Part shown: positions 1 through 64,000 of the stretch, piece by piece
How the letters are laid out: every line of letters starts with the position of its first letter
How positions within the stretch are numbered: the stretch's first letter is position 1
Source of the DNA: Paraburkholderia sp. HP33-1
GTDB taxonomy: Bacteria; Pseudomonadota; Gammaproteobacteria; Burkholderiales; Burkholderiaceae
DNA length: 64,000 bases
Assembly: GCF_021390595.1 (NCBI RefSeq)
Contig: NZ_JAJEJR010000001.1
Span: 3,410,001 to 3,474,000 of the forward strand
Direction: 5' to 3'
The notes under the pieces: generated by a model
What the model was told of the DNA's origin: nothing
The model's database searches: none
What the model saw: only the letters and a program-made list of their open reading frames with translations
Position numbers and translations under genes: made by a program

Positions 1-168
1 CCATCGTCAAGGTGAGATCGGTTACGCACGATCCGGCCGCCACGCGACGAGCGGATGCTGCTCATCACGTGCGGCATCTGAAACGCTTAACCGCCAGCGC
101 GCGCCCCTGCACCGCCGGCGGTTCTCCCAGGTCTGCGCGGTCCGCGACCGCTTACTCGGAGCCCGCGC

Positions 169-1383
169 TTACTTCCACATCGCGCAGCGGGTCTGCGCCT
201 TGGTCGTGAAGGCCTGATCGCCAGGAATCGTCGCCATGATCTTGTAGTAGTCCCACGGCTCTTTTGATTCGGCCGGTGTCTTCACCTGCATCAGGTACAT
301 GTCGTGGATCATGCTGCCGTCCTCACGGATGTAGCCCTTCGCGTAGAAGTCGTCGATCTTCGTCTTGCGCAGCTGCGCCATCACCTTGTCCGGATCGGTC
401 GTGCCGACCGCCTGCACCGCCTTCAGATAGTTCATCGTCGCCGAGTAGTCAGCAGCCTGCAGGCTCGACGGCATCTTCTTCATCTTGTCGAAATAGCGCT
501 GCGACCACTTGCGCGTGTCGGCGTTCTTGTTCCAGTACCAGCTGTCGGTCAGCACGAGACCTTGCGTCGTGTCGAGACCGAGGCTGTGCACGTCGTTGAT
601 GAACATCAGCAGCGCGGCGATCTTCATCGTCTTCGGAATGCCGAACTCCTTCGCGGCCTTGATCGAGTTGATCGTGTCGCCGCCCGCGTTCGCGAGACCG
701 AGGATCTGCGCCTTCGACGCCTGCGCCTGCAGCAGGAACGAGGAGAAGTCCGATGCCGACAGCGGATGACGCACCGCGCCGAGTACCTGGCCGCCGTTCG
801 CCTTCACGACGTCCGAGGTCGCTTTTTCAAGCGCCTTGCCGAAGGCGTAGTCTGCCGTCAGGAAGTACCACGTCTTGCCGCCCTGCTTCGTCACCGCCGA
901 GCCCGTGCCATTTGCCAGCGCGGTCGTGTCATACGCGTAGTGGATCGTGTACGGAGTGCATTGCTCGTTGGTCAGCGTATCGGCACCGGCGCCGACATTG
1001 ATGTAGACCTTGTGCTTCTCGCCCGCGACGGTGTTCGTCGACAGAGCGGTCGCCGAGTTCGTGCCGCCGATCACCATGTCGACGCCATCGCGATCGAACC
1101 ATTCGCGAGCGCGCGACGCCGCGATGTCCGCCTTGTTCTGGTGATCCGCGTACAACACCGTGATCGGCTTGCCGTTGACCTTGCCGCCGAAGTCTGCGAC
1201 CGCCATCCGGATCGCTTCAAGACCGCCCGGCCCGTCGATGTCCGCGTACAGTCCCGACAGATCCGTGATGAAACCGATCTTCACGGCATCGTCGGCCGCT
1301 TGCGCGCTGCCCAGCGTCAGTGCGGCGCCGGCGGCGACCGCGAAACAGAGTGAGGCAAGCCGCGCGAGTGGGTTTCTTTTCAT
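169..1383 (-). CDS. Branched-chain-type ABC transporter periplasmic binding protein
   Basis: This 404-residue protein starts with a Sec signal peptide (residues 1-29, ending SAQA) and continues with KIGFITDLSG, the usual opening of LivK/Peripla_BP_6 receptors. It should bind a small organic solute in the periplasm and deliver it to a membrane permease. The length fits the family. It lies 62 bp downstream of the livF-like ATPase gene on the same strand, so it probably belongs to that transcription unit. No permease genes (LivH/LivM types) are in the window; they may lie beyond position 1. The substrate cannot be read from the sequence. The nearby mmsA and GMC oxidoreductase genes suggest a branched acid or alcohol rather than an amino acid, but that is inference. 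Confidence 0.9.
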   Translation of the reverse strand: MKRNPLARLASLCFAVAAGAALTLGSAQAADDAVKIGFITDLSGLYADIDGPGGLEAIRMAVADFGGKVNGKPITVLYADHQNKADIAASRAREWFDRDGVDMVIGGTNSATALSTNTVAGEKHKVYINVGAGADTLTNEQCTPYTIHYAYDTTALANGTGSAVTKQGGKTWYFLTADYAFGKALEKATSDVVKANGGQVLGAVRHPLSASDFSSFLLQAQASKAQILGLANAGGDTINSIKAAKEFGIPKTMKIAALLMFINDVHSLGLDTTQGLVLTDSWYWNKNADTRKWSQRYFDKMKKMPSSLQAADYSATMNYLKAVQAVGTTDPDKVMAQLRKTKIDDFYAKGYIREDGSMIHDMYLMQVKTPAESKEPWDYYKIMATIPGDQAFTTKAQTRCAMWK

Positions 1384-1445
1384 GCGTGTCTCCTGGTTAT
1401 TCGCTTGTGGTTATCAGAGGCAGTCGGGCGTGAGGGAGTCCGTGT

Positions 1446-2204
1446 CTATACGCCCAGTAAATCATGGAGCACCGGCATCTTGCCTTCGAGCTCGCCGGCC
1501 CCGAAATGCTCGACGATCATGCCGTGTTCCATCACATAGAAACGGTCCGCGAGCGGCGCGGCAAAGCGGAAGTTCTGCTCGACCATCACGATCGTGTAGC
1601 CGCGCGCCTTCAGCGTGACGATCATACGCGCGAGCGCCTGCACGATCACAGGCGCGAGCCCTTCCGAGATTTCATCGAGCAGCAGCAGATTCGCGCCGGT
1701 GCGCAGAATCCGCGCGACCGCGAGCATCTGCTGTTCGCCGCCTGAGAGCCGCGTGCCCTGACTCATGCGCCGCTCGTACAGGTTCGGGAACATCGCGTAG
1801 ATTTCCTCGAGCGACATCATGTGCGCCTTGTCGCCGATGGGCGGCGGCAGCAGCAGATTTTCCTCGCACGACAGGCTCGAAAAAATACCGCGTTCTTCCG
1901 GGCAATAGCCGATGCCGCAATGCGCGATGCGATGCGTGGGCAGACCGATCGTTTCGCGTCCGCCGATCCGGATCGAGCCGGTGCGGCGACCCGTGAGGCC
2001 CATGATCGCGCGCAGCGTCGTGGTGCGGCCCGCGCCATTGCGCCCGAGCAGCGTCACGACCTCGCCGCGGCCGATCGACAGATCGACGCCGTGCAGAATA
2101 TGGGATTCCCCGTACCAGGCTTGCAGTCCCGCGATTTCCAGCGCGGGTGCGCCGCTTTTCGTTTCGTTCGCCTCGACGCCTTCGCGCTCGACCGTCGTAT
2201 TCAT
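1446..2204 (-). CDS. LivF-type ABC transporter ATPase with Lys-to-Arg Walker A
   Basis: A 252-residue ATPase of the LivF family. The ABC signature LSGGEQQMLAVARIL and Walker B LLLLDEISEGLAP are intact. The Walker A reads GRNGAGRTT (residues 55-63), so the lysine that normally contacts the ATP phosphates is arginine (residue 60, codon CGC on the coding strand). The first 20 residues are an extension before the ABC fold. Its ATG overlaps the stop of the livG-like gene by four bases (2201-2204), which indicates translational coupling. The partner LivG-type subunit keeps a normal Walker A lysine, so one composite ATP site may still work. Function as a transport ATPase is likely, with reduced or altered hydrolysis possible. 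Confidence 0.9.
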   Translation of the reverse strand: MNTTVEREGVEANETKSGAPALEIAGLQAWYGESHILHGVDLSIGRGEVVTLLGRNGAGRTTTLRAIMGLTGRRTGSIRIGGRETIGLPTHRIAHCGIGYCPEERGIFSSLSCEENLLLPPPIGDKAHMMSLEEIYAMFPNLYERRMSQGTRLSGGEQQMLAVARILRTGANLLLLDEISEGLAPVIVQALARMIVTLKARGYTIVMVEQNFRFAAPLADRFYVMEHGMIVEHFGAGELEGKMPVLHDLLGV

Positions 2205-2980
2205 GCGTGGGCTCCGGCGAGCGCCGCGTCGGCGCTGCCCATGTAGGCTTGCATCACGAGCGCATTCTTCGACACTTCCGCGTAGCTGCCCTCGGCGAGC
2301 ACTTCACCCCGTTGCAGCACGGTGATCGTGTCGGAGATACCGGCGATCACGTTCATGTTGTGCTCGACCATCAGGATCGTGCGGCCCGCCGATACTTTTT
2401 TGATCAGCGCGGTTACGCGGTCGACGTCCTCATGACCCATGCCCTGCGTCGGCTCGTCGAGCAGCATCAGTTCCGGCTCCATCGCGAGCGTGGTCGCGAT
2501 TTCGAGCGCGCGCTTGCGGCCGTATGCAAGCTCGACCGTCAACACGTCGGCGAAATCGGTCAGGCCGACCTGGGTCAGCAGATCCATCGCGCGATCGTTC
2601 AGACGCTGCAGCGTACGCTCGCTCTTCCAGAAGTGAAACGCGGTGCCGAGCGAGCGCTGCAAACCGATGCGCACATTCTGCAATGCCGTCAGATGCGGAA
2701 ATACCGCGGAGATCTGGAATGAACGGATGATGCCGCGCCGCGCGATCTGCGCAGGACGTTCGCTGGTGATATCGATGCCGTTGAAAACGATCTGACCCGC
2801 GGTGGGCTCGAGGAATTTGGTGAGCAGATTGAAGCAGGTGGTCTTGCCCGCTCCATTGGGGCCGATCAGAGCATGGATCGAGCCACGGCGCACGCGCAGG
2901 TTGACCCCGTTCACGGCGACAAAGCCTTTGAACTCACGGGTGAGGCCGCGCGTTTCGAGAATCGTATCGCCGAGAATCAT
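2201..2980 (-). CDS. LivG-type ABC transporter ATPase
   Basis: ABC ATPase of about 259 residues with Walker A GPNGAGKTT, Q-loop RSFQISAVFPHLT and Walker B ELMLLDEPTQGM. The signature is degenerate: it reads LAYGRKRALEIA where LSYGEQRRLEIA is usual for LivG. I chose the second ATG (2980) because GGAAGGG lies just upstream of it; an ATG at 2992 in the same frame would add MEGN but has no visible ribosome binding site. It is the first gene of the livG-livF-receptor run and follows the GMC oxidoreductase gene by about 230 bp. Together with LivF it would energise uptake through permeases not seen in this window. Confidence 0.88.
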   Translation of the reverse strand: MILGDTILETRGLTREFKGFVAVNGVNLRVRRGSIHALIGPNGAGKTTCFNLLTKFLEPTAGQIVFNGIDITSERPAQIARRGIIRSFQISAVFPHLTALQNVRIGLQRSLGTAFHFWKSERTLQRLNDRAMDLLTQVGLTDFADVLTVELAYGRKRALEIATTLAMEPELMLLDEPTQGMGHEDVDRVTALIKKVSAGRTILMVEHNMNVIAGISDTITVLQRGEVLAEGSYAEVSKNALVMQAYMGSADAALAGAHA

Positions 2981-3210
2981 GTTCCCTTCCATACGGAGTA
3001 AGGCGAAGCATTACGATCTTTCCGCGCGAAGCTCTGCGCGACTTGTTATGTTGGCGGCACCCCTTGCCGCTCGTTGGCGTGCCGCACCAATCCCGATGTT
3101 ACCCACGGCGCGGCACGCACATCGCTGACATTGTCGCGCCAATGATGCAGCGCATTCATTGGGATTTGCACTTAGTGAACGAGGCCCGCGCCGTGCGCAC
3201 ACGCAGCATG

Positions 3211-4926
3211 TCACACGGCTGACATCAACGCGGCGACACTCGTTGGCGCGGCCATGCTGCCGCTCACGCGCGCGCGACGATCCTCGCGGATCATGTCGCT
3301 CGCGCGCTCGGCGATCATCAGCGTCGGCGAATTGGTATTGCCCGACGTAATGTTGGGCATCACCGAGGCATCGACGACCCGCAAGCCTTCGACTCCGAAA
3401 ACGCGTAGCCGGTTATCGACGACGGCGGCGGGATCGTCGCTCGTGCCCATGCGGCAGGTGCCGACCGGATGGAAGATCGTCGTGCCCACCGCGCCCGCGG
3501 CCTGCTGCAATTCTTCTTCGCTCTGATACTGGAGGCCCGGCAGAATCTCCCGCGGCTGATAGCGCGCGAGCGCGGGCGCAGCGACGATGCGACGCGTGAG
3601 CCGTAGCGCGTTCGCGGCGACGTGGCGGTCGTAATCGGTCGACAGATAATTCGGTGCGATCAACGGCGGCGCAGCCGCATCGGCCGACGCAATATGGATG
3701 CTGCCGCGCGACGTGGGGCGCAGCTGACACACCGAAGCCGTGAACGCGTTGAAGCGATGCAGCGGTTCTCCAAAGCGATCGAGCGACAAAGGCTGCACGT
3801 GATACTCGAGATCGGGTCGCGAGAGCGAGCGATCGTCGGCGTCGGACTTCGCGAACGCACCGAGTTGCGACGGCGACATCGACATCGGTCCGCTCTGAAA
3901 CAATGCGTACTGCATGCCGATCATCAGCTTGCCCCACCAGTGCGCGGACAGTGTATTCAGCGTGCGCACGCCCTGCACCTGATACGCCATGCGCAGTTGC
4001 AGATGGTCCTGCAGATTTTCGCCGACGCCGCGCAGATCCTGAACGACCTCGATGCCGAGATCCTGCAGACGCGCGCCATTGCCGACGCCGGACAGTTCGA
4101 GCAGTTGCGGCGAGTTGACCGCGCCCGCGCAAAGGATCACTTCGCAACGTGCTTTGGCGAGATAGTCGACCTCGCCGCCACGATATTCGACCCCGCTGCA
4201 GCGGCGGCCATCGAACACGACACGCTGCGTGTGGGCACCGGTAATGACCGTCAGATTCCCGCGCTTCAGCGCGGGCCTCAAAAATGCCTTCGACGCATTC
4301 CAGCGAATACCGCGCTTCTGATTGACGTCGAAGTAGCCGACGCCGGTGTTGTCGCCGCGATTGAAATCGTCAGCGGCGGGAATGCCGGTTTGCTGCGCGG
4401 CTTGCGCAAACTCTTCGAGAATCTTCCATTTGAGGCGCTGCTTTTCGACGCGCCACGGTCCGCCTGCACCGTGCGATTCGGTGGCGCCGCCGTAATGGTC
4501 CTCGCTGCGCCTGAAGACCGGCAGCACCGCGTTCCATGACCATGCGCTGTCGTTCGTCACGCGCGCCCATTCGTCGTAGTCTTCGCGCTGGCCGCGCATA
4601 TAGATCATGCCGTTGATCGATGAACTGCCGCCGAGCACGCGCCCACGCGGATACGACAGCGCGCGGCCGTTCAGACCCGGTTCGGCCTGCGTCTTGTACA
4701 GCCAGTCCGTGCGCGGATTGCCAATGCAGTACAGATAGCCGACCGGCACGTGAATCCAGTGGTAGTCGTCTTTGCCGCCGGCTTCGAGCAGCAGCACCTG
4801 GACGTCGGGATCTTCGGTGAGCCGGTTCGCCAGCACGCAGCCCGCGGTGCCCGCACCGACAATGATGTAGTCGAACTCGCCTTCGAGCCGCCGTGGGGTC
4901 CCGGGCGTACTGTCGCTATGACTCAT
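3211..4926 (-). CDS. GMC-family FAD oxidoreductase (choline dehydrogenase-like)
   Basis: A 571-residue glucose-methanol-choline oxidoreductase. The N-terminal FAD dinucleotide motif is DYIIVGAGTAGCVLANRL (residues 19-36). GGSSSINGMIYMRG follows near residue 100. The C-terminal part has HPVGTCRMG and VVDASVMPNITSGNTNSP, the catalytic His/Asn region and flavin-binding end of the family. It should oxidise an alcohol to an aldehyde using FAD. It lies between mmsA and the transporter ATPases on the same strand. An alcohol-oxidation step feeding an aldehyde dehydrogenase fits the context, but choline itself is unlikely without betB or betI nearby. The substrate is unknown. Confidence 0.92.
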   Translation of the reverse strand: MSHSDSTPGTPRRLEGEFDYIIVGAGTAGCVLANRLTEDPDVQVLLLEAGGKDDYHWIHVPVGYLYCIGNPRTDWLYKTQAEPGLNGRALSYPRGRVLGGSSSINGMIYMRGQREDYDEWARVTNDSAWSWNAVLPVFRRSEDHYGGATESHGAGGPWRVEKQRLKWKILEEFAQAAQQTGIPAADDFNRGDNTGVGYFDVNQKRGIRWNASKAFLRPALKRGNLTVITGAHTQRVVFDGRRCSGVEYRGGEVDYLAKARCEVILCAGAVNSPQLLELSGVGNGARLQDLGIEVVQDLRGVGENLQDHLQLRMAYQVQGVRTLNTLSAHWWGKLMIGMQYALFQSGPMSMSPSQLGAFAKSDADDRSLSRPDLEYHVQPLSLDRFGEPLHRFNAFTASVCQLRPTSRGSIHIASADAAAPPLIAPNYLSTDYDRHVAANALRLTRRIVAAPALARYQPREILPGLQYQSEEELQQAAGAVGTTIFHPVGTCRMGTSDDPAAVVDNRLRVFGVEGLRVVDASVMPNITSGNTNSPTLMIAERASDMIREDRRARVSGSMAAPTSVAALMSAV

Positions 4927-5052
4927 CGTTCAGTCTCCTAAGCATTTTTGCCGCGCATGCGTGGACGCTTGAGCGTTCCAACGCATGCGCGGCGAAGGGC
5001 TTTTATTTTTTGTGGAGCGCGTGCGGACTTGATGTTGCACGCAACCGCCCGA

Positions 5053-6621
5053 CTATTTGGCGACCGGCATCGTGAATTCAGCGCCCTTCGCAATGCTGTC
5101 GGGCCAGCGCTGCATGATGCTCTTGTAGCGCGTGTAGAAGCGCACGCCTTCCTCACCGTACGCGTGATGATCGCCGAACAGCGACTTCTTCCAGCCGCCG
5201 AACGAATGCCAGGCCATCGGCACCGGAATCGGCACGTTGATGCCGACCATGCCGATCTCGATCTGGCGCGAAAACGCGCGCGCAATACCGCCGTCGGACG
5301 TGAACAGCGACACGCCGTTCGCAAACTGATTCGCGTTGATCAGCTCGACCGCGGAAGCAAAGTCAGGCACGCGCACGACGCACAGCACCGGTCCAAAAAT
5401 CTCCTCACGGTAGATCTTCATCTCGGGCGAGACGTCGTCGAACAGCGTGCCGCCGAGGAAGAAGCCCTTCTCGCGCCCCGCGACCGCATGACCGCGCCCA
5501 TCGACGACGAGCTTTGCGCCCGCCGCGACGCCAGCGTCGATATAACCGACCACCTTGTCGCGATGCGCGCCGGTAACGAGCGGCCCCATTTCGGCGGCCG
5601 CTTCCATGCCGTCGAGGATCTTCAGGCTCTTCACGCGCGGCGTCAGACGCTCGATCAGCTCATCGGCGATATGCCCCACCGCGACCGCCACCGAAATCGC
5701 CATGCAGCGCTCGCCGGCCGAACCGTAGGCGGCGCCGATCAGTGCGTCGACGGCCTGGTCGAGATCGGCGTCGGGCATCACGACGAGGTGATTTTTGGCA
5801 CCGCCCAACGCCTGGACACGCTTGCCATGCTTCGTGCCTTCCGTATAGATATATTCGGCGATCGGCGTCGAGCCGACGAACGACAGCGCGCTCACTTCCG
5901 GATGCACGAGCAGCGCGTCGACCGCGACCTTGTCGCCGTGCACGACGTTGAACACGCCGTCCGGCAAGCCAGCTTCCTTCAGCAGTTCGGCGAGCCGGTT
6001 CGACGCGGACGGATCGCGTTCGGACGGCTTCAGCACGAAGGTGTTGCCGCACGCGATCGCGACCGGGAACATCCAGCACGGCACCATCATCGGGAAATTG
6101 AACGGCGTGATACCCGCGACCACGCCGAGCGGCTGACGCAGATTCCAGTTGTCGATGCCGCCACCGATCTGATCGGTGAAGTCGGTCTTCAGCAGATTCG
6201 GGATGCCGCATGCAAATTCGACGATTTCGATGCCGCGCATCACCTCGCCTTTCGCGTCGGAAAACACCTTGCCATGCTCGCGCGTGATCAACTCGGCAAG
6301 TTCGTCGTGATGACGGTCGAGCAATTCCTTGAACTTGAACAGCACGCGCGCGCGTTTGATCGGCGCGGTTTCGCTCCATGCGGGAAACGCGGCTTTCGCG
6401 GCCGCGATCGCGGCATCCACCTCGGCGACGCTCGCGAGGGGCACATGCGCGCTGACCCTGCCGAGCGCCGGATTGAAGACATCGCCAAAGCGCCCGCTCG
6501 TGCCTTCGACGGGCTTGCCGTTGATGAAATGACTCAGCGCGCGTGCGCCAGCCGCCCGGCGTGCTGCGACGTCCTGGGCGCTTTCGTTCGGCGCGGTTTC
6601 GTTCTGATATGTCTCGCTCAT
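5053..6621 (-). CDS. mmsA: CoA-acylating methylmalonate-semialdehyde dehydrogenase
   Basis: A 522-residue aldehyde dehydrogenase of the MmsA class. Family marks include [37 protein letters not shown], the catalytic cysteine in [10 protein letters not shown] and [10 protein letters not shown]. MmsA oxidises methylmalonate or malonate semialdehyde to propionyl- or acetyl-CoA, the last step of valine, beta-alanine or inositol breakdown. The start is the ATG at 6621; the protein is about 20 residues longer at the N-terminus than the core family. A divergent LysR gene begins 144 bp away and may control it. The genes downstream on the same strand (GMC oxidoreductase, transporter) suggest a catabolic unit. 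Confidence 0.93.
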
Positions 6622-6765
6622 CTCGTTCCTCTTCCTGTGAAATCTTCCGCTTCGCGCTCGATACTGCGCGCCGAAGCATGCTGAATGCCAAGCGTACGGC
6701 GCTTACGGACGACAAATCCAATGAGTAATGCTCAATTGCGCTATAAGCCGCGCTAATATCAGGTT

Positions 6766-7665
6766 ATGGATCTGACTCTGCTTAGGGCCTTCGTCACCGT
6801 CGCACGCGAGGGCAACCTCACGCGTGCCGCGGTGCAACTGCACCTGACCCAACCTGCCGTCAGCCTGCAAATCAAGCACTTGCAGGAGACGCTCGACGTG
6901 ACGCTGTTCACGCGGACTTCGCACGGGCTCGCGCTGACGCGCGACGGCCAGGCGCTGTTGCCGCACGCCGAACGCGCGCTCGGCGCGGCAGCCGACGTAC
7001 AACGCGCCGCGCAGACGCTGCGCCAGGAGGTGCGCGGGCGCCTGCGCATCGGCACGATTCTCGACCCCGAGTTTCTGCGCCTCGGCGGTTTCCTGAAGCA
7101 GCTCGTCGAGACCTGGCCGCAGATCGAGACCGCGCTGCGCCACGGCATGTCAGGCTGGGTGCGCGAGCAGATTCGCGCGGGCGAGCTCGACGTCGGCTAC
7201 TACATCGGCCTGCCGTCCGACGAGGACACCCGCGATGGCGCCACGTTTCACGCGGTCACGCTCACGCATTTCCAGTATCGCGTGCTCGCGCCGGCGGGCT
7301 GGAAAGATCGCGTGAAGGGTGCGCGTGACTGGCGCTCGCTCGCGGCGCTGCCGTGGATCTGGACGCCGCCGGCGTCCGCGCACAACCGGCTGCTGTCGCG
7401 GTGCTTCGGCGAGGCGGGCGTGAAGCCGGTCAAGGTGGCTGAGGTGGACCAGGAGCCGTCGATGCTCGATCTGGTCAAGTCGGGCGTCGGTCTCACGCTC
7501 GCGCGCGACGCGACCGCGATCGCCGAGGCGCATGCGCACGCGCTGACGATCGTCGACGGCATCACGGTGCCGACCCAGTTGAGCTTCATTACGCTCGACG
7601 AGCGCAAGGACGAGCCGGCGATCGCGGCGGCGTTGAAGCTGATCGAACAGCAGTGGGCGACCTGA
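6766..7665 (+). CDS. LysR-family transcriptional regulator
   Basis: A 299-residue LysR regulator. The winged HTH occupies residues 1-60 (MDLTLLRAFVTVAREGNLTR, then QPAVSLQIKHLQ) and the effector-binding domain the rest. It is divergent from mmsA with a 144-bp intergenic space, the classic arrangement for a LysR activator and its target operon. The gap contains AT-rich dyads around 6720-6765 that could be operator sites. The most economical target is mmsA with the GMC oxidoreductase and transporter genes beyond it. The inducer is unknown. Confidence 0.93.
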   Translation: MDLTLLRAFVTVAREGNLTRAAVQLHLTQPAVSLQIKHLQETLDVTLFTRTSHGLALTRDGQALLPHAERALGAAADVQRAAQTLRQEVRGRLRIGTILDPEFLRLGGFLKQLVETWPQIETALRHGMSGWVREQIRAGELDVGYYIGLPSDEDTRDGATFHAVTLTHFQYRVLAPAGWKDRVKGARDWRSLAALPWIWTPPASAHNRLLSRCFGEAGVKPVKVAEVDQEPSMLDLVKSGVGLTLARDATAIAEAHAHALTIVDGITVPTQLSFITLDERKDEPAIAAALKLIEQQWAT

Positions 7666-7907
7666 GCGGGGGCGGTCCGACTCGCGTTGCGATATGAGTC
7701 TCGCTAATGCCCGCCCCTCTCCCACCTGAGCGCCGCACTGAAACCAACTTGTCACGAAGTTTTTGCTAGATTGTCGATCTACGCCCGCGCCGCGGCCTCG
7801 CGCCGCTTTCCCTTCCGCCTGACTTTGTCCTTCCCGGCGGCTTCTCCCCGGCAACACCAGCAACCGCGGAAGCCGCCGGTCACTCCATCCATCGACAGGA
7901 GCCTGAC

Positions 7908-8444
7908 ATGGCACGCAACATCGAAATCAAAGCCCGCGCCCAGCACTTCGACCAACTGCGCGAGCGCGCCGCGCAGCTCGCGACGGAGGCTCCGCTGATC
8001 TTCCGCCAGCAGGACTTTTTCTACGACGTGCCGCGCGGACGCCTGAAGCTGCGTCAGTTCGACGACGGCACGCCGGCCGAGCTGATCTTCTATCAGCGTG
8101 ACGACCGCGACGGCCCAAAGGCGTCGTACTACACGCGCAGTCCGGTGACGAATCCCGAAGCAATGCATGCGCTGCTCGCGACCGCCCTGACCACCCGCGG
8201 CATCGTCTCGAAGGAACGGCACGTGTATCTGATCGGGCGCACGCGGATCCATCTGGATCGCGTTGACGGTCTCGGCGATTTCGTCGAACTCGAAGTGGTG
8301 CTCGCGCAGAATGACGACGAAGAAGGCGGGCATGCCGAAGCGCACGCGATGTTCAAAAGCCTCGGCGTGTCCGAAGCGGATCTCGTGCCGGTCGCCTATG
8401 TCGATCTGCTCAATGCCGAAGATCAGCCAAAACAGGCGGCATAA
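7908..8444 (+). CDS. CYTH-domain protein (class IV adenylate cyclase-like)
   Basis: A 178-residue protein of the CYTH (CyaB/thiamine triphosphatase) superfamily. The N-terminus NIEIKAR holds the ExExK-type metal motif with Asn in place of the first Glu, as in CyaB-type members. Later parts supply alternating basic and acidic strands (FFYDVPRGRLKLRQF, KERHVYLIGRTRIHLDRVDGLGDFVELEVVL) that form the triphosphate tunnel. GTCTGACATGG context and the sequence AGGAGCC before the ATG support the start. Adenylate cyclase, triphosphatase or another triphosphate-handling activity is possible; sequence alone does not separate these. Confidence 0.85.
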   Translation: MARNIEIKARAQHFDQLRERAAQLATEAPLIFRQQDFFYDVPRGRLKLRQFDDGTPAELIFYQRDDRDGPKASYYTRSPVTNPEAMHALLATALTTRGIVSKERHVYLIGRTRIHLDRVDGLGDFVELEVVLAQNDDEEGGHAEAHAMFKSLGVSEADLVPVAYVDLLNAEDQPKQAA

Positions 8445-8530
8445 AGCTCGGGGCACCGCAGGAGCCGCGGCACCGTACGCGCGGCTCCCTCTTTCCACCT
8501 GCCGGCGTCGCCGGCAATCTCGTCAATCCC

Positions 8531-9022
8531 TCAACCCGCCGCCGCCCCCGGCGCCAGATGCCCCAGCGGCAACGGCCCATTGCGCTTGAACGTGGTCAGC
8601 ACGATATTCGAGCGCACGCTATCGACGCCCGGCACGCGCATCAGCTTCTTCATCACGAAGGTCGACAGGTAATTCAGATCCGGCGCGACGATGCGCAGCA
8701 GATAGTCGGCATCGCCGACGACCGCATGGCATTCGAGCACTTCCGGCAGTACGTCGATTTGCTGCTGAAACTGCTCGATGATCGAATCGCCGTGATGCTT
8801 GAGCTTCAGGCTCGTGAAGGCGGTGACGCCGAGCCCGAGCTTTTCGGGCCGTAGCACGACGCGATAGCCATCCACCACACCGACCTGTTCCAGCCGCTGC
8901 AAGCGCCGTCCGATCTGCGACGGCGACAGCGGCACCTGCTCGGCCAGCTGCTGATGCGTAGCGCGGCCAAAGCGCTGCAGCACGTCGAGCAGCGCGAGAT
9001 CGAAGTGATCGAGTTCCAGCAT
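8531..9022 (-). CDS. Lrp/AsnC-family transcriptional regulator
   Basis: Lrp/AsnC regulator of about 163 residues. The N-terminal HTH runs from LDHFDLALLDVLQRFGRATHQQLAEQ to LSPSQIGRRLQRLE, and the C-terminal RAM ligand-binding domain includes VLECHAVVGDADYLLRI. I placed the start at 9022 because CGGGAAATGAAC gives a ribosome binding site; ATGs at 9028 and 9037 in the same frame are alternatives. It is divergent from phhA with about 150 bp between them, so it is the obvious candidate regulator of phenylalanine hydroxylation, probably sensing an aromatic amino acid. That link is inferred from position. Confidence 0.9.
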   Translation of the reverse strand: MLELDHFDLALLDVLQRFGRATHQQLAEQVPLSPSQIGRRLQRLEQVGVVDGYRVVLRPEKLGLGVTAFTSLKLKHHGDSIIEQFQQQIDVLPEVLECHAVVGDADYLLRIVAPDLNYLSTFVMKKLMRVPGVDSVRSNIVLTTFKRNGPLPLGHLAPGAAAG

Positions 9023-9172
9023 GTTCATTTCCCGCATCAAATGGCTATTTAATGCACGATTATTGCACATCGTCGCATCATCTCGCCAATCTTGCGCCCT
9101 TCCCGCGTGTGCTCCGCTCTACACTTGCATTCACCGATCTCACGCAATTCAAGCTGTTAGAGCAGCTTCGCC

Positions 9173-10069
9173 ATGTCCACCGCCGCCAGCACCGCCAAAC
9201 TCAAGGAACCGTTCGACGCCGGTCTCGAAATCCGCGCCGACTTTACGATCGACCAGCCGATCGAACGCTACGGCGCGGTCGATCATGCGGTCTGGCAACA
9301 GCTATACGCGCGGCAAACGACCTTGCTCGAAGGCCGCGTTTGCGATGAATTCCTCGCGGGCGTCGAGCGCATTGGCCTGCCGCCCGACCGGGTGCCGTGC
9401 GTCGCCGACGTCAATGCGAAGCTCACGCCCGCGACCGGCTGGCGCATCGTCGCGGTACCCGGCCTCGTGCCGGATCAGGTGTTTTTCGAGCATCTCGCGA
9501 ATCGCCGCTTTCCGGTTACGTGGTGGATGCGCAGCCCGGACCAGCTCGACTATCTGCAGGAGCCCGACTGCTTTCACGATCTGTTCGGCCATGTGCCGCT
9601 GCTGATCAACCCGATGTTCGCCGACTACATGCACGCGTACGGCCGCGCCGCACTGGCGGCCAATCACGCGGGCGCGCTGCCGCTGCTCGCGCGGCTTTAT
9701 TGGTACACAGTGGAGTTCGGGCTGATCCGCGATGCAGGGAGTCCGAACGGCGTGAAGATCTACGGTGCGGGCATCGTCTCGAGCAAGGGCGAGACGCTTT
9801 ACAGCCAGCAGAGCGCGGCGCCGAACCGTCTCGGCTTCGCGCTGGAACGTGTGATGTGCACGCGTTATCGGATCGACACGTTCCAGAAAACCTACTTCGT
9901 AATCGATGACTTCGCGCAACTGTTCGGCGTCGCGCAAACCGACTTCGCGCCGCTGCTGGCGAAGCTCGCCAACGCACCCGCCTATGCGGCCGGCGACGTG
10001 TTCGACAGCGACTTCGTAATCACGCGAGGAAACCGCGAAGGCTGGCACACCAGCGATGACACACCATGA
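9173..10069 (+). CDS. phhA: Phenylalanine-4-hydroxylase
   Basis: A 298-residue bacterial aromatic amino acid hydroxylase. The iron ligands are visible in [10 protein letters not shown] (two histidines) and in YTVEFGLI (glutamate). The enzyme turns L-phenylalanine into L-tyrosine with O2 and tetrahydropterin. Length matches the family. The stop overlaps the start of phhB in ATGA, so the two are co-translated. A divergent Lrp/AsnC gene sits upstream. Further tyrosine degradation genes are not in this window. Confidence 0.97.
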
Positions 10070-10356
10070 TTCAGAAACTGACTTCCGGGGAGCGCACCCG
10101 GCAACTGGCGAAACTGCATGGCTGGGAAAGCGTGCCGGAGCGTGACGCGATTCGCCGCGCATTCGAGTTCGCCGACTTCAATGAGGCGTTCGGCTTCATG
10201 ACGCGCGTCGCCATCAAGGCGCAGGAAATGGATCACCATCCCGAGTGGTTCAACGTGTACAGCAAGGTTGACATCATGCTGTCCACCCATGAAGCGAATG
10301 GCGTGACCGAACGCGACATCGCGCTGGCCACGTTCATCGACAGTATTGCTGCCTGA
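10066..10356 (+). CDS. phhB: Pterin-4a-carbinolamine dehydratase
   Basis: A 96-residue PCD/DCoH family protein that dehydrates the 4a-hydroxytetrahydropterin released by PhhA and so regenerates the cofactor. Recognisable are [19 protein letters not shown] and the active-site run [15 protein letters not shown], which carries the conserved His-His pair, followed by [13 protein letters not shown]. It overlaps phhA by four bases and is certainly part of the same operon. Confidence 0.97.
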
Positions 10357-10460
10357 TACAAATAATTACGGGCTTTGACGCGTGTTTATCCACGGCTGGT
10401 CGCGTAATCAGGCCACAATGAAAGGGCAATGCAGGCAATTCCCTGGGTAAACCTTCAGAT

Positions 10461-10685
10461 CTACAGGCTATTATTAAGTTGAACGTAAGCTTCCCACGCC
10501 TGCCTTGCAATCGGGTCGAAACGATCCAGTGATAGCGACTTCTGACGCTGTACAATCAGCAGCGCATATGGCTTGGAGAGCGCGCTTGCCTCCTTGCACA
10601 GAACGAGTTCGTCGCCGCTCGAAGGTGAGCGGGCGCGCCAGAAGTTGATCGCGGCTTCCAGTTCGTGAATGCTTATCTCGGACAT
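10461..10685 (-). CDS. DUF3717 family protein
   Basis: A small protein of 74 residues starting MSEISIHELEAAINFWRARS. I recognise the conserved Burkholderiales domain DUF3717, whose function is unknown. It is predicted soluble, with alpha-helical character and no signal peptide. The ATG at 10685 is preferred over an upstream in-frame start at 10802, because the added 39 residues look like translated intergenic sequence and would run close to the promoter of the response regulator gene. It is divergent from that gene. Confidence 0.75.
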   Translation of the reverse strand: MSEISIHELEAAINFWRARSPSSGDELVLCKEASALSKPYALLIVQRQKSLSLDRFDPIARQAWEAYVQLNNSL

Positions 10686-10834
10686 GACTTCGCGACGGCT
10701 GGTAAGGTGCTTCGAGGCAGCTCGACAGCGGCTTTGCGGCGCGTTTTCCGCCGCTTCGCACGCTGCCTGTGTAGCAGGCGCCCCGGCGAACCACTTGCCC
10801 AAACGCCTAAACCCATTGTACTTGAGCGAAATCC

Positions 10835-11521
10835 ATGCGACTCCTTCTCATCGAAGATGACCGCCCCATCGCACGCGGCATCCAAAGCAGTCTCGAACAA
10901 GCCGGCTTCACCGTCGACATGGTCCATGACGGCATCTTTGCCGAGCAGGCCCTCACGCAAAACCGCCACGAACTCGTGATTCTCGATCTGGGTCTGCCGG
11001 GCATCGACGGCATGACGCTGCTGTCGCGTTTCCGCCAGAGTAATCGTCACACGCCGGTGATCATCCTGACCGCGCGCGACGAACTGAACGATCGCGTCCA
11101 GGGCCTGAACTCGGGCGCCGACGACTATATGTTGAAGCCGTTCGAACCCGCCGAGCTCGAAGCGCGCATTCGCGCGGTGATGCGCCGCAGCGGTCCGCAC
11201 GGTGACATGCCGCGCCCGGAGGTGTCGCTGGGTGGCGTACGCCTGTCGGGCGTCGATCGCCGCATCTTCAACGACGACAAGCCGCTCGAGTTGTCGCCGC
11301 GCGAGTTCGCGGTGCTCGAAATGCTGCTGCTGCGTCATGGCCGCGTGGTCAGCAAGGCGCAGCTTCAAGATCACCTCACGCACTTCGGCGGCGATCTCGG
11401 CGATACCGCGATTGAAGTCTACGTGCACCGCGTGCGCAAGAAGCTCGAGAACTGCCGTGTCGAAATCGTCACCGTGCGTGGCTTCGGCTACCTGTTGCAG
11501 GAAATTCGCCAGGCCGCATGA
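10835..11521 (+). CDS. OmpR-family response regulator (QseB/TctD-like)
   Basis: A 228-residue response regulator. The receiver domain has acidic residues IEDD near the start and the phosphoacceptor Asp51 in VILDLGLPG. A C-terminal winged helix (LSPREFAVLEMLLLRHGRVV to YVHRVRKKLENC) binds DNA. The sensor kinase gene follows on the same strand after about 155 bp, so the two form a two-component system. The subfamily resembles QseB/TctD regulators. The signal and target genes are unknown. Confidence 0.93.
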   Translation: MRLLLIEDDRPIARGIQSSLEQAGFTVDMVHDGIFAEQALTQNRHELVILDLGLPGIDGMTLLSRFRQSNRHTPVIILTARDELNDRVQGLNSGADDYMLKPFEPAELEARIRAVMRRSGPHGDMPRPEVSLGGVRLSGVDRRIFNDDKPLELSPREFAVLEMLLLRHGRVVSKAQLQDHLTHFGGDLGDTAIEVYVHRVRKKLENCRVEIVTVRGFGYLLQEIRQAA

Positions 11522-11676
11522 TCGTCGTGAAGGCCGCGCAGCGAGTCGCGGCCTGACGGCCCCGGACCGGCGCCGCGCAGCGGCTGCGCCCGCTGCGCGC
11601 CGTGCCGGCATCCAAACGGTCTCTGGGCGCTTCGCGTCGTTGCCACCGCAGTTGCCACTTTCCCGCGCGTACGAAC

Positions 11677-13191
11677 ATGCACCAGCCGGCCGCCAATAGT
11701 CTGCGCCGCACGCTGCTGCGACGCCTCGCTGCTCCCCTGTCGCTGCTCGCGCTGATGAGCGGCCTGATCGCTTACTGGCTCGCCTGGCAGTACACGCAGC
11801 ACGTGGTCGACCGCTCGCTCGCGGACCTCGCGACCGCAATTTCCAAACAGATTCAGATTGCCGGACCGGACGCGCCCGTCACGGTGCCGCCGCTCGCGCA
11901 GGCGATGTTCTCCGACCCGGTCGAACATCTGGTCTACCGGATCAGCAACGGCGAAACCGAAATTGCCGGCGACAACGATCTGCCGCTGCAAGGCACCAAC
12001 GTGCGCCGCATGCATTACGCATACGTATTCGAGACGCAGCACCAAGGCGTGACCGTGCGCGTCGCGCAGGTGCGGGTCGATCAGCCGAACGGCAATCCGA
12101 TCGTCGTCGAAGTGGGCCAGCCGGTGCATCACCGCTTCCGCATCGCCGCCGAGTTCCTGGTTGCGATCATGATGCCGCTATTGTTGCTGCTGCTGGCCGG
12201 CTGGGTGATCGTGTGGCGCGTCGTCAATCAGCAGCTCAATCCGCTGACTGCGCTCGCCGATTCACTGAACCGGCAGACCCACACGTCACTCGAACCGGTC
12301 GACGAAACCTATGTGCCGGTCGAGATCCGTCCGCTGACGGGCGCGCTGAATGCGCTCCTCGATCGTTTGAAAGCCGCCCTCGACGCCCAACGCAAATTCA
12401 TCGCCGATGCCGCGCATCAGTTGCGCACACCGCTCACCGCGGTGAAGCTGCATGCGGAGCAGGCCGCCGTCGCGCGCGATCCGCAGCAGACGCTCGCGGC
12501 CGTGCGCGAGCTGCGCGCCGCGGCCGATCGCGCGGTGCGGCTGTCGAATCAGTTACTGTCGCTCGCGCGCGCCGAGCCAGGCGAGCAGGCGGCCCGCTTC
12601 GTCAATCTCGACATGGCCGCGCTCGCATTCGACACCGGCGCCGAGTGGGTGCCGCGCGCGCTTCGGGTACACGTGGATCTCGGCTTCCAGCGCCTCGACG
12701 ATCCGTCGAACGGTGAGCCGTTGATGGTGCGCGGCAGCCCGGTGCTGCTGCACGAAGTGATCGCGAATCTGCTCGATAACGCGCTGAAGTATGTGCCACC
12801 CTCGCGCGCCGACGGCGCCCGTATCACGGTGACGGTTTCGCAGGCCTCGAATGACGATCTGCGCATGGCCGAGATCGTCGTCGAAGACAACGGGCCAGGC
12901 GTGCCGCGTTCGCAGCAGGCGGATCTGTTCAAGCGATTTTTCCGGGGCGACGGGCAGGCCGACGCGGGCGTCGACAGCGGTGCGGGTCTGGGCCTCGCGA
13001 TCGTCCACGACATCATGGTGCTGCATCATGGCAGCGTGCATTACGAGGATGCGCCGGAGGGAGGCGCACGCTTTATCGTGAGAATTCCGTTGTTGCCGCG
13101 AGGTGAGTCCGCAGGTGCTGGCACCGCCCACGATGCCAATGCGCGGCGCACCACAAAAAAACCGGCGCACTCGGCGCCGGTGGATTTATAG
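11677..13191 (+). CDS. Two-component sensor histidine kinase (TctE/QseC-like)
   Basis: A membrane sensor kinase of about 504 residues from the ATG at 11677. A GTG at 11602 in frame would give 529 residues but adds only non-hydrophobic sequence. TM1 is near residues 18-35 and TM2 near 160-185 (LLLLLLAGWVIVW), with a periplasmic sensor region between. The H-box has the phosphoryl histidine His247 (DAAHQLRTPLTAVKLH). N-box VIANLLDNALKY, G1 EDNGPGVP and G2 GAGLGLAIVHD are intact. It pairs with the response regulator upstream. The last 30 or so residues are low-complexity and run through an apparent terminator of the convergent gene. Confidence 0.92.
   Translation: MHQPAANSLRRTLLRRLAAPLSLLALMSGLIAYWLAWQYTQHVVDRSLADLATAISKQIQIAGPDAPVTVPPLAQAMFSDPVEHLVYRISNGETEIAGDNDLPLQGTNVRRMHYAYVFETQHQGVTVRVAQVRVDQPNGNPIVVEVGQPVHHRFRIAAEFLVAIMMPLLLLLLAGWVIVWRVVNQQLNPLTALADSLNRQTHTSLEPVDETYVPVEIRPLTGALNALLDRLKAALDAQRKFIADAAHQLRTPLTAVKLHAEQAAVARDPQQTLAAVRELRAAADRAVRLSNQLLSLARAEPGEQAARFVNLDMAALAFDTGAEWVPRALRVHVDLGFQRLDDPSNGEPLMVRGSPVLLHEVIANLLDNALKYVPPSRADGARITVTVSQASNDDLRMAEIVVEDNGPGVPRSQQADLFKRFFRGDGQADAGVDSGAGLGLAIVHDIMVLHHGSVHYEDAPEGGARFIVRIPLLPRGESAGAGTAHDANARRTTKKPAHSAPVDL
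13155..13181 (-). terminator. Rho-independent terminator for the SET-domain gene
   Basis: Read on the minus strand, ACCGGCGC-CGAGT-GCGCCGGT is a perfect 8-bp stem followed by a run of T residues. It lies about 45 bp past the stop of the SET gene, inside the last codons of the convergent kinase gene. Confidence 0.75.
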
Positions 13192-13223
13192 GGATGTGAG
13201 CGGCCTCACTCCCGGGCCGCGCC

Positions 13224-13736
13224 TCATTTCTTCTTCGATTTCTTCGCCGACTTGCCCGACTTCTCCGGCTTGCTGCCGCCCTTGCCCTTCTGCGGCGGCG
13301 CCAGCATCGTGCCGCGGCACTTGCGCGCGCCGCAGCGGCATTCGTATTCCTTTTTCAGCTTCTTTGTCTGACGCGCGTCGATCACGAGCCCGTAGTCGTA
13401 AAAGACTTCCTCGCCTTCGGCGATATCGCGCAGCGCGTGCACGTACACGTGCCCGTCGATTTCCTCGGCCTCGCAGTTCGGCGCGCACGAATGGTTGATC
13501 CAGCGCGCGCTATTGCCGTTCACCTTGCCGTCGATGACCTTGCCGTTATCCAGCGCGAAATAAAACGTGTGATTCGGTTCGGCCGGATTATGCGGATGAC
13601 GGCGCAACGCTTCTTTCCAGCTAATCCGCTCGCCCTTGTATTCGATCAGCCGCTCGCCGGCCGCGATCGGCTCGAGAGCAAACACGCCTTTGCCGTGCAC
13701 ACCCGAACGGCGCACGGCGATCCTGCGTGAATTCAT
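13224..13736 (-). CDS. SET-domain protein lysine methyltransferase
   Basis: A protein of about 170 residues with a complete SET domain: RRSGVHGKGVFA (SAM-binding start), NHSCAPNC (residues 82-89 region, the pseudoknot motif), EEVFYDYG, and a post-SET zinc-type cysteine cluster CRCGARKCRG. The C-terminal 30 residues are very rich in lysine (KGKGGSKPEKSGKSAKKSKKK). SET enzymes move a methyl group from S-adenosylmethionine to protein lysine. The start MNSRRIAVRR is chosen; an upstream start at 13778 is possible. It stands alone and is convergent with the kinase gene. A bacterial ribosomal or DNA-binding protein, or a host protein, could be the substrate. Confidence 0.9.
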   Translation of the reverse strand: MNSRRIAVRRSGVHGKGVFALEPIAAGERLIEYKGERISWKEALRRHPHNPAEPNHTFYFALDNGKVIDGKVNGNSARWINHSCAPNCEAEEIDGHVYVHALRDIAEGEEVFYDYGLVIDARQTKKLKKEYECRCGARKCRGTMLAPPQKGKGGSKPEKSGKSAKKSKKK

Positions 13737-13948
13737 TGAATGAATCCTTGTGAAGAACTGGGGAATGAAGTCTGGCAATCGTCAGGCGCGTCTTGCGCGC
13801 GGCTTTTTCTGACGCGAATAACAAACGCGGCGCCCTGCGAGCGCCGCGTCGACTTGCGACGCGCATCGCGCCACAACCGGCATCCTACACGCTGTCGGCG
13901 ACTTCCTTCAACAGTCAGCCGCTCCGTTTGTTCAACGTACGACGGGCG

Positions 13949-15061
13949 TCACCGTTGACCGAACGAAATCTCGCCGAACAGCGCTTTCTGATCGCGCGGC
14001 TGCGAACGCCAGTACTGCGGCGGCGCTTCGACGGTCGCGCCGAGTTGCGCGGCGGCATGCCACGGCCAGCGTGGGTTATAGAGCAACGCACGAGCCAGCG
14101 CGATCAGATCGGCATCGCCCGCTTCGATCAACTGCTCGGCGTGCAGCGGATCGGTGATGAGTCCGACGCCGATCGTCGCGAGACCGGTTGCGTGCTTGAC
14201 CGCCTTCGCGAACGGGATCTGATAGCCCGGTTCGAGCGGAATTTTCTGCAACGGCGACACGCCACCCGACGACACGTCGATCCAGTCGCAGCCGCGCTTT
14301 TCCAGCTCGTGCGCAAACGCGATCGTGTCTTCGAGCGTCCAGCCGCCTTCGACCCAGTCAGTCGCCGACACGCGCACGCCGACCGGTTTGTCGGCAGGGA
14401 ATGCGGCACGCACGATGTCGAAGATTTCGAGCGGAAAACGCATGCGGTTTTCGCGCGAGCCGCCGTAGTCGTCGGTGCGCTGATTCGCGATCGGCGACAG
14501 GAACTGATGCAGCAGATAGCCGTGCGCGGCATGCACTTCGAGCGCATCGATGCCAAGACGCGCGGCACGCCGCGCAGATGCGGCGAACGCCTCGCGAATC
14601 CGGTTCAGGCCGGCGACATCGAGCGCCAGCGGCGGTTCCTCGCCCGGCTTGTGCGGCAAGGACGACGGCGCATGCGGCAGCCACCCGCCTTGCGACACCG
14701 GAATCAGCTGACCGCCTTCCCACGGCACATGGCTTGATGCCTTGCGGCCCGCGTGCGCCAGTTGCATCGTCACGTTGATATGCGAATGCTTGCGGATCGT
14801 GGCCAGCACCGGCACGAGTGCCTCTTCGGTCGCGTCGTCCCACAAGCCGAGGTCGCCCGGCGTGATGCGGCCATCCGGTTCGACTGCGGTTGCTTCGATG
14901 CACAGCATGCCCGCGCCGGACAGCGCGAGACTGCCGAGGTGAATCATGTGCCATGCGGTCGCTTCGCCGCGTTCCGCGGAATACTGGCACATCGGGGAGA
15001 CGACGATACGATTGGGAAGCGTCACGCTACGCAGCGTGAGCGGAGAGAAAAGCGCGCTCAT
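13949..15061 (-). CDS. NADH:flavin oxidoreductase, old yellow enzyme family (YqjM/XenA type)
   Basis: A 370-residue FMN ene-reductase. The class-specific PMCQYSA (cysteine that tunes the flavin), QLAHAGRKA, HAAHGYLLHQFLSP, DDYGGSRENRMRF and the C-terminal QYWRSQP arginine finger all match the thermophilic-like YqjM/XenA branch. It would reduce activated alkenes or nitro compounds with NAD(P)H. No linked pathway gene is apparent; the amidotransferase gene upstream is on the same strand 110 bp away. Confidence 0.93.
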   Translation of the reverse strand: MSALFSPLTLRSVTLPNRIVVSPMCQYSAERGEATAWHMIHLGSLALSGAGMLCIEATAVEPDGRITPGDLGLWDDATEEALVPVLATIRKHSHINVTMQLAHAGRKASSHVPWEGGQLIPVSQGGWLPHAPSSLPHKPGEEPPLALDVAGLNRIREAFAASARRAARLGIDALEVHAAHGYLLHQFLSPIANQRTDDYGGSRENRMRFPLEIFDIVRAAFPADKPVGVRVSATDWVEGGWTLEDTIAFAHELEKRGCDWIDVSSGGVSPLQKIPLEPGYQIPFAKAVKHATGLATIGVGLITDPLHAEQLIEAGDADLIALARALLYNPRWPWHAAAQLGATVEAPPQYWRSQPRDQKALFGEISFGQR

Positions 15062-15170
15062 GGATTACGCCCAATGAAAGCCCGAGAGCGATCGAGCATA
15101 GCACTGCAAGGGGTTTACTGCATGAACGTGGCGCCTGGTCGGACGCCAACGGGGCCATTCGGTTAGCCAA

Positions 15171-15884
15171 TCAGACTTTCGACTCGACCTGATCGAGCCA
15201 TTCGCCGAACATGCGACACGCGGCGGCTTCGAGCGCGGGGCCGTATCGAGCGGTGTCGGCGCGCAACTGACGCGCGTCGATGCCGCGGCCGGCCAGTTCG
15301 TTCGCATTCCCAATCAGCCAGGGCTCGAACCGGTCGGTGCGAATCTCAGGATGACACTGCAAGCACAGCACGTGATCGCCCCATGTGAAGGCCTGATTCT
15401 CGCAGGCCGGAGTCGAAGCGAGACGGGTCGCGTTGGCGGGCAGATCGAAGGTATCTCCATGCCAATGCAGCATCGACGTATGAGCGCCATCCAGATGGCG
15501 CAGCGGCGAGACGCGACCGGCATCGGTCAGCGTGAGCGGCGTCCAGCCGAGTTCGGCCTGAGCCGCAGGATAGACGCGCTCACCGAGCGCCCGCGCGACC
15601 AGTTGTGCGCCGAGGCAGATGCCGAGCGTCGGCAGACCGGCCGCGATGCGTTTTTCGATCAACGACAGCAGCGGCTTGAGCGTGGGGTAGAGCGCCTCGT
15701 CAGAGGCGCTGATCGGGCCGCCGAGCACGACCATCAGCGACGCGGCAACCGGATTGGGCGCCTCGATACGGGCGAGGCCCACATCGAGATAGCGGACCGG
15801 ACGCCCGCGCTCGCCGAGCACGAGCTCGAGACTGCCCAGATCCTCGAAGTGCACATGGCGAATGGCCAGTACTTCCCGGTTCAT
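15171..15884 (-). CDS. Class I glutamine amidotransferase-like protein
   Basis: A 237-residue stand-alone class I glutamine amidotransferase domain. The nucleophile elbow is GICLGAQ and the catalytic His-Glu is QCHPEIR; MVVLGGPISASDE is the oxyanion strand. These proteins release ammonia from glutamine or cleave gamma-glutamyl bonds, and they are often annotated as GMP synthase-like. No synthetase partner is adjacent. It may act on gamma-glutamylated amines, but nothing here proves that. Confidence 0.88.
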   Translation of the reverse strand: MNREVLAIRHVHFEDLGSLELVLGERGRPVRYLDVGLARIEAPNPVAASLMVVLGGPISASDEALYPTLKPLLSLIEKRIAAGLPTLGICLGAQLVARALGERVYPAAQAELGWTPLTLTDAGRVSPLRHLDGAHTSMLHWHGDTFDLPANATRLASTPACENQAFTWGDHVLCLQCHPEIRTDRFEPWLIGNANELAGRGIDARQLRADTARYGPALEAAACRMFGEWLDQVESKV

Positions 15885-16027
15885 CGGCCTACCCTATCTT
15901 CAGGTTAACTAACGACTTGCCGGCAACGACTCAATCCTTGCACGGCGCCAGCCGGCAGACAGACGGCGCATGCCGCCCGCCGCTGCCGGCCAGGCCATGT
16001 TAGCGGATTGCCCCGGAAGACGCCGCG

Positions 16028-16666
16028 TTACTGGGCGAAGATCTTCCAAGTTTTCTTCTGGGTGGCGACGTCCGCGGTTTCGTGCACGGAGCAGTCGAGA
16101 CGCAGATCGGTGTCCGCCATGTTCAGGTCGAGCAGCGCGCAGTGATGCGGCGTCTTCTTTGGATTCTTGCTCGGCTGCAAATGCGTGCAGCTCAGGCACA
16201 TACGATGCGACGGGATCGTGTTTTGCGCTTCGAGCTGATAGATGGTCTTGAGCAGCGTGCGATAGAACACGGCCTGCTCCTCGTCGCGCAGCGTACCGAC
16301 CGCCTTGCTCAGGAAGTCCGGCCATTGCGCGGCGCGTTTGGCCGCGGTGCGGCCACGCGAGGTCAGGCGTACCGCGAGCGCACGACCGTCGTCGAGTGCG
16401 CGACGCTTTTCGACCAGGCCCTTGGTTTCGAGCGTGCTCACCGCATCGCTGGTGGTCGCGGCGGTCAGCGCCGTTTCACGCGCGATTTCGCCGAGACGCA
16501 TCGGCCCCTTGCGTTGCATCAACAGCACGAGGATTTCGCCCTGGGTCGGCGTAAGGCCTGCGGCTTCCGCCCATTCCCAAGCCTGGCTTCGCATCGCCGT
16601 GCTCAATCGCAAGAGGCTGTGGGTCACTCGCCCGTTTGCCTGTTCTCCGTATACGCCTTCGCTCAT
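16028..16666 (-). CDS. MarR-family regulator with C-terminal four-cysteine motif
   Basis: A 212-residue protein, longer than usual MarR members (about 145). Residues 15-145 form the winged helix (LTPTQGEILVLLM, LGEIARETALTAATTSDAVSTLE, wing DDGRALAVRLTSRG). The tail adds Cys157 and Cys160 (MCLSCTH), Cys176 (HHCALLD) and Cys192 (LDCSVHE), spaced C-x2-C-x15-C-x15-C with histidines beside them. This arrangement could hold an iron-sulfur cluster or zinc. No target is adjacent on the same strand; the 568-bp gap upstream holds DnaA-like boxes. The MarR call is certain, while metal binding is inferred from the pattern. Confidence 0.9.
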   Translation of the reverse strand: MSEGVYGEQANGRVTHSLLRLSTAMRSQAWEWAEAAGLTPTQGEILVLLMQRKGPMRLGEIARETALTAATTSDAVSTLETKGLVEKRRALDDGRALAVRLTSRGRTAAKRAAQWPDFLSKAVGTLRDEEQAVFYRTLLKTIYQLEAQNTIPSHRMCLSCTHLQPSKNPKKTPHHCALLDLNMADTDLRLDCSVHETADVATQKKTWKIFAQ

Positions 16667-17234
16667 AATCTTCGATTCGTTTATTTACCGTTTCGGTGCG
16701 ATGCCGGCGACTGCTTGCCGGAATACGCCCGTTGCGTGTGTGGGGTAGCTTCTCCCAACCGCGGATGAAGCCGTTTTTACTATCTCAAAAATATACCGCC
16801 TTGGAAGCTCCAGGCGGCGAAAACGACATTCTATGCGAGAGCTGCAAATCGTACAGCTAACTTATCCAAAGGGGGCTGTGGATAAGCAGGGGAAAACGTT
16901 TGGACAGCCTGTGCAGCGTTTTACAACAAGCACTTGCAGCAAGTTGAACGATTCCTCGGTTCTGCTTGCAGGGCTTGGCCGACAGCGGTTTTACGAGCCC
17001 AGTTATCATTTCCCCAGCGCGTTGACTTTGCAAGAAATTATTCAGTTGTCCACAGCCTTTAGCAAGCCTGCTTACGAATACTACGCTTGTATACGTAAAG
17101 TTTCGGAAAACCTGAAGGGCTGCGCGCGTGAAAAATCATAAAAAAATTTTTACGAAAAAAAACCCGCACGCGGCGGGTTTCGTCGAAACGTCGCGTACGT
17201 AGCGCACGCAAACGTTTTTTTGCAGTCTTCACGA
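16667..17234. other. Gene-free region with DnaA-box-like sites
   Basis: No convincing gene lies here. The sequence is more AT-rich than its neighbours. It holds TTATCCAAA (16862-16870), TGTGGATAA (16877-16885, a perfect DnaA box on the minus strand) and TTGTCCACA (17046-17054, one substitution). The right end contains the terminator of the YbdK-type gene. A possible plus-strand ORF of 102 codons (16833-17141) has no ribosome binding site or family features. Confidence 0.55.
17155..17182 (-). terminator. Rho-independent terminator of the YbdK-type gene
   Basis: On the minus strand AAACCCGC and GCGGGTTT form a stem around CGCGT-like loop sequence, followed by eight T residues. It lies about 55 bp after the stop codon of the carboxylate-amine ligase gene. 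Confidence 0.75.
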
Positions 17235-18350
17235 CTACGCACGCCACTGCAGACACTGTTGCCGCACCACTTCGTGTAAGGACTTTTCCTGCGCAAACAC
17301 GCTGCGTAGCCACTTCGCGTCATTGACCTGGCCACGCGCGATCGCGCCGATTTCGGCCAGTGCGTTGACCGAACCGAGCGCTTGCGCGTGCGGAGCGATC
17401 CGTTCGAGCGTTTCGAGGATATCCTCGGAAATCGTCTTGCGTTCCCCGGTTTGCGGATTGATGCAGGTACCGCCGAGTCCGAAGCGGCAGGCCTCGAAAC
17501 GGTTGAACGTGTAGACCAGATAGTCGTCTTCCTGCGGCGTGATCGGCTTGTCGAGCAGCAGATGACGCGCGAGCGTCTGGATGTAGCAGGCGATAGCCGC
17601 GGCGCGATCCACCGAAAACGGCGTATCCATCACCCGCACTTCGATCGTGCCGAAGCCGGGCTTCGGGCGGATGTCCCAGTAGAAATCCTTCATGCTGTTG
17701 ACCACGCCCGTGTGGACCATCTTCGAGAAGTACTCCTCGAAGCTGTCCCACGTCAGCACGAACGGCGCCCGGCCCGACAGCGGAAACGCGAACACGGAAT
17801 TCAGCCGTGCCGAATGAAATCCGGTATCCACGCCCTGCACGAAAGGCGACGACGCCGACAGCGCGATGAAATGCGGGATGAATCGCGACATCGAATGCAG
17901 CAGATACAGCGCGCTGTTCGGATTCGGGCACCCGATGTGCACGTGCTGGCCGAACACGGTGAACTGCTTCGCGAGATAGCCGTACAACTCGGAAAGATAC
18001 TGAAAGCGAGGCGTATCGACGATCTGCCGCTCACTCCATTGCTGGAAGGCATGCGTGCCGCCGCCGCACAGGCCGACGTTCAGATGATCGGCTGCGGACA
18101 CCAGCGTGTCGCGAATCTTGCGTAGATCGGCGACCGCCTGCTCGTGCGACGTGCAGATACCGGTCGACAGCTCGATCATGCTCTCCGTGATCTCCGGCGT
18201 GATATTGCCGGGGATTTTTTCATCCTTGATAAGGCGCAGCAGGTCCGTACCGGCTTTGGTCAGATCATAGTCATGCGTATTGACGATCTGCATTTCGAGC
18301 TCGATACCGAACGTAAACGGTTTCGAATCGATGAAGGGTTCGAGTGACAT
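17235..18350 (-). CDS. ybdK: YbdK-type carboxylate-amine ligase (glutamate-cysteine ligase family 2)
   Basis: A 371-residue GCS2-family ATP-dependent ligase. Features include [12 protein letters not shown] at the N-terminus (metal and glutamate site), [34 protein letters not shown] and [14 protein letters not shown]. coli YbdK has weak glutamate-cysteine ligase activity and its natural role is unclear. A canonical gshA is also present at 43.2 kb, so this protein is not needed as the main glutathione enzyme. It lies next to the antiporter gene on the same strand, about 90 bp away. Confidence 0.9.
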
Positions 18351-18437
18351 GGCGTCCCCTAGGTCAGGTCGTTTGAAGCGATGGTGTTGAAAAAGGGTTC
18401 GTGAAACGCGCGAGCCAACAAAATGCGCGTTTCGCGC

Positions 18438-19643
18438 TTACTCCTCGCGCCGCTCAGCGACGAGCGCGAGGCTGCGATAGACGAGCCACGGCCCGAGAAT
18501 CTGCAGCACGAAGATCGAACACATGACGATCGCGCGCAGTTGCGGATCGAAATTCGGATAAAGGTTGTAGGTGTCGTCGACGAGCAGATACGCAAGCGCC
18601 GACATGGGTGACAACGACAGCCCCAGCGCCACGCCCTGCTTCCAGTTCAGGCCGCTTGGCTTCGCAAACGCAAGCACGCCGACCAGCTTCGCCGCGAGCC
18701 GCGCAACGATCAGCCCCAGCGCCGCAACTCCGCCCAACGCGATGTGCTTCCACTCGAACGACGTCAGCGTCAACACGAACAGGATAACGGTCAGCAGCCA
18801 GCCGGCCGTGCCGAAATGCTGCGGCCACAACTGCGGACGCGCTTCGTGATTCTTCACGATGATGCCTGCGGCGAGCAGCGCGAGAATCGTCGACAGCTTA
18901 AACAGATGCGCGATCGCGATCGCGAGCAGCACGAGACCGAACAGCGCGACGAACGAATGCTCGTCGTGCATGTTAAGGCGCCGATAAAAGAATGTGCAGG
19001 TGCGCGCGAGCAGATACGCGAGCACGAGCGAGCCGACCAGCAGATACAACGGCTGCAGGATGGTCGCAAACACGTTGCCGTAAACCTCCTGATGCAGCCA
19101 GCTCGACACGAGCTTTTCAATCACGACCGCATACATGCTGTTCAGCGCGGTCAAGGTCAGAAGACGCTGCGTGACCTGGCCTTCGGCGCGCAGTTCTGTT
19201 TTGAGCTGGATCACCATCGCCGGCGATGTCGCCATCGCGATCGCGGCGAGTACGGTCGCGACCATCAACGGCACGTGCAGGAACAGAAGCACCGGCAGTA
19301 CCAGCACGAAAGTCAGCGTGGCTTCGGCGACGCTCGACAGGATCAGCCACGGATTACGGCGAATCCAGCGCAAATCCAGCCGGCTGCCCAGTTCGAACAA
19401 CAACAGGCCGAGCGCGACGTCGAGCAGCGGCCGCGCGGCGCTCGCGGATTCCGCATCGATCACGCCAAAGCCAGCCGTGCCGGCCACGAGGCCGATCACC
19501 GCGTAGCCGGAAATACGAGGTAAACGCCAGGCGCGATAGCAGAGCTCGCCGCACAGACCGGCGGCAAGCAACGCAAGACCTGCCCAGAAAATGGCGTCAG
19601 GTGAAAGCGGCCACGCTGGCAGAAACGAAAACGCCGAATTCAT
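18438..19643 (-). CDS. Cation:proton antiporter, CPA2/KefB-like membrane domain
   Basis: A membrane protein of about 401 residues with 11-12 hydrophobic segments and the Na_H_Exchanger fold (GYAVIGLVAGTAG, LLDVALGLLLFELGSRLDLRW, ATSPAMVIQLKTELRAEGQVTQ). It lacks the C-terminal TrkA-N/RCK domains that full KefB has. The start at 19643 has AAGGAGAA upstream; an in-frame start at 19709 is less good. It should exchange K+ or Na+ for protons in the inner membrane. The neighbouring YbdK-type ligase could relate to thiol control as in glutathione-gated Kef systems, but that is only a suggestion. Confidence 0.88.
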   Translation of the reverse strand: MNSAFSFLPAWPLSPDAIFWAGLALLAAGLCGELCYRAWRLPRISGYAVIGLVAGTAGFGVIDAESASAARPLLDVALGLLLFELGSRLDLRWIRRNPWLILSSVAEATLTFVLVLPVLLFLHVPLMVATVLAAIAMATSPAMVIQLKTELRAEGQVTQRLLTLTALNSMYAVVIEKLVSSWLHQEVYGNVFATILQPLYLLVGSLVLAYLLARTCTFFYRRLNMHDEHSFVALFGLVLLAIAIAHLFKLSTILALLAAGIIVKNHEARPQLWPQHFGTAGWLLTVILFVLTLTSFEWKHIALGGVAALGLIVARLAAKLVGVLAFAKPSGLNWKQGVALGLSLSPMSALAYLLVDDTYNLYPNFDPQLRAIVMCSIFVLQILGPWLVYRSLALVAERREE

Positions 19644-20340
19644 CGTAATGGGTTCTCCTTGGCAGCAACGGCAGACGACACGAAACGACGCAGACGCACG
19701 CCGTGGCACGAGCGAACCGAGCGCGCTCGTTGTCGCAAGCGCTTCGCGAAGTCAGCGTTGCGAGGTTTCAATGATCGGATGATCGGAACGCGCCGCGCAC
19801 GCAAAGAACCGCACAGAGTCCGGCACATTCACGGATGCGGCTGGTGCAACACGCACGGTGAAGGAACGCCGTCGACTTCGAATCAGATTCTGTTTGACCG
19901 GCACCGTTCCAATGCTGCGCGTGCCGCCAGATGCTGTGGCACGGCGCGGAAAAGAACGGGGATTGTGCCACAGCTTTTTCCGCATCGACCGAAAAGACGT
20001 TAACTTGCTGGCAAAACGGTAAATAAGTACGTTATTTTCGCGACGAACGGAAAAAGCGACCTTTTTTCGACATATCACGCCAGTTTCGACTACCTCGCGA
20101 ACAGCGGACTCGAGCGCCAGTGTTTACGCGGCGCGTGTGATCTCGATATGTGGTTTCGTCTGCGTTTCCCGCTTGCTCGTTTACGCGCGTCTACGTTTAC
20201 CCGAGGCAATGGGAGATCCGTTTACGCGAAATCGAATGGAATTCAGCCAGCCCGATGGGCGGGGCGTTAGCCCCCGGCTTTGCTGTTTACTGGTTTACCG
20301 TATGTATACGTAGTAACAGTTAACAAGATGCCTCGGTTTC

Positions 20341-20349
20341 TGTGGATAA
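20341..20349 (-). promoter_or_regulatory. DnaA box
   Basis: TGTGGATAA is the exact reverse complement of the DnaA box TTATCCACA. It lies inside the candidate origin. Confidence 0.7.
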
Positions 20350-20520
20350 CCCACGTTTACCGAAATGAATCAGCGAGTTGCCGACCGCATAACCGGATGC
20401 ACAGCATGTGCGGCAGCCGCCGGTATACGCGAGCAACTTTTCGCGCTTTTTCGCGACGTTCGAGTTACCCCGTTTACGTCCACAATGGTTCCACACGACT
20501 TGCGTAGGTTAACTGCGCAG

Positions 20521-20529
20521 TTATCCACA
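20521..20529 (+). promoter_or_regulatory. DnaA box
   Basis: TTATCCACA is a perfect consensus DnaA box on the plus strand. A one-mismatch box in the opposite orientation follows at 20536-20544, giving an inverted pair. Confidence 0.7.
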
Positions 20530-20630
20530 GGTTGCGGTGGATAAGCCGGAACGCCGGTTAACGCGGTTTACCCGGTGGGCGGCGCTCATCTGCCCGACGC
20601 AGTGGTTAACTTCGAAATAGTCACAGCCGG

Positions 20631-22598
20631 TTAACTGACCGTCCCTTGCCGCAACGCGCGCAGCAAAAAACGCGCAGGGTCGATGTCTTCGGCGAGGTCG
20701 CGTTCGAGCGGCCACGGCTCGCCTTCGATCTGCGATGCGATCAGCTCAGCCCCAAGCGCGGCCCACACCAGCCCGCGAGAACCATAGGCGAATGCGCCGT
20801 ACAGGCCGTCGACGCGTGGCAGATCGAGCGGCCATGCACCGCGTAGGCGCGCAGCGTCGCGCGAAGCCGCGACTTCGTCGGCGAGCTGGCCGATCATCGG
20901 CATGCGGTCGGAGGTCACGCAACGAAACGCAACGCGACCTGCGAGCGAGGTCAGCGGCGCGGCATCGAGTGCGCCTGCGAACGCGGGCAGCATCTGTGCG
21001 ACGCGCTCGATATTCTCGCGATGACCGTCGGCCCGCAATGACGTGTCGGGGTCATCGAGTTCATAGGTCGCCCCCGTCAGCGTGACGCCGTTCGCGAGCG
21101 GCACCGCGTAGCCCTCGCCGATCACGGGCAACGTGAGCGGCGCGACGGTACCCGCCGGCAGCAAGCTCAACTGACCGCGAATGCTGCGCGTCGGCGCATA
21201 ACGCAAGCCGGCGATGGGCGCGGCTTCATGTGCGCCCGCGACGATCACGACCGGCGCACGCGCGAGCGCATTGCCCGCGGTGTCGAAGACGGTCCACTGA
21301 TCGCCGGAACGTTCGAGACGCGCGACGTCGACGCCGAAGCGTCGTTCGACCAACCCGCCTGCCGCGGCGAGCTGCGCCGCGCACAGCGAGGCCGGATCGA
21401 TCCAGCCGCCACGCGGAAAGAACCAGCCGCCACGCGCGATCGGCATGCCGGCGAGTTGCGCTGCATCGGCCGCGCCGACCGGCGTCACGTAGTCGGACGG
21501 ATAGCGGAACGTGGCGATCGCGTCGCCGATCGCGCGCGCTTCGTCGTCGTCCGCGGCGATCTGCAGCAAGCCGCGATCGCCCCGCGCGAGTTGATGCCCT
21601 GCCCGTTCGAGCGCGGCCCAACGATTGAGCGCGTAAAGGAAGCCCGCGCGCGTGACGCGCGACGCGACGCTGTCGTCGCGCGAAATCATTGGGTGGAATA
21701 CGCCGGCCGGATTGCCGGACGCGTCCTGCGCAACCGACGCATGCCGTTCGAGTGAAGTGACGCGCCAGCCACGTGCCGCGAGCCGTTCGATCACCGCGCA
21801 GCCAGCCAGCCCCGCGCCGATCACGACCGCATGTCGCGCGTCGTACGCGAACGGCGCGGGTGGCTCATAACGGCGCACGCGCCAGCGCGGCGCGAAGCGG
21901 CCGACCAGCATCGCGCGTTTCCAGCCGAAGCCGTCGACCTTCCGATACTCGAAGCCGCATTGCGTCAGTGCGCGTTTGACGTCGCCCGCGCTGGTGTAAG
22001 TGGCGAAGGTCGCATCATCGGCCGCGACGCGTGCGAGCGACTTGAAGATGGCCGGGCTCCATAGCTCCGGATTTTTCGCTGGTGCGAAGCCATCCAGATA
22101 AAACGCGTCGGCACGCAGCCGCAACGCGGGCAGGCTCTCGACTGCATCGGCAAAGATCAGCGTCAACACGACTCGTCCGCCTTCGAATTCGAGCCGGTGC
22201 GTGCCGGGCACGAGCATCGGCCATTCGGTCGCGAGCGTGTCCGCGAGTTCGGATATCAGCGGTTCGGAGATCGTCATCGCGAGGACGCGGCGCAAATCGG
22301 CAGCGCTAAACGGATGCTTCTCGGTCGACACGAAATGCAGCCGCTCGCAGCGTGCGGGATCGGCGCGCCATGCAGCCCACGTCACGAGAAAGTTGATGCC
22401 GATGCCAAACCCGGTTTCAAGCACGGTGAACGTGCGACGGCCTTGCCATCGTTCGGGCAATTCGTTGCCACGCAGAAAGACGTAGTGAGCCTGCTCGAGC
22501 GCGCCGACGGCGCTGTGATAGATGTCGTCGTAGAACGGTGAATAGGGGCTGCCGTTGTCGCGGAAAGCGAGGACGGCGGAGATCAGCGGATCGGTCAT
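20631..22598 (-). CDS. mnmC: Bifunctional tRNA wobble uridine enzyme MnmC
   Basis: A 655-residue fusion. Residues 1-240 are the SAM-dependent methyltransferase domain (TVLETGFGIGINFLVTW, DAFYLDGFAPAKNPELW). Residues 250-655 are the FAD oxidoreductase domain, opening with HAVVIGAGLAGCAVIERLAARG. MnmC removes the carboxymethyl group from cmnm5s2U34 and methylates the product to mnm5s2U34 in tRNA. Length is close to the E. coli enzyme (668). The stop codon overlaps the last GTTAAC palindrome of the candidate origin. mnmE, which acts earlier in the same modification, lies about 40 kb away in the window. Confidence 0.95.
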   Translation of the reverse strand: MTDPLISAVLAFRDNGSPYSPFYDDIYHSAVGALEQAHYVFLRGNELPERWQGRRTFTVLETGFGIGINFLVTWAAWRADPARCERLHFVSTEKHPFSAADLRRVLAMTISEPLISELADTLATEWPMLVPGTHRLEFEGGRVVLTLIFADAVESLPALRLRADAFYLDGFAPAKNPELWSPAIFKSLARVAADDATFATYTSAGDVKRALTQCGFEYRKVDGFGWKRAMLVGRFAPRWRVRRYEPPAPFAYDARHAVVIGAGLAGCAVIERLAARGWRVTSLERHASVAQDASGNPAGVFHPMISRDDSVASRVTRAGFLYALNRWAALERAGHQLARGDRGLLQIAADDDEARAIGDAIATFRYPSDYVTPVGAADAAQLAGMPIARGGWFFPRGGWIDPASLCAAQLAAAGGLVERRFGVDVARLERSGDQWTVFDTAGNALARAPVVIVAGAHEAAPIAGLRYAPTRSIRGQLSLLPAGTVAPLTLPVIGEGYAVPLANGVTLTGATYELDDPDTSLRADGHRENIERVAQMLPAFAGALDAAPLTSLAGRVAFRCVTSDRMPMIGQLADEVAASRDAARLRGAWPLDLPRVDGLYGAFAYGSRGLVWAALGAELIASQIEGEPWPLERDLAEDIDPARFLLRALRQGTVS

Positions 22599-23044
22599 GC
22601 GCGACGAAAAAACACGCTCAAAAGGACGCTCGAAAGAGCAGGTTCGATGGACCGAGTCGGTGCGTGCCGCTCGCGATTCGTCCTAAAAGACCCACCGGGA
22701 CACGTGCGGGCGCCTTGCCGCGTTGGAAAAAACCAACGCCAAGCCCCGCCAGGACTGGGTTTCAGGCCTCGTTTAGGGGGTGCAGAGGGGCAAAATTTCG
22801 ATTTCCTCGCAAGAACGGCCCGAGAACCGCGCATTTCTTCGAAAGCCTTATCCTGATTGGGTTTGCGCTGCGCTATCATAGCAAGCGCCGCGAAGGGAGC
22901 GGCAGCACGGCCGCCGAACAGGGTTCTGTTTGGCGCGAGAGATCTTCAGGATCAGGACCGCAGCTGCTCGACGGCGCGGTGCGCGCACGTATAATCGGCG
23001 CGGTCGCGCTGTTCGTATCAACCTAAACTCAGAAAGGAACCTTA
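22599..23044. other. Intergenic region between mnmC and the HU gene
   Basis: No gene is supported here. A hairpin GCGTTGG-AAAAAA-CCAACGC occurs near 22721-22741. The right part holds the likely promoter of the HU gene. Short ORFs on both strands have no ribosome binding site or recognisable product. Confidence 0.5.
22990..22995 (+). promoter_or_regulatory. Probable -10 element of the HU gene promoter
   Basis: TATAAT matches the sigma-70 -10 consensus exactly and lies about 50 bp before the HU start. The matching -35 is poor. AGAAAGGAACC just before the ATG is a clear ribosome binding site. Confidence 0.5.
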
Positions 23045-23323
23045 ATGAACAAACAGGAACTGATCGACGCTGTCGCAGGACAGACGGGCGCCAGCAAAGC
23101 TCAAACCGGTGAAACGCTGGACACGTTGCTTGATGTGATCAAGAAGTCTGTGTCGAAGGGTGATGCGGTCCAGCTGATCGGCTTCGGGAGCTTTGGTTCG
23201 GGCAAGCGCGCAGCGCGTACGGGTCGCAATCCGAAGACCGGCGAAACTATCAAGATTCCGGCTGCCAAGACAGTCAAGTTCACGGCAGGCAAGGCGTTCA
23301 AGGACGCGGTCAACAAGCGCTAA
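23045..23323 (+). CDS. hup: DNA-binding protein HU
   Basis: A 92-residue histone-like HU protein. The start [20 protein letters not shown] and the DNA-binding arm [21 protein letters not shown] are typical, and the C-terminus ends [10 protein letters not shown] bends and compacts DNA and assists DnaA at origins. The gene lies about 2.5 kb from the candidate origin. It has its own promoter and a strong terminator directly downstream, so it is monocistronic. Confidence 0.97.
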
Positions 23324-23357
23324 GCAGATTACCGTCGGGCAGTTGACACCCGCGAGA

Positions 23358-23382
23358 AACCCGCCAATGGCGGGTTTTTTTT
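23358..23382 (+). terminator. Rho-independent terminator of the HU gene
   Basis: AACCCGCC-AAT-GGCGGGTT is a perfect 8-bp stem followed by T residues, 35 bp after the HU stop codon. Confidence 0.9.
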
Positions 23383-23421
23383 CGTCCATGCGGTGTGCTT
23401 CAAACACGCCGCGTGCTTCGC

Positions 23422-24777
23422 TCAGTCGTGACGATGCACGGTCTGGCCATGTCCGCAATGCTCGCAGTCGTCGCCGTGTCCGTGATGATGGTGATGGTGG
23501 CCGTGATCGTGATCGTGATCGTCATCATCGAAGTCCCACGCCGGGAACGGATCGGGGAACTGCTGCCAGGCTTGCGGCCCTAGCGCGTATTCGTCGTCGG
23601 TGAGGAGACACGCGTCGAACCTCGCGCGCCAGATGGCGGGATCGATATCGACGCCGATCAGCACGAACTCCTGACGACGATCGCCGATGCTCATATCGTC
23701 CGGTGCGCCGTACCAGTCCGCGGCGATTTCGGCGGCCAGCTCGTCGTCGCCTTCCGGCCATTCGCTGCGATCCTGCGCAGCCCACCACATGCCCGCCGGA
23801 CCATGCCGGCAAGCGCCACCTGCCTGCGATAGCGAGCCGCCGATATCGTTGCGCGTCGCGAGCCAGAAGAAACCCTTGCTACGCAGCACACCCTTCCACT
23901 CCTGATGCAGCAACTCCCACAGCCGCTGCGGATGAAAGGGCCGGCGCGCGCGATAGACAAAATGGCCGACGCCGTATTCGTCGGCTTCGCTGTGATGCGT
24001 GTGGCCGTGCTGAGCGCCGTGCTCGTGCTCTTGTTCGTGCTCGAGCGCCGCGAGCCAGCCCGCCGCATTCGACGCCGCGTCGAAATCGAAGCGCCCGGTG
24101 TTCAGCACCTGGTCGAGCGGCACCTCGGCGAAGCGGCTCACGAGTTGCACGGCCCGCGGGTTCAGGCACGCGAGGATGCGCTGCAAACGTGCGAGTTCGT
24201 CGGCGCTGACGAGATCAATCTTGTTCACGACAAGCACGTCACTAAACTCGATCTGCTCGATCAGCAGTTCGACGACCGTTCGGTCGTCGTCCTCGGTGAC
24301 TGCGATGCCGCGTTCGGAGAGCGCGTCGGCCGACGCGTAGTCGCGCAGGAAGTTGAAGGCATCGACGATCGTGACCATCGTGTCGAGCCGCGCGACATCG
24401 GCAAGCGACGCGCCGTCGTTGTCGTCGACGAACGTGAAGGTCTCGGCGATCTGTATCGGTTCGGTGACGCCGGTCGATTCGATCACGAACGCGTCAAAGC
24501 GCTTTTCGCCGGCGAGGCGATGGATTTCATCCAGCAGATCGTCGTGCTGCGTGCAGCAGATGCAGCCGTTCGTGAGTTCAACCACCTGTTCGCCGACACG
24601 TGGCGGCTCGGCCGGAGTCTGCACGAGCGTTGGGTCGATATCGACGGTGGCGAGATCGTTGACGATCACCGCGACGCGCAAGCCGGCGCGATTCGCGAGG
24701 ATATGGTTCAGGAGCGTGGTCTTGCCGGCGCCCAGAAAACCGGAGAGCACGGTGATGGGCAATAGCGGCTGGTTCAT
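23422..24777 (-). CDS. COG0523 (CobW/YjiA/ZigA-type) metallochaperone GTPase
   Basis: A GTPase of about 451 residues. Walker A is [16 protein letters not shown]; the zinc motif C-x-C-C is in [13 protein letters not shown]; the guanine-specificity motif is VVNKIDLV. Two His-rich stretches are present: residues about 265-285 ([13 protein letters not shown]) and the last 35 residues, which include [15 protein letters not shown] and CEHCGHG. These features mark the zinc-handling subgroup that delivers metal under zinc limitation. The start at 24777 ([13 protein letters not shown]) begins the conserved fold; an upstream in-frame start at 24870 adds unrelated residues. A Zur-controlled promoter would be expected but I did not identify one. 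Confidence 0.9.
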
Positions 24778-24920
24778 CGCGGTACGGAATACGGGAAGAT
24801 TGGAAGGCGTGCCGGGCGCGGGGTCAGTCCGTCGGCGCTGCGACGGCGCGGCGGCAGCATGAAGCCGCATTGTGCATCAAAACGGGTGCGGCCCGCGCGG
24901 GCCACGGCGCCAGAAAAAGC

Positions 24921-25367
24921 TTACTGCGCGGGCATCAACTTCCAGCTGCGCAGAATCGCGACGATCTGCTGGGCGTACTTGTCTCGCAACGCCGGTGTTT
25001 CCGAGTGGTAGGCACCGACCGCCTGCCAGGTATTGCCGTACTTGTTCATCTGGTGGCGCAGATGCCACGCCGCGATATAAACGTTCTTGCACGGCTCCAT
25101 CAGCGTGCCCTGCGAGATCCCGTACTGCGCGAGCACCGGCAGATGTATCGAATTGATCTGCATCACACCGTAGTCGGTCGAGCCATTCGCGTTCTTGTGC
25201 TGGGCATCCGGCCGGTTATGCGACTCCTGCCAGGCGATTGCCCGCAAAACGAGCGGATTGACCTTCTGGTACTTCGCCGCCTCGTCGAAGCAGTCGGCGC
25301 GCGCGGAGGCGGCTGCGGCAAACAGCGCGAGCGTGGCGGTGACGGTGACAAGCGGACGTTTCATCAA
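24921..25367 (-). CDS. Soluble lytic transglycosylase (IagB/VirB1-like)
   Basis: A 148-residue secreted muramidase. The signal peptide covers about residues 1-24 (ending SARA). The SLT fold has the catalytic glutamate in AWQESHNRP, then STDYGVMQINS and AVGAYHSE. Length and cysteine pair resemble the small transglycosylases that open peptidoglycan for secretion systems. It lies directly upstream of gspD in the opposite orientation, which suggests help in placing the GspD secretin, though that is inferred from position. A second possible start is at 25364. Confidence 0.9.
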   Translation of the reverse strand: MMKRPLVTVTATLALFAAAASARADCFDEAAKYQKVNPLVLRAIAWQESHNRPDAQHKNANGSTDYGVMQINSIHLPVLAQYGISQGTLMEPCKNVYIAAWHLRHQMNKYGNTWQAVGAYHSETPALRDKYAQQIVAILRSWKLMPAQ

Positions 25368-25865
25368 TCAAGACGACTAATTAAAGTCGAGGTAAGAATT
25401 GGTAAGGCGGTTTGCCGGCCGCTATGCGGCCGCAACAGCAAGCTGGCCGGGCGTTTGTCGGACATCGGGGAAAACCCGTGTCAGCAAACACAAAACAGCG
25501 AGTCGAACGGCTCGTATCATACCGGCAGTCCGATCATCGTCAAGTTGGCTAACCGACATAAGACCGCATAAGCCCGGCTAATGTCGGGAGCGTACGGTGG
25601 TGCCGGTTAGCTTTCATTTTAATAACGGCAGCGTGAATCTTTAACGGATTCGCATGCGGTCGCTCGTTTTGTTTCAAATCCGACATGAAAAGCTGTTACT
25701 GTTCGATCTTTTCGGACGTCGGGGCGCCTGAGCTCGAAGCGAAGTTCGCTGTTAAGGCGGGCTCACAGGCCGATTGGGCGGCGGCTTGCTGCCAGGTCCG
25801 CATCGCATGACCGTCGGTGGCCGAGGCTGCCGGTATCGATATCACATCCCATGAGAAGAAATAGT
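25368..25865. other. Divergent control region between transglycosylase and gspD
   Basis: No gene is supported. Contains an inverted repeat CCGACAT (25553-25559) and ATGTCGG (25581-25587) and related GGCTAA/GGTTAGC words near 25546-25612, possible operator material for gspD. The sequence turns AT-richer around 25605-25700. Confidence 0.45.
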
Positions 25866-28190
25866 ATGGCTTTGCGTCGCGTTGCAACGGCGCTGCTGGT
25901 GGCTGGACTGATCACCGCGCAGGCAGCACAGGCACAGGTGACACTGAACTTCGTCAACGCCGACATCGATCAGGTCGCGAAAGCGATCGGCGCTGCGACC
26001 GGCAAGACGATCATCGTCGATCCGCGGGTGAAGGGGCAACTGAACCTCGTCTCCGAAAACGCGGTGCCCGAGGATCAGGCACTCAAAACCTTGCAGTCCG
26101 CGCTGCGCATGCAGGGCTTCGCGCTCGTACAGGATCATGGCGTGCTGAAAGTGGTGCCCGAGGCGGACGCCAAGCTGCAAGGCGTGCCGACCTATGTGGG
26201 CAACGTGCCGACCGCGCGCGGCGACCAGGTCGTCACACAGGTCTTCACACTGAGGAACGAATCGGCCAACAACCTGCTGCCGGTACTGCGTCCGCTGATC
26301 TCGCCGAACAACACCGTCGCAGCCTACCCCTCTAACAACACTATTGTCGTTACCGATTACGCCGACAACGTTCGGCGCATCGCGCAGATCATCGCGGGCG
26401 TCGATAGCGCGGCGGGCCAGTCGGTTGCGGTCGTGCCGCTGAAGAACGCGAACGCGATCGACATCGCGCAGCAGCTGAACAAGATGCTCGACCCGGGCTC
26501 GATCGGCAGCACGGACGCGACGCTGAAGGTGTCGATTTCGTCTGATGCGCGCACCAACTCGCTGCTGATGCGCGCATCGAACACCGCACGCCTCGCGGCG
26601 GCGAAGGAGCTCGCGAAACAGCTCGACGTGCCGACCACGATGCCCGGCAACATTCACGTCGTGCCGCTGCGCAACGCGGATGCGACAAAGCTCGCGCGCA
26701 CGCTGCGCTCGATGCTCGGTAAGGGCGCCGGCGGCGAAGGCGGTTCGTCGGCTGGCTCGAACGAGGCCAACGCGTTCAACCAGAACGCCGGCGGTGGGGG
26801 CGGCAGCAGCACTTCGACGGGCGTTGCCGGCACGGCGCCGTTGCCGTCGGGTGGTCTCGGCAGCAGTTCGATGGGCTCGTCGCCGATGGGCGGCTCTTCC
26901 GGTTCGGGCAAGGAGTCCGGCGGCTTCCTCGGTGGCGACAAGGAGAAGGGCAGCGAGGACCAGGGCGGCGGTATGATCACCGCCGATGCGGCGACCAACT
27001 CGCTGATCGTCACGGCGCCCGAGGCGGTGTACCGTAATCTGCGCGCGGTGATCGACCAGCTCGATGCGCGTCGCGCTCAGGTGTATATCGAGGCACTGAT
27101 CGTCGAGCTGAATTCGAATACGAGCGGCAACCTCGGTATTCAGTGGCAGGTCGCGAACGGTAACTTATTTGCCGGTACCAACCTGGCGACTGGCTCGGGC
27201 AACAGCATCATCAACCTGACGGCCGCGGCGGCCGCGGCTGGATCGACCGGCGGCCTCGCGACGGCGCTGGGCACCCAGGGCCTGCAACAAGGCCTGAACG
27301 TCGGCTGGATTCACAACATTTTTGGCGTTCAGGGTCTCGGCGCGTTGCTGCAGGCGCTGTCGCAGACCGCCGACGCGAATGTGCTGTCCACACCGAACCT
27401 GATCACGCTCGACAACGAAGAAGCGAAGATCATCGTCGGTACCAACGTGCCGATCCAGACCGGCTCGTATTCGAACCTGACGAGCAGCACGACGAGCACG
27501 GCTTTCAACACGTTCGACCGCGTCGACATCGGTCTGACGCTGCACGTGAAGCCGCAAATTACCGATGGCGGCATCCTGAAGCTGCAGCTCTACACGGAAG
27601 ACTCGGCGATCGTCAACGGCACGAACAACGCGTCGACGAACCCGCAGGGCCCGGAATTCACGAAGCGTTCGATCCAGTCGACCGTGCTGTGCGATAACGG
27701 CGAGATCATCGTGCTCGGCGGCCTGATGCAGGACAACTACCAGGTCAGCAACAGCAAGGTGCCGCTGCTTGGCGACATTCCCTGGCTGGGCCAGCTGTTC
27801 CGCTCCGAGCAGAAGACGCGCGACAAGACCAACCTGATGGTCTTCCTGCGCCCGGTGATCCTCGCCGACCGCGAAACCACGCAGGCCGTCTCGGCGAACC
27901 GCTACGACTACATCCAGGGTGTGCAGGGTGCGTACCGTTCGGACAACAGGGTCATGAAGGATCACGACGATCCAGTCGTGCCGCCGATGCCAGTCGGCCC
28001 GAGCCAGGGCGGGGTGCCGGCGATGAACCTGTTCGACCTGAACCAGATGCGCCGCCAGCAGCAGGCACCGCAACCGATCCCTCAACAGGTTCCTCAACAG
28101 ATGCCGCCGCAGGCGGTGCCGCAAGCCGCCGTCGTCGATCCGGCAAGCGGCGTGGTGTCGAGCACGGTGTCGCCGGGAGCGCATCCGTGA
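25866..28190 (+). CDS. gspD: Type II secretion outer-membrane secretin GspD
   Basis: A secretin of about 774 residues. The signal peptide ends AQAQ|V. N0-N3 domains follow (VTLNFVNADIDQVAKAIGAATG, TQVFTLRNESANNLLPVLRPL, VAVVPLKNANAIDIAQQLN, IHVVPLRNADATKLARTLRSML). The beta-barrel secretin domain (about 450-680) includes VLSTPNLITLDNEEAKIIVG and VPLLGDIPWLGQLFRS. An unusually long Gly/Ser linker of about 80 residues splits N3. The tail is Pro/Gln-rich. The start is taken at 25866 because GAGAAG lies just upstream; ATG at 25851 is an alternative. The stop overlaps the gspE start. Confidence 0.96.
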   Translation: MALRRVATALLVAGLITAQAAQAQVTLNFVNADIDQVAKAIGAATGKTIIVDPRVKGQLNLVSENAVPEDQALKTLQSALRMQGFALVQDHGVLKVVPEADAKLQGVPTYVGNVPTARGDQVVTQVFTLRNESANNLLPVLRPLISPNNTVAAYPSNNTIVVTDYADNVRRIAQIIAGVDSAAGQSVAVVPLKNANAIDIAQQLNKMLDPGSIGSTDATLKVSISSDARTNSLLMRASNTARLAAAKELAKQLDVPTTMPGNIHVVPLRNADATKLARTLRSMLGKGAGGEGGSSAGSNEANAFNQNAGGGGGSSTSTGVAGTAPLPSGGLGSSSMGSSPMGGSSGSGKESGGFLGGDKEKGSEDQGGGMITADAATNSLIVTAPEAVYRNLRAVIDQLDARRAQVYIEALIVELNSNTSGNLGIQWQVANGNLFAGTNLATGSGNSIINLTAAAAAAGSTGGLATALGTQGLQQGLNVGWIHNIFGVQGLGALLQALSQTADANVLSTPNLITLDNEEAKIIVGTNVPIQTGSYSNLTSSTTSTAFNTFDRVDIGLTLHVKPQITDGGILKLQLYTEDSAIVNGTNNASTNPQGPEFTKRSIQSTVLCDNGEIIVLGGLMQDNYQVSNSKVPLLGDIPWLGQLFRSEQKTRDKTNLMVFLRPVILADRETTQAVSANRYDYIQGVQGAYRSDNRVMKDHDDPVVPPMPVGPSQGGVPAMNLFDLNQMRRQQQAPQPIPQQVPQQMPPQAVPQAAVVDPASGVVSSTVSPGAHP

Positions 28191-29710
28191 CGCAGACGCC
28201 CGCGCAAACCGCGCCATCGCAACGTCTGCTGAACAGTGACGGCGCCGACGGCGAGCGCGCGGCGCCGTCGCCGCTTGCCGCCCGGCTCGTGCCGTACGGC
28301 TTTGCGCGCAGCGGCCAGATTCTGGTCGCGCATCAGCATGCCGACAGCCTCGAAGTCTGGATCAGCGAGCGCACGAGCGAAGCCGCGCTTGCCGAAGTCG
28401 CGCGCAATTACGGCACGGTGTCGGTCGTGCGCATGCCCGCCGACGAGCTCGCGCAGGCGATCAACCAGGCGTATGCGCGCCAGGACGGCAGCGCTGCGCA
28501 GGTGGTCGGAGAAGTGGAAGGCGAAGTCGATCTGTCGCGTCTGATGCAGGACATCCCCGAGGTCGAGGATCTGCTCGAGTCGGAAGATGACGCGCCGATC
28601 ATCCGCATGATCAACGCGCTGCTCACGCAAGCGGCGCGCGAGCAGGCATCCGATATCCACATCGAGCCGTTCGAGAATGCGTCCGTGGTGCGCTTTCGCG
28701 TCGACGGCACGCTGCGTGATGTGGTGCGGCCGAAAAAAGCGCTGCACGGCGCGCTGATCTCGCGGATCAAGATCATGGCGCAGCTCGACATCGCGGAAAA
28801 ACGTCTGCCGCAGGACGGCCGCATCACGCTACGCGTCGGCGGTCGCCCGGTCGACGTGCGCGTATCGACGCTGCCGACCGGTCACGGCGAGCGCGCGGTG
28901 CTGCGTCTGCTCGAAAAAGACGCGGCACGACTCAATCTCGAAGCGCTCGGCATGGCGTCCGACACGCTCGGCCAGTTCGACAAGCTGATCGGCAAGCCGC
29001 ACGGCATCGTGCTCGTGACGGGCCCGACCGGTTCCGGCAAGACCACGACGCTGTATGCGTCGATGTCGCGACTGGAAACGGCGACCACCAACATCATGAC
29101 GGTGGAAGATCCGATCGAATACGACCTGTCCGGCATCGGCCAGACCCAGGTCAACGAGCGGATCGGCATGAGCTTCGCACGCGCATTGCGCTCGATTCTG
29201 CGTCAGGACCCGGACGTCATCATGATCGGTGAAATCCGCGACCTCGAAACCGCGCAGATCGCGGTGCAGGCATCGCTGACGGGCCACCTGGTGCTCGCGA
29301 CGCTTCACACGAACGACGCGGCATCTGCCGTCACGCGACTGACCGACATGGGCGTCGAGCCGTATCTGCTGGCGTCATCGCTGCTCGGCGTGCTCGCGCA
29401 GCGGCTGGTGCGGCGTCTATGCCCGGTGTGCCGCGAAGAGCGCACCGAAGAGGACGGCAGCAAGCGCTGGCATCCGGTCGGCTGCGACCGTTGCGGCCAA
29501 TCCGGTTACGCGGGACGGCGCGGCGTCTACGAGTTGCTGCTGATCGACGAAACGATCCGCTCGCTGATCCACCGCAACGCGGCGGATGCCGAAATTCTCG
29601 AAGCCGGCCGTTCGCAGGGCATGCGCACGCTGCGCGACGATTCGGAGCGTTGGCTTGCGTCGGGACTGACGTCGCTCGAAGAAGTGATTCGCGTGACGGG
29701 CGGAGCGTAA
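28187..29710 (+). CDS. gspE: Type II secretion ATPase GspE
   Basis: A 507-residue hexameric ATPase with a GTG start inside GTGA shared with gspD. Walker A is GPTGSGKTTTLYAS, the Asp box and Walker B lie in RSILRQDPDVIMIGEIRDLETAQ, and the zinc-binding tetracysteine is CPVC ... CDRCGQSGYAG. It powers pseudopilus assembly at the inner membrane by way of GspL and GspF. Translation is coupled to gspD. Confidence 0.96.
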   Translation: MTQTPAQTAPSQRLLNSDGADGERAAPSPLAARLVPYGFARSGQILVAHQHADSLEVWISERTSEAALAEVARNYGTVSVVRMPADELAQAINQAYARQDGSAAQVVGEVEGEVDLSRLMQDIPEVEDLLESEDDAPIIRMINALLTQAAREQASDIHIEPFENASVVRFRVDGTLRDVVRPKKALHGALISRIKIMAQLDIAEKRLPQDGRITLRVGGRPVDVRVSTLPTGHGERAVLRLLEKDAARLNLEALGMASDTLGQFDKLIGKPHGIVLVTGPTGSGKTTTLYASMSRLETATTNIMTVEDPIEYDLSGIGQTQVNERIGMSFARALRSILRQDPDVIMIGEIRDLETAQIAVQASLTGHLVLATLHTNDAASAVTRLTDMGVEPYLLASSLLGVLAQRLVRRLCPVCREERTEEDGSKRWHPVGCDRCGQSGYAGRRGVYELLLIDETIRSLIHRNAADAEILEAGRSQGMRTLRDDSERWLASGLTSLEEVIRVTGGA

Positions 29711-29714
29711 GCGC

Positions 29715-30932
29715 ATGCCGGCATTTCGTTTTGAAGCGATCGACGCGGCGGGCAAGCCACAAAAAGGCGTGCTCGACGCCGACAGCGCGCGCGGCGCGCG
29801 CACGAGCCTGCGTTCGCAGGGGCTCACCCCGCTCGTCGTCGAACCAGCGGCATCGCGCACGCGCGGCGAGCGCAATCGGCGGCTCGCGCTCGGGCGTCGT
29901 CTGTCGCAGCGCGAGCAGGCCATTCTGACGCGGCAGCTCGCGAGTCTGCTGATCGCCGGCTTGCCGCTCGACGAAGCTCTCGCGGTGCTGACCGAGCAGT
30001 CGGAGCGCGATTACATCCGCGAGCTGATGGCGGCGATTCGCGCCGAAGTGCTCGGCGGTCATTCGCTCGCCAACGCGCTGCAGCAGCATCCGAAGGATTT
30101 CCCCGAGATCTACCGGGCGCTCGTCGCGGCCGGCGAACACACGGGCAAGCTCGGTTTGGTGCTGTCGCGGCTCGCCGACTATATCGAGCAGCGCAACGCA
30201 CTGAAGCAGAAGATCGTGCTGGCGTTCACCTATCCGACGATCGTCACGTTCATCGCGTTCGGCATCGTCACGTTCCTGCTCAGCTATGTGGTGCCGCAGG
30301 TCGTCAACGTGTTCGCGAGCACGAAACAGCAACTGCCATTTCTGACGATCGTGATGATGGCGCTGTCCGGCTTCGTGCGGCACTGGTGGTGGGCGATGCT
30401 AATCGGCGTGCTCGTGGTCGGCTATCTGGTGCGCGCGACGCTCAGGCAACCGGCGCCGCGTCTCGCGTTCGACCGTTGGCTGCTCACCGCGCCGCTGATC
30501 GGCAAGCTCGTGCGCGGCTATAACACCGTGCGCTTCGCGAGCACGCTTGGCATTCTGACCGCGGCGGGCGTGCCGATTCTGCGCGCGTTGCAGGCCGCGG
30601 CCGAAACGCTCAGCAACAACGCGATGCGCGAGAACATCGACGACGCGATCGTGCGGGTGCGCGAAGGTACGTCGCTGTCGCGCGCGCTCGGCAATACGAA
30701 GACGTTTCCGCCGGTGCTCGTGCACCTGATCCGCTCGGGCGAAGCGACCGGTGACGTGACGACGATGCTCGATCGCGCGGCCGACGGCGAAGCGCGCGAG
30801 CTTGAGCGTCGCACGATGTTCCTGACGAGCCTGCTCGAGCCGCTGCTGATTCTGGCGATGGGGGGCGTGGTGCTCGTGATCGTGCTCGCGGTGATGCTGC
30901 CGATCATCGAGCTGAACAACCTCGTGCAGTAG
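29715..30932 (+). CDS. gspF: Type II secretion inner-membrane platform protein GspF
   Basis: A 405-residue polytopic protein with the duplicated T2SSF domain (LTRQLASLLIAGLPLDEAL in the first half, RFASTLGILTAAGVPILRAL in the second) and three transmembrane helices near residues 170, 220 and 380. GspF couples the GspE ATPase to pseudopilin assembly. It begins four bases after gspE. A hairpin follows, shared with the convergent gspC. Confidence 0.96.
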   Translation: MPAFRFEAIDAAGKPQKGVLDADSARGARTSLRSQGLTPLVVEPAASRTRGERNRRLALGRRLSQREQAILTRQLASLLIAGLPLDEALAVLTEQSERDYIRELMAAIRAEVLGGHSLANALQQHPKDFPEIYRALVAAGEHTGKLGLVLSRLADYIEQRNALKQKIVLAFTYPTIVTFIAFGIVTFLLSYVVPQVVNVFASTKQQLPFLTIVMMALSGFVRHWWWAMLIGVLVVGYLVRATLRQPAPRLAFDRWLLTAPLIGKLVRGYNTVRFASTLGILTAAGVPILRALQAAAETLSNNAMRENIDDAIVRVREGTSLSRALGNTKTFPPVLVHLIRSGEATGDVTTMLDRAADGEARELERRTMFLTSLLEPLLILAMGGVVLVIVLAVMLPIIELNNLVQ

Positions 30933-30960
30933 CAGCAGCGCGAGGAAGGAAAAGAAAGAA

Positions 30961-30989
30961 TTGCGCGGCTTACCGCATCAGCCGCGCAA
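30961..30989 (-). terminator. Terminator between gspF and gspC
   Basis: TTGCGCGGCT and AGCCGCGCAA form a 10-bp stem. The minus-strand exit is T-rich, so it suits gspC best; on the plus strand it could still pause gspF transcription. Confidence 0.65.
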
Positions 30990-31001
30990 TCGTTTCAGGT
31001 T

Positions 31002-31415
31002 TCAGCGCACGTAGATGGTAGGTCCGCCGGCATTGGCGGGCAGGAATATTTCGGAGTGGGCGCCGTTGCGGTCGATGATGATCGAGCGGGCGCGAACTTC
31101 GGAGAGTCTGGTGCCTTGCATGAGCGCGCTGCCAAGCGACACCGCGTGAGGCGGTTCGCCGCCGACGCTGACGATCGCCGCGGCGCCTTCGCTCAACGCG
31201 AGGATGCCAAAGAGATGGATGTCCTGATTGACGTTGCGCGTGAGTTGCCCGCCGAACAGTGCTGCGGCCTGGTCGGTCGAGACCTGCGTATGTGCGGCGG
31301 CGGCCGGCAACGGCGCGCCGGACATCGTGGTGAGCGTGATGACCCAGTAGGTCAGCGTCGCACAGAAAGCGGCGAACACCGCGAGCGACAGGAGGCGGAT
31401 TTGGATGGCGTTCAT
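31002..31415 (-). CDS. gspC: Type II secretion protein GspC (short form)
   Basis: A 137-residue inner-membrane protein with one N-terminal transmembrane helix (LLSLAVFAAFCATLTYWVITL) and a periplasmic homology region (AALFGGQLTRNVNQDIHLFGILAL, AIVSVGGEPPHAVSLGSALMQGTRLSEV). GspC links the inner-membrane platform to GspD. It is about half the usual length and lacks the C-terminal PDZ or coiled-coil domain. The gene lies inverted between gspF and gspG, so it is transcribed separately and diverges from gspG. Confidence 0.88.
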   Translation of the reverse strand: MNAIQIRLLSLAVFAAFCATLTYWVITLTTMSGAPLPAAAAHTQVSTDQAAALFGGQLTRNVNQDIHLFGILALSEGAAAIVSVGGEPPHAVSLGSALMQGTRLSEVRARSIIIDRNGAHSEIFLPANAGGPTIYVR

Positions 31416-31551
31416 GCGCTCATTGTACGGACTATTGTGAAAATTGCGGTGGGTTGAAACCCTTCAACTGCATGACATTAAAATGACCGGCCCGGCGTGT
31501 TCAATCTGACAGCCGGAGTCGAAAATTTCACCTGAAAAGAGGTAGCAAGCT

Positions 31552-32016
31552 ATGCAACTGTCGACCATTCGCCGCGCTGACAACGCGGGTCCGCGCAGCC
31601 GTCGTCAGCGTGGTTTCACGCTGATCGAAATCATGGTCGTGATCGCGATTCTCGGCATTCTCGCCGCGCTGATCGTGCCGAAGATCATGAGCCGTCCGGA
31701 CGAAGCGCGGCGCGTCGCCGCGAAGCAGGATATCGGCACCGTGATGCAGGCGTTGAAGCTCTATCGCCTCGACAATGGCCGCTATCCGACCCAGGAACAG
31801 GGTCTGCGCTCGCTGATCGAAAAGCCCTCCACCGACCCGGTCCCCAACAACTGGAAGGACGGCGGCTATCTCGAGCGTCTGCCGAACGATCCGTGGGGCA
31901 ATCCGTACCAGTACCTGAATCCGGGCGTGCACGGCGAGATCGATGTGTTCAGCTACGGCGCCGATGGCAAACCGGGCGGCGAAGGCAACGATGCCGACGT
32001 CGGGTCCTGGCAATAA
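31552..32016 (+). CDS. gspG: Major pseudopilin GspG
   Basis: A 154-residue pseudopilin. The prepilin peptidase site is RQRG|FTLIEIMVVIAILG, followed by the hydrophobic helix and the calcium-site loop near the end (DGKPGGEGNDADVGSW). It builds the piston-like pseudopilus. AGAGGTAGCAAGCT precedes the ATG as a ribosome site. It starts the second gsp transcription unit, divergent from gspC. The leader before cleavage is longer than the usual six residues. Confidence 0.96.
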   Translation: MQLSTIRRADNAGPRSRRQRGFTLIEIMVVIAILGILAALIVPKIMSRPDEARRVAAKQDIGTVMQALKLYRLDNGRYPTQEQGLRSLIEKPSTDPVPNNWKDGGYLERLPNDPWGNPYQYLNPGVHGEIDVFSYGADGKPGGEGNDADVGSWQ

Positions 32017-32194
32017 ACGCGCCGAACCCCAGGTTCCCGCCAGGCTCGAAGATGTCCATGTACGCGCCCTCTTTGCCATCGGTTTGGCCGCTGGTTTCGC
32101 CGAGCGCCCTGCCCGCCGCGCCGCAATTTTCGCGGCGCGTCGAGGCGCGCGTGCTTCACCGATGCATTGCTGTTTGAATTTTCGTTGATCGTCG

Positions 32195-32734
32195 ATGGCC
32201 GGCACTATGCGCACGTCCGCTTGCAAGTCCCGCGTGGACAATTCGTGTACGGTTTCGCGGCCGCGCTTGCGCCAGCGCCGCGGCCGCGCGGCCGGCTTCA
32301 CGCTGCTCGAAATGATGGTTGTGCTCGTGATCGCGGGCCTGCTCGTGTCGCTGACCGCGGTGACGATGACGCGTAATCCGCGCACCGATCTGAACGAGGA
32401 AGCGCAGCGTCTCGCGCTATTGTTCGAATCCGCCGGCGACGAAGCGCAGGTGCGCGCGCGGCCGATCGCGTGGCGGCCGCTAGAGGGCGGCTTCCGTTTC
32501 GATCAGCGCACAGAAGACGGCTGGCGTCCGCTGCGCGACGATCTGCTCGGACCGCGTCAGTGGGAAGGCGGTGTGACCGGTGTCGCGATCAGCTACCCGG
32601 GCTCGGATTCGCAAGCCGATCGCATCGTGTTCGGTACCGAAGCGATCGACGTGCCGGTGCAGGTCACGCTGTTTTCGGCGGCCGGCCAGGCGACGATCGT
32701 CGGTACCGGCAATGGCCGCTACGAGGTGCGTTGA
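32195..32734 (+). CDS. gspH: Minor pseudopilin GspH
   Basis: A 179-residue protein with prepilin site GRAAG|FTLLEMMVVLVIAG and a beta-rich C-terminal domain (RPIAWRPLEGGFRFDQRTEDGWRPL). It begins about 180 bp after gspG, leaving a short spacer. The leader before the cleavage site is long, about 34 residues; a shorter start (ATG at 32210) would also work. It ends one base before the gspI start. Confidence 0.92.
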   Translation: MAGTMRTSACKSRVDNSCTVSRPRLRQRRGRAAGFTLLEMMVVLVIAGLLVSLTAVTMTRNPRTDLNEEAQRLALLFESAGDEAQVRARPIAWRPLEGGFRFDQRTEDGWRPLRDDLLGPRQWEGGVTGVAISYPGSDSQADRIVFGTEAIDVPVQVTLFSAAGQATIVGTGNGRYEVR

Positions 32735-32735
32735 G

Positions 32736-33179
32736 ATGCCGATGCGTCGTTATGGCAGGGCCGCATGCGCCCCCTCCCCCTTCATGATGCGTCACGGCGC
32801 GGGCCGCAAGTCGCGCGGCTTCACGATGATCGAGGTGCTGGTCGCGCTCGCCATCATCGCGGTTGCGCTCGCCGCGTCGCTGCGCGCGGTCGGCAGTCTC
32901 GCGAGCGGCGAAGCCGATCTGCACCGGCGTCTGCTCGCCGGCTGGAGCGCGGATAACACGCTCGCGCAACTGCATCTGAAGCATGTATGGCCGAACATCG
33001 GCTCAACGAGCTTCGATTGCTCGCAAGGCAATCTGCAGCTGCTCTGTACCGAGCATGTGACGGCGACGCCCAATCCGGTGTTTCGCCGTGTCGAAGTAAT
33101 GGTGACGATGCCCGGGCAAACCGGCAATCTTGCCCAGATGGTCACGGTGGTCGCGAATGAAACCAACCGCTCGCTGTGA
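32736..33179 (+). CDS. gspI: Minor pseudopilin GspI
   Basis: A protein of about 147 residues, with prepilin site RKSRG|FTMIEVLVALAIIA and the GspI-type body (LASGEADLHRRLLAGWSADNTLAQLHL, FRRVEVMV). The ATG at 32736 follows the gspH stop directly, with gspJ overlapping its end by 23 bases. An ATG at 32784 (MMRHGAG) is a possible shorter start. Confidence 0.92.
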   Translation: MPMRRYGRAACAPSPFMMRHGAGRKSRGFTMIEVLVALAIIAVALAASLRAVGSLASGEADLHRRLLAGWSADNTLAQLHLKHVWPNIGSTSFDCSQGNLQLLCTEHVTATPNPVFRRVEVMVTMPGQTGNLAQMVTVVANETNRSL

Positions 33180-33828
33180 GCGCCGCCGCCGGTACGGCGC
33201 GCGCGGCTTCACGCTGATCGAACTGCTGGTCGCGATCGCGATCCTCGCGGTCATCGCCGTGCTGTCGTGGCGCGGACTCGATCAGATCATCCGCGGCCGC
33301 ACGACGATCACGAACGCGATGGAAGACGAGCGCGTGTTCGCGCAGCTGTTCGACCAGATGCGCATCGATGCGCGCCAGGCCGCCGGGGACGAATCGGGTG
33401 AGGCCGCGGTTTCGATCAACGGCAACACGCTGCAGATCGTGCGGCACATGGTGCTGCCGGGCATCGCGCCGCGTCTTCAGGTGGTGCGCTATCAGATCTC
33501 GAACGGCCGGGTGGTGCGCTACGCGTCGCCGCCGCTTGGCAATGTCGGCGAGTTGCGACGCGCGCTGCACGGCAGCGACGAAGGCTGGAGCGCGGTGCCG
33601 CTGATGGGCGGCGTCGGTTCGATTTCGGCGCGCATGTATGTGCCGAAGCTCGGCTGGACCACACAGATGAACGACGTGCAAACCGCGATGACGGAGGCCA
33701 CCAACAACCTGAAGGTGCCGCAGCTCGGCAACGCGCCGATGCCGCGCTCGGTGACGGGGCTCGAGATCAGCATCGGCGCGACGTCGCTCGCGCGGCCGAT
33801 CACGCGCGTTTTTCTGGTCGGAGAATGA
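33157..33828 (+). CDS. gspJ: Minor pseudopilin GspJ
   Basis: A protein of about 223 residues, with prepilin site YGARG|FTLIELLVAIAILA and the GspJ body (LSWRGLDQIIRGRTTITNAMEDERVFAQLFDQM). It sits at the pseudopilus tip with GspI and GspK. The start at 33157 lies inside the end of gspI; an in-frame start at 33130 is possible. It ends one base before gspK. Confidence 0.93.
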   Translation: MKPTARCERRRRYGARGFTLIELLVAIAILAVIAVLSWRGLDQIIRGRTTITNAMEDERVFAQLFDQMRIDARQAAGDESGEAAVSINGNTLQIVRHMVLPGIAPRLQVVRYQISNGRVVRYASPPLGNVGELRRALHGSDEGWSAVPLMGGVGSISARMYVPKLGWTTQMNDVQTAMTEATNNLKVPQLGNAPMPRSVTGLEISIGATSLARPITRVFLVGE

Positions 33829-33829
33829 G

Positions 33830-34933
33830 ATGACGTTCTCCTCGTCGTTGCCGAAAAAGTCCGCGTCGGGTTCGCGTGCACGCGAGCGCGGCGCGGCCAT
33901 CATCAGCGCGCTGCTCGTCGTCGCGCTGTCGGCGGTCCTCGTGTCCGGCATGTTGTGGCGCCAGCAGGTGCAGATCCGGCGCATCGAGAATCAGCGGCTG
34001 CTGTCGCAGGCGCAGTGGGTTGCGCGCGGGGCGCTCGACTGGACGCGGCTGATCCTGCGTTCCGAAGGCGATACGTCGGCGGGCATCACGTATCTGGGTG
34101 GCCTGTGGGGCGTGCCGATTGCAAAAACACGGCTGTCGGATTTTCTCGGCCAGATCGGCGAGGTGCGTGCGGAGCAAGGTGCGGCGACGTACCTGTCAGG
34201 CTCGATCGAGGACGCGCAATCCCGATTCAATCTGCGCAATCTGGTCGCGAGTCCGGCGCCCGGCGTGATGCAGATCAGCGCCGAGCAGATGGCCGCGTAT
34301 CAGCGTTTGCTCGTGTCGCTCGGCCTGAGCGGACAGCTCGCCAAAGTGACCGCGCTGCACATGCGTGCGGGGCTGTCGCAATCGGCGACGCGCTTTCAGA
34401 CCGGCACCTCGGTCACCAGTTCGACGCAGGTCGGTGGCGGCGGCATGACGGGCGGCAACTTCGCGAACCAGCCCGGCATCGAGGACGGCGACGACAACGT
34501 GGCGGTCGCGCCGCTCCTGATGACGAGCGTCGATTCGCTGCTCGACATTCCGGGCTATACGCCGGAGACCATCGCGCGGCTGCGCCCGTTCGTCACCGTG
34601 TTGCCCACGACCACCGCGATCAACATGAACACCGCGTCGGCCGAAGTGATCGCGGCAGTGGTGCCGGGCATGACGGTGTCGCAGGCGCAGGCACTCGTCG
34701 CGCGGCGGCAGACCGTGTTCTTCCGCAACGTCGGCGACGTGTCGCTCGCGCTGACCGCGGCTGGCGTGCCGTCGGTGTCGATCGATCAGAACCAGTTCGA
34801 CGTCAACTCGAACTACTTTTTAGTCCACGGCAGTGTGCAGCACGAGCGCGCCGAAGTGGATCGCACGACGCTCGTCTATCGCGATCCGCTGACTCACACC
34901 ACGCGTATCGTGCGGGTACAAGACCAACTATGA
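33830..34933 (+). CDS. gspK: Minor pseudopilin GspK
   Basis: A 367-residue pseudopilin with the atypical cleavage region RERG|AAIISALLVVALSAV and the large alpha-helical insert of GspK (ARGALDWTRLILRSEGD, SGSIEDAQSRFNLRNL, SVDSLLDIPGYTPETIARLRPF). It caps the pseudopilus tip. It follows gspJ with one base between. Confidence 0.94.
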   Translation: MTFSSSLPKKSASGSRARERGAAIISALLVVALSAVLVSGMLWRQQVQIRRIENQRLLSQAQWVARGALDWTRLILRSEGDTSAGITYLGGLWGVPIAKTRLSDFLGQIGEVRAEQGAATYLSGSIEDAQSRFNLRNLVASPAPGVMQISAEQMAAYQRLLVSLGLSGQLAKVTALHMRAGLSQSATRFQTGTSVTSSTQVGGGGMTGGNFANQPGIEDGDDNVAVAPLLMTSVDSLLDIPGYTPETIARLRPFVTVLPTTTAINMNTASAEVIAAVVPGMTVSQAQALVARRQTVFFRNVGDVSLALTAAGVPSVSIDQNQFDVNSNYFLVHGSVQHERAEVDRTTLVYRDPLTHTTRIVRVQDQL

Positions 34934-34961
34934 ATAATGCAATCCACAGAGAGGGTGGCCT

Positions 34962-36320
34962 TTGAGCACGCTGATCGTCCTATTGCCGCCGCGTGATCCG
35001 GCGGTGCCCTCGCAGGAATGGCAACTGCCCGAGCTGACATTTCTGCTGCTCGATAAGGCGGGGCGCACGCAGCGCGCCGGCCGCTCGGCGCTCGCGCTAC
35101 TGCCGCGCGCGAGCACGACGGTGCTGATGGTCGCCGCGCGCGACCTGCTGCTGATGCCCGCGACGCTGCCGCCGCTACGCGGCCCGAAGCTGCGCCAGGC
35201 ATTGCCTAATATCGTCGAGGATCAACTGATCCAGGACCCGCAGACCTGCCATATCGCGGTCGATCCGCAGAGGCTCGGCGATGGCCGGCACCTGCTCGCG
35301 ATCGTCGATCGCGGCTGGTTCCGTTTCGTCTGCGAGGCGTTCACAGCGGCCGGTCATCGCAGTCTGCGCGCGGTGCCGGTCACGCGTTGCCTGCCGCAGG
35401 CGCCGGTGGCCGAAGTGGCCGCGAGCGTCGATGAAACAGCCGACGCGCGCGAGCCGGTGGTGGCGCCCGAAGCGCCGGCCATCGTGCCGATGGTGGCGGC
35501 AGTGCTCGGTGCGGTGGTGCAGACCGCGCCCGCGCTGCTGCTCGAAGGCGCGGTCGACAGCGGCGTGCCGCGCGTCGAACTGGCGATTGCGCGCGGCGCG
35601 CAGGGCGAAGGCCTCGCGGCGCCTGCCAACGCGGTCAATGCAACCCTCGCCGCGCTCGCCGGTGCGGCTCCGGTCTCGCTGTACATGCTGACCGAGGTGC
35701 CCGGCAACGAGCCGAGCCACACCACGACGAGTCCCGCACGGCTCGCCGCGCACATCCACGGCGCGAGTCCTCTGCCGTTCGAACAGCTCGCGCGGCGCGC
35801 GCTCGAATGCCGCTTCGACCTGTGCCAGTTCGAGTTCGCGTCGCAGCCGTGGCGCCTCGATCGTGCGACGCTGCGGCGTCTGCGTCTTCCGATCGGACTC
35901 GCAATCGCCGCGCTCGTCGTCGCGATCATCGGCGCGAACGTGCAGTGGCTGATGCTCTCGCGTCAGCGCGACGCGATCAACACGCAGATGACGGAGTTGC
36001 TGCTCAACACGTTCCCGAAGACGACCGTCGTGCTCGACGCGCCAGATCAGATGGCGCGTCAGGTGCAGCAATTGCGGGTCGCGGCGGGCGAGTTGTCGCC
36101 GGAGGATTTCCTGTCCATCGCTGACGGTCTCGCGCGTTCGCTGTCGCCTCTGCCGGTCAACGGCATCGCCGCGCTCGACTATCACGACCACCGCCTCGAC
36201 GTGACCTTCAAACCCGCGATCAAGGTCGACCCCGACTTTGCCAAGCGCCTCGCGCGCAACGGCCTCACCGGCGCGATCGACAGCAGTACCGGAAAGTGGA
36301 CCATCAGGAACGGACAATGA
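34962..36320 (+). CDS. gspL: Type II secretion platform protein GspL
   Basis: A 452-residue protein with a cytoplasmic actin-like domain (STLIVLLPPRDPAVPSQEW to about residue 290), one transmembrane helix near residues 310-330 ([21 protein letters not shown]) and a periplasmic ferredoxin-like domain. GspL holds GspE at the membrane. The start is TTG at 34962 with GAGAGGGTGG upstream. It overlaps gspM by four bases. Confidence 0.92.
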   Translation: MSTLIVLLPPRDPAVPSQEWQLPELTFLLLDKAGRTQRAGRSALALLPRASTTVLMVAARDLLLMPATLPPLRGPKLRQALPNIVEDQLIQDPQTCHIAVDPQRLGDGRHLLAIVDRGWFRFVCEAFTAAGHRSLRAVPVTRCLPQAPVAEVAASVDETADAREPVVAPEAPAIVPMVAAVLGAVVQTAPALLLEGAVDSGVPRVELAIARGAQGEGLAAPANAVNATLAALAGAAPVSLYMLTEVPGNEPSHTTTSPARLAAHIHGASPLPFEQLARRALECRFDLCQFEFASQPWRLDRATLRRLRLPIGLAIAALVVAIIGANVQWLMLSRQRDAINTQMTELLLNTFPKTTVVLDAPDQMARQVQQLRVAAGELSPEDFLSIADGLARSLSPLPVNGIAALDYHDHRLDVTFKPAIKVDPDFAKRLARNGLTGAIDSSTGKWTIRNGQ

Positions 36321-36820
36321 AAGCTGAACTCGCTCAAACATGGGCTGGCTTCTGGGAACAGCGCACTGATCGTGAAAAAGCGCTGCTGACGTGGGGCGGC
36401 GCCGCGCTCGCCGTGGCGATCGCGTGGTCGGTGCTGTGGGCACCCGCGCAGGAAGGCCGCGCACATCTGCACGAATCGCTGCCCAGTCTGCAGCGCCAGC
36501 TCGCGCAGATGACCTCGCAGGCCAACGAGGCACGCTCGCTGTCGGCGGCCGCGCAAGGTGTCGCGCCGACCGGCGCCGCGCTCAAGGACGCGCTGAGCGC
36601 ATCGCTCGGCGAGCATGGCCTCGCCGCGACGCAGGTGCAGTTCGTTGGCAACGCGGTGCAGGTGCAGATGAAAAACGTGGCGTTTCCCGCCTGGACCACG
36701 TGGGTCGATGACGTGCGCAAGCAGTTCAAGGTGCAGGTCTCAGAGGCTCACATCACGGCGTTGAAGGACGACGGCCAGGTGGACCTGACGGTGGCGCTGC
36801 AACCATCGACCGCGAAATAA
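36317..36820 (+). CDS. gspM: Type II secretion platform protein GspM
   Basis: A protein of about 167 residues with one N-terminal transmembrane helix (LLTWGGAALAVAIAWSVLWAPA) and a periplasmic domain (GLAATQVQFVGNAVQVQMKNVAFPAWTTWVDD). It partners with GspL. ATGA at 36317-36320 couples it to gspL. The true start is MKAELAQ rather than an upstream in-frame codon. Confidence 0.93.
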   Translation: MKAELAQTWAGFWEQRTDREKALLTWGGAALAVAIAWSVLWAPAQEGRAHLHESLPSLQRQLAQMTSQANEARSLSAAAQGVAPTGAALKDALSASLGEHGLAATQVQFVGNAVQVQMKNVAFPAWTTWVDDVRKQFKVQVSEAHITALKDDGQVDLTVALQPSTAK

Positions 36821-36848
36821 CAACGCGCCGCTCGCGACAGGATCTCGA

Positions 36849-37628
36849 ATGAATTACTGGATGTGGCGCCTGCGTGTGGCGCTGCCGTGGCTGGTCGTGG
36901 CCATTTTGTCGGTCGCGGCCGTGACGCTCGCGTTGCTGCCGGCCGCCTGGATTACGCCGCAGTTCGCGCGGCAAACGCACGGGCATGTCAATCTCGTCGA
37001 CGCCGAGGGCTCGCTGTGGCACGGCTCGGCGACGCTGATGCTGGCCGCCGGTTCCGATATGAGCGCGGCGACAATGCTGCCTGGGCGGATCGAATGGCGC
37101 ACCGCCTTCTGGCCGCTTTTCACCGGGCGTGTGCGCATGGTCATGCGGCAAAGCGAAGCGATGCCCGACCCGATCACGGTCGATGCGACACTGCGCGGGG
37201 CAACCGTCACGCCGGGCGTGCTCGTGGTGCCGGCGTCGCTGCTCGCGGGGCTCGGCGCGCCGTTCAACACGCTCGATCTGCAGGGCAACGTGCAGCTGTC
37301 GTGGTCCGACTGGCGTAGCTTCAACGGCGAAGCGTTCGGACAACTGACGATGATGCTCGACGACCTCAGCTCACGCGTGTCGCTCGTGAAGCCGCTCGGG
37401 TCGTACCGGGTCAGGTTTCAGGCGCAGGGCATGTCGTCGGCGCTCGATCTGAGCACGGTGAAGGGACCGTTGACGCTGAACGGCACCGGCACGGTCTCGG
37501 CCGCATCGACGTCGTTTCGTGGCACGGCGAGCGCCGCGCCGGAGCAGCACGACAACCTCGCCGGCCTGCTGAATCTGCTTGGCCGGCCGAGCGGACCGGA
37601 TACGGTGGCGCTGACGTTCGTGCACTGA
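36849..37628 (+). CDS. gspN: Type II secretion protein GspN
   Basis: A 259-residue protein with an N-terminal transmembrane or signal segment (LPWLVVAILSVAAVTLALLP) and the T2SSN domain (LVDAEGSLWHGSATLML, FNTLDLQGNVQLSWSDWRSF). GspN is found in a subset of systems and its role is uncertain. It ends the gsp cluster. No prepilin peptidase gene (gspO/pilD) is present in the window. Confidence 0.9.
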   Translation: MNYWMWRLRVALPWLVVAILSVAAVTLALLPAAWITPQFARQTHGHVNLVDAEGSLWHGSATLMLAAGSDMSAATMLPGRIEWRTAFWPLFTGRVRMVMRQSEAMPDPITVDATLRGATVTPGVLVVPASLLAGLGAPFNTLDLQGNVQLSWSDWRSFNGEAFGQLTMMLDDLSSRVSLVKPLGSYRVRFQAQGMSSALDLSTVKGPLTLNGTGTVSAASTSFRGTASAAPEQHDNLAGLLNLLGRPSGPDTVALTFVH

Positions 37629-37683
37629 GGTGCGCTGTTTTGCGCTGCGCGCTTCGCATTGACCGAGGCGCGCGCGGCGGCCG

Positions 37684-39297
37684 TTATTTGCTCTGCACCC
37701 GCGCTTGCGGCGCGTCTGCGCTTTGCGTGATGCCTTGCGCGATGGACGTCGCGCCGGGTGCCGCCACTGCGGCAGCCGCTGGAGCCGACGCCGGCAGCGG
37801 TGCGGGCGCGGCGACATCGCCGGTCTCGCGATCCATCTGCGACACGTCCCAGCCGCCGCCGAGCGCCTTCACGAGACCCACCGACGACACCATCCGCTGC
37901 CCGGCGATGGTCTCGAGCTTCTGTTCGGCCGTGAATGCCGTGGTCTGCGCGGTCAGCACGTTGACGAAACCGACCGTACCCGCCTTGTACTCGTTCGTGA
38001 CGATCGCCAGCGCCTGGCGCGCCGAGTCGACCGCCTGCCGCTGCACGACGATTTCCTGCTCGAGGATGCGCAGCGACGCGAGGTTGTCCTCGACGTCCTG
38101 GAACGCGGCGAGCACCGTTTGCCGATAGGTCGCGACATCGGCGTCGTAGGTGGCGCGCGCGGCCTCGGTTTTCGCCTGGCGCAGGCCGGCGTCGAAGATC
38201 GTTCCGGCCAGTTGCGGGCCGAGCGTCCAGAAGCGCGACGGCAAGGTCAGCAGTTGCGAGAACACTGAGTTCTCGAAGCCGCCGGTCGCCGACAGCGTCA
38301 GCGACGGGAAGAACGCGGCGATCGCCACGCCGATCTGCTCGTTCGCCGCAGCGGCCTTGCGTTCCGCGGACGCGATATCCGGCCTGCGTTCGAGCAGCGC
38401 AGACGGCATTTGCGCGGGCACGGCGGGTGGCGTCGCGGTGAGCGGCATCGGCGGCAGCGAGAACGTCGACGCGGGCACGCCGATCAGCACCGCGATCGCG
38501 TGCTCGTCCTGCGCGCGCTGGATGCCATTGTCGATCGCGGCGGCCTGCGCCGATTGCAGCTGGGTTTGCGCCTGGATCACGTCCGAGCGCGCGGCGACGC
38601 CGGCCGCGTACTGATTCTGTGTGAGCTGCAGCGAGCGCTGATAGGCCTCGACGGTGTCGTCTAGCAGCTTTTGCGTGGAATCGAGCGCGCGTAGCAGGAA
38701 GTAGGTCTGCGCGAGCGTGGCTTGCGCCGACAGGCGCGCGTTCGCGAGGTCGGCGGCCGCACCTTGCTGGCCGGCTGTCTGTGCGTTGACCGAGCGCGTG
38801 ACCGAGCCCCACAGGTCCGGTTCCCAGCTCGCCTGCATCTGGACGTTGAAGCTGTTGCTGATGCCGGCGCGGCTCGTCGCCGTCGTCGCATTGCCGCCGG
38901 TTTGCGTGCCGTTGCCGGAGCGTGTCACGCCCGCCGACGCACCGATCGTCGGGAAGTACGCGGCGCGCGCTTCGCCGACGAGCGCGCGCGCCTGCCGGTA
39001 GTTCGCGGCGAATTGCGCGATGGTCTGGTTCGCGGCGTTGAGCTTGTCTACGAGTTCGTTGAGCTTCGGGTCTTCGTAGATCGCCCACCAGTTGCCGCGG
39101 TCGTGTTGATCGGCCGGTTCGGCGACCTTCCAGCCGGGCGCGGCTTCCTTGAACGACGCGGGGATCTGGGTGGCCGGCCGCTGATAGTTCGGGCCGACCG
39201 CGCAGGCGGCGACGAGCGTCGCGCAGGCCGCGCTGATGGCGAGGGTCAGGACGCGCGGCGCAAACGCCCGCGCGCGCGCGATTCGATCAGACTGCAT
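37684..39297 (-). CDS. Outer-membrane efflux lipoprotein, NodT/OprM family
   Basis: A protein of about 537 residues with a lipoprotein signal peptide (lipobox VAAC, about residues 29-32), then CAVGPNYQRPATQIP and two OEP repeats typical of TolC-like channels (LNAANQTIAQFAANYRQARALVGEARAAYFPTI, ERRPDIASAERKAAAANEQIGVAIAAFFPSL). It forms the outer-membrane exit duct of RND or MFS tripartite pumps. No inner pump gene is adjacent; a DHA2 permease is about 1.6 kb away on the other strand. The start MQSDRIAR is preferred to 39345. Confidence 0.93.
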   Translation of the reverse strand: MQSDRIARARAFAPRVLTLAISAACATLVAACAVGPNYQRPATQIPASFKEAAPGWKVAEPADQHDRGNWWAIYEDPKLNELVDKLNAANQTIAQFAANYRQARALVGEARAAYFPTIGASAGVTRSGNGTQTGGNATTATSRAGISNSFNVQMQASWEPDLWGSVTRSVNAQTAGQQGAAADLANARLSAQATLAQTYFLLRALDSTQKLLDDTVEAYQRSLQLTQNQYAAGVAARSDVIQAQTQLQSAQAAAIDNGIQRAQDEHAIAVLIGVPASTFSLPPMPLTATPPAVPAQMPSALLERRPDIASAERKAAAANEQIGVAIAAFFPSLTLSATGGFENSVFSQLLTLPSRFWTLGPQLAGTIFDAGLRQAKTEAARATYDADVATYRQTVLAAFQDVEDNLASLRILEQEIVVQRQAVDSARQALAIVTNEYKAGTVGFVNVLTAQTTAFTAEQKLETIAGQRMVSSVGLVKALGGGWDVSQMDRETGDVAAPAPLPASAPAAAAVAAPGATSIAQGITQSADAPQARVQSK

Positions 39298-39576
39298 GCA
39301 ATGAATTCCTTCTGGACGCCGCGGTGCGGCAGGGAGCGGCGCCACCGGCGGGGCGAGATCATGGTCTGCCGGAATGTTAGCGTATGAGTCCGCGCGAGCG
39401 CGGGAAACTGAAAGCTGAAAGGTTAATGCGACGCGCTGCGCAGGTGTGTTACTTGCGGCGACGCGATGGTTACGCGTTGTTACCGGCAGGCACGAGGAAC
39501 TGCGGGTGCGCTGCGGCTCAGGCGGCGAGCGGAAGCAAACGGGTGTCTCGAAAGCGCGTTGGGAAGCGGCGCGTCG

Positions 39577-39969
39577 TTAGAGGCGCGAATCTGCGGTTTG
39601 GGTCTGCTTGCGCTGACGCTGGCGCGCGAGTTTGCCCGCCGAAGCCCGGCACGATGCACCGCCGGGCGCAACGCAAGCGCTGCCGCTGTTGGCTGCCGCG
39701 ACGTCTGTCGCTTCAATCGCCAAGCTTTCCTTAGGCAGCACGATCTCGTTGGATTCCGCGAGCGTGGCGCTGTCGTTCTTCGCCTGCTTCGTCCCCCGTC
39801 GATGCTCGACCCAAGCGAGCAGCGCGACGCCCACCGATCCGCCCGGCAGCACCATCAGTCCCGCGAACAGCGCGAGCTTCCACCAACGGTGTCGGCCCTG
39901 GAAGCTGTGAAGTGCGGAATCGGTCAGTGAGCGGCTGAGGCCGCCAAGCGTGTTTTTGAGGTACGGCAT
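39577..39969 (-). CDS. Hypothetical membrane protein
   Basis: A 130-residue protein I do not recognise. It has a hydrophobic stretch near residues 30-52 (WWKLALFAGLMVLPGGSVGVALLAW) followed by a charged, lysine/arginine-rich tail. The N-terminal 28 residues are amphipathic. It lies alone between the efflux lipoprotein and the MarR gene. An overlapping plus-strand ORF at 39384-39734 is less likely because it lacks hydrophobic or family signals. Confidence 0.5.
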   Translation of the reverse strand: MPYLKNTLGGLSRSLTDSALHSFQGRHRWWKLALFAGLMVLPGGSVGVALLAWVEHRRGTKQAKNDSATLAESNEIVLPKESLAIEATDVAAANSGSACVAPGGASCRASAGKLARQRQRKQTQTADSRL

Positions 39970-40177
39970 CGGGGAAATCCTGTTGCGCGCGTCGCGAGCG
40001 GGGCGGCGTGCGTCGATCGGTCAGAACATGGTCTCAAATGGCGCAGGACGCGCGAAACTCATTGCTAGTCATAATATTGACTATGCAATTAAATTTCAAG
40101 ATACTGCGCCGCGCGGACATTTCGACTGTTGTTTTTAGGTTGGCCGGTCGTGCACCGCAAAATGTGATTTGACTTGT

Positions 40178-40189
40178 CTGCTTAGGCAG
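40178..40189. promoter_or_regulatory. Possible MarR operator upstream of the marR gene
   Basis: CTGCTTAGGCAG is a dyad 39 bp before the MarR start. A related TGTCTG...GGCAG word occurs at 40836-40846 before the permease gene. The two may be the regulator's sites. Confidence 0.4.
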
Positions 40190-40227
40190 CTAAACTTCGA
40201 TTTGCTTGTGGATGTTGCGGATACCCC

Positions 40228-40734
40228 ATGACTGATGGCCCCTACAAAGCGGACGAGGTCGAGCTCACGAGCAGTCTCGGCTACTACCTGACGAAAGCGC
40301 GTAACGTGCTGGTGGAGCGCACGGACCGCGCGGTCAAGCCGCTCGGGCTCACCGCGCAACAGATCGGCGTGATTCTGATGCTGTCGTCGCGGCGCGCGAG
40401 CACGCCATTCGAGCTGTCGCGCGCGATGTCGTACGACAGCGGTTCGATGACGCGTCTGCTCGACCGCCTGGAAAAAAAGGGCTTCGTCGTGCGCACGCGC
40501 AGCAGTGACGACCGTCGCATGGTGAAGCTGGAGTTGACTCCCCAGGGCCATGACGCCGCGCGGCAATTGCCGAATCTGGGGGCGACCGTGCTGAACGATC
40601 AATTGCGCGGCTTTACGGCCGAAGAGCACGCGACGCTGATTCACCTGCTCGCCCGTTTCATCGCGAACGGTCCCGAGGGAGAAGCCGGCGTGGGCTGCGG
40701 ACCGGCGCCCCAGCCCGACGAGCCACAGACTTGA
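40228..40734 (+). CDS. MarR-family regulator of the adjacent permease
   Basis: A 168-residue MarR protein. The winged HTH is visible in LTAQQIGVILMLSSRRASTPFELSRAM, MTRLLDRLEKKGFVVRTRSSDDRRMVKLELTPQG. It lies 197 bp before the DHA2 permease on the same strand and shares a candidate operator word with it, so it probably represses its own gene and the pump, as EmrR/MprA does. Confidence 0.92.
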   Translation: MTDGPYKADEVELTSSLGYYLTKARNVLVERTDRAVKPLGLTAQQIGVILMLSSRRASTPFELSRAMSYDSGSMTRLLDRLEKKGFVVRTRSSDDRRMVKLELTPQGHDAARQLPNLGATVLNDQLRGFTAEEHATLIHLLARFIANGPEGEAGVGCGPAPQPDEPQT

Positions 40735-40835
40735 AGCGAAGCGCAGTCGTCGTCACCAGGCGGCGCTTCATCACGAAGTACTAGCAGCGCAACCAAGAGG
40801 CGCCTTTTTTGAAGGCGTTATTGTCTTAAGATATC

Positions 40836-40846
40836 TGTCTGGGCAG
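40836..40846. promoter_or_regulatory. Possible MarR operator before the DHA2 permease
   Basis: TGTCTGGGCAG shares its arms with the dyad at 40178-40189 and overlaps the palindrome AGATATCT (40829-40836). Proposed as the second MarR site. Confidence 0.35.
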
Positions 40847-40931
40847 AGGGTGATCCGGCATGCAAACACCGCGTCTGAAACGCGTGATAAAGCTGCCGCG
40901 ACAAGCTTTTGCCACCTGAGGAGAACAACCT

Positions 40932-42494
40932 ATGGACACCACGGCTTCCAACGCCGCGCTGCCCGTCACCGAACCCGTCCCGCTGCAAGGCGGCGCGCTC
41001 GCGCTGCTGACCGTCGGTCTTGCACTGGGCACCTTTATGGAGGTGCTCGACACCTCGATCGCGAACGTCGCGGTGCCGACCATTTCCGGCAGCCTCGGCG
41101 TCGCGACAAGCCAGGGCACCTGGGTGATCTCGTCGTACTCGGTCGCCTCGGCCATCGCCGTGCCGCTGACCGGCTGGCTCGCGCGACGCGTCGGCGAGGT
41201 GCGACTTTTCACGCTGTCGGTACTGCTGTTCACGATCGCATCGGCGGCCTGCGGTTTCGCGCATAACTTCGAATCGCTGATCGCGTTCCGGCTCGTGCAA
41301 GGGCTCGTGTCCGGGCCGATGGTGCCGCTGTCGCAGACGATCCTGATGCGCTCCTACCCGCCCGCGAAGCGCGGCCTCGCGCTCGGCTTATGGGCGATGA
41401 CCGTGATCTGCGCGCCGATCTTCGGCCCGGTGATGGGCGGCTACATCACGGATAATTTCACGTGGCCGTGGATCTTCTATATCAACGTGCCGATCGGCCT
41501 GTTCTCGGCGTTCTGCGCGTACCTGCTGCTACGGGGCCGCGAGACGCAGACGACGCGCCAGCGCATCGACGTGATCGGCCTCGTGTTGCTGGTGACCGGT
41601 GTGTCGTGTCTGCAGATGATGCTCGACCTCGGCAAGGACCGCGACTGGTTCAACTCGACGTTCATCGCCACGCTCGGCGTGATCGCGCTCGTGTCGATAG
41701 CGTTCCTGCTCGTGTGGGAGTTGACGGAGAAGGAGCCGATCGTCGACCTGTCGCTGTTCAAGGATCGCAACTTCGCGCTCGGCGTGGTGATCATCTCGTT
41801 CGGCTTCATGGCGTTCTTCGGCTCGGTGGTGATCTTCCCGCTGTGGCTGCAAACGGTGATGGGCTATACGGCCGGCCTCGCGGGTCTCGCCACGGCGCCG
41901 GTCGGATTGCTCGCGCTGTTCCTGTCGCCGATGATCGGCAAGAACATGCATCGGCTGAATCTGCGCATGGTCGCGAGCTTCGCGTTTATCGTGTTCGCGA
42001 TCGTGTCGTTCTGGAACTCGACGTTCACGCTCGACGTGCCGTTCGGCCACGTGATCCTGCCGCGGCTCGTACAGGGCATCGGCGTCGCGTGCTTCTTCGT
42101 GCCGATGACGACGATTACGCTGTCCAGCGTGCCCGACGAGCGTCTTGCGAGCGCCTCGGGTTTGTCGAACTTCTTCCGCACGTTGTCGGGCGCGATCGGC
42201 ACGGCGATCAGCACGACCTTCTGGGAAAACGACACGATCTACCACCACGCGATGCTGGCCGATACGGTCAACGCATATTCGGCGAACACCAATGCCTATA
42301 CGAATGCGCTCGCGGGCGCGGGGTTGTCCGGCGACAGCCTGACCGCGCAGCTGAACCAGGTGGTAACGAGCCAGGCGTACATGATGGCCACCAACGACTT
42401 CTTCCGCATCTCGTGCGCGGCGTTTATCGTGCTGGCATTGCTCGTGTGGATGACGAAGCCGCGCAACGGTGCCGGGGCTTCGTTAGGACACTGA
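40932..42494 (+). CDS. DHA2-family drug:H+ antiporter (EmrB/QacA type)
   Basis: A 520-residue major facilitator permease with 14 predicted helices. Family marks are EVLDTSIANVAVPTISGSLG (motif in TM1), SYSVASAIAVPLTGWLARRVGEVR (motif A region), RLVQGLVSGPMVPLSQTILM and FGPVMGGYI (motif C). EmrB types export drugs across the inner membrane and pair with an EmrA adaptor and an outer channel. The adaptor gene is not seen. CTGAGGAGAACAACCT precedes the ATG as a ribosome site. Confidence 0.95.
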   Translation: MDTTASNAALPVTEPVPLQGGALALLTVGLALGTFMEVLDTSIANVAVPTISGSLGVATSQGTWVISSYSVASAIAVPLTGWLARRVGEVRLFTLSVLLFTIASAACGFAHNFESLIAFRLVQGLVSGPMVPLSQTILMRSYPPAKRGLALGLWAMTVICAPIFGPVMGGYITDNFTWPWIFYINVPIGLFSAFCAYLLLRGRETQTTRQRIDVIGLVLLVTGVSCLQMMLDLGKDRDWFNSTFIATLGVIALVSIAFLLVWELTEKEPIVDLSLFKDRNFALGVVIISFGFMAFFGSVVIFPLWLQTVMGYTAGLAGLATAPVGLLALFLSPMIGKNMHRLNLRMVASFAFIVFAIVSFWNSTFTLDVPFGHVILPRLVQGIGVACFFVPMTTITLSSVPDERLASASGLSNFFRTLSGAIGTAISTTFWENDTIYHHAMLADTVNAYSANTNAYTNALAGAGLSGDSLTAQLNQVVTSQAYMMATNDFFRISCAAFIVLALLVWMTKPRNGAGASLGH

Positions 42495-42552
42495 GGTAGA
42501 CGGCGCGGCAACGGTGCCTGGAGCGCCGCTGCCGACGCCGCGCATCAGTCCG

Positions 42553-43059
42553 CTATTGCGACATCGCCTCGCCGTTCGGCAGCGTCGTCGTTTTGCCGGG
42601 CAGCGTCTCCGGATGCGTCGCATCGGGCGCGTTCTGCATTGGTGTCGCGCTGCCTTGCGGCACGCCGGCGCCCGCGCCTCTCACATACCGCTTGAAATCC
42701 GCACCCGCTTCCCACGGATTCGGCTTGCAGCCGAGCGAGCTGTCGCAATGCGCGGAAAAGCCGATCGTCGTAGTGCCGTCGGGATTCGCGGCGCGCGTGA
42801 TCTGATACGCGAGCGTGCGCTTGCCGCCGTCGGGTCCGGTGGTCTGGATCAACGAGTCGTTAGCGATCGCGATCTCGTACTTCGAATGGCTCGCGATCCA
42901 TGTGTGCGCCCGTTGCCACCAGAGATCGCATTCGGCCTTGTTCGAACACGTCAGCGGTTCGGTCGCGATCTGCATGACGTCCGGATCGACCTGACCTTGG
43001 GTCGAGCATGCTGCCGTCGCCACGAGACACAGCGCGGCCAAAAGACCTTTGTTCTTCAC
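42553..43059 (-). CDS. Hypothetical lipoprotein
   Basis: A protein of about 168 residues with a lipoprotein signal peptide (KNKGLLAALCLVATAAC, lipobox TAAC). The start is GTG at 43059 because GGGGAGGTATCGAC lies directly upstream; an in-frame start at 43125 does not have one. The mature part has four cysteines (TCSNKAEC, AHCDSSLGC), likely disulfide-linked, and a flexible Pro/Gly/Asn C-terminus. I do not recognise the family. It is predicted to sit in the periplasm on the outer membrane. Confidence 0.8.
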   Translation of the reverse strand: MKNKGLLAALCLVATAACSTQGQVDPDVMQIATEPLTCSNKAECDLWWQRAHTWIASHSKYEIAIANDSLIQTTGPDGGKRTLAYQITRAANPDGTTTIGFSAHCDSSLGCKPNPWEAGADFKRYVRGAGAGVPQGSATPMQNAPDATHPETLPGKTTTLPNGEAMSQ

Positions 43060-43223
43060 GTCGATACCTCCCCATGTGCATCGTGTCATAACATTTTGGA
43101 CCGGCACGCCGAGGCCGTGTTTCATCCAGATCAGAGAATTGCGACGACGCGCGGAGTTATTTGGGGCAACGAAAAAGCGGCCGCGCGGGCCGCTTGTCTG
43201 CGTCTCGAGATGGGGGCGAACGC

Positions 43224-44840
43224 TCAGACGCTAAAGCGATTGAGCGTATAGGCCCGATACGCAGCCACGAACGCATCGAACGAACCGACTTCTTCGCGTT
43301 CGAGCTTCGCCTGTTCGTCGAGCGATTGCAGCGCGAGGTCTGCAAACGCCTTGGACTGCGCGGCGTCGAGCGGACGCGCGCGGAAGTACGCGGCGTGCGC
43401 TTCGCTTTGGGCGAGGCCGAACGCGAGGAAGCTCTGCTGCCGGTCGCGCATCGTTTGCAGCACGCGCGCCGACGGCGTCAGCGACACGTCCGCGAGCTTC
43501 GCGCGTTGCGCGGCGACCGTGCGCGCATGTTCGTCGCCGCCGTTCAGGCTGTCGAGCACCGCGGCCGCGGCGTCGATTTTCGCGAGCAGTTCGTTGGCCC
43601 AGTCGGTCATTGCGACCGGCTTGCCGTCGCGGATCAGCTCGAGGCCGGGCTTGCGACCTTCCATCGTCATGCGGCCGAAGTTCTGGTTCGCTTCCGTGTA
43701 GGCGAGCGGCGGTAGCGGCGCGCTGTCGTCGAGCGCGCACACGAGCAGGTAAGCGTCGAGAAAGCGCGACGTTTCAAGGGAAATGCCGGTCGGCTCAAAC
43801 GGATCGATGTCCATGCAACGCACCTCGACGTATTGCACGCCGCGCGCGGCGAGCGCATGCAGCGGCCGCTCGCCCGGATACGTGACCCGCTTCGGACGAA
43901 TCGTCGAATAGAACTCGTTTTCGATCTGCAGCACGTTGGTGTTGATCTGCACCCACTCGCCGTCGCGTTGCGTGCCGATCTTCTCGTAGGCCGGGTAAGG
44001 CTGGCTGACGGCCTTCGAGAGCGCGTCGAGATAGCCGGGCAGCGTGTCGTAGTCGGCGCGCAGCGCGGCTTGCGCGGTGGTGTTCGAATAGCCAAGGTCG
44101 CTCATGCGCAGGCTCGTCGCGTACGGGCGATACAGCGTGTCGGCATCGAACGTGTCGAGCGTGTGTTTGCGATCGCGGAGAAATCGACGATCGAGCGCCG
44201 GCGATGCGCCAAACAGATACATCAGCAGCCAGTTGGTGCGCCGGAAATTGCGGATCAGCGCGAGGTAGCGGTCGGACTGGAAGTCGACGGTGTTCGCGGT
44301 GGATCGCTGATCGGCGTGCAGCAGTCGCCACACTTCTTCGTTCAGCGAATAGTTGTAGTGGATGCCGGCGATGCATTGCATCGTGCGGCCATAGCGCAAT
44401 GCGAGGCCGACGCGATACACGTACTTCAGCTTGCCGATATTCGACGTCCCATAGTGCGCGATCGGAATGCCGTCGTCGGTGGCGGGCAACAGGCCCGGCA
44501 TCGAGTTGTTCCACAGGATTTCGTCGCCGAGCTCCGCGTAGACGAAGCGATGCAGCAGGTCGAGCTGCGCGAGCGTTTCGGCGACGTCCTGCTCGGCCGG
44601 GGTAATCAGCTCGAGCAGCGCCTCGGAGTAGTCGGTTGTGAGCGACGGATGGGTCAGCGCCGAGCCGAGCGCGCGCGGATGCGGCGTCATGGCGAGCTGG
44701 CCGTCGCGCGTCACGCGCAGGCTTTCCCTCTCGATGCCGCGCAGACCGCGTATCAGCGCATCGCGCTGCGGGCCCGAGCCGAGCACGGACAAGCGGTGCG
44801 AAAGCGCGTCGGTCGCGCGGGAAGGTGTCGTGTTTGGCAT
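43224..44840 (-). CDS. gshA: Glutamate-cysteine ligase, type 1
   Basis: A 538-residue ATP-dependent ligase of the E. coli GshA type. Recognisable are RGLRGIERESLRVT, THPSLTTDYSEALLELITP, CIAGIHYNYSLNE, AARGVQYVEVRCMDIDPFEP and TEANQNFGRMTMEG. It makes gamma-glutamylcysteine, the first step of glutathione synthesis. The start MPNTTPSRA at 44840 is preferred to an in-frame start at 44948 because the added residues are not family-like. It is transcribed alone; gshB is not in the window. Confidence 0.96.
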   Translation of the reverse strand: MPNTTPSRATDALSHRLSVLGSGPQRDALIRGLRGIERESLRVTRDGQLAMTPHPRALGSALTHPSLTTDYSEALLELITPAEQDVAETLAQLDLLHRFVYAELGDEILWNNSMPGLLPATDDGIPIAHYGTSNIGKLKYVYRVGLALRYGRTMQCIAGIHYNYSLNEEVWRLLHADQRSTANTVDFQSDRYLALIRNFRRTNWLLMYLFGASPALDRRFLRDRKHTLDTFDADTLYRPYATSLRMSDLGYSNTTAQAALRADYDTLPGYLDALSKAVSQPYPAYEKIGTQRDGEWVQINTNVLQIENEFYSTIRPKRVTYPGERPLHALAARGVQYVEVRCMDIDPFEPTGISLETSRFLDAYLLVCALDDSAPLPPLAYTEANQNFGRMTMEGRKPGLELIRDGKPVAMTDWANELLAKIDAAAAVLDSLNGGDEHARTVAAQRAKLADVSLTPSARVLQTMRDRQQSFLAFGLAQSEAHAAYFRARPLDAAQSKAFADLALQSLDEQAKLEREEVGSFDAFVAAYRAYTLNRFSV

Positions 44841-45034
44841 TGATGCGAGTCGCGCGTTGCAGGTACGCTGTGTATCGCCTGATGATTCGCAGACGGTACA
44901 GCGGCTGACAGCGTTCGGCGGAATTTTCGGTAGCGGGCACTTTAACATCTCGCCAGAACGGCTGCTTGCGCCCGCCTCGCTGGAGGAGGGTTGCGCTGAG
45001 CTACGCCATCACCATCGCCATGCCACGGCGACAC

Positions 45035-45952
45035 TCATCCGCCGCGCGCCGCGCCAGCCCGATCAGCGACCTCGTTCCACAGATGCATCGCGGCATACGC
45101 GCGATAAGGCCGCCACGTGTCGGTGCGGCTGCGCTGCTGCGCGGGCCGCACGAGCGATGGATCGCGCGCGCAGATCGATTGCATCAGCACGAGATCCGAC
45201 GCGGGCCATGCGTCGGGATCACGCCATGCGCGCATCGCGACGTATTCGACGGTCCAGGGCCCGATGCCCGCGAGCGCAAGCAATGCGGCGCGCAGGCTTG
45301 CGGCGTCGATGGCATCGCTGTCGAGCGGCACGTCGCCGCTCGCGACCGCGCGCGCGAAGCCCTGCAACGCAGCGACGCGTTTGCCCGGCATGCCAATCTG
45401 CGCGAGATCGGCTCCGGCGAGCGCGGCCGGCGTCGGAAAACGCCACGCGGTGTTTTCATGTGGATGCCCGTCGATGCGTTCGCCCGCGCGCTGCACGAGC
45501 CGCCCGATGATCGTCGTCGCGGCCTTCACGCTGACCTGCTGACCGACGATCGCACGCACCACCAGCTCGAAGCCCGACCACGCGCCCGGCACACGCAAAC
45601 CGGGGACCGCAGCGACGAGCGGCGCGAGCCACGGGTCCGAGGCGAGCGCGGCGGCGATCTTCTTCGGATCAGCACGCAGATCGAACATCTTCGCGACTGG
45701 CGTCGAGAGCGCATCGGCGTGACGACTCGCCGGCCCTTCGATGCTCGCGATGATGCAGCGCTTGCGCGGATGCAGCCGCACGCTGAGCGTGCCGCTGTCA
45801 CCGTTCCAGTCGATCGCGCGGCGATACGCGCCGTCCTCGACGGCCTCGACGCCGGGCGTCGCGCGGCCGCTGAAAAACCGCAGCAGCCGAGGCCAGTCGA
45901 ACGGTGCCTTGAACGGTAATTCGAGCGTTGCGACGTCGTTAAGCGTGCTCAA
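45035..45952 (-). CDS. alkA: DNA-3-methyladenine glycosylase II (AlkA-type)
   Basis: A 305-residue helix-hairpin-helix glycosylase. The hairpin is in LLALAGIGPWTVEYVAMRAW and the catalytic aspartate in WPASDLVLM. The N-terminal AlkA domain (LPFKAPFDWPRLLRFFSGRATPGVE) is present. It removes alkylated bases. It overlaps ada by four bases (45949-45952), which makes an adaptive-response operon with the regulator first. Confidence 0.94.
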   Translation of the reverse strand: MSTLNDVATLELPFKAPFDWPRLLRFFSGRATPGVEAVEDGAYRRAIDWNGDSGTLSVRLHPRKRCIIASIEGPASRHADALSTPVAKMFDLRADPKKIAAALASDPWLAPLVAAVPGLRVPGAWSGFELVVRAIVGQQVSVKAATTIIGRLVQRAGERIDGHPHENTAWRFPTPAALAGADLAQIGMPGKRVAALQGFARAVASGDVPLDSDAIDAASLRAALLALAGIGPWTVEYVAMRAWRDPDAWPASDLVLMQSICARDPSLVRPAQQRSRTDTWRPYRAYAAMHLWNEVADRAGAARGG

Positions 45953-47130
45953 GCGGCGTGATCCAGTTGGGAGTTGCGGGAATGAGCGTCGGTATCGGCA
46001 CGGCTCGCGTCGCCGGCTGAAACGCCGCCTGCGTGCTGCGCCTCATTGTCGAGCAAGGCGGCCTTGCGCGGCAGCCCCCAGCGATAGCCGGCGAGCGCCC
46101 CACCCTTTTGCACGACGCGATGGCATGGAATCGCGAGCGCGACTGGATTCGTCGCGCATGCGCTGGCCACTGCGCGCACCGCGCGCGGCGAGCCGACGGC
46201 CTCGGCGATCTGCGAGTAGCTGCGCGTCTCGCCGTACGGGATGCGCCGCAGCGCATCCCACACGCGCTGCTTGAATGCGGTCGAGGCGATATCGAGCGGC
46301 AGGTCGAAGTCCTGGCGAGTGCCGCGCAGATACGCGTCGATCTGCGCGATGAACGGCGCGAGCCGCCCGGCGTCTTCGCGCAGCTCGGCATTCGCGAACT
46401 CGCCGCGCAATTCATCGATCAGCGGGGCGGGGTCATCGCCGAAGCCGATCTTGCAGATGCCCTTGTCTGTCGCGGCGACCAGCACGAAGCCGAGCGAGTT
46501 CGGCGCGCTCGCGTAGCACACCGTGAGCCCGGCACCTTTGCGCCGATACGCGGACGGCGCCATACCGAGCTCGGCCGGCGCGCTGTCGTACATCCGCGAC
46601 GGCGAGCCGAAACCGGCGTCGAGCGTCGCGCGCGTGACGTCGGCGCCGCCTTGCAGCGCATCGCGCAACGCGGCGCCGCGCTGCGCGGCCTGGTACTGAC
46701 GCGGTGACACGCCGACCACGCGCTTGAACAGGCGTTGCAAATGAAACGGGCTCACGTGCACGGCGTCGCTCAGTTGCGCGAGCGTGAGGCGCTGCTGCGG
46801 ATCGGCGTCGAGCGCGGCACACGCCCGAGCGACGATGTCGAGCTCGCGCGGCAGGCCGCCGGGCTGGCAGCGCTTGCAATCGCGAAAGCCCGCGGCGCGA
46901 GCAGCGGCGGCATCGGTGAAGAAGGCGACGTTTTCGCGGTGCGGCAGGCGCGACGCGCAAGATGGCCGGCAGAACACGCCGGTCGTCCTGACCGCGTAGA
47001 AGAATGCGCCGTCGGCGTCGCGGTCGCGGTGCGTGACGGCGTCCCAGCGTTCGTCGTCGGTGCGCCACTGGGTGGTGTCGACGTCGCCGGCGGTGTGCAC
47101 GGTGGCGAATTGGCGGGTGGTGGCGTTCAT
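45949..47130 (-). CDS. ada: Bifunctional Ada regulator / O6-methylguanine-DNA methyltransferase
   Basis: A 393-residue Ada. The N-terminal methylphosphotriester domain has the four zinc cysteines (FCRPSCASR and CKRCQPGG). The AraC-type HTH follows (LSDAVHVSPFHLQRLFKRVVGVSPRQY). The C-terminal methyltransferase has the acceptor cysteine in AIPCHRVVQKGG. Methylation of the first domain turns Ada into an activator of its own operon. alkA follows with a four-base overlap. Confidence 0.96.
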   Translation of the reverse strand: MNATTRQFATVHTAGDVDTTQWRTDDERWDAVTHRDRDADGAFFYAVRTTGVFCRPSCASRLPHRENVAFFTDAAAARAAGFRDCKRCQPGGLPRELDIVARACAALDADPQQRLTLAQLSDAVHVSPFHLQRLFKRVVGVSPRQYQAAQRGAALRDALQGGADVTRATLDAGFGSPSRMYDSAPAELGMAPSAYRRKGAGLTVCYASAPNSLGFVLVAATDKGICKIGFGDDPAPLIDELRGEFANAELREDAGRLAPFIAQIDAYLRGTRQDFDLPLDIASTAFKQRVWDALRRIPYGETRSYSQIAEAVGSPRAVRAVASACATNPVALAIPCHRVVQKGGALAGYRWGLPRKAALLDNEAQHAGGVSAGDASRADTDAHSRNSQLDHAA

Positions 47131-47365
47131 GATGTCCTCGGAGCCCGGATGAGCAGGTGATGACGATGGTCATCAATGTAGGCCCGATCTCTACACAGTA
47201 CGCGCCGGTTCTTGCTCTGTCATTCGACCGCGCTTTCGCTTGGTTGTTGTAGGGTCAAAACTCGTTAAATCGCAATCCGAAACGCTTCGAACCGCCTGCT
47301 GGCCGGGCTTTTCGCCTCAAATTGCGACAATTTGGCACGATGTCGGGTTTTCCCTTAAAAAGTTA

Positions 47366-47394
47366 TTGCGTCGCACCAACCCGATGTGTATATT
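47366..47394 (+). promoter_or_regulatory. Sigma-70-type promoter of the small RNA candidate
   Basis: TTGCGT (47366-47371) and TATATT (47389-47394) are separated by 17 bp, the ideal spacing. The predicted start is near 47401. A perfect inverted repeat lies 33 bp upstream (47319-47333) and could be an operator. Confidence 0.6.
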
Positions 47395-47400
47395 AGGAAC

Positions 47401-47464
47401 TGTCTCCTCCATGTCTCCTCCTGATATGGATTCAGCCCGCTCCACTTGAGCGGGCTTTTTTTTT
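47401..47464 (+). ncRNA. Candidate tiny sRNA with two anti-Shine-Dalgarno motifs
   Basis: The predicted transcript is about 64 nt. It starts next to the first of two TCTCCTCC motifs (47403-47410 and 47414-47421), each complementary to the Shine-Dalgarno GGAGGAGA. A 12-nt linker leads into the hairpin AGCCCGCT-CCACTTG-AGCGGGCT (47434-47456) and nine T residues. The promoter described above places the start at about 47401. No gene upstream on this strand would need the terminator. The RNA could block ribosome binding sites of many messages. Its expression is not shown by the sequence. Confidence 0.6.
47434..47464 (+). terminator. Rho-independent terminator of the sRNA candidate
   Basis: Perfect 8-bp stem AGCCCGCT/AGCGGGCT with a 7-nt loop, followed by nine T residues. 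Confidence 0.85.
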
Positions 47465-47551
47465 GGTTTTTCGCGGATTTCCGAGGAGGCGGCTTGCAGA
47501 CGGGCTGTAGTCGGCCATGATCAGCCGCAGGTCATCGGATTGTATAGGGCG

Positions 47552-47848
47552 TTATTCCCACTCATGTGGGTAGGGCATCTGGCGCTCGCGTTCGACTTCG
47601 ATCGCGAAGGCGACCGCTTCTTCGAAGTCACGGTCGGTATAGGCCGAAGCAACATCTGCTGGTTCGCTCTTGCTTGGACTTTCCGCGAGAGAGCCGTGAT
47701 CAACTAAGAGGTCTGCGCTGCCTTGCCTATCCCTTGCGAGCCGTCGTGCGATAGCCTTGTGCAGGCGAGTCTTTACCGCGCCAACGTCAGACATTGCCAG
47801 GATCGCCACTCCGACAATACTAAAAAACACATCCCCGGATACAGTCAT
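47552..47848 (-). CDS. Hypothetical small protein
   Basis: A 98-residue ORF with a hydrophobic N-terminus (VFFSIVGVAILAMSDVG) and a charged C-terminal half rich in Asp, Glu and Arg. I do not recognise a family. The region is AT-richer than its surroundings and the ribosome binding site is weak, so it may be acquired DNA or not a gene. It is convergent with the sRNA candidate. Confidence 0.4.
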   Translation of the reverse strand: MTVSGDVFFSIVGVAILAMSDVGAVKTRLHKAIARRLARDRQGSADLLVDHGSLAESPSKSEPADVASAYTDRDFEEAVAFAIEVERERQMPYPHEWE

Positions 47849-48122
47849 TGTTGTTTTTTCATTGCTCTAATTCACAAAGCGTGCCAGACCTAGGCGCCAC
47901 CGTAAACAACATTTTATTACAATCACAAAACAAACGTTTGCGTATTGCTTACTCCGAACTAGTGCCTCCTAATCTCGTGTGAGAAATCTAGAGATCCTTG
48001 TGCAGCAGGCTTTTTTTGCCCGCGTTTTTCTCGGCCCTGCCGGCGCTTTCCCGACGATCCGCCCCGCCCTTTCTCCTACACTTCGCTAATCGGTTCTCCG
48101 AAACAGCCAGAGGGCGTTCGAC

Positions 48123-48548
48123 ATGAAAATCCACATTCGCGAGATCGACCACGTCGTGATCCGCGCGACCCACGCCGACACGTTGTCGCGCTTTTACTGC
48201 GACGTGCTCGGTTGCAGCGTTGAAAAGGAGCAGCGCGAACTTGGCCTCACACAACTGCGCGCGGGACGTTCGCTGATCGATGTGCTGCAGGCCGGTGCGA
48301 AGCTGGATCGCGCGGAAAACGGCGCGGCGGGAGCGGGACGCAACATGGATCACCTGTGTCTGCGCGTCGAGTCGTTCGACGCCGACGCGCTGAAGGCGCA
48401 TCTGAGCGCGCATGGCGCGCGGCTCGGCGAACAGGGGGTGCGTTATGGTGCGGACGGCTTCGGACCGTCGCTGTATCTGTTCGACCCGGAGGGCAACATG
48501 GTCGAACTGAAGGGGCCGCCGGAAGCGGCACGGGTCACATCGCTCTGA
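48123..48548 (+). CDS. VOC/glyoxalase superfamily protein
   Basis: A 141-residue vicinal oxygen chelate protein with two beta-alpha-beta modules (IREIDHVVIRATHADTLSRFYCDVLG and MDHLCLRVESFDADALKAHLSAHG) and the metal ligands His in IDHVV and MDHLC, Glu in NMVELKG. These mark a metal-dependent isomerase, dioxygenase or resistance protein. The substrate is unknown. It is transcribed alone. Confidence 0.87.
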   Translation: MKIHIREIDHVVIRATHADTLSRFYCDVLGCSVEKEQRELGLTQLRAGRSLIDVLQAGAKLDRAENGAAGAGRNMDHLCLRVESFDADALKAHLSAHGARLGEQGVRYGADGFGPSLYLFDPEGNMVELKGPPEAARVTSL

Positions 48549-48592
48549 ATGCGAAAACGAAACTGCGCTAAAACCGTTTCAGATCTGTGCAA

Positions 48593-49147
48593 TCACGCGT
48601 CGGCGGGGGCTTTCAGTACGGTCCAGTCGATCTTCACCGCATCGGCTTCGGCGCTGCCAAGCCATGCCTCGCCGTCCTGCACGGTGCATTGCAGCCGCAT
48701 GGTGCGTTCGGCGAGCGAGCCGAGGGATGCCGCGACGTCTTCGCCGAGCGTCCATACCGTCACGTTGCGCAGGCGCTCCACCTTGTTGCGCACGCCCTGC
48801 CACCAGATCTCCGAGGTCCGCCCGCCATACCCGATCACGATCACGTGATTCGCGCGGCCGCTCGCCTTCGCGATGCGCCGCTCGTCGGGCTGGCCGACCT
48901 CGATCCACGTGTCGATCGCGCCGGTCAGGTCCTTCGCCCACAGATCGGGTTCGTCGACATCCGACAAACCTTTGCAAAACTCCAGCCGTTCCTGTGCGAA
49001 CAGCGCGAACGCGGCGACGCGGACCATCATCCGTTCGTCGGTTTCGGAGGGGTGACGCGCGATCGTCAGCGAATGGTCGGCGTAATAGTGCCGGTCCATG
49101 TCCGCGATCTGCAGTTCAGCCTTGTATATCGTCGATTTGAGAGCCAT
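48593..49147 (-). CDS. yaeQ: YaeQ family protein
   Basis: A protein of about 184 residues with the YaeQ fold (STIYKAELQIADMDRHYYADHSLTIARHPSETDERMMVRV, PDLWAKDLTGAIDTWIEVGQPD). The Asp and Glu-x-Gly residues resemble a PD-(D/E)XK nuclease core. The start at 49147 matches the family; an in-frame start at 49237 adds residues unlike it. The molecular role is uncertain. Confidence 0.92.
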   Translation of the reverse strand: MALKSTIYKAELQIADMDRHYYADHSLTIARHPSETDERMMVRVAAFALFAQERLEFCKGLSDVDEPDLWAKDLTGAIDTWIEVGQPDERRIAKASGRANHVIVIGYGGRTSEIWWQGVRNKVERLRNVTVWTLGEDVAASLGSLAERTMRLQCTVQDGEAWLGSAEADAVKIDWTVLKAPADA

Positions 49148-49289
49148 GCCGTTGCTAAACCAGGCGCCCGCTCCACAGGAGCGCAGCGAAAATGAATCGT
49201 CGACGGCGCGTTGCCGTTTCTTGTGTTTGCTGTACATCGCATGTTCCTCCCGCGCCGTGGGCCGGTGCCTGTGACACAGGAGGAAGCAT

Positions 49290-50267
49290 TTACCGGGCCA
49301 CTGCGGGCTCCGTGGCCGTGCCGTATACGTCGCGAGCCGCGTCCCGCAACGCTTCGAGCACGACCGCGGCCGCCGGAGACAACAGATGCGACTGGCGCGT
49401 GATGATACCGAATGTATCCATCCTGCACGGTAAATCGATCGGTACGCGCTTCAATACGCCGTACTGTTGGTATTGACGCGCCACTTCGTCCGGGAGCACC
49501 GCCAACATATCGCTTTGCAGCAGCAGGCTCGAAATCGCAAGGAAGTTGTTCGTATTGACGACGTTTTGCGGCGGATTCAGGCCGATCTGCGAAAACATCA
49601 TATCGAAGCGATGGCGCAGCACGCTGCCCGGCGGATGCAGCACCCAGCTCGCGTTGACGATGCCGCGCAGCGTCAAATCCGTTTCATTTTCGAGTGGGTG
49701 GCCGGGGCGCGCGACCACGCACAAGGGTTCGTCGGCGAGCGGCTCGTAGCGCACGTCGGTCTTGAACTGGTTCTGACGCTCCAGGACGCGGCCGATCATG
49801 ATGTCGAGATCGCCTTCGGCGAGCCGCGGCAACATCACGTCGGAGGTCTCGACCTCGGTCCAGATCTGCAGCTGCGGATAGCGCTCCTTCACGCTCGCGA
49901 TCGCGAGCGGCACCATCGTCGCGGCGGCCGCTGCGATCACGCCGATGCGCACCTGACCCGCGAGCCCCGCGCGCAACGCCGAGATTTCGTCGTGGGCCTG
50001 ACTCAGGTTCGACAACACCATACGCGCGTGGCGGATCATCACCTCGCCGTACAGCGTCGCGTGCATGCCGTGCGGCGTGCGGTCAAACAGGCTCACGCCG
50101 AGCATGTCCTCGAGTTCCTTCAGCAGACGCGACGCGGCCGGCTGCGTCATGCCGAGCACGTCGGCCGCGCGGCGCACGTTGCCCTCCTCCTCCATCGCGG
50201 CAAGCAGCAGCAACTGGCGCGTCTTTAGCCGCGCGCGCACGAACCAGTTCGAATAGCTACGCGTCAT
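49290..50267 (-). CDS. LysR-family regulator divergent from the arabinose-type cluster
   Basis: A 325-residue LysR protein (HTH AAMEEEGNVRRAADVLGMTQPAASRLLKELE, then the ligand domain with QVRIGVIAAAAATMVPLAI). It resembles the GbpR/galactose-binding-protein regulator branch. It lies divergent from the aldehyde dehydrogenase and araFGH genes with about 210 bp between, so it most likely controls that unit in response to a sugar or a sugar acid. Confidence 0.93.
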   Translation of the reverse strand: MTRSYSNWFVRARLKTRQLLLLAAMEEEGNVRRAADVLGMTQPAASRLLKELEDMLGVSLFDRTPHGMHATLYGEVMIRHARMVLSNLSQAHDEISALRAGLAGQVRIGVIAAAAATMVPLAIASVKERYPQLQIWTEVETSDVMLPRLAEGDLDIMIGRVLERQNQFKTDVRYEPLADEPLCVVARPGHPLENETDLTLRGIVNASWVLHPPGSVLRHRFDMMFSQIGLNPPQNVVNTNNFLAISSLLLQSDMLAVLPDEVARQYQQYGVLKRVPIDLPCRMDTFGIITRQSHLLSPAAAVVLEALRDAARDVYGTATEPAVAR

Positions 50268-50477
50268 TGCGTGGTCTCCGGGTTTTACAAGCGATGTTTA
50301 TACGTTGTTCCGCTGAAGCTTCCATGATGCCATATCGAAACTGATATCGGAGAGACCAAAAAAGGGATTGGAAAGTTATTGGGGCCGCTCATACCATTCG
50401 TGGACTTTGCGAACTTCCTTGAGATTTTTGATCAGGCGCCCGCGTCGCGCCGTACTTTTGTGCGCCCTTTTCCGCCG

Positions 50478-51926
50478 ATGAACCGCGATCTGCTCGTTCC
50501 GCTCATTGCCAGTCCATTTCGCCACTACATCAACGGCGGATGGGAGACCGGCGCGACCGCGGGCGTGTCGTTCAATCCGTCGGATCTCGACGAGCCGGTC
50601 GGCGAATACGTGCGCGCCGACGTGCGGCAGACCGATAGCGCGATCGAGGCCGCGCACGCGGCGTTTCGCGACTGGTCGCTCGCCTCCGCGCAGCGCCGCG
50701 CGGACGCGCTCGATGCGATCGGCAGCGAAATGCTCGCGCGCCGCGAGGAGCTTGGCAGGCTGCTCGCGCGTGAAGTCGGCACGGTGCTCGCCGAAGCGCT
50801 CGCCGAAGCGACGCGCGCGGGGCAACTGTTCAAGCTGTTTGCGGCCGAGGCGCTGCGCGCGTTCGCCGAGCCGCACGCGTCGGCGCGTGCCGGTGTCGAC
50901 ATCGACGTGACGCGCGAGCCGCTCGGGGTGGTCGGCATCATCGCGCCGTGGAGCGCGCCGCTCGCGATTGCCGCCGCGAAGATCGGCGCTGCGCTCGCGC
51001 ACGGCAACTGCGTCGTCTACAAGCCGGCCGAATCGGCGCCGGCCTGCGCCGCGGCGCTGGCGTCGATCGTCAGTCGAGCGGGTTTGCCGGCCGGCGTGTT
51101 CAATCTCGTGATGGGCAGCGGGCGCAAGGTCGGCGCGCGCATCGTCGCGCATCCGCTCGTCGCGGCGATCAGCTTTACCGGCTCGACCGACACCGGCACG
51201 CGCGTGCTGCAGGCCGCCGCCGCGCGCCAGGCGCGCGTGCAGCTGGAGATGGGCGGCAAGAATCCGTTCGTCGTGCTGGCCGACGCCGATCTCGACGGCG
51301 CAGTCGACGCGGCGCTCACCGGCGCCTTCAGCGCGGCGGGCCAGCGCAGCACGGCGGCCGCAAGGCTGATCGTCGAGCGCGCGGTGTTCGCGCCGTTCGT
51401 CGACGCGTTGCAGGCGAAGCTGGCGAGACTCAGCGTCGATCACGCGCTGAAGCACGGCACCGATATCGGCCCGCTCGCGAACACCGCGCAACTCGAACGC
51501 AATCTCGACTACGTGCGCATCGGCGAGCAGGAAGGCGCGCAGTTGCTGCGCGGCGGGCGAGCGCTCACGCGCGCGACGCGCGGCTATTTCTTCGAGCCGG
51601 CGCTGTTCATCGGCGAACCGGAGCATCGCATCGCGCGCGAAGAGATTTTTGGCCCGCTCGCGGTCGTGCTGCGCGCGGACGATTACGAACACGCACTGCA
51701 TCTCGCGAACGGCACCGCCTACGGACTGTGCGCCGGCATCTGCACGCGCTCGCTCGAACGCGCGCGGCATTTTCGCCGCCACGTGCAGAGCGGTCTCGTC
51801 ACGATCAATCTGCCGACCACGGCCGTGGAACATCACGGACCTGGCGGCGGGCGCAAGGCGTCGGCTTACGGCGCCAGCGATGCCGCGTTCTGGACCGCCG
51901 TGAAAACGGCATACGTGGCGGGCTAG
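50478..51926 (+). CDS. Aldehyde dehydrogenase with Ser at the catalytic Cys position
   Basis: A protein of about 482 residues of the NAD(P)-dependent aldehyde dehydrogenase superfamily: GVVGIIAPWSAPLAI, FTGSTDTGTRVLQ, LEMGGKNPFVVL (catalytic Glu), EEIFGPLAVVL, and the C-terminal HGPGGGRKAS. The nucleophile position, normally GQ-x-C-T, reads GQRSTAA: codon 291 is AGC (51348-51350), so the cysteine is serine. The start at 50478 is chosen; an in-frame start at 50379 is possible. It precedes araFGH and resembles alpha-ketoglutaric semialdehyde dehydrogenases of the non-phosphorylative arabinose pathway. Confidence 0.88.
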   Translation: MNRDLLVPLIASPFRHYINGGWETGATAGVSFNPSDLDEPVGEYVRADVRQTDSAIEAAHAAFRDWSLASAQRRADALDAIGSEMLARREELGRLLAREVGTVLAEALAEATRAGQLFKLFAAEALRAFAEPHASARAGVDIDVTREPLGVVGIIAPWSAPLAIAAAKIGAALAHGNCVVYKPAESAPACAAALASIVSRAGLPAGVFNLVMGSGRKVGARIVAHPLVAAISFTGSTDTGTRVLQAAAARQARVQLEMGGKNPFVVLADADLDGAVDAALTGAFSAAGQRSTAAARLIVERAVFAPFVDALQAKLARLSVDHALKHGTDIGPLANTAQLERNLDYVRIGEQEGAQLLRGGRALTRATRGYFFEPALFIGEPEHRIAREEIFGPLAVVLRADDYEHALHLANGTAYGLCAGICTRSLERARHFRRHVQSGLVTINLPTTAVEHHGPGGGRKASAYGASDAAFWTAVKTAYVAG

Positions 51927-52019
51927 ACCCGATGAGCCGAGCCACGGCTTTCGCCGCCCGCGTTACCCCGCTGCAACTACATGACATCGATGCAGCTTTT
52001 TAGTCTGAGGAGACAAGAG

Positions 52020-53024
52020 ATGACCAGCAAGCTTCGCCGTTTGACCCTGACCGCAATGGCCGCCGCCGCCCTCGCCGCGCCGTTTGCCGCGCAACTGTCC
52101 GCGCGCGCCGACGAGCCGCTCAAGGTCGGCTTCCTCGTGAAAATGCCGGAACAGGCGTGGTTCATCAACGAACAGAAGGCCGCGACCGCGGTCGGCCAGA
52201 AGGACGGATTCTCGGTCGTCAACATCGGTACGCCCGACGGCGAAAAAGTGCTGGCCGCGATCGACAACCTCGGCGCGCAAGGCGCGAAGGGCTTCGTGAT
52301 CTGCGCGCCCGACGTGCGCCTCGGACCGGCGATTCAGGCGCGCGCGAAGCGCTACAACATGAAGTTCGTGACCGTCGACGATCAGCTGGTCGATTCGACC
52401 GGCAAGCCGCTCGCCAACGTGCCGCACCTCGGCATGTCGGCGTTCAAGATCGGCAACCAGGTCGGCCAGGCGATCAGCGAAGAAATGAAGCGCCGCGGCT
52501 GGAAGCCTGAAGAAGTCGGCGCGCTGCGTATCACGGACTACGAATTGCCGACCGCGAAGCTGCGCACCGACGGCGCGACGCAGTCGCTGCTCGCCGGCGG
52601 CTTCAAGAAGGAAAACATCTTCGATGCGCCGCAGAAAACCACCGACGACGAAGGCGGCTTCAACGCGGTGTCGCCGGTGCTCGCGCAGCATCCGAACATC
52701 AAGAAGTGGGTGATCTTCGCGCTCAACGAGGAAAGCGTGCTCGGCGGCGTGCGCGCGACCGAGCAGCTGCATATTCCCGCCGCGGACGTGATCGGCGTCG
52801 GCATCAACGGCGCGGGCGAGGCGTTCGCCGAGTTCCAGAAGAAGGAACCGACGGGCTTCTTCGGCACGATCGCCGTCAGCTCGACGAACCACGGCAAAGA
52901 GAGCACGGAAAATCTCGTCGAATGGATCAAGGACGGCAAGCAGCCGCCCGCCGACACGCAGACCACCGGCAAGCTGATGGTGCGCGGCAACTGGCAGGAC
53001 GTGCGCAAGGAACTGGGTATCTAA
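52020..53024 (+). CDS. araF: L-arabinose ABC transporter periplasmic binding protein
   Basis: A 334-residue sugar receptor with a signal peptide (residues 1-29, ending SARA). The mature opening [46 protein letters not shown] and [12 protein letters not shown] line up well with E. coli AraF. TGAGGAGACAAGAG precedes the ATG. It opens araFGH, 93 bp downstream of the aldehyde dehydrogenase gene. It captures L-arabinose in the periplasm. Confidence 0.92.
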
Positions 53025-53118
53025 GCGGAGTTCCCGCAGCAGATGGCGGGCCGCATCGCGCGGCGCGTTCAGCGCGCGAGCGCGGCCCGCTCAGGTTCCA
53101 TCCGTTCGAGGTTTTTCG

Positions 53119-54678
53119 ATGACGTCCTTATTCACCGGGTCGCATGCCAGCGGGGCCGCGCTCGCGCCCTCGCCTTCATTGACGCCCGCATCCGAGACCC
53201 CCTATCTCCGGCTCGACGGCATCACCGTGCGCTTTCCGGGCGTGCTCGCGCTCGATCAGGTTTCGCTCGAAGTGCGCCGCGGCGAGGTGCACGGCCTGAT
53301 GGGCGAAAACGGCGCCGGCAAGTCCACTCTGTTGAAGGTGCTGTCCGGCGTCAATCATCCAGTTGCGGGCACGCTGTCGCTCGATGGCGTCGAGCAGCAG
53401 TTCGCGACGACCAAGGCGGCGATCGCCGCGGGCATCGCCATCATCTATCAGGAACTGCATCTGGTGCCGGAGCTGACCGTCGCCGAGAACCTGATGCTCG
53501 GCGCGCTGCCAAATCGGTTCGGTGTACTGGACGAAAAGGCACTGGTCGCACGCGCGATGCGCGAGCTCGAACGGCTTGGCGAGAAGCTCGATCCGTCGCA
53601 ACAGGTCAAGCATCTGTCGATCGGTCAGCGGCAGATGATCGAAATCGGCAAGGCGCTGATGCGCGACGCGCGCGTGATCGCGTTCGACGAACCGACCAGC
53701 TCGCTGTCGTCGCGCGAAACGACGCAACTGTTCCGCATCATCCGGGCACTGAAGGCCGAAGGCCGCGCGATCATCTATGTCACGCACCGGATGGATGAAG
53801 TCTACGAGCTGTGCGATCGCGTCACCGTGTTTCGCGACGGCCGCCGCATTGAGACCTTCGAAGCCGGCGCGGGACTTGATCGCGACCGGCTGATCAGCTG
53901 CATGGTGGGCCGTTCGATCGCCGACGTGTACGGCTATCGCGCGCGCGAACTCGGCGAGGTGCAGCTTCAGGTCGATGGCGTGATGGGACCGGGCCTGCGC
54001 GAGGCAGCCACGTTTTCGGCGCGCAAGGGCGAGATCGTCGGCTTTTTCGGGCTCGTCGGCGCGGGACGCTCCGAGCTGATGAAGCTGATTTACGGCGCGG
54101 TCAAGCCGAGCGCCGGCGAGGTCGCGCTGAAGGGCAAGCGCGTGCAGTTCGCCACGCCGCGCGACGCGGTGCGCGCCGGTGTCGCGCTGTGTCCCGAGGA
54201 TCGCAAGCAGGAAGGCATCGTGTCGATCGCGTCAGTCTCGGACAACCTGAACATCAGCTGCCGCCGCCACTTCAGCCGCTTCAACGTGCTCAACAACCGC
54301 AAGGAAGCGCAGACCACGCGCGAGTTCATCGGCAGGCTCGCGATCAAGACACGCAACGGCGACACGCCGATCGGCACGCTCTCCGGCGGCAATCAGCAGA
54401 AGGTGATCCTGTCGCGCTGGCTCGCGGAAGAGATCGATGTGTTCCTCATGGACGAGCCGACTCGTGGCATCGACGTCGGCGCGCGCAGCGAGATCTATGG
54501 GCTGCTGTATGGGCTCGCCGAGGCGGGCCGCACGGTCATCGTCGTGTCGAGCGATCTCGCCGAGGTGATCGGCGTGACCGATCGCGTGATCGTGATGAAG
54601 GAAGGCCGCATCGTCGGCGATCTGCCGAAGGCGCAGGCCACGCCCGATGCGTTGATCAAGCTGGCGTTGCCGCGTTGA
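53119..54678 (+). CDS. araG: L-arabinose ABC transporter ATPase
   Basis: A 519-residue double-domain sugar ATPase. Domain 1 has Walker [13 protein letters not shown] and signature [15 protein letters not shown]; domain 2 has a degenerate Walker A ([13 protein letters not shown]) and signature [15 protein letters not shown], as in AraG and RbsA. It drives import through AraH. The gene follows araF by 94 bp. Confidence 0.93.
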
Positions 54679-54752
54679 TCGCCAACCGGGTCGCGCCACC
54701 CGAGCTCTTACCGAATACCGCAACGAAAACGGCATTGAATGGAACAGACATC

Positions 54753-55757
54753 ATGAACACACCTTCAACCGATTCCTCGACCCCCGCCGTCGCTTCCGCG
54801 GGCTTGACCGCCCGCGCCGCGCGCACCTGGGACCTGATCAACAAATCCGGCATCGTGATGGTGTTCATCATCCTGTTCGCGGTGCTGTCGTTCACGGTCC
54901 CCGACTTTCTGAGCACGCGCAATATCCAGGGCCTGCTGCTGTCGGTCACGCTGATCGGCTCGATCTCCGTCACGATGATGTTCGTGCTCGCGCTCGGCGA
55001 GGTCGACTTGTCGGTGGCGTCGATCGTCGCGTTTTCGGGCGTGGTCGCTTCCGTGCTGATCACCGCGACGCATAGCGTGTTCGTCGGCGTCGCGGCCGGT
55101 GTGCTCGCTGGCGGCGCAGTCGGGCTCGTCAACGGCACGCTGGTCGCGCGCTACAAGATCAACTCGCTGATCGTCACGCTCGCGATGATGGAGGTCGTGC
55201 GCGGCCTCGCGTACATCACGTCGAACGGCGACGCGGTGATGATCTCCGAGGAGCGCTTCTTCGATCTCGGCGGCGGCGCGTTCCTCGGCATTTCATATCC
55301 GATCTGGAGCAACATCGTCGGCTTCGTGCTGTTCGGCTTCCTGCTAAAAAAGACCGTATTCGGCAAGAACGTTCTGGCCGTCGGCGGCAACAGTGAAGCG
55401 GCCGTGCTCGCGGGGCTGCCCGTCACGCGCATCAAGATCACCGTGTTCGTGCTGCAAGGCCTCGTGACCGGTTTCGCGGGCGTGATGCTCGCGTCGCGCA
55501 TGAGCCTCGGCGATCCGAAGACGTCGGTCGGGCTGGAACTCGGTGTGATTTCCGCGTGTGTGCTCGGCGGCGTGTCGCTGACGGGTGGTGTCGCGACGAT
55601 CTCCGGCGTGCTGGTCGGCGTGCTGATCATGGGCTCGGTGCAGGACGCCATGAGCCTCCTGAACGTGCCGACGTTCTACCAATACCTGATTCGCGGCGGC
55701 ATCCTGCTGCTCGCGGTGCTGTTCGACCAGTTCCGCCGCAGCAAGCGCGTGCACTGA
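54753..55757 (+). CDS. araH: L-arabinose ABC transporter permease
   Basis: A 334-residue permease with about eight to ten hydrophobic segments, in the RbsC/AraH family (GLLLSVTLIGSISVTMMFVLALGEVDLSVASIVAFSG, INSLIVTLAMMEVVRGLAYI, ACVLGGVSLTGGVATISGVLVG). The start MNTPSTDSS at 54753 follows araG by 74 bp. It is followed by a strong terminator, which ends the operon. Confidence 0.94.
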   Translation: MNTPSTDSSTPAVASAGLTARAARTWDLINKSGIVMVFIILFAVLSFTVPDFLSTRNIQGLLLSVTLIGSISVTMMFVLALGEVDLSVASIVAFSGVVASVLITATHSVFVGVAAGVLAGGAVGLVNGTLVARYKINSLIVTLAMMEVVRGLAYITSNGDAVMISEERFFDLGGGAFLGISYPIWSNIVGFVLFGFLLKKTVFGKNVLAVGGNSEAAVLAGLPVTRIKITVFVLQGLVTGFAGVMLASRMSLGDPKTSVGLELGVISACVLGGVSLTGGVATISGVLVGVLIMGSVQDAMSLLNVPTFYQYLIRGGILLLAVLFDQFRRSKRVH

Positions 55758-55806
55758 CGCGCCGTTGCTCGCGGCCGGTTTCCTGCGCTTTGCGAGAAGG
55801 CGTACT

Positions 55807-55844
55807 GCCGACGCGGATCGAGAAAATCCGCATCGGCTTTTTTT
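55807..55844 (+). terminator. Rho-independent terminator of araFGH
   Basis: GCCGACGCGGAT and ATCCGCATCGGC form a 12-bp stem with one G-T pair, then seven T residues, 50 bp after araH. Confidence 0.85.
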
Positions 55845-55885
55845 ATCGCACGCGAAGCCGGGCCGGCATGAAGGGCAATAAAAAA

Positions 55886-55914
55886 ACGGCTTGGCATTTG
55901 AATGGCCAAGCCGT
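55886..55914 (-). terminator. Terminator of the small secreted protein gene
   Basis: ACGGCTTGGC/GCCAAGCCGT forms a 10-bp stem. On the minus strand it is followed by a T run; the gene ends about 95 bp upstream on that strand. Confidence 0.7.
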
Positions 55915-56009
55915 CTTTCAGCTCACGCGTTCACGCTTGCGACTTTTCAAAGCCGCGCGGACACGCATGCGACCGCATTCCGGCTTTTGCCGGAATACCG
56001 GTGTTGTGC

Positions 56010-56348
56010 TTATTGCTTGATAAATCGGTCGTTCGCCCAGAGTCCTTCGGTGTCGCTATTGCCGGCATTCACGAACTCGACGTCGTGGCCAACTACGCGC
56101 ACCACACGGAAACTTGAGTCGGTCGGCGTCGATACGCATTGGTATCCGGAGAAGAATTCCTGCATTTGCTGCTGTTCGCCGGCTTGCGCGTGGTGGTCGG
56201 CGGCATCGAGCTTGTCTTTCGATACGCAACCATACCCATTGGCCTTGAACTGGATCGTTTGCTGCGGCTTGATCACGACGTCTTGCGCCTGAACGCTAGC
56301 GGCAGCCAAACCCGCAATGGCGAAAACAACGGCAATTCGAGTTTTCAT
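56010..56348 (-). CDS. Small secreted protein of unknown function
   Basis: A 112-residue protein with a clear signal peptide (MKTRIAVVFAIAGLAAASVQA|Q). The mature part has two cysteines (GYGCVSKD, GYQCVSTP), probably a disulfide, and a His/Gln-rich middle. I do not recognise a family. It should be periplasmic. AGGAAGAA precedes the ATG as a ribosome site. Confidence 0.75.
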   Translation of the reverse strand: MKTRIAVVFAIAGLAAASVQAQDVVIKPQQTIQFKANGYGCVSKDKLDAADHHAQAGEQQQMQEFFSGYQCVSTPTDSSFRVVRVVGHDVEFVNAGNSDTEGLWANDRFIKQ

Positions 56349-56842
56349 TTCTTCCTCCGGTGCGGGCCGAAAAAATACTCGGGTTAGCTATGTATTTAAC
56401 TTTATCGATTGACCCACAACTTGCACTCTAGGAGAACCATGGAGAACGACAAGCACATCTTGTGTGCGGTTGCAACAGTGTCGAATTGTCGCACCCAGTG
56501 TCGCTGCTGATTAAGGCTTGACCAAACCCCTGATCGAACAGCAATGAAACGGATAAATAATAAATTGATCGTTCGCGCGCCTTTAACTGGTAAAGCTTTG
56601 CGCGCGTATTCTCGTAAACGCGTAGGAGAAATTAAGAGAATTACTACTATTTAATCCGCCGCTTTGTGCGTCGCACACAAAGTCATTCAGCGGGCAAAGG
56701 CCGGCATGCGCAATAACGAGGCAGATGTAGAAGATAAACAGTGCCAGCCGCTGATCGAGCATCTTTCCGACGCGCCTGGCCGCCATGCGGATATAAGCGT
56801 TGCTCTACAATTGAAACGAATCTCCTGCGACTGGAGGCTATC
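56349..56842. other. AT-richer intergenic region with a possible 23-codon ORF
   Basis: The sequence has lower GC than its flanks. It holds one well-placed tiny ORF (56439-56510), described separately, and a GC-palindromic segment near 56570-56605. No other gene is supported. Confidence 0.45.
56439..56510 (+). CDS. Possible 23-residue cysteine-rich peptide
   Basis: The ATG follows GGAGAACC at good spacing and the frame ends at a TGA. The peptide would have four cysteines, three of them in the C-terminal C-x3-C-x-C. There is no family to compare it with, and chance ORFs of this size are common, so it is only a candidate. Confidence 0.25.
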   Translation: MENDKHILCAVATVSNCRTQCRC

Positions 56843-57022
56843 GTGAACGAGCACGTCATACTCGGGATTTTTCTGGTCGTTCCGCTGCTGATCGTTATGT
56901 TTCTTTTTTCCGACGAATTGTGGCAGGAGCACCGAGACCTGCACGAAGACCGGCCATTGCCAGCGCGACCCCGACGCATCGACTGGCGGCATCCGTTGCG
57001 CCGTTCGCGCGATCGGGTCTGA
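56843..57022 (+). CDS. Small membrane protein
   Basis: A 59-residue protein from a GTG start with GGAGGC upstream. The N-terminus is one hydrophobic helix (VILGIFLVVPLLIVMFLF); the rest is charged and rich in Arg, Asp and His (HRDLHEDRPLPARPRR). No family is recognised. An in-frame ATG farther upstream would add unrelated residues. Confidence 0.55.
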   Translation: MNEHVILGIFLVVPLLIVMFLFSDELWQEHRDLHEDRPLPARPRRIDWRHPLRRSRDRV

Positions 57023-57047
57023 GATTGCGAAGCGGATCGCCCAAAGA

Positions 57048-57077
57048 AAAAAGCCTGCCACTGCGGGCAGGCTAAAA
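57048..57077 (-). terminator. Terminator of the HIT-family gene
   Basis: AGCCTGCC/GGCAGGCT stem with a T-rich run on the minus strand, about 145 bp beyond the HIT stop. Confidence 0.65.
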
Positions 57078-57220
57078 AGAGATCCACACTCAATGCCTTG
57101 AACACAAGGCAATAGCAGTCTAACGGCGCCGCGCCTATTCACGGTTGCAACGGCTTTTACAGTTGTTACCGAACGTGACCGCGATGCGATGCGCATCAGT
57201 GCGCCTCGCGTCGTGCTTCT

Positions 57221-57646
57221 TCAATGGGCGCGCCAGTGCGCGCGAATCCGTGTGGCGAGCGCCTCGAGCGTGTCCGTATCGGCGAGTTCGCGCGCATGCA
57301 GCTTCAGCGGTTGACCCTCCCAGCGCGGAATCACGTGGAAATGAACGTGCGGCACCGTCTGTCCCGCCGCCGCACCGTTGAACTGGCCGATGAACACCCC
57401 GTCCGGGCGCAGTGCCGCACGCACCGCGATCGCGAGTTTCTGCGCCATGCGCATCGACGCGACGAGCGCTGCATCCGACAGATCGAAAATTTCCGCCACC
57501 GCTTCTTTCGGCACGACGAGCAGATGGCCGTCGGCTTGCGGCATCAAGTCCATGAAAGCCAGAGCCTGGTCGTTTTCGGCCACCTTGATGCACGGTAGTT
57601 CGCCGCGCAGGATTTTGGCGAACGGGTTGCTGTCGTTGTAGCTCAT
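57221..57646 (-). CDS. HIT-family nucleotide hydrolase
   Basis: A 141-residue histidine triad protein; the active site is HVHFHVIPRW. It has the upstream GQFNGAAAGQTVPHVH typical of Hint/PKCI types. It should cleave phosphoramidate or dinucleotide substrates. The gene is transcribed alone and ends at a hairpin. Confidence 0.92.
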   Translation of the reverse strand: MSYNDSNPFAKILRGELPCIKVAENDQALAFMDLMPQADGHLLVVPKEAVAEIFDLSDAALVASMRMAQKLAIAVRAALRPDGVFIGQFNGAAAGQTVPHVHFHVIPRWEGQPLKLHARELADTDTLEALATRIRAHWRAH

Positions 57647-57752
57647 CGCGTTTCCTTTACTCGTTTAGGCTGGGTTCGATTCACGGGTCGAGCGGGAGAC
57701 TGTTTTTTTGCCCAGCTTCACACCGCAGGTTTCCTATTCTCCACCAGATTGC

Positions 57753-58688
57753 TCACGGCACGCGGGCGGCGCGCCGGATCGCTTGCGGCGGCTGGCCGAA
57801 TGCGCGCAGAAACGCGCGCCGCATCCGCTCGGTGTCGATGAAGCCAGTGTCGGCCGCTACCGTTTCGATCGAATGACGGCCGGTTTCGAGCATCGTGCGT
57901 GCCGCTTCGACGCGCAGCGCCTCGATCGCGCGGGCCGGCGACTGGCGCGTCTCGTCGCGAAACGCCCGGCTGAACTGGCGCGGACTCAGATGCGCGACGT
58001 CGGCGAGCTGCTCGACGCTCAGCGCCTCGCGCAGATGGCTCTTCGCATACGACAGCGCGTTCTGGATCCGATCGGATTTCGGTTCGAGATCGAGCATTGC
58101 CGAGTACTGCGATTGTCCGCCCGTGCGCCGGTGATAGACGACGAGCTTCTTCGCGATCGCGCGCGACACCGCGACGCCGAGGTCGTTCTCGACAAGCGCG
58201 AGACACAGATCGATGCACGCGGTCATGCCGGCCGACGTCCACACCGAGCCGTCGACGATAAAGATGCGGTCCTCGTCGATCCGCGCGCGCGGAAAGCGCC
58301 GCTGAAGATCGCGCGCATGAGCCCAGTGCGTGGTCGCGTGGCGGCCGTCGAGAATGCCCGCTTCGGCGAGCACGAACGCGCCTGTGCAGATGCTCGCGGT
58401 GCGGCGCGAGACGGCGAGCGCGTCATTCAGAAACGCGAGCAGCCCGGGCGACGACGGCGCGATCTCCATCGCGCCGGTGACGATCACCGTGTCATAGGCT
58501 GGATCGCCGAGCGGCCGCGTGGCGACTTCGACGCCCGACGAGCTGCGCACCATGCCGCCGTGCTCGGAGATCACGGTGACGTCGTACGCAGGCACGTCGG
58601 TGCCCTGATTGGCAAGTTCGAAAATCGACACCGCGATCATGTCGAGGATCTGGAAGCCCGGAAACACCACCACGCCGATGCGTTTCAT
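57753..58688 (-). CDS. GlxA-type AraC-family regulator
   Basis: A 311-residue fusion of a DJ-1/PfpI-like domain (residues 1-190, cysteine elbow ASICTGAFVLAEAGILDGRHATTHW) and a C-terminal AraC double HTH (LSVEQLADVAHLSPRQFSRAFRDET, TVAADTGFIDTERMRRAFLRAFGQPP). It is divergent from the SDR gene, which is the natural target. The effector is unknown. Confidence 0.93.
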   Translation of the reverse strand: MKRIGVVVFPGFQILDMIAVSIFELANQGTDVPAYDVTVISEHGGMVRSSSGVEVATRPLGDPAYDTVIVTGAMEIAPSSPGLLAFLNDALAVSRRTASICTGAFVLAEAGILDGRHATTHWAHARDLQRRFPRARIDEDRIFIVDGSVWTSAGMTACIDLCLALVENDLGVAVSRAIAKKLVVYHRRTGGQSQYSAMLDLEPKSDRIQNALSYAKSHLREALSVEQLADVAHLSPRQFSRAFRDETRQSPARAIEALRVEAARTMLETGRHSIETVAADTGFIDTERMRRAFLRAFGQPPQAIRRAARVP

Positions 58689-58859
58689 TGCGATGTCCTG
58701 AAACGAGGGAAATATGACATTTGAGACAAAACGGTACGCGCCTACACTCAGCTCGTCAACACCGCCGCATCAGTGCGGGAGCGGGGCGGCGAGTTCACGG
58801 ATGTTCCCATTCAACGGATAGGGCGGCCGCAATACGCGCAGCCCGCAAGGAGAGCTTCA

Positions 58860-59699
58860 ATGGCAACGCAGGCAGAGAAGGGCGTACAAGGCGGTTCGAA
58901 CGAGGGCAAGGGCACGGCGGTGATCACGGGCGCCTCCTCGGGTATCGGCGCGGTCTATGCGGACCGGCTCGCGCGGCGCGGCTACGATCTGCTGCTGATC
59001 GCGCGCGACGGCGCGCGCCTGAACAGTCTCGCCGACCGGCTTACGAAGGAGACCGGCCGCCTCGTGAGCACCGTCAGTGCCGATCTGACCGACAAGGCCG
59101 ACGTGCACCGCATCGAGAACCAGCTGCGCGCCGAGCGCGGCATCACGATGCTGGTCAATAACGCGGGCGTCGGCGCAACCTCGACGCTGATCGACTCGGA
59201 CATCGATCAGCTCGAGAAGATGATCGACTTGAACGTGACCGCGCTCACCCGCTTGACGGCGGCGGTGTTGCCGGGCTTCATCGCGCGTGGCGCGGGCACG
59301 GTGATCAACATCTCGTCGATCGTCGCGCTGTCGCCGGAATTGCTGAACGGCACCTATAGCGGCACCAAGGCGTACGTGTTGAACCTCACGCAGTCACTGC
59401 ATCACGAGGTGGGCGGCAAGGGCGTGCGGTTGCAGGCGGTGCTGCCGGGCGCGACGAGCACGGCGTTCTGGGACCGCGCGGGTCTCGCGGTCGAGAACCT
59501 GCCTTCGCAGATCGTGATGAGCGCCGAGGACATGGTCGACGCGGCGCTCGCCGGCCTCGATCAGGGTGAGCTGGTGACGATCCCGTCGTTACCCGATGCC
59601 GCCGACTGGGAGCGGCTGAACAGCGCACGTCTGCATCTGCAGCCGAATCTGTCGCACAGCGCGCCGGCCGGGCGCTATACGCGAGCCGTGGTGGCCTGA
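58860..59699 (+). CDS. Short-chain dehydrogenase/reductase
   Basis: A protein of about 279 residues with the SDR cofactor motif TGASSGIG, NNAG in MLVNNAGVGAT, and the catalytic Ser and YxxxK in NISSIVALSPELLNGTYSGTKAY. The start at 58860 has AAGGAGAGC upstream. It is divergent from the GlxA-type regulator. The substrate is unknown. Confidence 0.92.
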   Translation: MATQAEKGVQGGSNEGKGTAVITGASSGIGAVYADRLARRGYDLLLIARDGARLNSLADRLTKETGRLVSTVSADLTDKADVHRIENQLRAERGITMLVNNAGVGATSTLIDSDIDQLEKMIDLNVTALTRLTAAVLPGFIARGAGTVINISSIVALSPELLNGTYSGTKAYVLNLTQSLHHEVGGKGVRLQAVLPGATSTAFWDRAGLAVENLPSQIVMSAEDMVDAALAGLDQGELVTIPSLPDAADWERLNSARLHLQPNLSHSAPAGRYTRAVVA

Positions 59700-59728
59700 A
59701 AGAGAAGGTGGGGAGGGCCGCCTGGGAC

Positions 59729-59878
59729 TCAGCCGCTCATCGCCACCTGATTCTTGCCGTCGTGTTGCGCGCGATACACGCCCACGGCGGCGGCTTCGAT
59801 CAGCGTCGTCACCGGCTCGGCGACAGACAGCACCACCATCGCCGCGCCGATGCTGATCGTTATGCGGCTGTTACAGAG
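59729..59878 (-). pseudogene. GGDEF-domain remnant (diguanylate cyclase C-terminus)
   Basis: Read on the minus strand, 49 codons encode ITISIGAAMVVLSVAEP, VTTLIEAAAVGVYRAQ and HDGKNQVAMSG, then stop. This is the end of a GGDEF domain (the VSIGVA strand, the ADxALYxAK helix and the GRNRV turn). A TAA in frame lies just upstream, and no GG(D/E)EF motif follows. It is therefore a decayed fragment of a cyclic-di-GMP synthase gene. It lies between the SDR gene and the small secreted protein gene. Confidence 0.7.
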
Positions 59879-59961
59879 TTAATGCCCCGTTACCAACTGC
59901 AGCATCTATTTCCGTGCGCACCGGCGACAATTCATCCATGCCTGAACGGCGGGAGCTCAAT

Positions 59962-60291
59962 ATGAAAAAGATCGCAGTGGCGTTGGTAATGGCGGGCAGT
60001 TTGACGGTGGCGGGCCAGGCGTCCGCGCACGGAAACGGCGGGGACGTCGTGGGGGCGCTGATCGGCGGCGCGGTGTTGGGCGCGGTGGTCACTTCGGCGT
60101 TGACGCCGGCGCCGGTGGTCGCTTATCCGCAGCCGGTCTATGCGCAGCCCGCGTATCAGCCCGCGCCGGTTTACGCGGCACCGCCGCCCGGCTATTGCTA
60201 TGACCAGTACCAGCGCGCCTATGTCGCGTGCGGCGCACCGCCGCCCGGACAGTATGGGTACGAGCAGCCGCAACCTCAGCCGCAGTGGTGA
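59962..60291 (+). CDS. Small secreted Gly/Pro/Tyr-rich protein
   Basis: A protein of about 109 residues with a signal peptide (MKKIAVALVMAGSLTVAGQASA|H), a glycine/alanine hydrophobic stretch (VVGALIGGAVLGAVVTSAL) and a repetitive Pro-Tyr-Gln C-terminus with PPGYCYDQYQRAYVACG holding two cysteines. GGAGCTCAAT precedes the ATG; upstream in-frame ATGs are less likely. Similar YxxP-rich secreted proteins occur in Burkholderiaceae. The function is unknown. Confidence 0.75.
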   Translation: MKKIAVALVMAGSLTVAGQASAHGNGGDVVGALIGGAVLGAVVTSALTPAPVVAYPQPVYAQPAYQPAPVYAAPPPGYCYDQYQRAYVACGAPPPGQYGYEQPQPQPQW

Positions 60292-60344
60292 GCCTGTGAA
60301 GGCTCTGATGCGCGAATGATCCGCATGAGCAGCGCGCAGACAAA

Positions 60345-60377
60345 AAGGCCGTCGCCCAGTGCGACGGCCTTTTCTAT
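60345..60377. terminator. Bidirectional terminator
   Basis: AAAGGCCGTCGC/GCGACGGCCTTT is a long stem with A residues before and T residues after, placed between two convergent small genes. Confidence 0.8.
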
Positions 60378-60389
60378 GTAAGGCACGGC

Positions 60390-60551
60390 CTAATGCTTGT
60401 GATGCAGCCACTCCGCGTAATGCGTATCTAGCCAGCGCTCGAGCCTGGGTGGCTTGGACGGGTCGTGGTGACGCGACATCATCCAGATGGCAATGCCAAC
60501 CAGCAGCATGACGGTGGGCCCCAGCAGGTAGGCGAGCATCGATTCAGACAT
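60390..60551 (-). CDS. Small membrane protein
   Basis: A 53-residue protein with a hydrophobic helix (MLAYLLGPTVMLLVGIAIWMM) and a charged His-rich tail ending HHKH. GGAGGTTCCG precedes the start at 60551, which decides it over the in-frame start at 60575. The family is not recognised. Confidence 0.65.
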   Translation of the reverse strand: MSESMLAYLLGPTVMLLVGIAIWMMSRHHDPSKPPRLERWLDTHYAEWLHHKH

Positions 60552-60729
60552 CGGAACCTCCGTATCGGCGTGCATCCATCTGTCAGTTTAGGCGATGGAA
60601 GCGGGGAAGGAACGACGATGTGAAGCGGCCGCGAGAAGCGGAAAAGGCGCGTTTCCGGCCGACTTCGAAACCTGATCGTTTTATAGCTTTTCGTTTATTT
60701 GCGTAGGTTTGGGGAGAGGTCGCATCGGC

Positions 60730-60739
60730 CTGTGTACCA
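60730..60739 (+). repeat. 10-bp repeat, copy 1, flanking the integrase
   Basis: CTGTGTACCA here is repeated exactly at 62031-62040. The pair brackets the integrase gene and could be degenerate attachment-site cores. Confidence 0.35.
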
Positions 60740-60796
60740 TCCCGTTTGCGGCATGACGGCAAGCGTCGCATGGCGCCAAAACCCATGACAATGCCG

Positions 60797-61975
60797 TCAA
60801 GTCATCCCGTTCGCCGCTTGCCGTGCGACTTCTATCTGGCTATCGACAAAGTCGGCCCAACCCTGAAGCAGGCGCCGCTGGCGCGCCGCTTCACGCTGCG
60901 TGGTGTCGCCCTCGGCGCCTGATTGCAGCTCCATGTCACGTAGGTGCGTCGACGCGGTGCGACGAAAGTCATGCAGCACGAAATGCTCGACGTCGAGCCC
61001 CAATGCCTTGACTGCCTGGTTCAGCGTGCTTTTCGCGATCGGCCGATCGTCGCCCCTGACGCTCGGGAAGACGAACTTCTCGCTGGTCCGCGCGCATTGC
61101 AGTTCGCGCAGCAGCGCAACCGCCTGACGCGGCAAACAGACGATGCGATCCTCGCGCGCGTTCAGGCGCGCGGCGGGGATCGTCCACAGCGCGTCGTCCA
61201 GATCGAACTCGGCCCATGTCGATTCGATGAGGTCCGATTTGCGCGCCATCGTCAGCACCAGCAGATGCAGCGCGAGCTTCAGCGGGCGGCGGATGTTCGA
61301 CGTGTCGATCGTGCGCAGCGTGACGCCGATCTCGGCGCCGGACAGCACGCGGGTGCGGCTGTCGAAGGTCGCGATCGAGCGCGCGGGCACGACTTCCGCG
61401 GGATTGCTGGTCGCGAGCTGCCGCGCGATCAGGTACGCGTAGAGGCGCTTCACGACGTTACGCGTGTGCAGCGCCATCTTCGGCGAACCGCGGCTTTTGA
61501 TGCGCTCGCAGATCGTGACGATATCGTCGGCACTCACCGCGCCGATCGGCTTGTTGCCGATCGCCGGCAGCACGTCCTTGTCGAGCGCGCGCCGCGTGGT
61601 GCGGCGATATTCGTCCGACTTGCCGGCCAGCGCCGTCGCGAGATAAAGCTCGGCCGCTTCTCGCAGCACGTCGGCCTTGCTTTCGGCGCCGCGATCGCGG
61701 CGCGCGGTCGCGACCGGCGAGATGCCCTGCGCGACGAGTGCCGCGTACTTCTGCGCCTTCGCGCGCGCGACGCGCAGCGAAATCATCCGGTAATCGCCGA
61801 TCGTCGCGAGCGGTTGACGCTTGCCGTTCAACGTATAGCGGAAGCGCCAGACCTTGGTTCCGGTCGTCATGACCTCGATCACGAGGCCGTTGCCGTCGGC
61901 GACGCAGTAGCGGGCCGCGCGCGGTTCGAGCGCGCGGATCTCGGATTCTGTGAGCGGGGTGGCGAGGCGAGGCAT
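60797..61975 (-). CDS. P4-type integrase lacking the catalytic tyrosine
   Basis: A protein of about 392 residues with the DUF4102 arm-binding domain (residues 1-95: PLTESEIRALEPRAARYCVADGNGL) and a tyrosine recombinase catalytic domain. Arg245 (TMARKSDLIEST) and His335/Arg338 (HDFRRTASTHL) are present. The following LGH and tyrosine nucleophile are missing: the sequence passes from THLRDMELQSG to a typical C-terminal tail (QRRLLQGWADFVDSQ). This fits an in-frame internal deletion. The start MPRLATPL at 61975 is preferred to TTG at 62041. It should be inactive in strand exchange. Confidence 0.85.
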   Translation of the reverse strand: MPRLATPLTESEIRALEPRAARYCVADGNGLVIEVMTTGTKVWRFRYTLNGKRQPLATIGDYRMISLRVARAKAQKYAALVAQGISPVATARRDRGAESKADVLREAAELYLATALAGKSDEYRRTTRRALDKDVLPAIGNKPIGAVSADDIVTICERIKSRGSPKMALHTRNVVKRLYAYLIARQLATSNPAEVVPARSIATFDSRTRVLSGAEIGVTLRTIDTSNIRRPLKLALHLLVLTMARKSDLIESTWAEFDLDDALWTIPAARLNAREDRIVCLPRQAVALLRELQCARTSEKFVFPSVRGDDRPIAKSTLNQAVKALGLDVEHFVLHDFRRTASTHLRDMELQSGAEGDTTQREAARQRRLLQGWADFVDSQIEVARQAANGMT

Positions 61976-62030
61976 GCTGGACGCTGTACGTTGAGACTCG
62001 GACAGCGGGGATTTTAAACCTTTACGTTGG

Positions 62031-62040
62031 CTGTGTACCA
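62031..62040 (+). repeat. 10-bp repeat, copy 2, flanking the integrase
   Basis: Second exact copy of CTGTGTACCA, just upstream of the integrase start. Confidence 0.35.
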
Positions 62041-62156
62041 AAAAATGAACCGGTTTTTGGTCGACGGGATGTGATTTCCGGTCGCGCCGAAGCAGTGCTT
62101 ATTTGATCGCGGCGGGCTGTGCGACGGCGAACGCCTGCGGACATGCAACTCCGGCG

Positions 62157-63551
62157 TTACTTGCCGATGCAGAATCGACTGAAAATCACTCCGAGCAGAT
62201 CGTCCGAGCTGAACTCACCGGTAATCGAATTCAACTGATCCTGCGCGAGCCGCAATTCCTCGGCGAACAGATCGAGCGCCTGCGCATTCTGCTCAGCATG
62301 CGCGGCGGCGGTCGCCAGATGCTCCTCGGCCGCGCGCAACGCAATCAGGTGCCGCTCGCGCGCGAGATAGACGCTTTCCGCGCCTGCCTGCCAGCCGGCG
62401 ATTCGCAGCAGTTCGTCGCGCAGCAACGCGACGCCGTCACCCTTCTTCGCCGACAATCGCACCTCGCTGAGTTCGAGATCGGCGTCGAGCGCCTGCGTCG
62501 CCGGCGCGAGCCCAGTCAGGTCGGTCTTGTTCAGCACGCGCACGACCGGCACGCCGCGCGGAAAGCGCCCGGCGATCGTTTCGTCGTCGGCCGTCATGCC
62601 GGTGCGTGCGTCGAGCAGATGCAGCACCACGTCCGCGCGCTCGATCTCGCCCCACGTGCGCTCGATGCCGATCTTCTCCACCTCGTCCTCCGTCTCACGC
62701 AGGCCGGCCGTGTCGATCACGTGCAGCGGGATGCCTTCGATCTGGATCGTCTGTGCGACCTTGTCGCGCGTCGTGCCGGCGATCGGTGTGACGATCGCCA
62801 GTTCGGCGCCGGCAAGCGCGTTCAGCAGCGACGACTTGCCGACGTTCGGCTGCCCCGCCAGCACGACCGACAAACCCTCGCGCAGCAATGCACCCTGGCG
62901 CGCCTCGCTCAGCACGTGCGCGAGACGCTCGCGAATGCGCGCGAGCTTGCCGCGCGCGTCGGCGGCTTCGAGAAAGTCGATTTCCTCTTCAGGGAAGTCG
63001 AGCGTCGCTTCGACCAGCATCCGCAGCGTAATCACTTCTTCGACCAGCGCATGGATGTCGCGCGAGAAGGCGCCGTCGAGCGAGCGGCCGGCCGAACGCG
63101 CAGCGGCCTCGGTGCTTGCCTCGATCAGATCGGCGACGGCTTCGGCCTGCGCGAGATCGAGTTTGTCGTTCAGGAAAGCGCGGCGCGTGAATTCGCCGGG
63201 CTCGGCGAGGCGCAGACCGAACGCGCGGCCGGCGTCGATGCAGCGCTGCAGCACCAGCTGCAGCACCACCGGGCCGCCGTGGCCCTGCAGTTCGAGCACG
63301 TGCTCGCCGGTGTATGAATGCGGCGCGGGAAAGTGCAGCGCGATGCCGCGGTCGAGCGGATTGCCGCTCGCATCGAGAAATGGCACGTAGCTCGCGTGAC
63401 GCGGCGCGAGCGTCTGGCCGGTGAGCGCCTGCATCAAGGGCCGGGCCGCCGCCTCTCCGGCACGGCCGAACGAGATCCGGACGACGCCAATGCCTCCCCG
63501 GCCGGGCGCGGTAGCAATGGCAACGATGGGATCGGAGTCGGTCGTGAGCAT
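62157..63551 (-). CDS. mnmE: tRNA modification GTPase MnmE
   Basis: A protein of about 464 residues. The N-terminal domain opens [24 protein letters not shown]. The G domain has [24 protein letters not shown] and NKTDL. The C-terminal CIGK cysteine motif is present. With MnmG it adds the carboxymethylaminomethyl group to U34 of some tRNAs, the step before MnmC. The start at 63551 matches the family; an in-frame start at 63653 adds unrelated residues. Normally yidC lies directly upstream, but here foreign-looking sequence follows. Confidence 0.95.
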
Positions 63552-63933
63552 GGGAAGTCGGGCGAAAACGCGAGGGGAAGGGCAGGGCCGCGCCGATGGA
63601 AAGGGCGCGAGGCATTGTAACGCGCGTGTCTCGAACTGATGGACTTGCGGCAAGGGGGCGAAGCGGATGATGTGCTTGCTCGGCCTGTCGTCTGAAGAAC
63701 TCGGATTTATCTTAAATAAGCTAGGATCATTACTACGGTACTTAAGAACCGTCGAGACAAAACAAGACCTGCAGTTCTGGAAAAGGCAAGCCAGGCAACA
63801 GAGAGATGAAAAAATTCGTTTTCGCGCTATGCGTTGTCTGGCGCGCGCTGCAAGCTAAAACTATCTCAAATAGGAGAAATGGAAGCTTGATCGGTTGTCA
63901 ACTGGGTGAACGCTGAATTGCACAATCTGGCCC
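63552..63933. other. AT-richer sequence upstream of mnmE, possible insertion
   Basis: Clearly lower GC from about 63690. A 63-codon plus-strand ORF (63667-63858) has no family features. yidC would be expected here on the minus strand and is absent, which suggests an insertion between yidC and mnmE. Confidence 0.45.
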
Positions 63934-64000
63934 ATGCCAACCGACAAAGAAAAAGCCGCCTTCGCGAGGAGGCTGAAAGATCTGCTCGAGCCGCTGAAAA
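63934..64000 (+). CDS. 5' end of an ORF, possible XRE-type HTH regulator (partial)
   Basis: ATG at 63934 opens a frame that runs off the window: MPTDKEKAAFARRLKDLLEP plus two residues. The opening FARRLKDLL resembles the first helix of small XRE-like HTH proteins found on mobile elements. Only 22 residues are visible, so the call is tentative. Confidence 0.35.
   Translation, partial: MPTDKEKAAFARRLKDLLEPLK

Follow-up and report, generated by a model that had tools for sequence, protein, structure and literature searches.

What controls a small RNA whose two anti-Shine-Dalgarno (anti-SD) segments could pair with ribosome binding sites, and to which family does it belong? Both questions are raised by a locus in the stretch of Paraburkholderia sp. 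HP33-1 DNA analysed here (64,000 nt, referred to as the window), where positions 47401-47464 of the plus strand encode an RF02278 "double-hairpin" sRNA, an identity established from covariance model and fold. Already in the literature are the RNA itself, the family to which it belongs and the way such RNAs generally act, by occlusion of ribosome binding sites. The addition made here is the predicted assignment of its promoter to PhaR, a repressor that is titrated by PHB granules.

A double-hairpin RNA next to ada

In an Rfam covariance scan the RNA matches RF02278 ("Betaproteobacteria toxic sRNA") at 83.6 bits (cut-off 50), with 47401-47463 covering model positions 1-64 of 64. The RNA thus belongs to a described family, to which the original prediction had been unable to assign it, and the other parts of that prediction, a short independent RNA (about 64 nt) that carries two anti-SD segments and ends in an intrinsic terminator, are all found in the sequence. 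The folding energy is -27.7 kcal/mol (z -7.2), and none of 200 shuffles was equally stable. The fold consists of two hairpins. The first copy of TCTCCTCC (47403-47410, plus strand) lies mostly in the 5' tail with its last three bases in stem 1, and the second (47414-47421, plus strand) falls largely within the loop of hairpin 1, which holds its UCCUCC. Hairpin 1 spans 47408-47430 by minimum free energy and the Rfam structure; hairpin 2 (47434-47456) and a T-run reaching 47464 together form the intrinsic terminator. Both occurrences of TCTCCTCC in the whole window, both strands counted, are those of the RNA; 1.12 are expected and 28 of 100 shuffles reach at least two, so the count alone is unremarkable.

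The 17-bp-spaced promoter that had been proposed is present as well, with TTGCGT as the -35 hexamer (47366-47371, plus strand), TATATT as the -10 hexamer (47389-47394), a 17-nt spacer between them and a transcript start near 47401. The -35 hexamer matches TTGACA at only three of six positions, which is why this promoter is missing from the output of a simple promoter scan.

In the source genome, RF02278 has three over-cut-off copies and a further weak one. Matches were found in 26 of 31 genomes including the source (over the cut-off in 24) and, at E <= 1e-7, in 55 of 120 genomes across the order (over the cut-off in 49). The two-hairpin fold occurs in 143/143 over-cut-off matches, CUCC within the first 8 nt in 142/143 and unpaired CUCC at nt 9-32 in 85/143; these matches were chosen by the covariance model, and the two-hairpin and CUCC counts therefore lean toward that model. 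One genome (G025) has eight copies over the cut-off, including a tandem pair (L141, G025:C1:1646160-1646602) with starts about 380 nt apart.

Published passages name RNAs of this type double-hairpin RNAs and describe them as CU-rich and predicted to cover ribosome binding sites; four are reported for B. cenocepacia J2315 and four for Herbaspirillum seropedicae. The window copy is like the B. cenocepacia RNAs ncS03, ncS05, ncS27 and ncS62 in its full-length covariance match, two hairpins, CU-rich 5' tail and loop and several copies per genome, and no difference was found at the RNA level. By gene orientation, it is probably of the ncS05 type.

On one side of the sRNA lies ada (45949-47130, minus strand; Ada zinc-binding, AraC HTH and methyltransferase domains by Pfam), and downstream lies a conserved glyoxalase-like (VOC) gene (48123-48548, plus strand). 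Leaving the window aside, all ada-side orthologous loci keep this order (19/19; one best RF02278 locus per genome, from G137 and 18 genomes of the same genus). The adjacency to ada that the original prediction had pointed out is therefore a conserved one, but no tie of the RNA to the Ada response was found. A DNA-alkylation-stress RNA, co-regulated with its divergent neighbour ada, would fit the conserved order. However, in the source genome two of the three over-cut-off copies are located elsewhere, no ada match was found at 38/58 RF02278 loci (flanks of up to 1.5 kb searched), and the published sRNA table, in the part seen, covers nutrients, osmotic stress and pH, with alkylation not among the conditions. 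An alkylation-stress role is thus considered extremely improbable. Between the sRNA and the glyoxalase-like gene there is also a 98-aa frame (47552-47848, minus strand), matched at 0/57 other loci and without a Pfam family, which is either lineage-specific or no gene.

A predicted PhaR site over the -35 hexamer

The motif in the sRNA promoter is like the PhaR site at phasin promoters, a likeness that was the origin of the hypothesis. The published PhaR consensus of R. eutropha (Ralstonia) is YTKNTGCRNYGCANMAR. In S. meliloti the site is described as a palindrome around YGCRNYGCR, and PhaR has been reported to shift the promoters of phaP1, phaP2, phaZ, SMa1961 and the sRNA gene mmgR; these shifts were lost once the palindromes were removed or mutated. 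In the window, a predicted PhaR site, TTATTGCGTCGCACCAA (47363-47379, plus strand; core 47367-47375), is found one mismatch away from YTKNTGCRNYGCANMAR and overlapping the -35 hexamer of the sRNA.

A PhaR gene is present in the source genome (PF07879, 109 bits), and the consensus occurs at one mismatch in all three promoters of its over-cut-off RF02278 copies, the other two carrying TTGCGACGCACCAA and TTGCGTCGCACAA. The predicted site starts at -38 in the ada-side and second copies. In the third copy it starts at -67, and there the Rfam match seems to begin within a longer transcript. The chance of a site with at most one mismatch is about 0.2% per 150 nt, and that of three of three about 1e-8, base composition not being allowed for. 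The pattern itself is not enriched genome-wide: the consensus at up to one mismatch is found at 104 places in 7.35 Mb versus 94 for the reversed control, and TTGCNNNGCANMAA at 42 places versus 54. The pattern is therefore informative only in its promoter context and by comparison. The main phasin promoter (L038) has two one-mismatch sites, TTGTGCGTCGCACAA and TTGCTGCGATGCACAA; the second phasin promoter (L039) has TTGCTGCGTCGCATCAA with no mismatch; and a PHB depolymerase gene (TIGR01849, 588.7 bits) has a PhaR-type site with no mismatch upstream. The L039 promoter and the depolymerase upstream region account for two of the four exact consensus places in the genome, and one of the other two carries no gene assignment. 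Just upstream of the phaR gene, a TGCNNNGCA site was not found.

Several further sites were observed. Another exact consensus place (L197, G000:C3:582292-582308) lies upstream of a gene for a sugar-type ABC transporter substrate-binding protein, and a wider carbon regulon is possible. In addition to its promoter site, the third RF02278 copy (L003) has a one-mismatch PhaR-type site some 240 nt upstream (G000:C1:2897660-2897676). The window itself contains a second PhaR-type palindrome at 56663-56679 (TTTGTGCGTCGCACACA, one mismatch), near which no Pfam family was found in three tested frames.

The original prediction had based a regulated promoter on the upstream palindrome AAATTG-CGA-CAATTT (AAATTGCGACAATTT, 47319-47333). 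As an operator, this palindrome was rejected: AAATTGNNNCAATTT occurs exactly only once in the 7.35 Mb genome, at 47319-47333 itself, and is exact in 1/20 ada-side orthologues (window included). The form TGCGNCAA is kept in 17/20, and only the inner TGCGACAA, a possible half-site, is conserved. The promoter is still probably regulated, but it is the palindrome over the -35 that is more widely kept, with YGCRNYGCR in 19 of the same 20 orthologues and the stricter TGCRNYGCA in 10; TATANT at the -10 is found in 19.

The site in genomes with and without PhaR

The comparison used 153 RF02278 matches with 120 nt upstream, 143 of them at 50 bits or more. Of the sub-cut-off rows of the 31-genome scan, this set keeps only the source genome's own weak match (L031 and L032 were retrieved but are not counted), and one sub-cut-off row of the 120-genome scan, G021:C15, is left out as well. 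The consensus with up to two mismatches was found within 120 nt of 35/61 matches in PhaR-carrying genomes of the order (n = 38) and of 55/68 matches in same-genus genomes (n = 18, all 18 with a PhaR gene), versus 2/24 matches in PhaR-less genomes (n = 17). For the same three groups, the control region 280-400 nt upstream gave 4/61, 2/68 and 1/22, the downstream control 8/61, 2/68 and 0/24, and shuffles 40/1220, 36/1360 and 7/480.

The exact core TGCRNYGCA separates the groups in the same order: it is present within 150 nt at 38/61, 44/68 and 0/24 matches, compared with 3/61, 4/68 and 0/22 far upstream and 9/61, 3/68 and 0/24 downstream. If only matches of at least 50 bits are considered, the counts are 36/56, 44/68 and 0/19, and each of six scrambled versions of the core yielded no more than 0 to 2 matches per set. 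By genome, the core is found in 29/38, 18/18 and 0/17. At least one copy with the exact core within 150 nt is thus present in 47/56 PhaR-carrying versus 0/17 PhaR-less RF02278 genomes, kinship not being corrected for, and Fisher's test of 29/38 versus 0/17 gives 4.6e-8, likewise uncorrected for kinship. Both the lack of PhaR and the type of promoter seem to follow clades, the PhaR-less genomes apparently falling into few lineages, and these counts therefore reflect few independent events. Two of the 17 PhaR-less genomes (G109, G118) are under 90% complete.

Another CU-rich sRNA, anti-hemB, served as a control in 19 genomes of the same genus, two cut loci being dropped, and the core was found at 1/18 of its loci versus 47/71 RF02278 loci. 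The looser core YGCRNYGCR was dropped as a test, being frequent far upstream (15/61 in PhaR-carrying order genomes and 21/68 in same-genus genomes) and present in 12/18 anti-hemB controls.

A named scan returned at least 120 stretches, 80 of them listed, with three short loci that do not have the full upstream region; its species or records may overlap with those of the first set, and it is a check, not an independent sample. Among the at least 120 stretches, the core is present at 51/77 listed loci with full upstream sequence and at 32/40 unlisted ones, and the far-upstream control, at 14/72 listed and 7/39 unlisted, is higher than in the first set. PhaR was looked for at 48 of the 80 listed loci, one of which (L251) was short and was dropped. 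Among those listed, the core is found at 30/41 PhaR-carrying versus 0/6 PhaR-less loci, the latter being five Thiobacillus and one unclassified.

The palindrome TTGCGTCGCACCAA could instead be bound by another factor of similar specificity, or be a mere extended -35, with PhaR uninvolved. Its overlap with the -35 hexamer would agree with this, as would the absence of the exact core within 150 nt in 9/38 PhaR-carrying genomes of the order; the same absence is seen at 11/41 named PhaR-carrying loci among those listed. Of the three Cupriavidus loci, those of Cupriavidus YR651 and C. lacunae, both with PhaR, have no core within 400 nt; in C. gilardii the core lies at -152 and in Bordetella genomosp. 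12 at -158, just beyond the 150-nt limit. RF02278 is also as frequent without PhaR as with it (17/37 PhaR-less versus 38/83 PhaR-carrying genomes), which is no association at the gene level; the link to PhaR is therefore regulatory, not obligatory. On the other hand, the conserved bases extend into the spacer and are palindromic, and the position of the site floats, with 37/84 cores at -30 to -26 and the rest at about -65, at about -85 or elsewhere. The phasin and depolymerase genes bear the same motif, and the core is found in 0/17 PhaR-less genomes. A different factor or an extended -35 is thus judged unlikely, and control by PhaR is the preferred reading.

A proposed PHB-responsive circuit and its relatives

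When PHB is absent, PhaR bound to TTATTGCGTCGCACCAA would block RNA polymerase at the sigma-70 promoter of the sRNA. Carbon excess would lead to PHB granules that bind PhaR and free the promoter, and the freed sRNA would rise together with the phasins as a brake on further carbon uptake. The 5' tail and first loop would expose the CU-rich anti-SD segments for pairing with ribosome binding sites, and this pairing may lower the translation of carbon-uptake and catabolic mRNAs and so slow growth, as has been published for overexpression of the relative ncS27. From promoter comparison, it is considered likely that PhaR represses the RF02278 sRNA via the -35 palindrome, that PHB releases this repression and that the RNA then brakes carbon-uptake genes.

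Glucose medium has been reported to raise ncS03 8.0-fold, ncS05 6.9-fold and ncS27 4.3-fold (Sass 2017). Other-family sRNAs (ncS06, ncS25, ncS35) also rise; ncS62 is absent from the published glucose-response table in the part seen, and the B. cenocepacia anti-hemB homologue ncS04 is given there with no significant change. If the proposed circuit is true, it would provide a named regulator and a physical signal, the PHB granules, for double-hairpin sRNAs, the regulator of whose accumulation is stated to be unknown (Sass 2017), and it would help to explain why they accumulate in a glucose mineral medium that contains little peptone or yeast extract. Sass 2017 also points to an upstream motif common to three homologues, which is plausibly the site described here. 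The circuit would further connect the storage polymer with the sRNA networks of Betaproteobacteria, in parallel to the rhizobial MmgR circuit, and could matter for bioplastic production, where growth and uptake have to be balanced against PHB. A link between PhaR and RF02278 was not found in literature searches based on listings and passages, the ncS27 paper (Sass 2019) lying outside their scope.

Alternatively, the RNA could be a bulk decoy or toxin whose anti-SD action depresses the translation of any SD-led mRNA, and not a tuned carbon regulator. The family takes its name from the toxicity of its RNAs when cloned in E. coli (Kimelman 2012, as recounted by later papers), and in a simple duplex test with five genes the best pairing was that of genes with strong SDs. 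Overexpressed ncS27, however, slows growth on some substrates only and altered the expression of predicted targets (review of Sass 2019), and the Bordetella relative S17 is reported not to be similarly toxic in E. coli. A decoy is therefore regarded as rather doubtful, and a carbon regulator under PhaR is preferred. As to its targets, phasin mRNAs, which would be favoured by analogy with MmgR, were tried and set aside: the two PhaR-site phasins did not stand out by duplex energy (shuffle fraction 0.15 for each), and good pairing with the sRNA was seen for two further phasin-like genes whose SDs are strong, as any strong SD would give.

The closest parallel in control is MmgR of S. meliloti (alpha-r8 family, with partial homology to RF00519), whose promoter is bound and repressed by PhaR (AniA) according to published passages. 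MmgR is described as a 77-nt RNA with stem-loops, an anti-SD loop, a promoter dyad and a link to PHB and the C:N balance, all of which recall the window RNA; its own features are induction by NtrC and a lowering effect on phasin levels. The window RNA scores 28.7 bits against RF00519 (cut-off 41) and is not a member. MmgR may thus be viewed as a functional parallel, which does not imply common descent. Anti-hemB RNAs likewise have CU-rich loops before the terminator, but the window RNA, at 34.9 bits, is below the RF02837 cut-off of 49.5 and is not a member, and 17/18 true anti-hemB loci are without the PhaR core.

Cuckoo RNAs also share CU-rich loops before a terminator and carry CCUCCUCCC loops behind a DUF1127 gene. 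In the window, by contrast, the motif is UCUCCUCC and not a CCUCCUCCC loop, the RNA has its own promoter, and the gene upstream is ada, which runs in the opposite direction, instead of a DUF1127 gene. The 5' end of Bordetella pertussis S17 is reported to match RF02278 RNAs; S17 differs in being Hfq-dependent, and its paper, to judge by the title, discusses it in the virulence mode; PhaR did not turn up in a word search of that text.

More broadly, PHB granules may serve as the sensor for global translational brakes, with PhaR controlling anti-SD sRNAs in both Alpha- and Betaproteobacteria (MmgR; RF02278, often in several copies) and PhaR-less lineages keeping the RNA with another promoter palindrome; this wider scheme is thought somewhat more probable than its opposite. 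The motif TTAG-N6..8-CTAA is found within 150 nt upstream of 11/24 matches in PhaR-less genomes versus 0/129 in PhaR-carrying ones, and of 6/6 PhaR-less versus 0/42 PhaR-carrying named loci among those listed. At these PhaR-less Burkholderiales loci, the motif forms a palindrome like ATATTAGATAATTCTAATAAC that lies over a -10-like sequence about 30-60 nt upstream of the sRNA, as seen at L081, L160, L168, L174, L222, L229, L244, L249, L269 and other loci.
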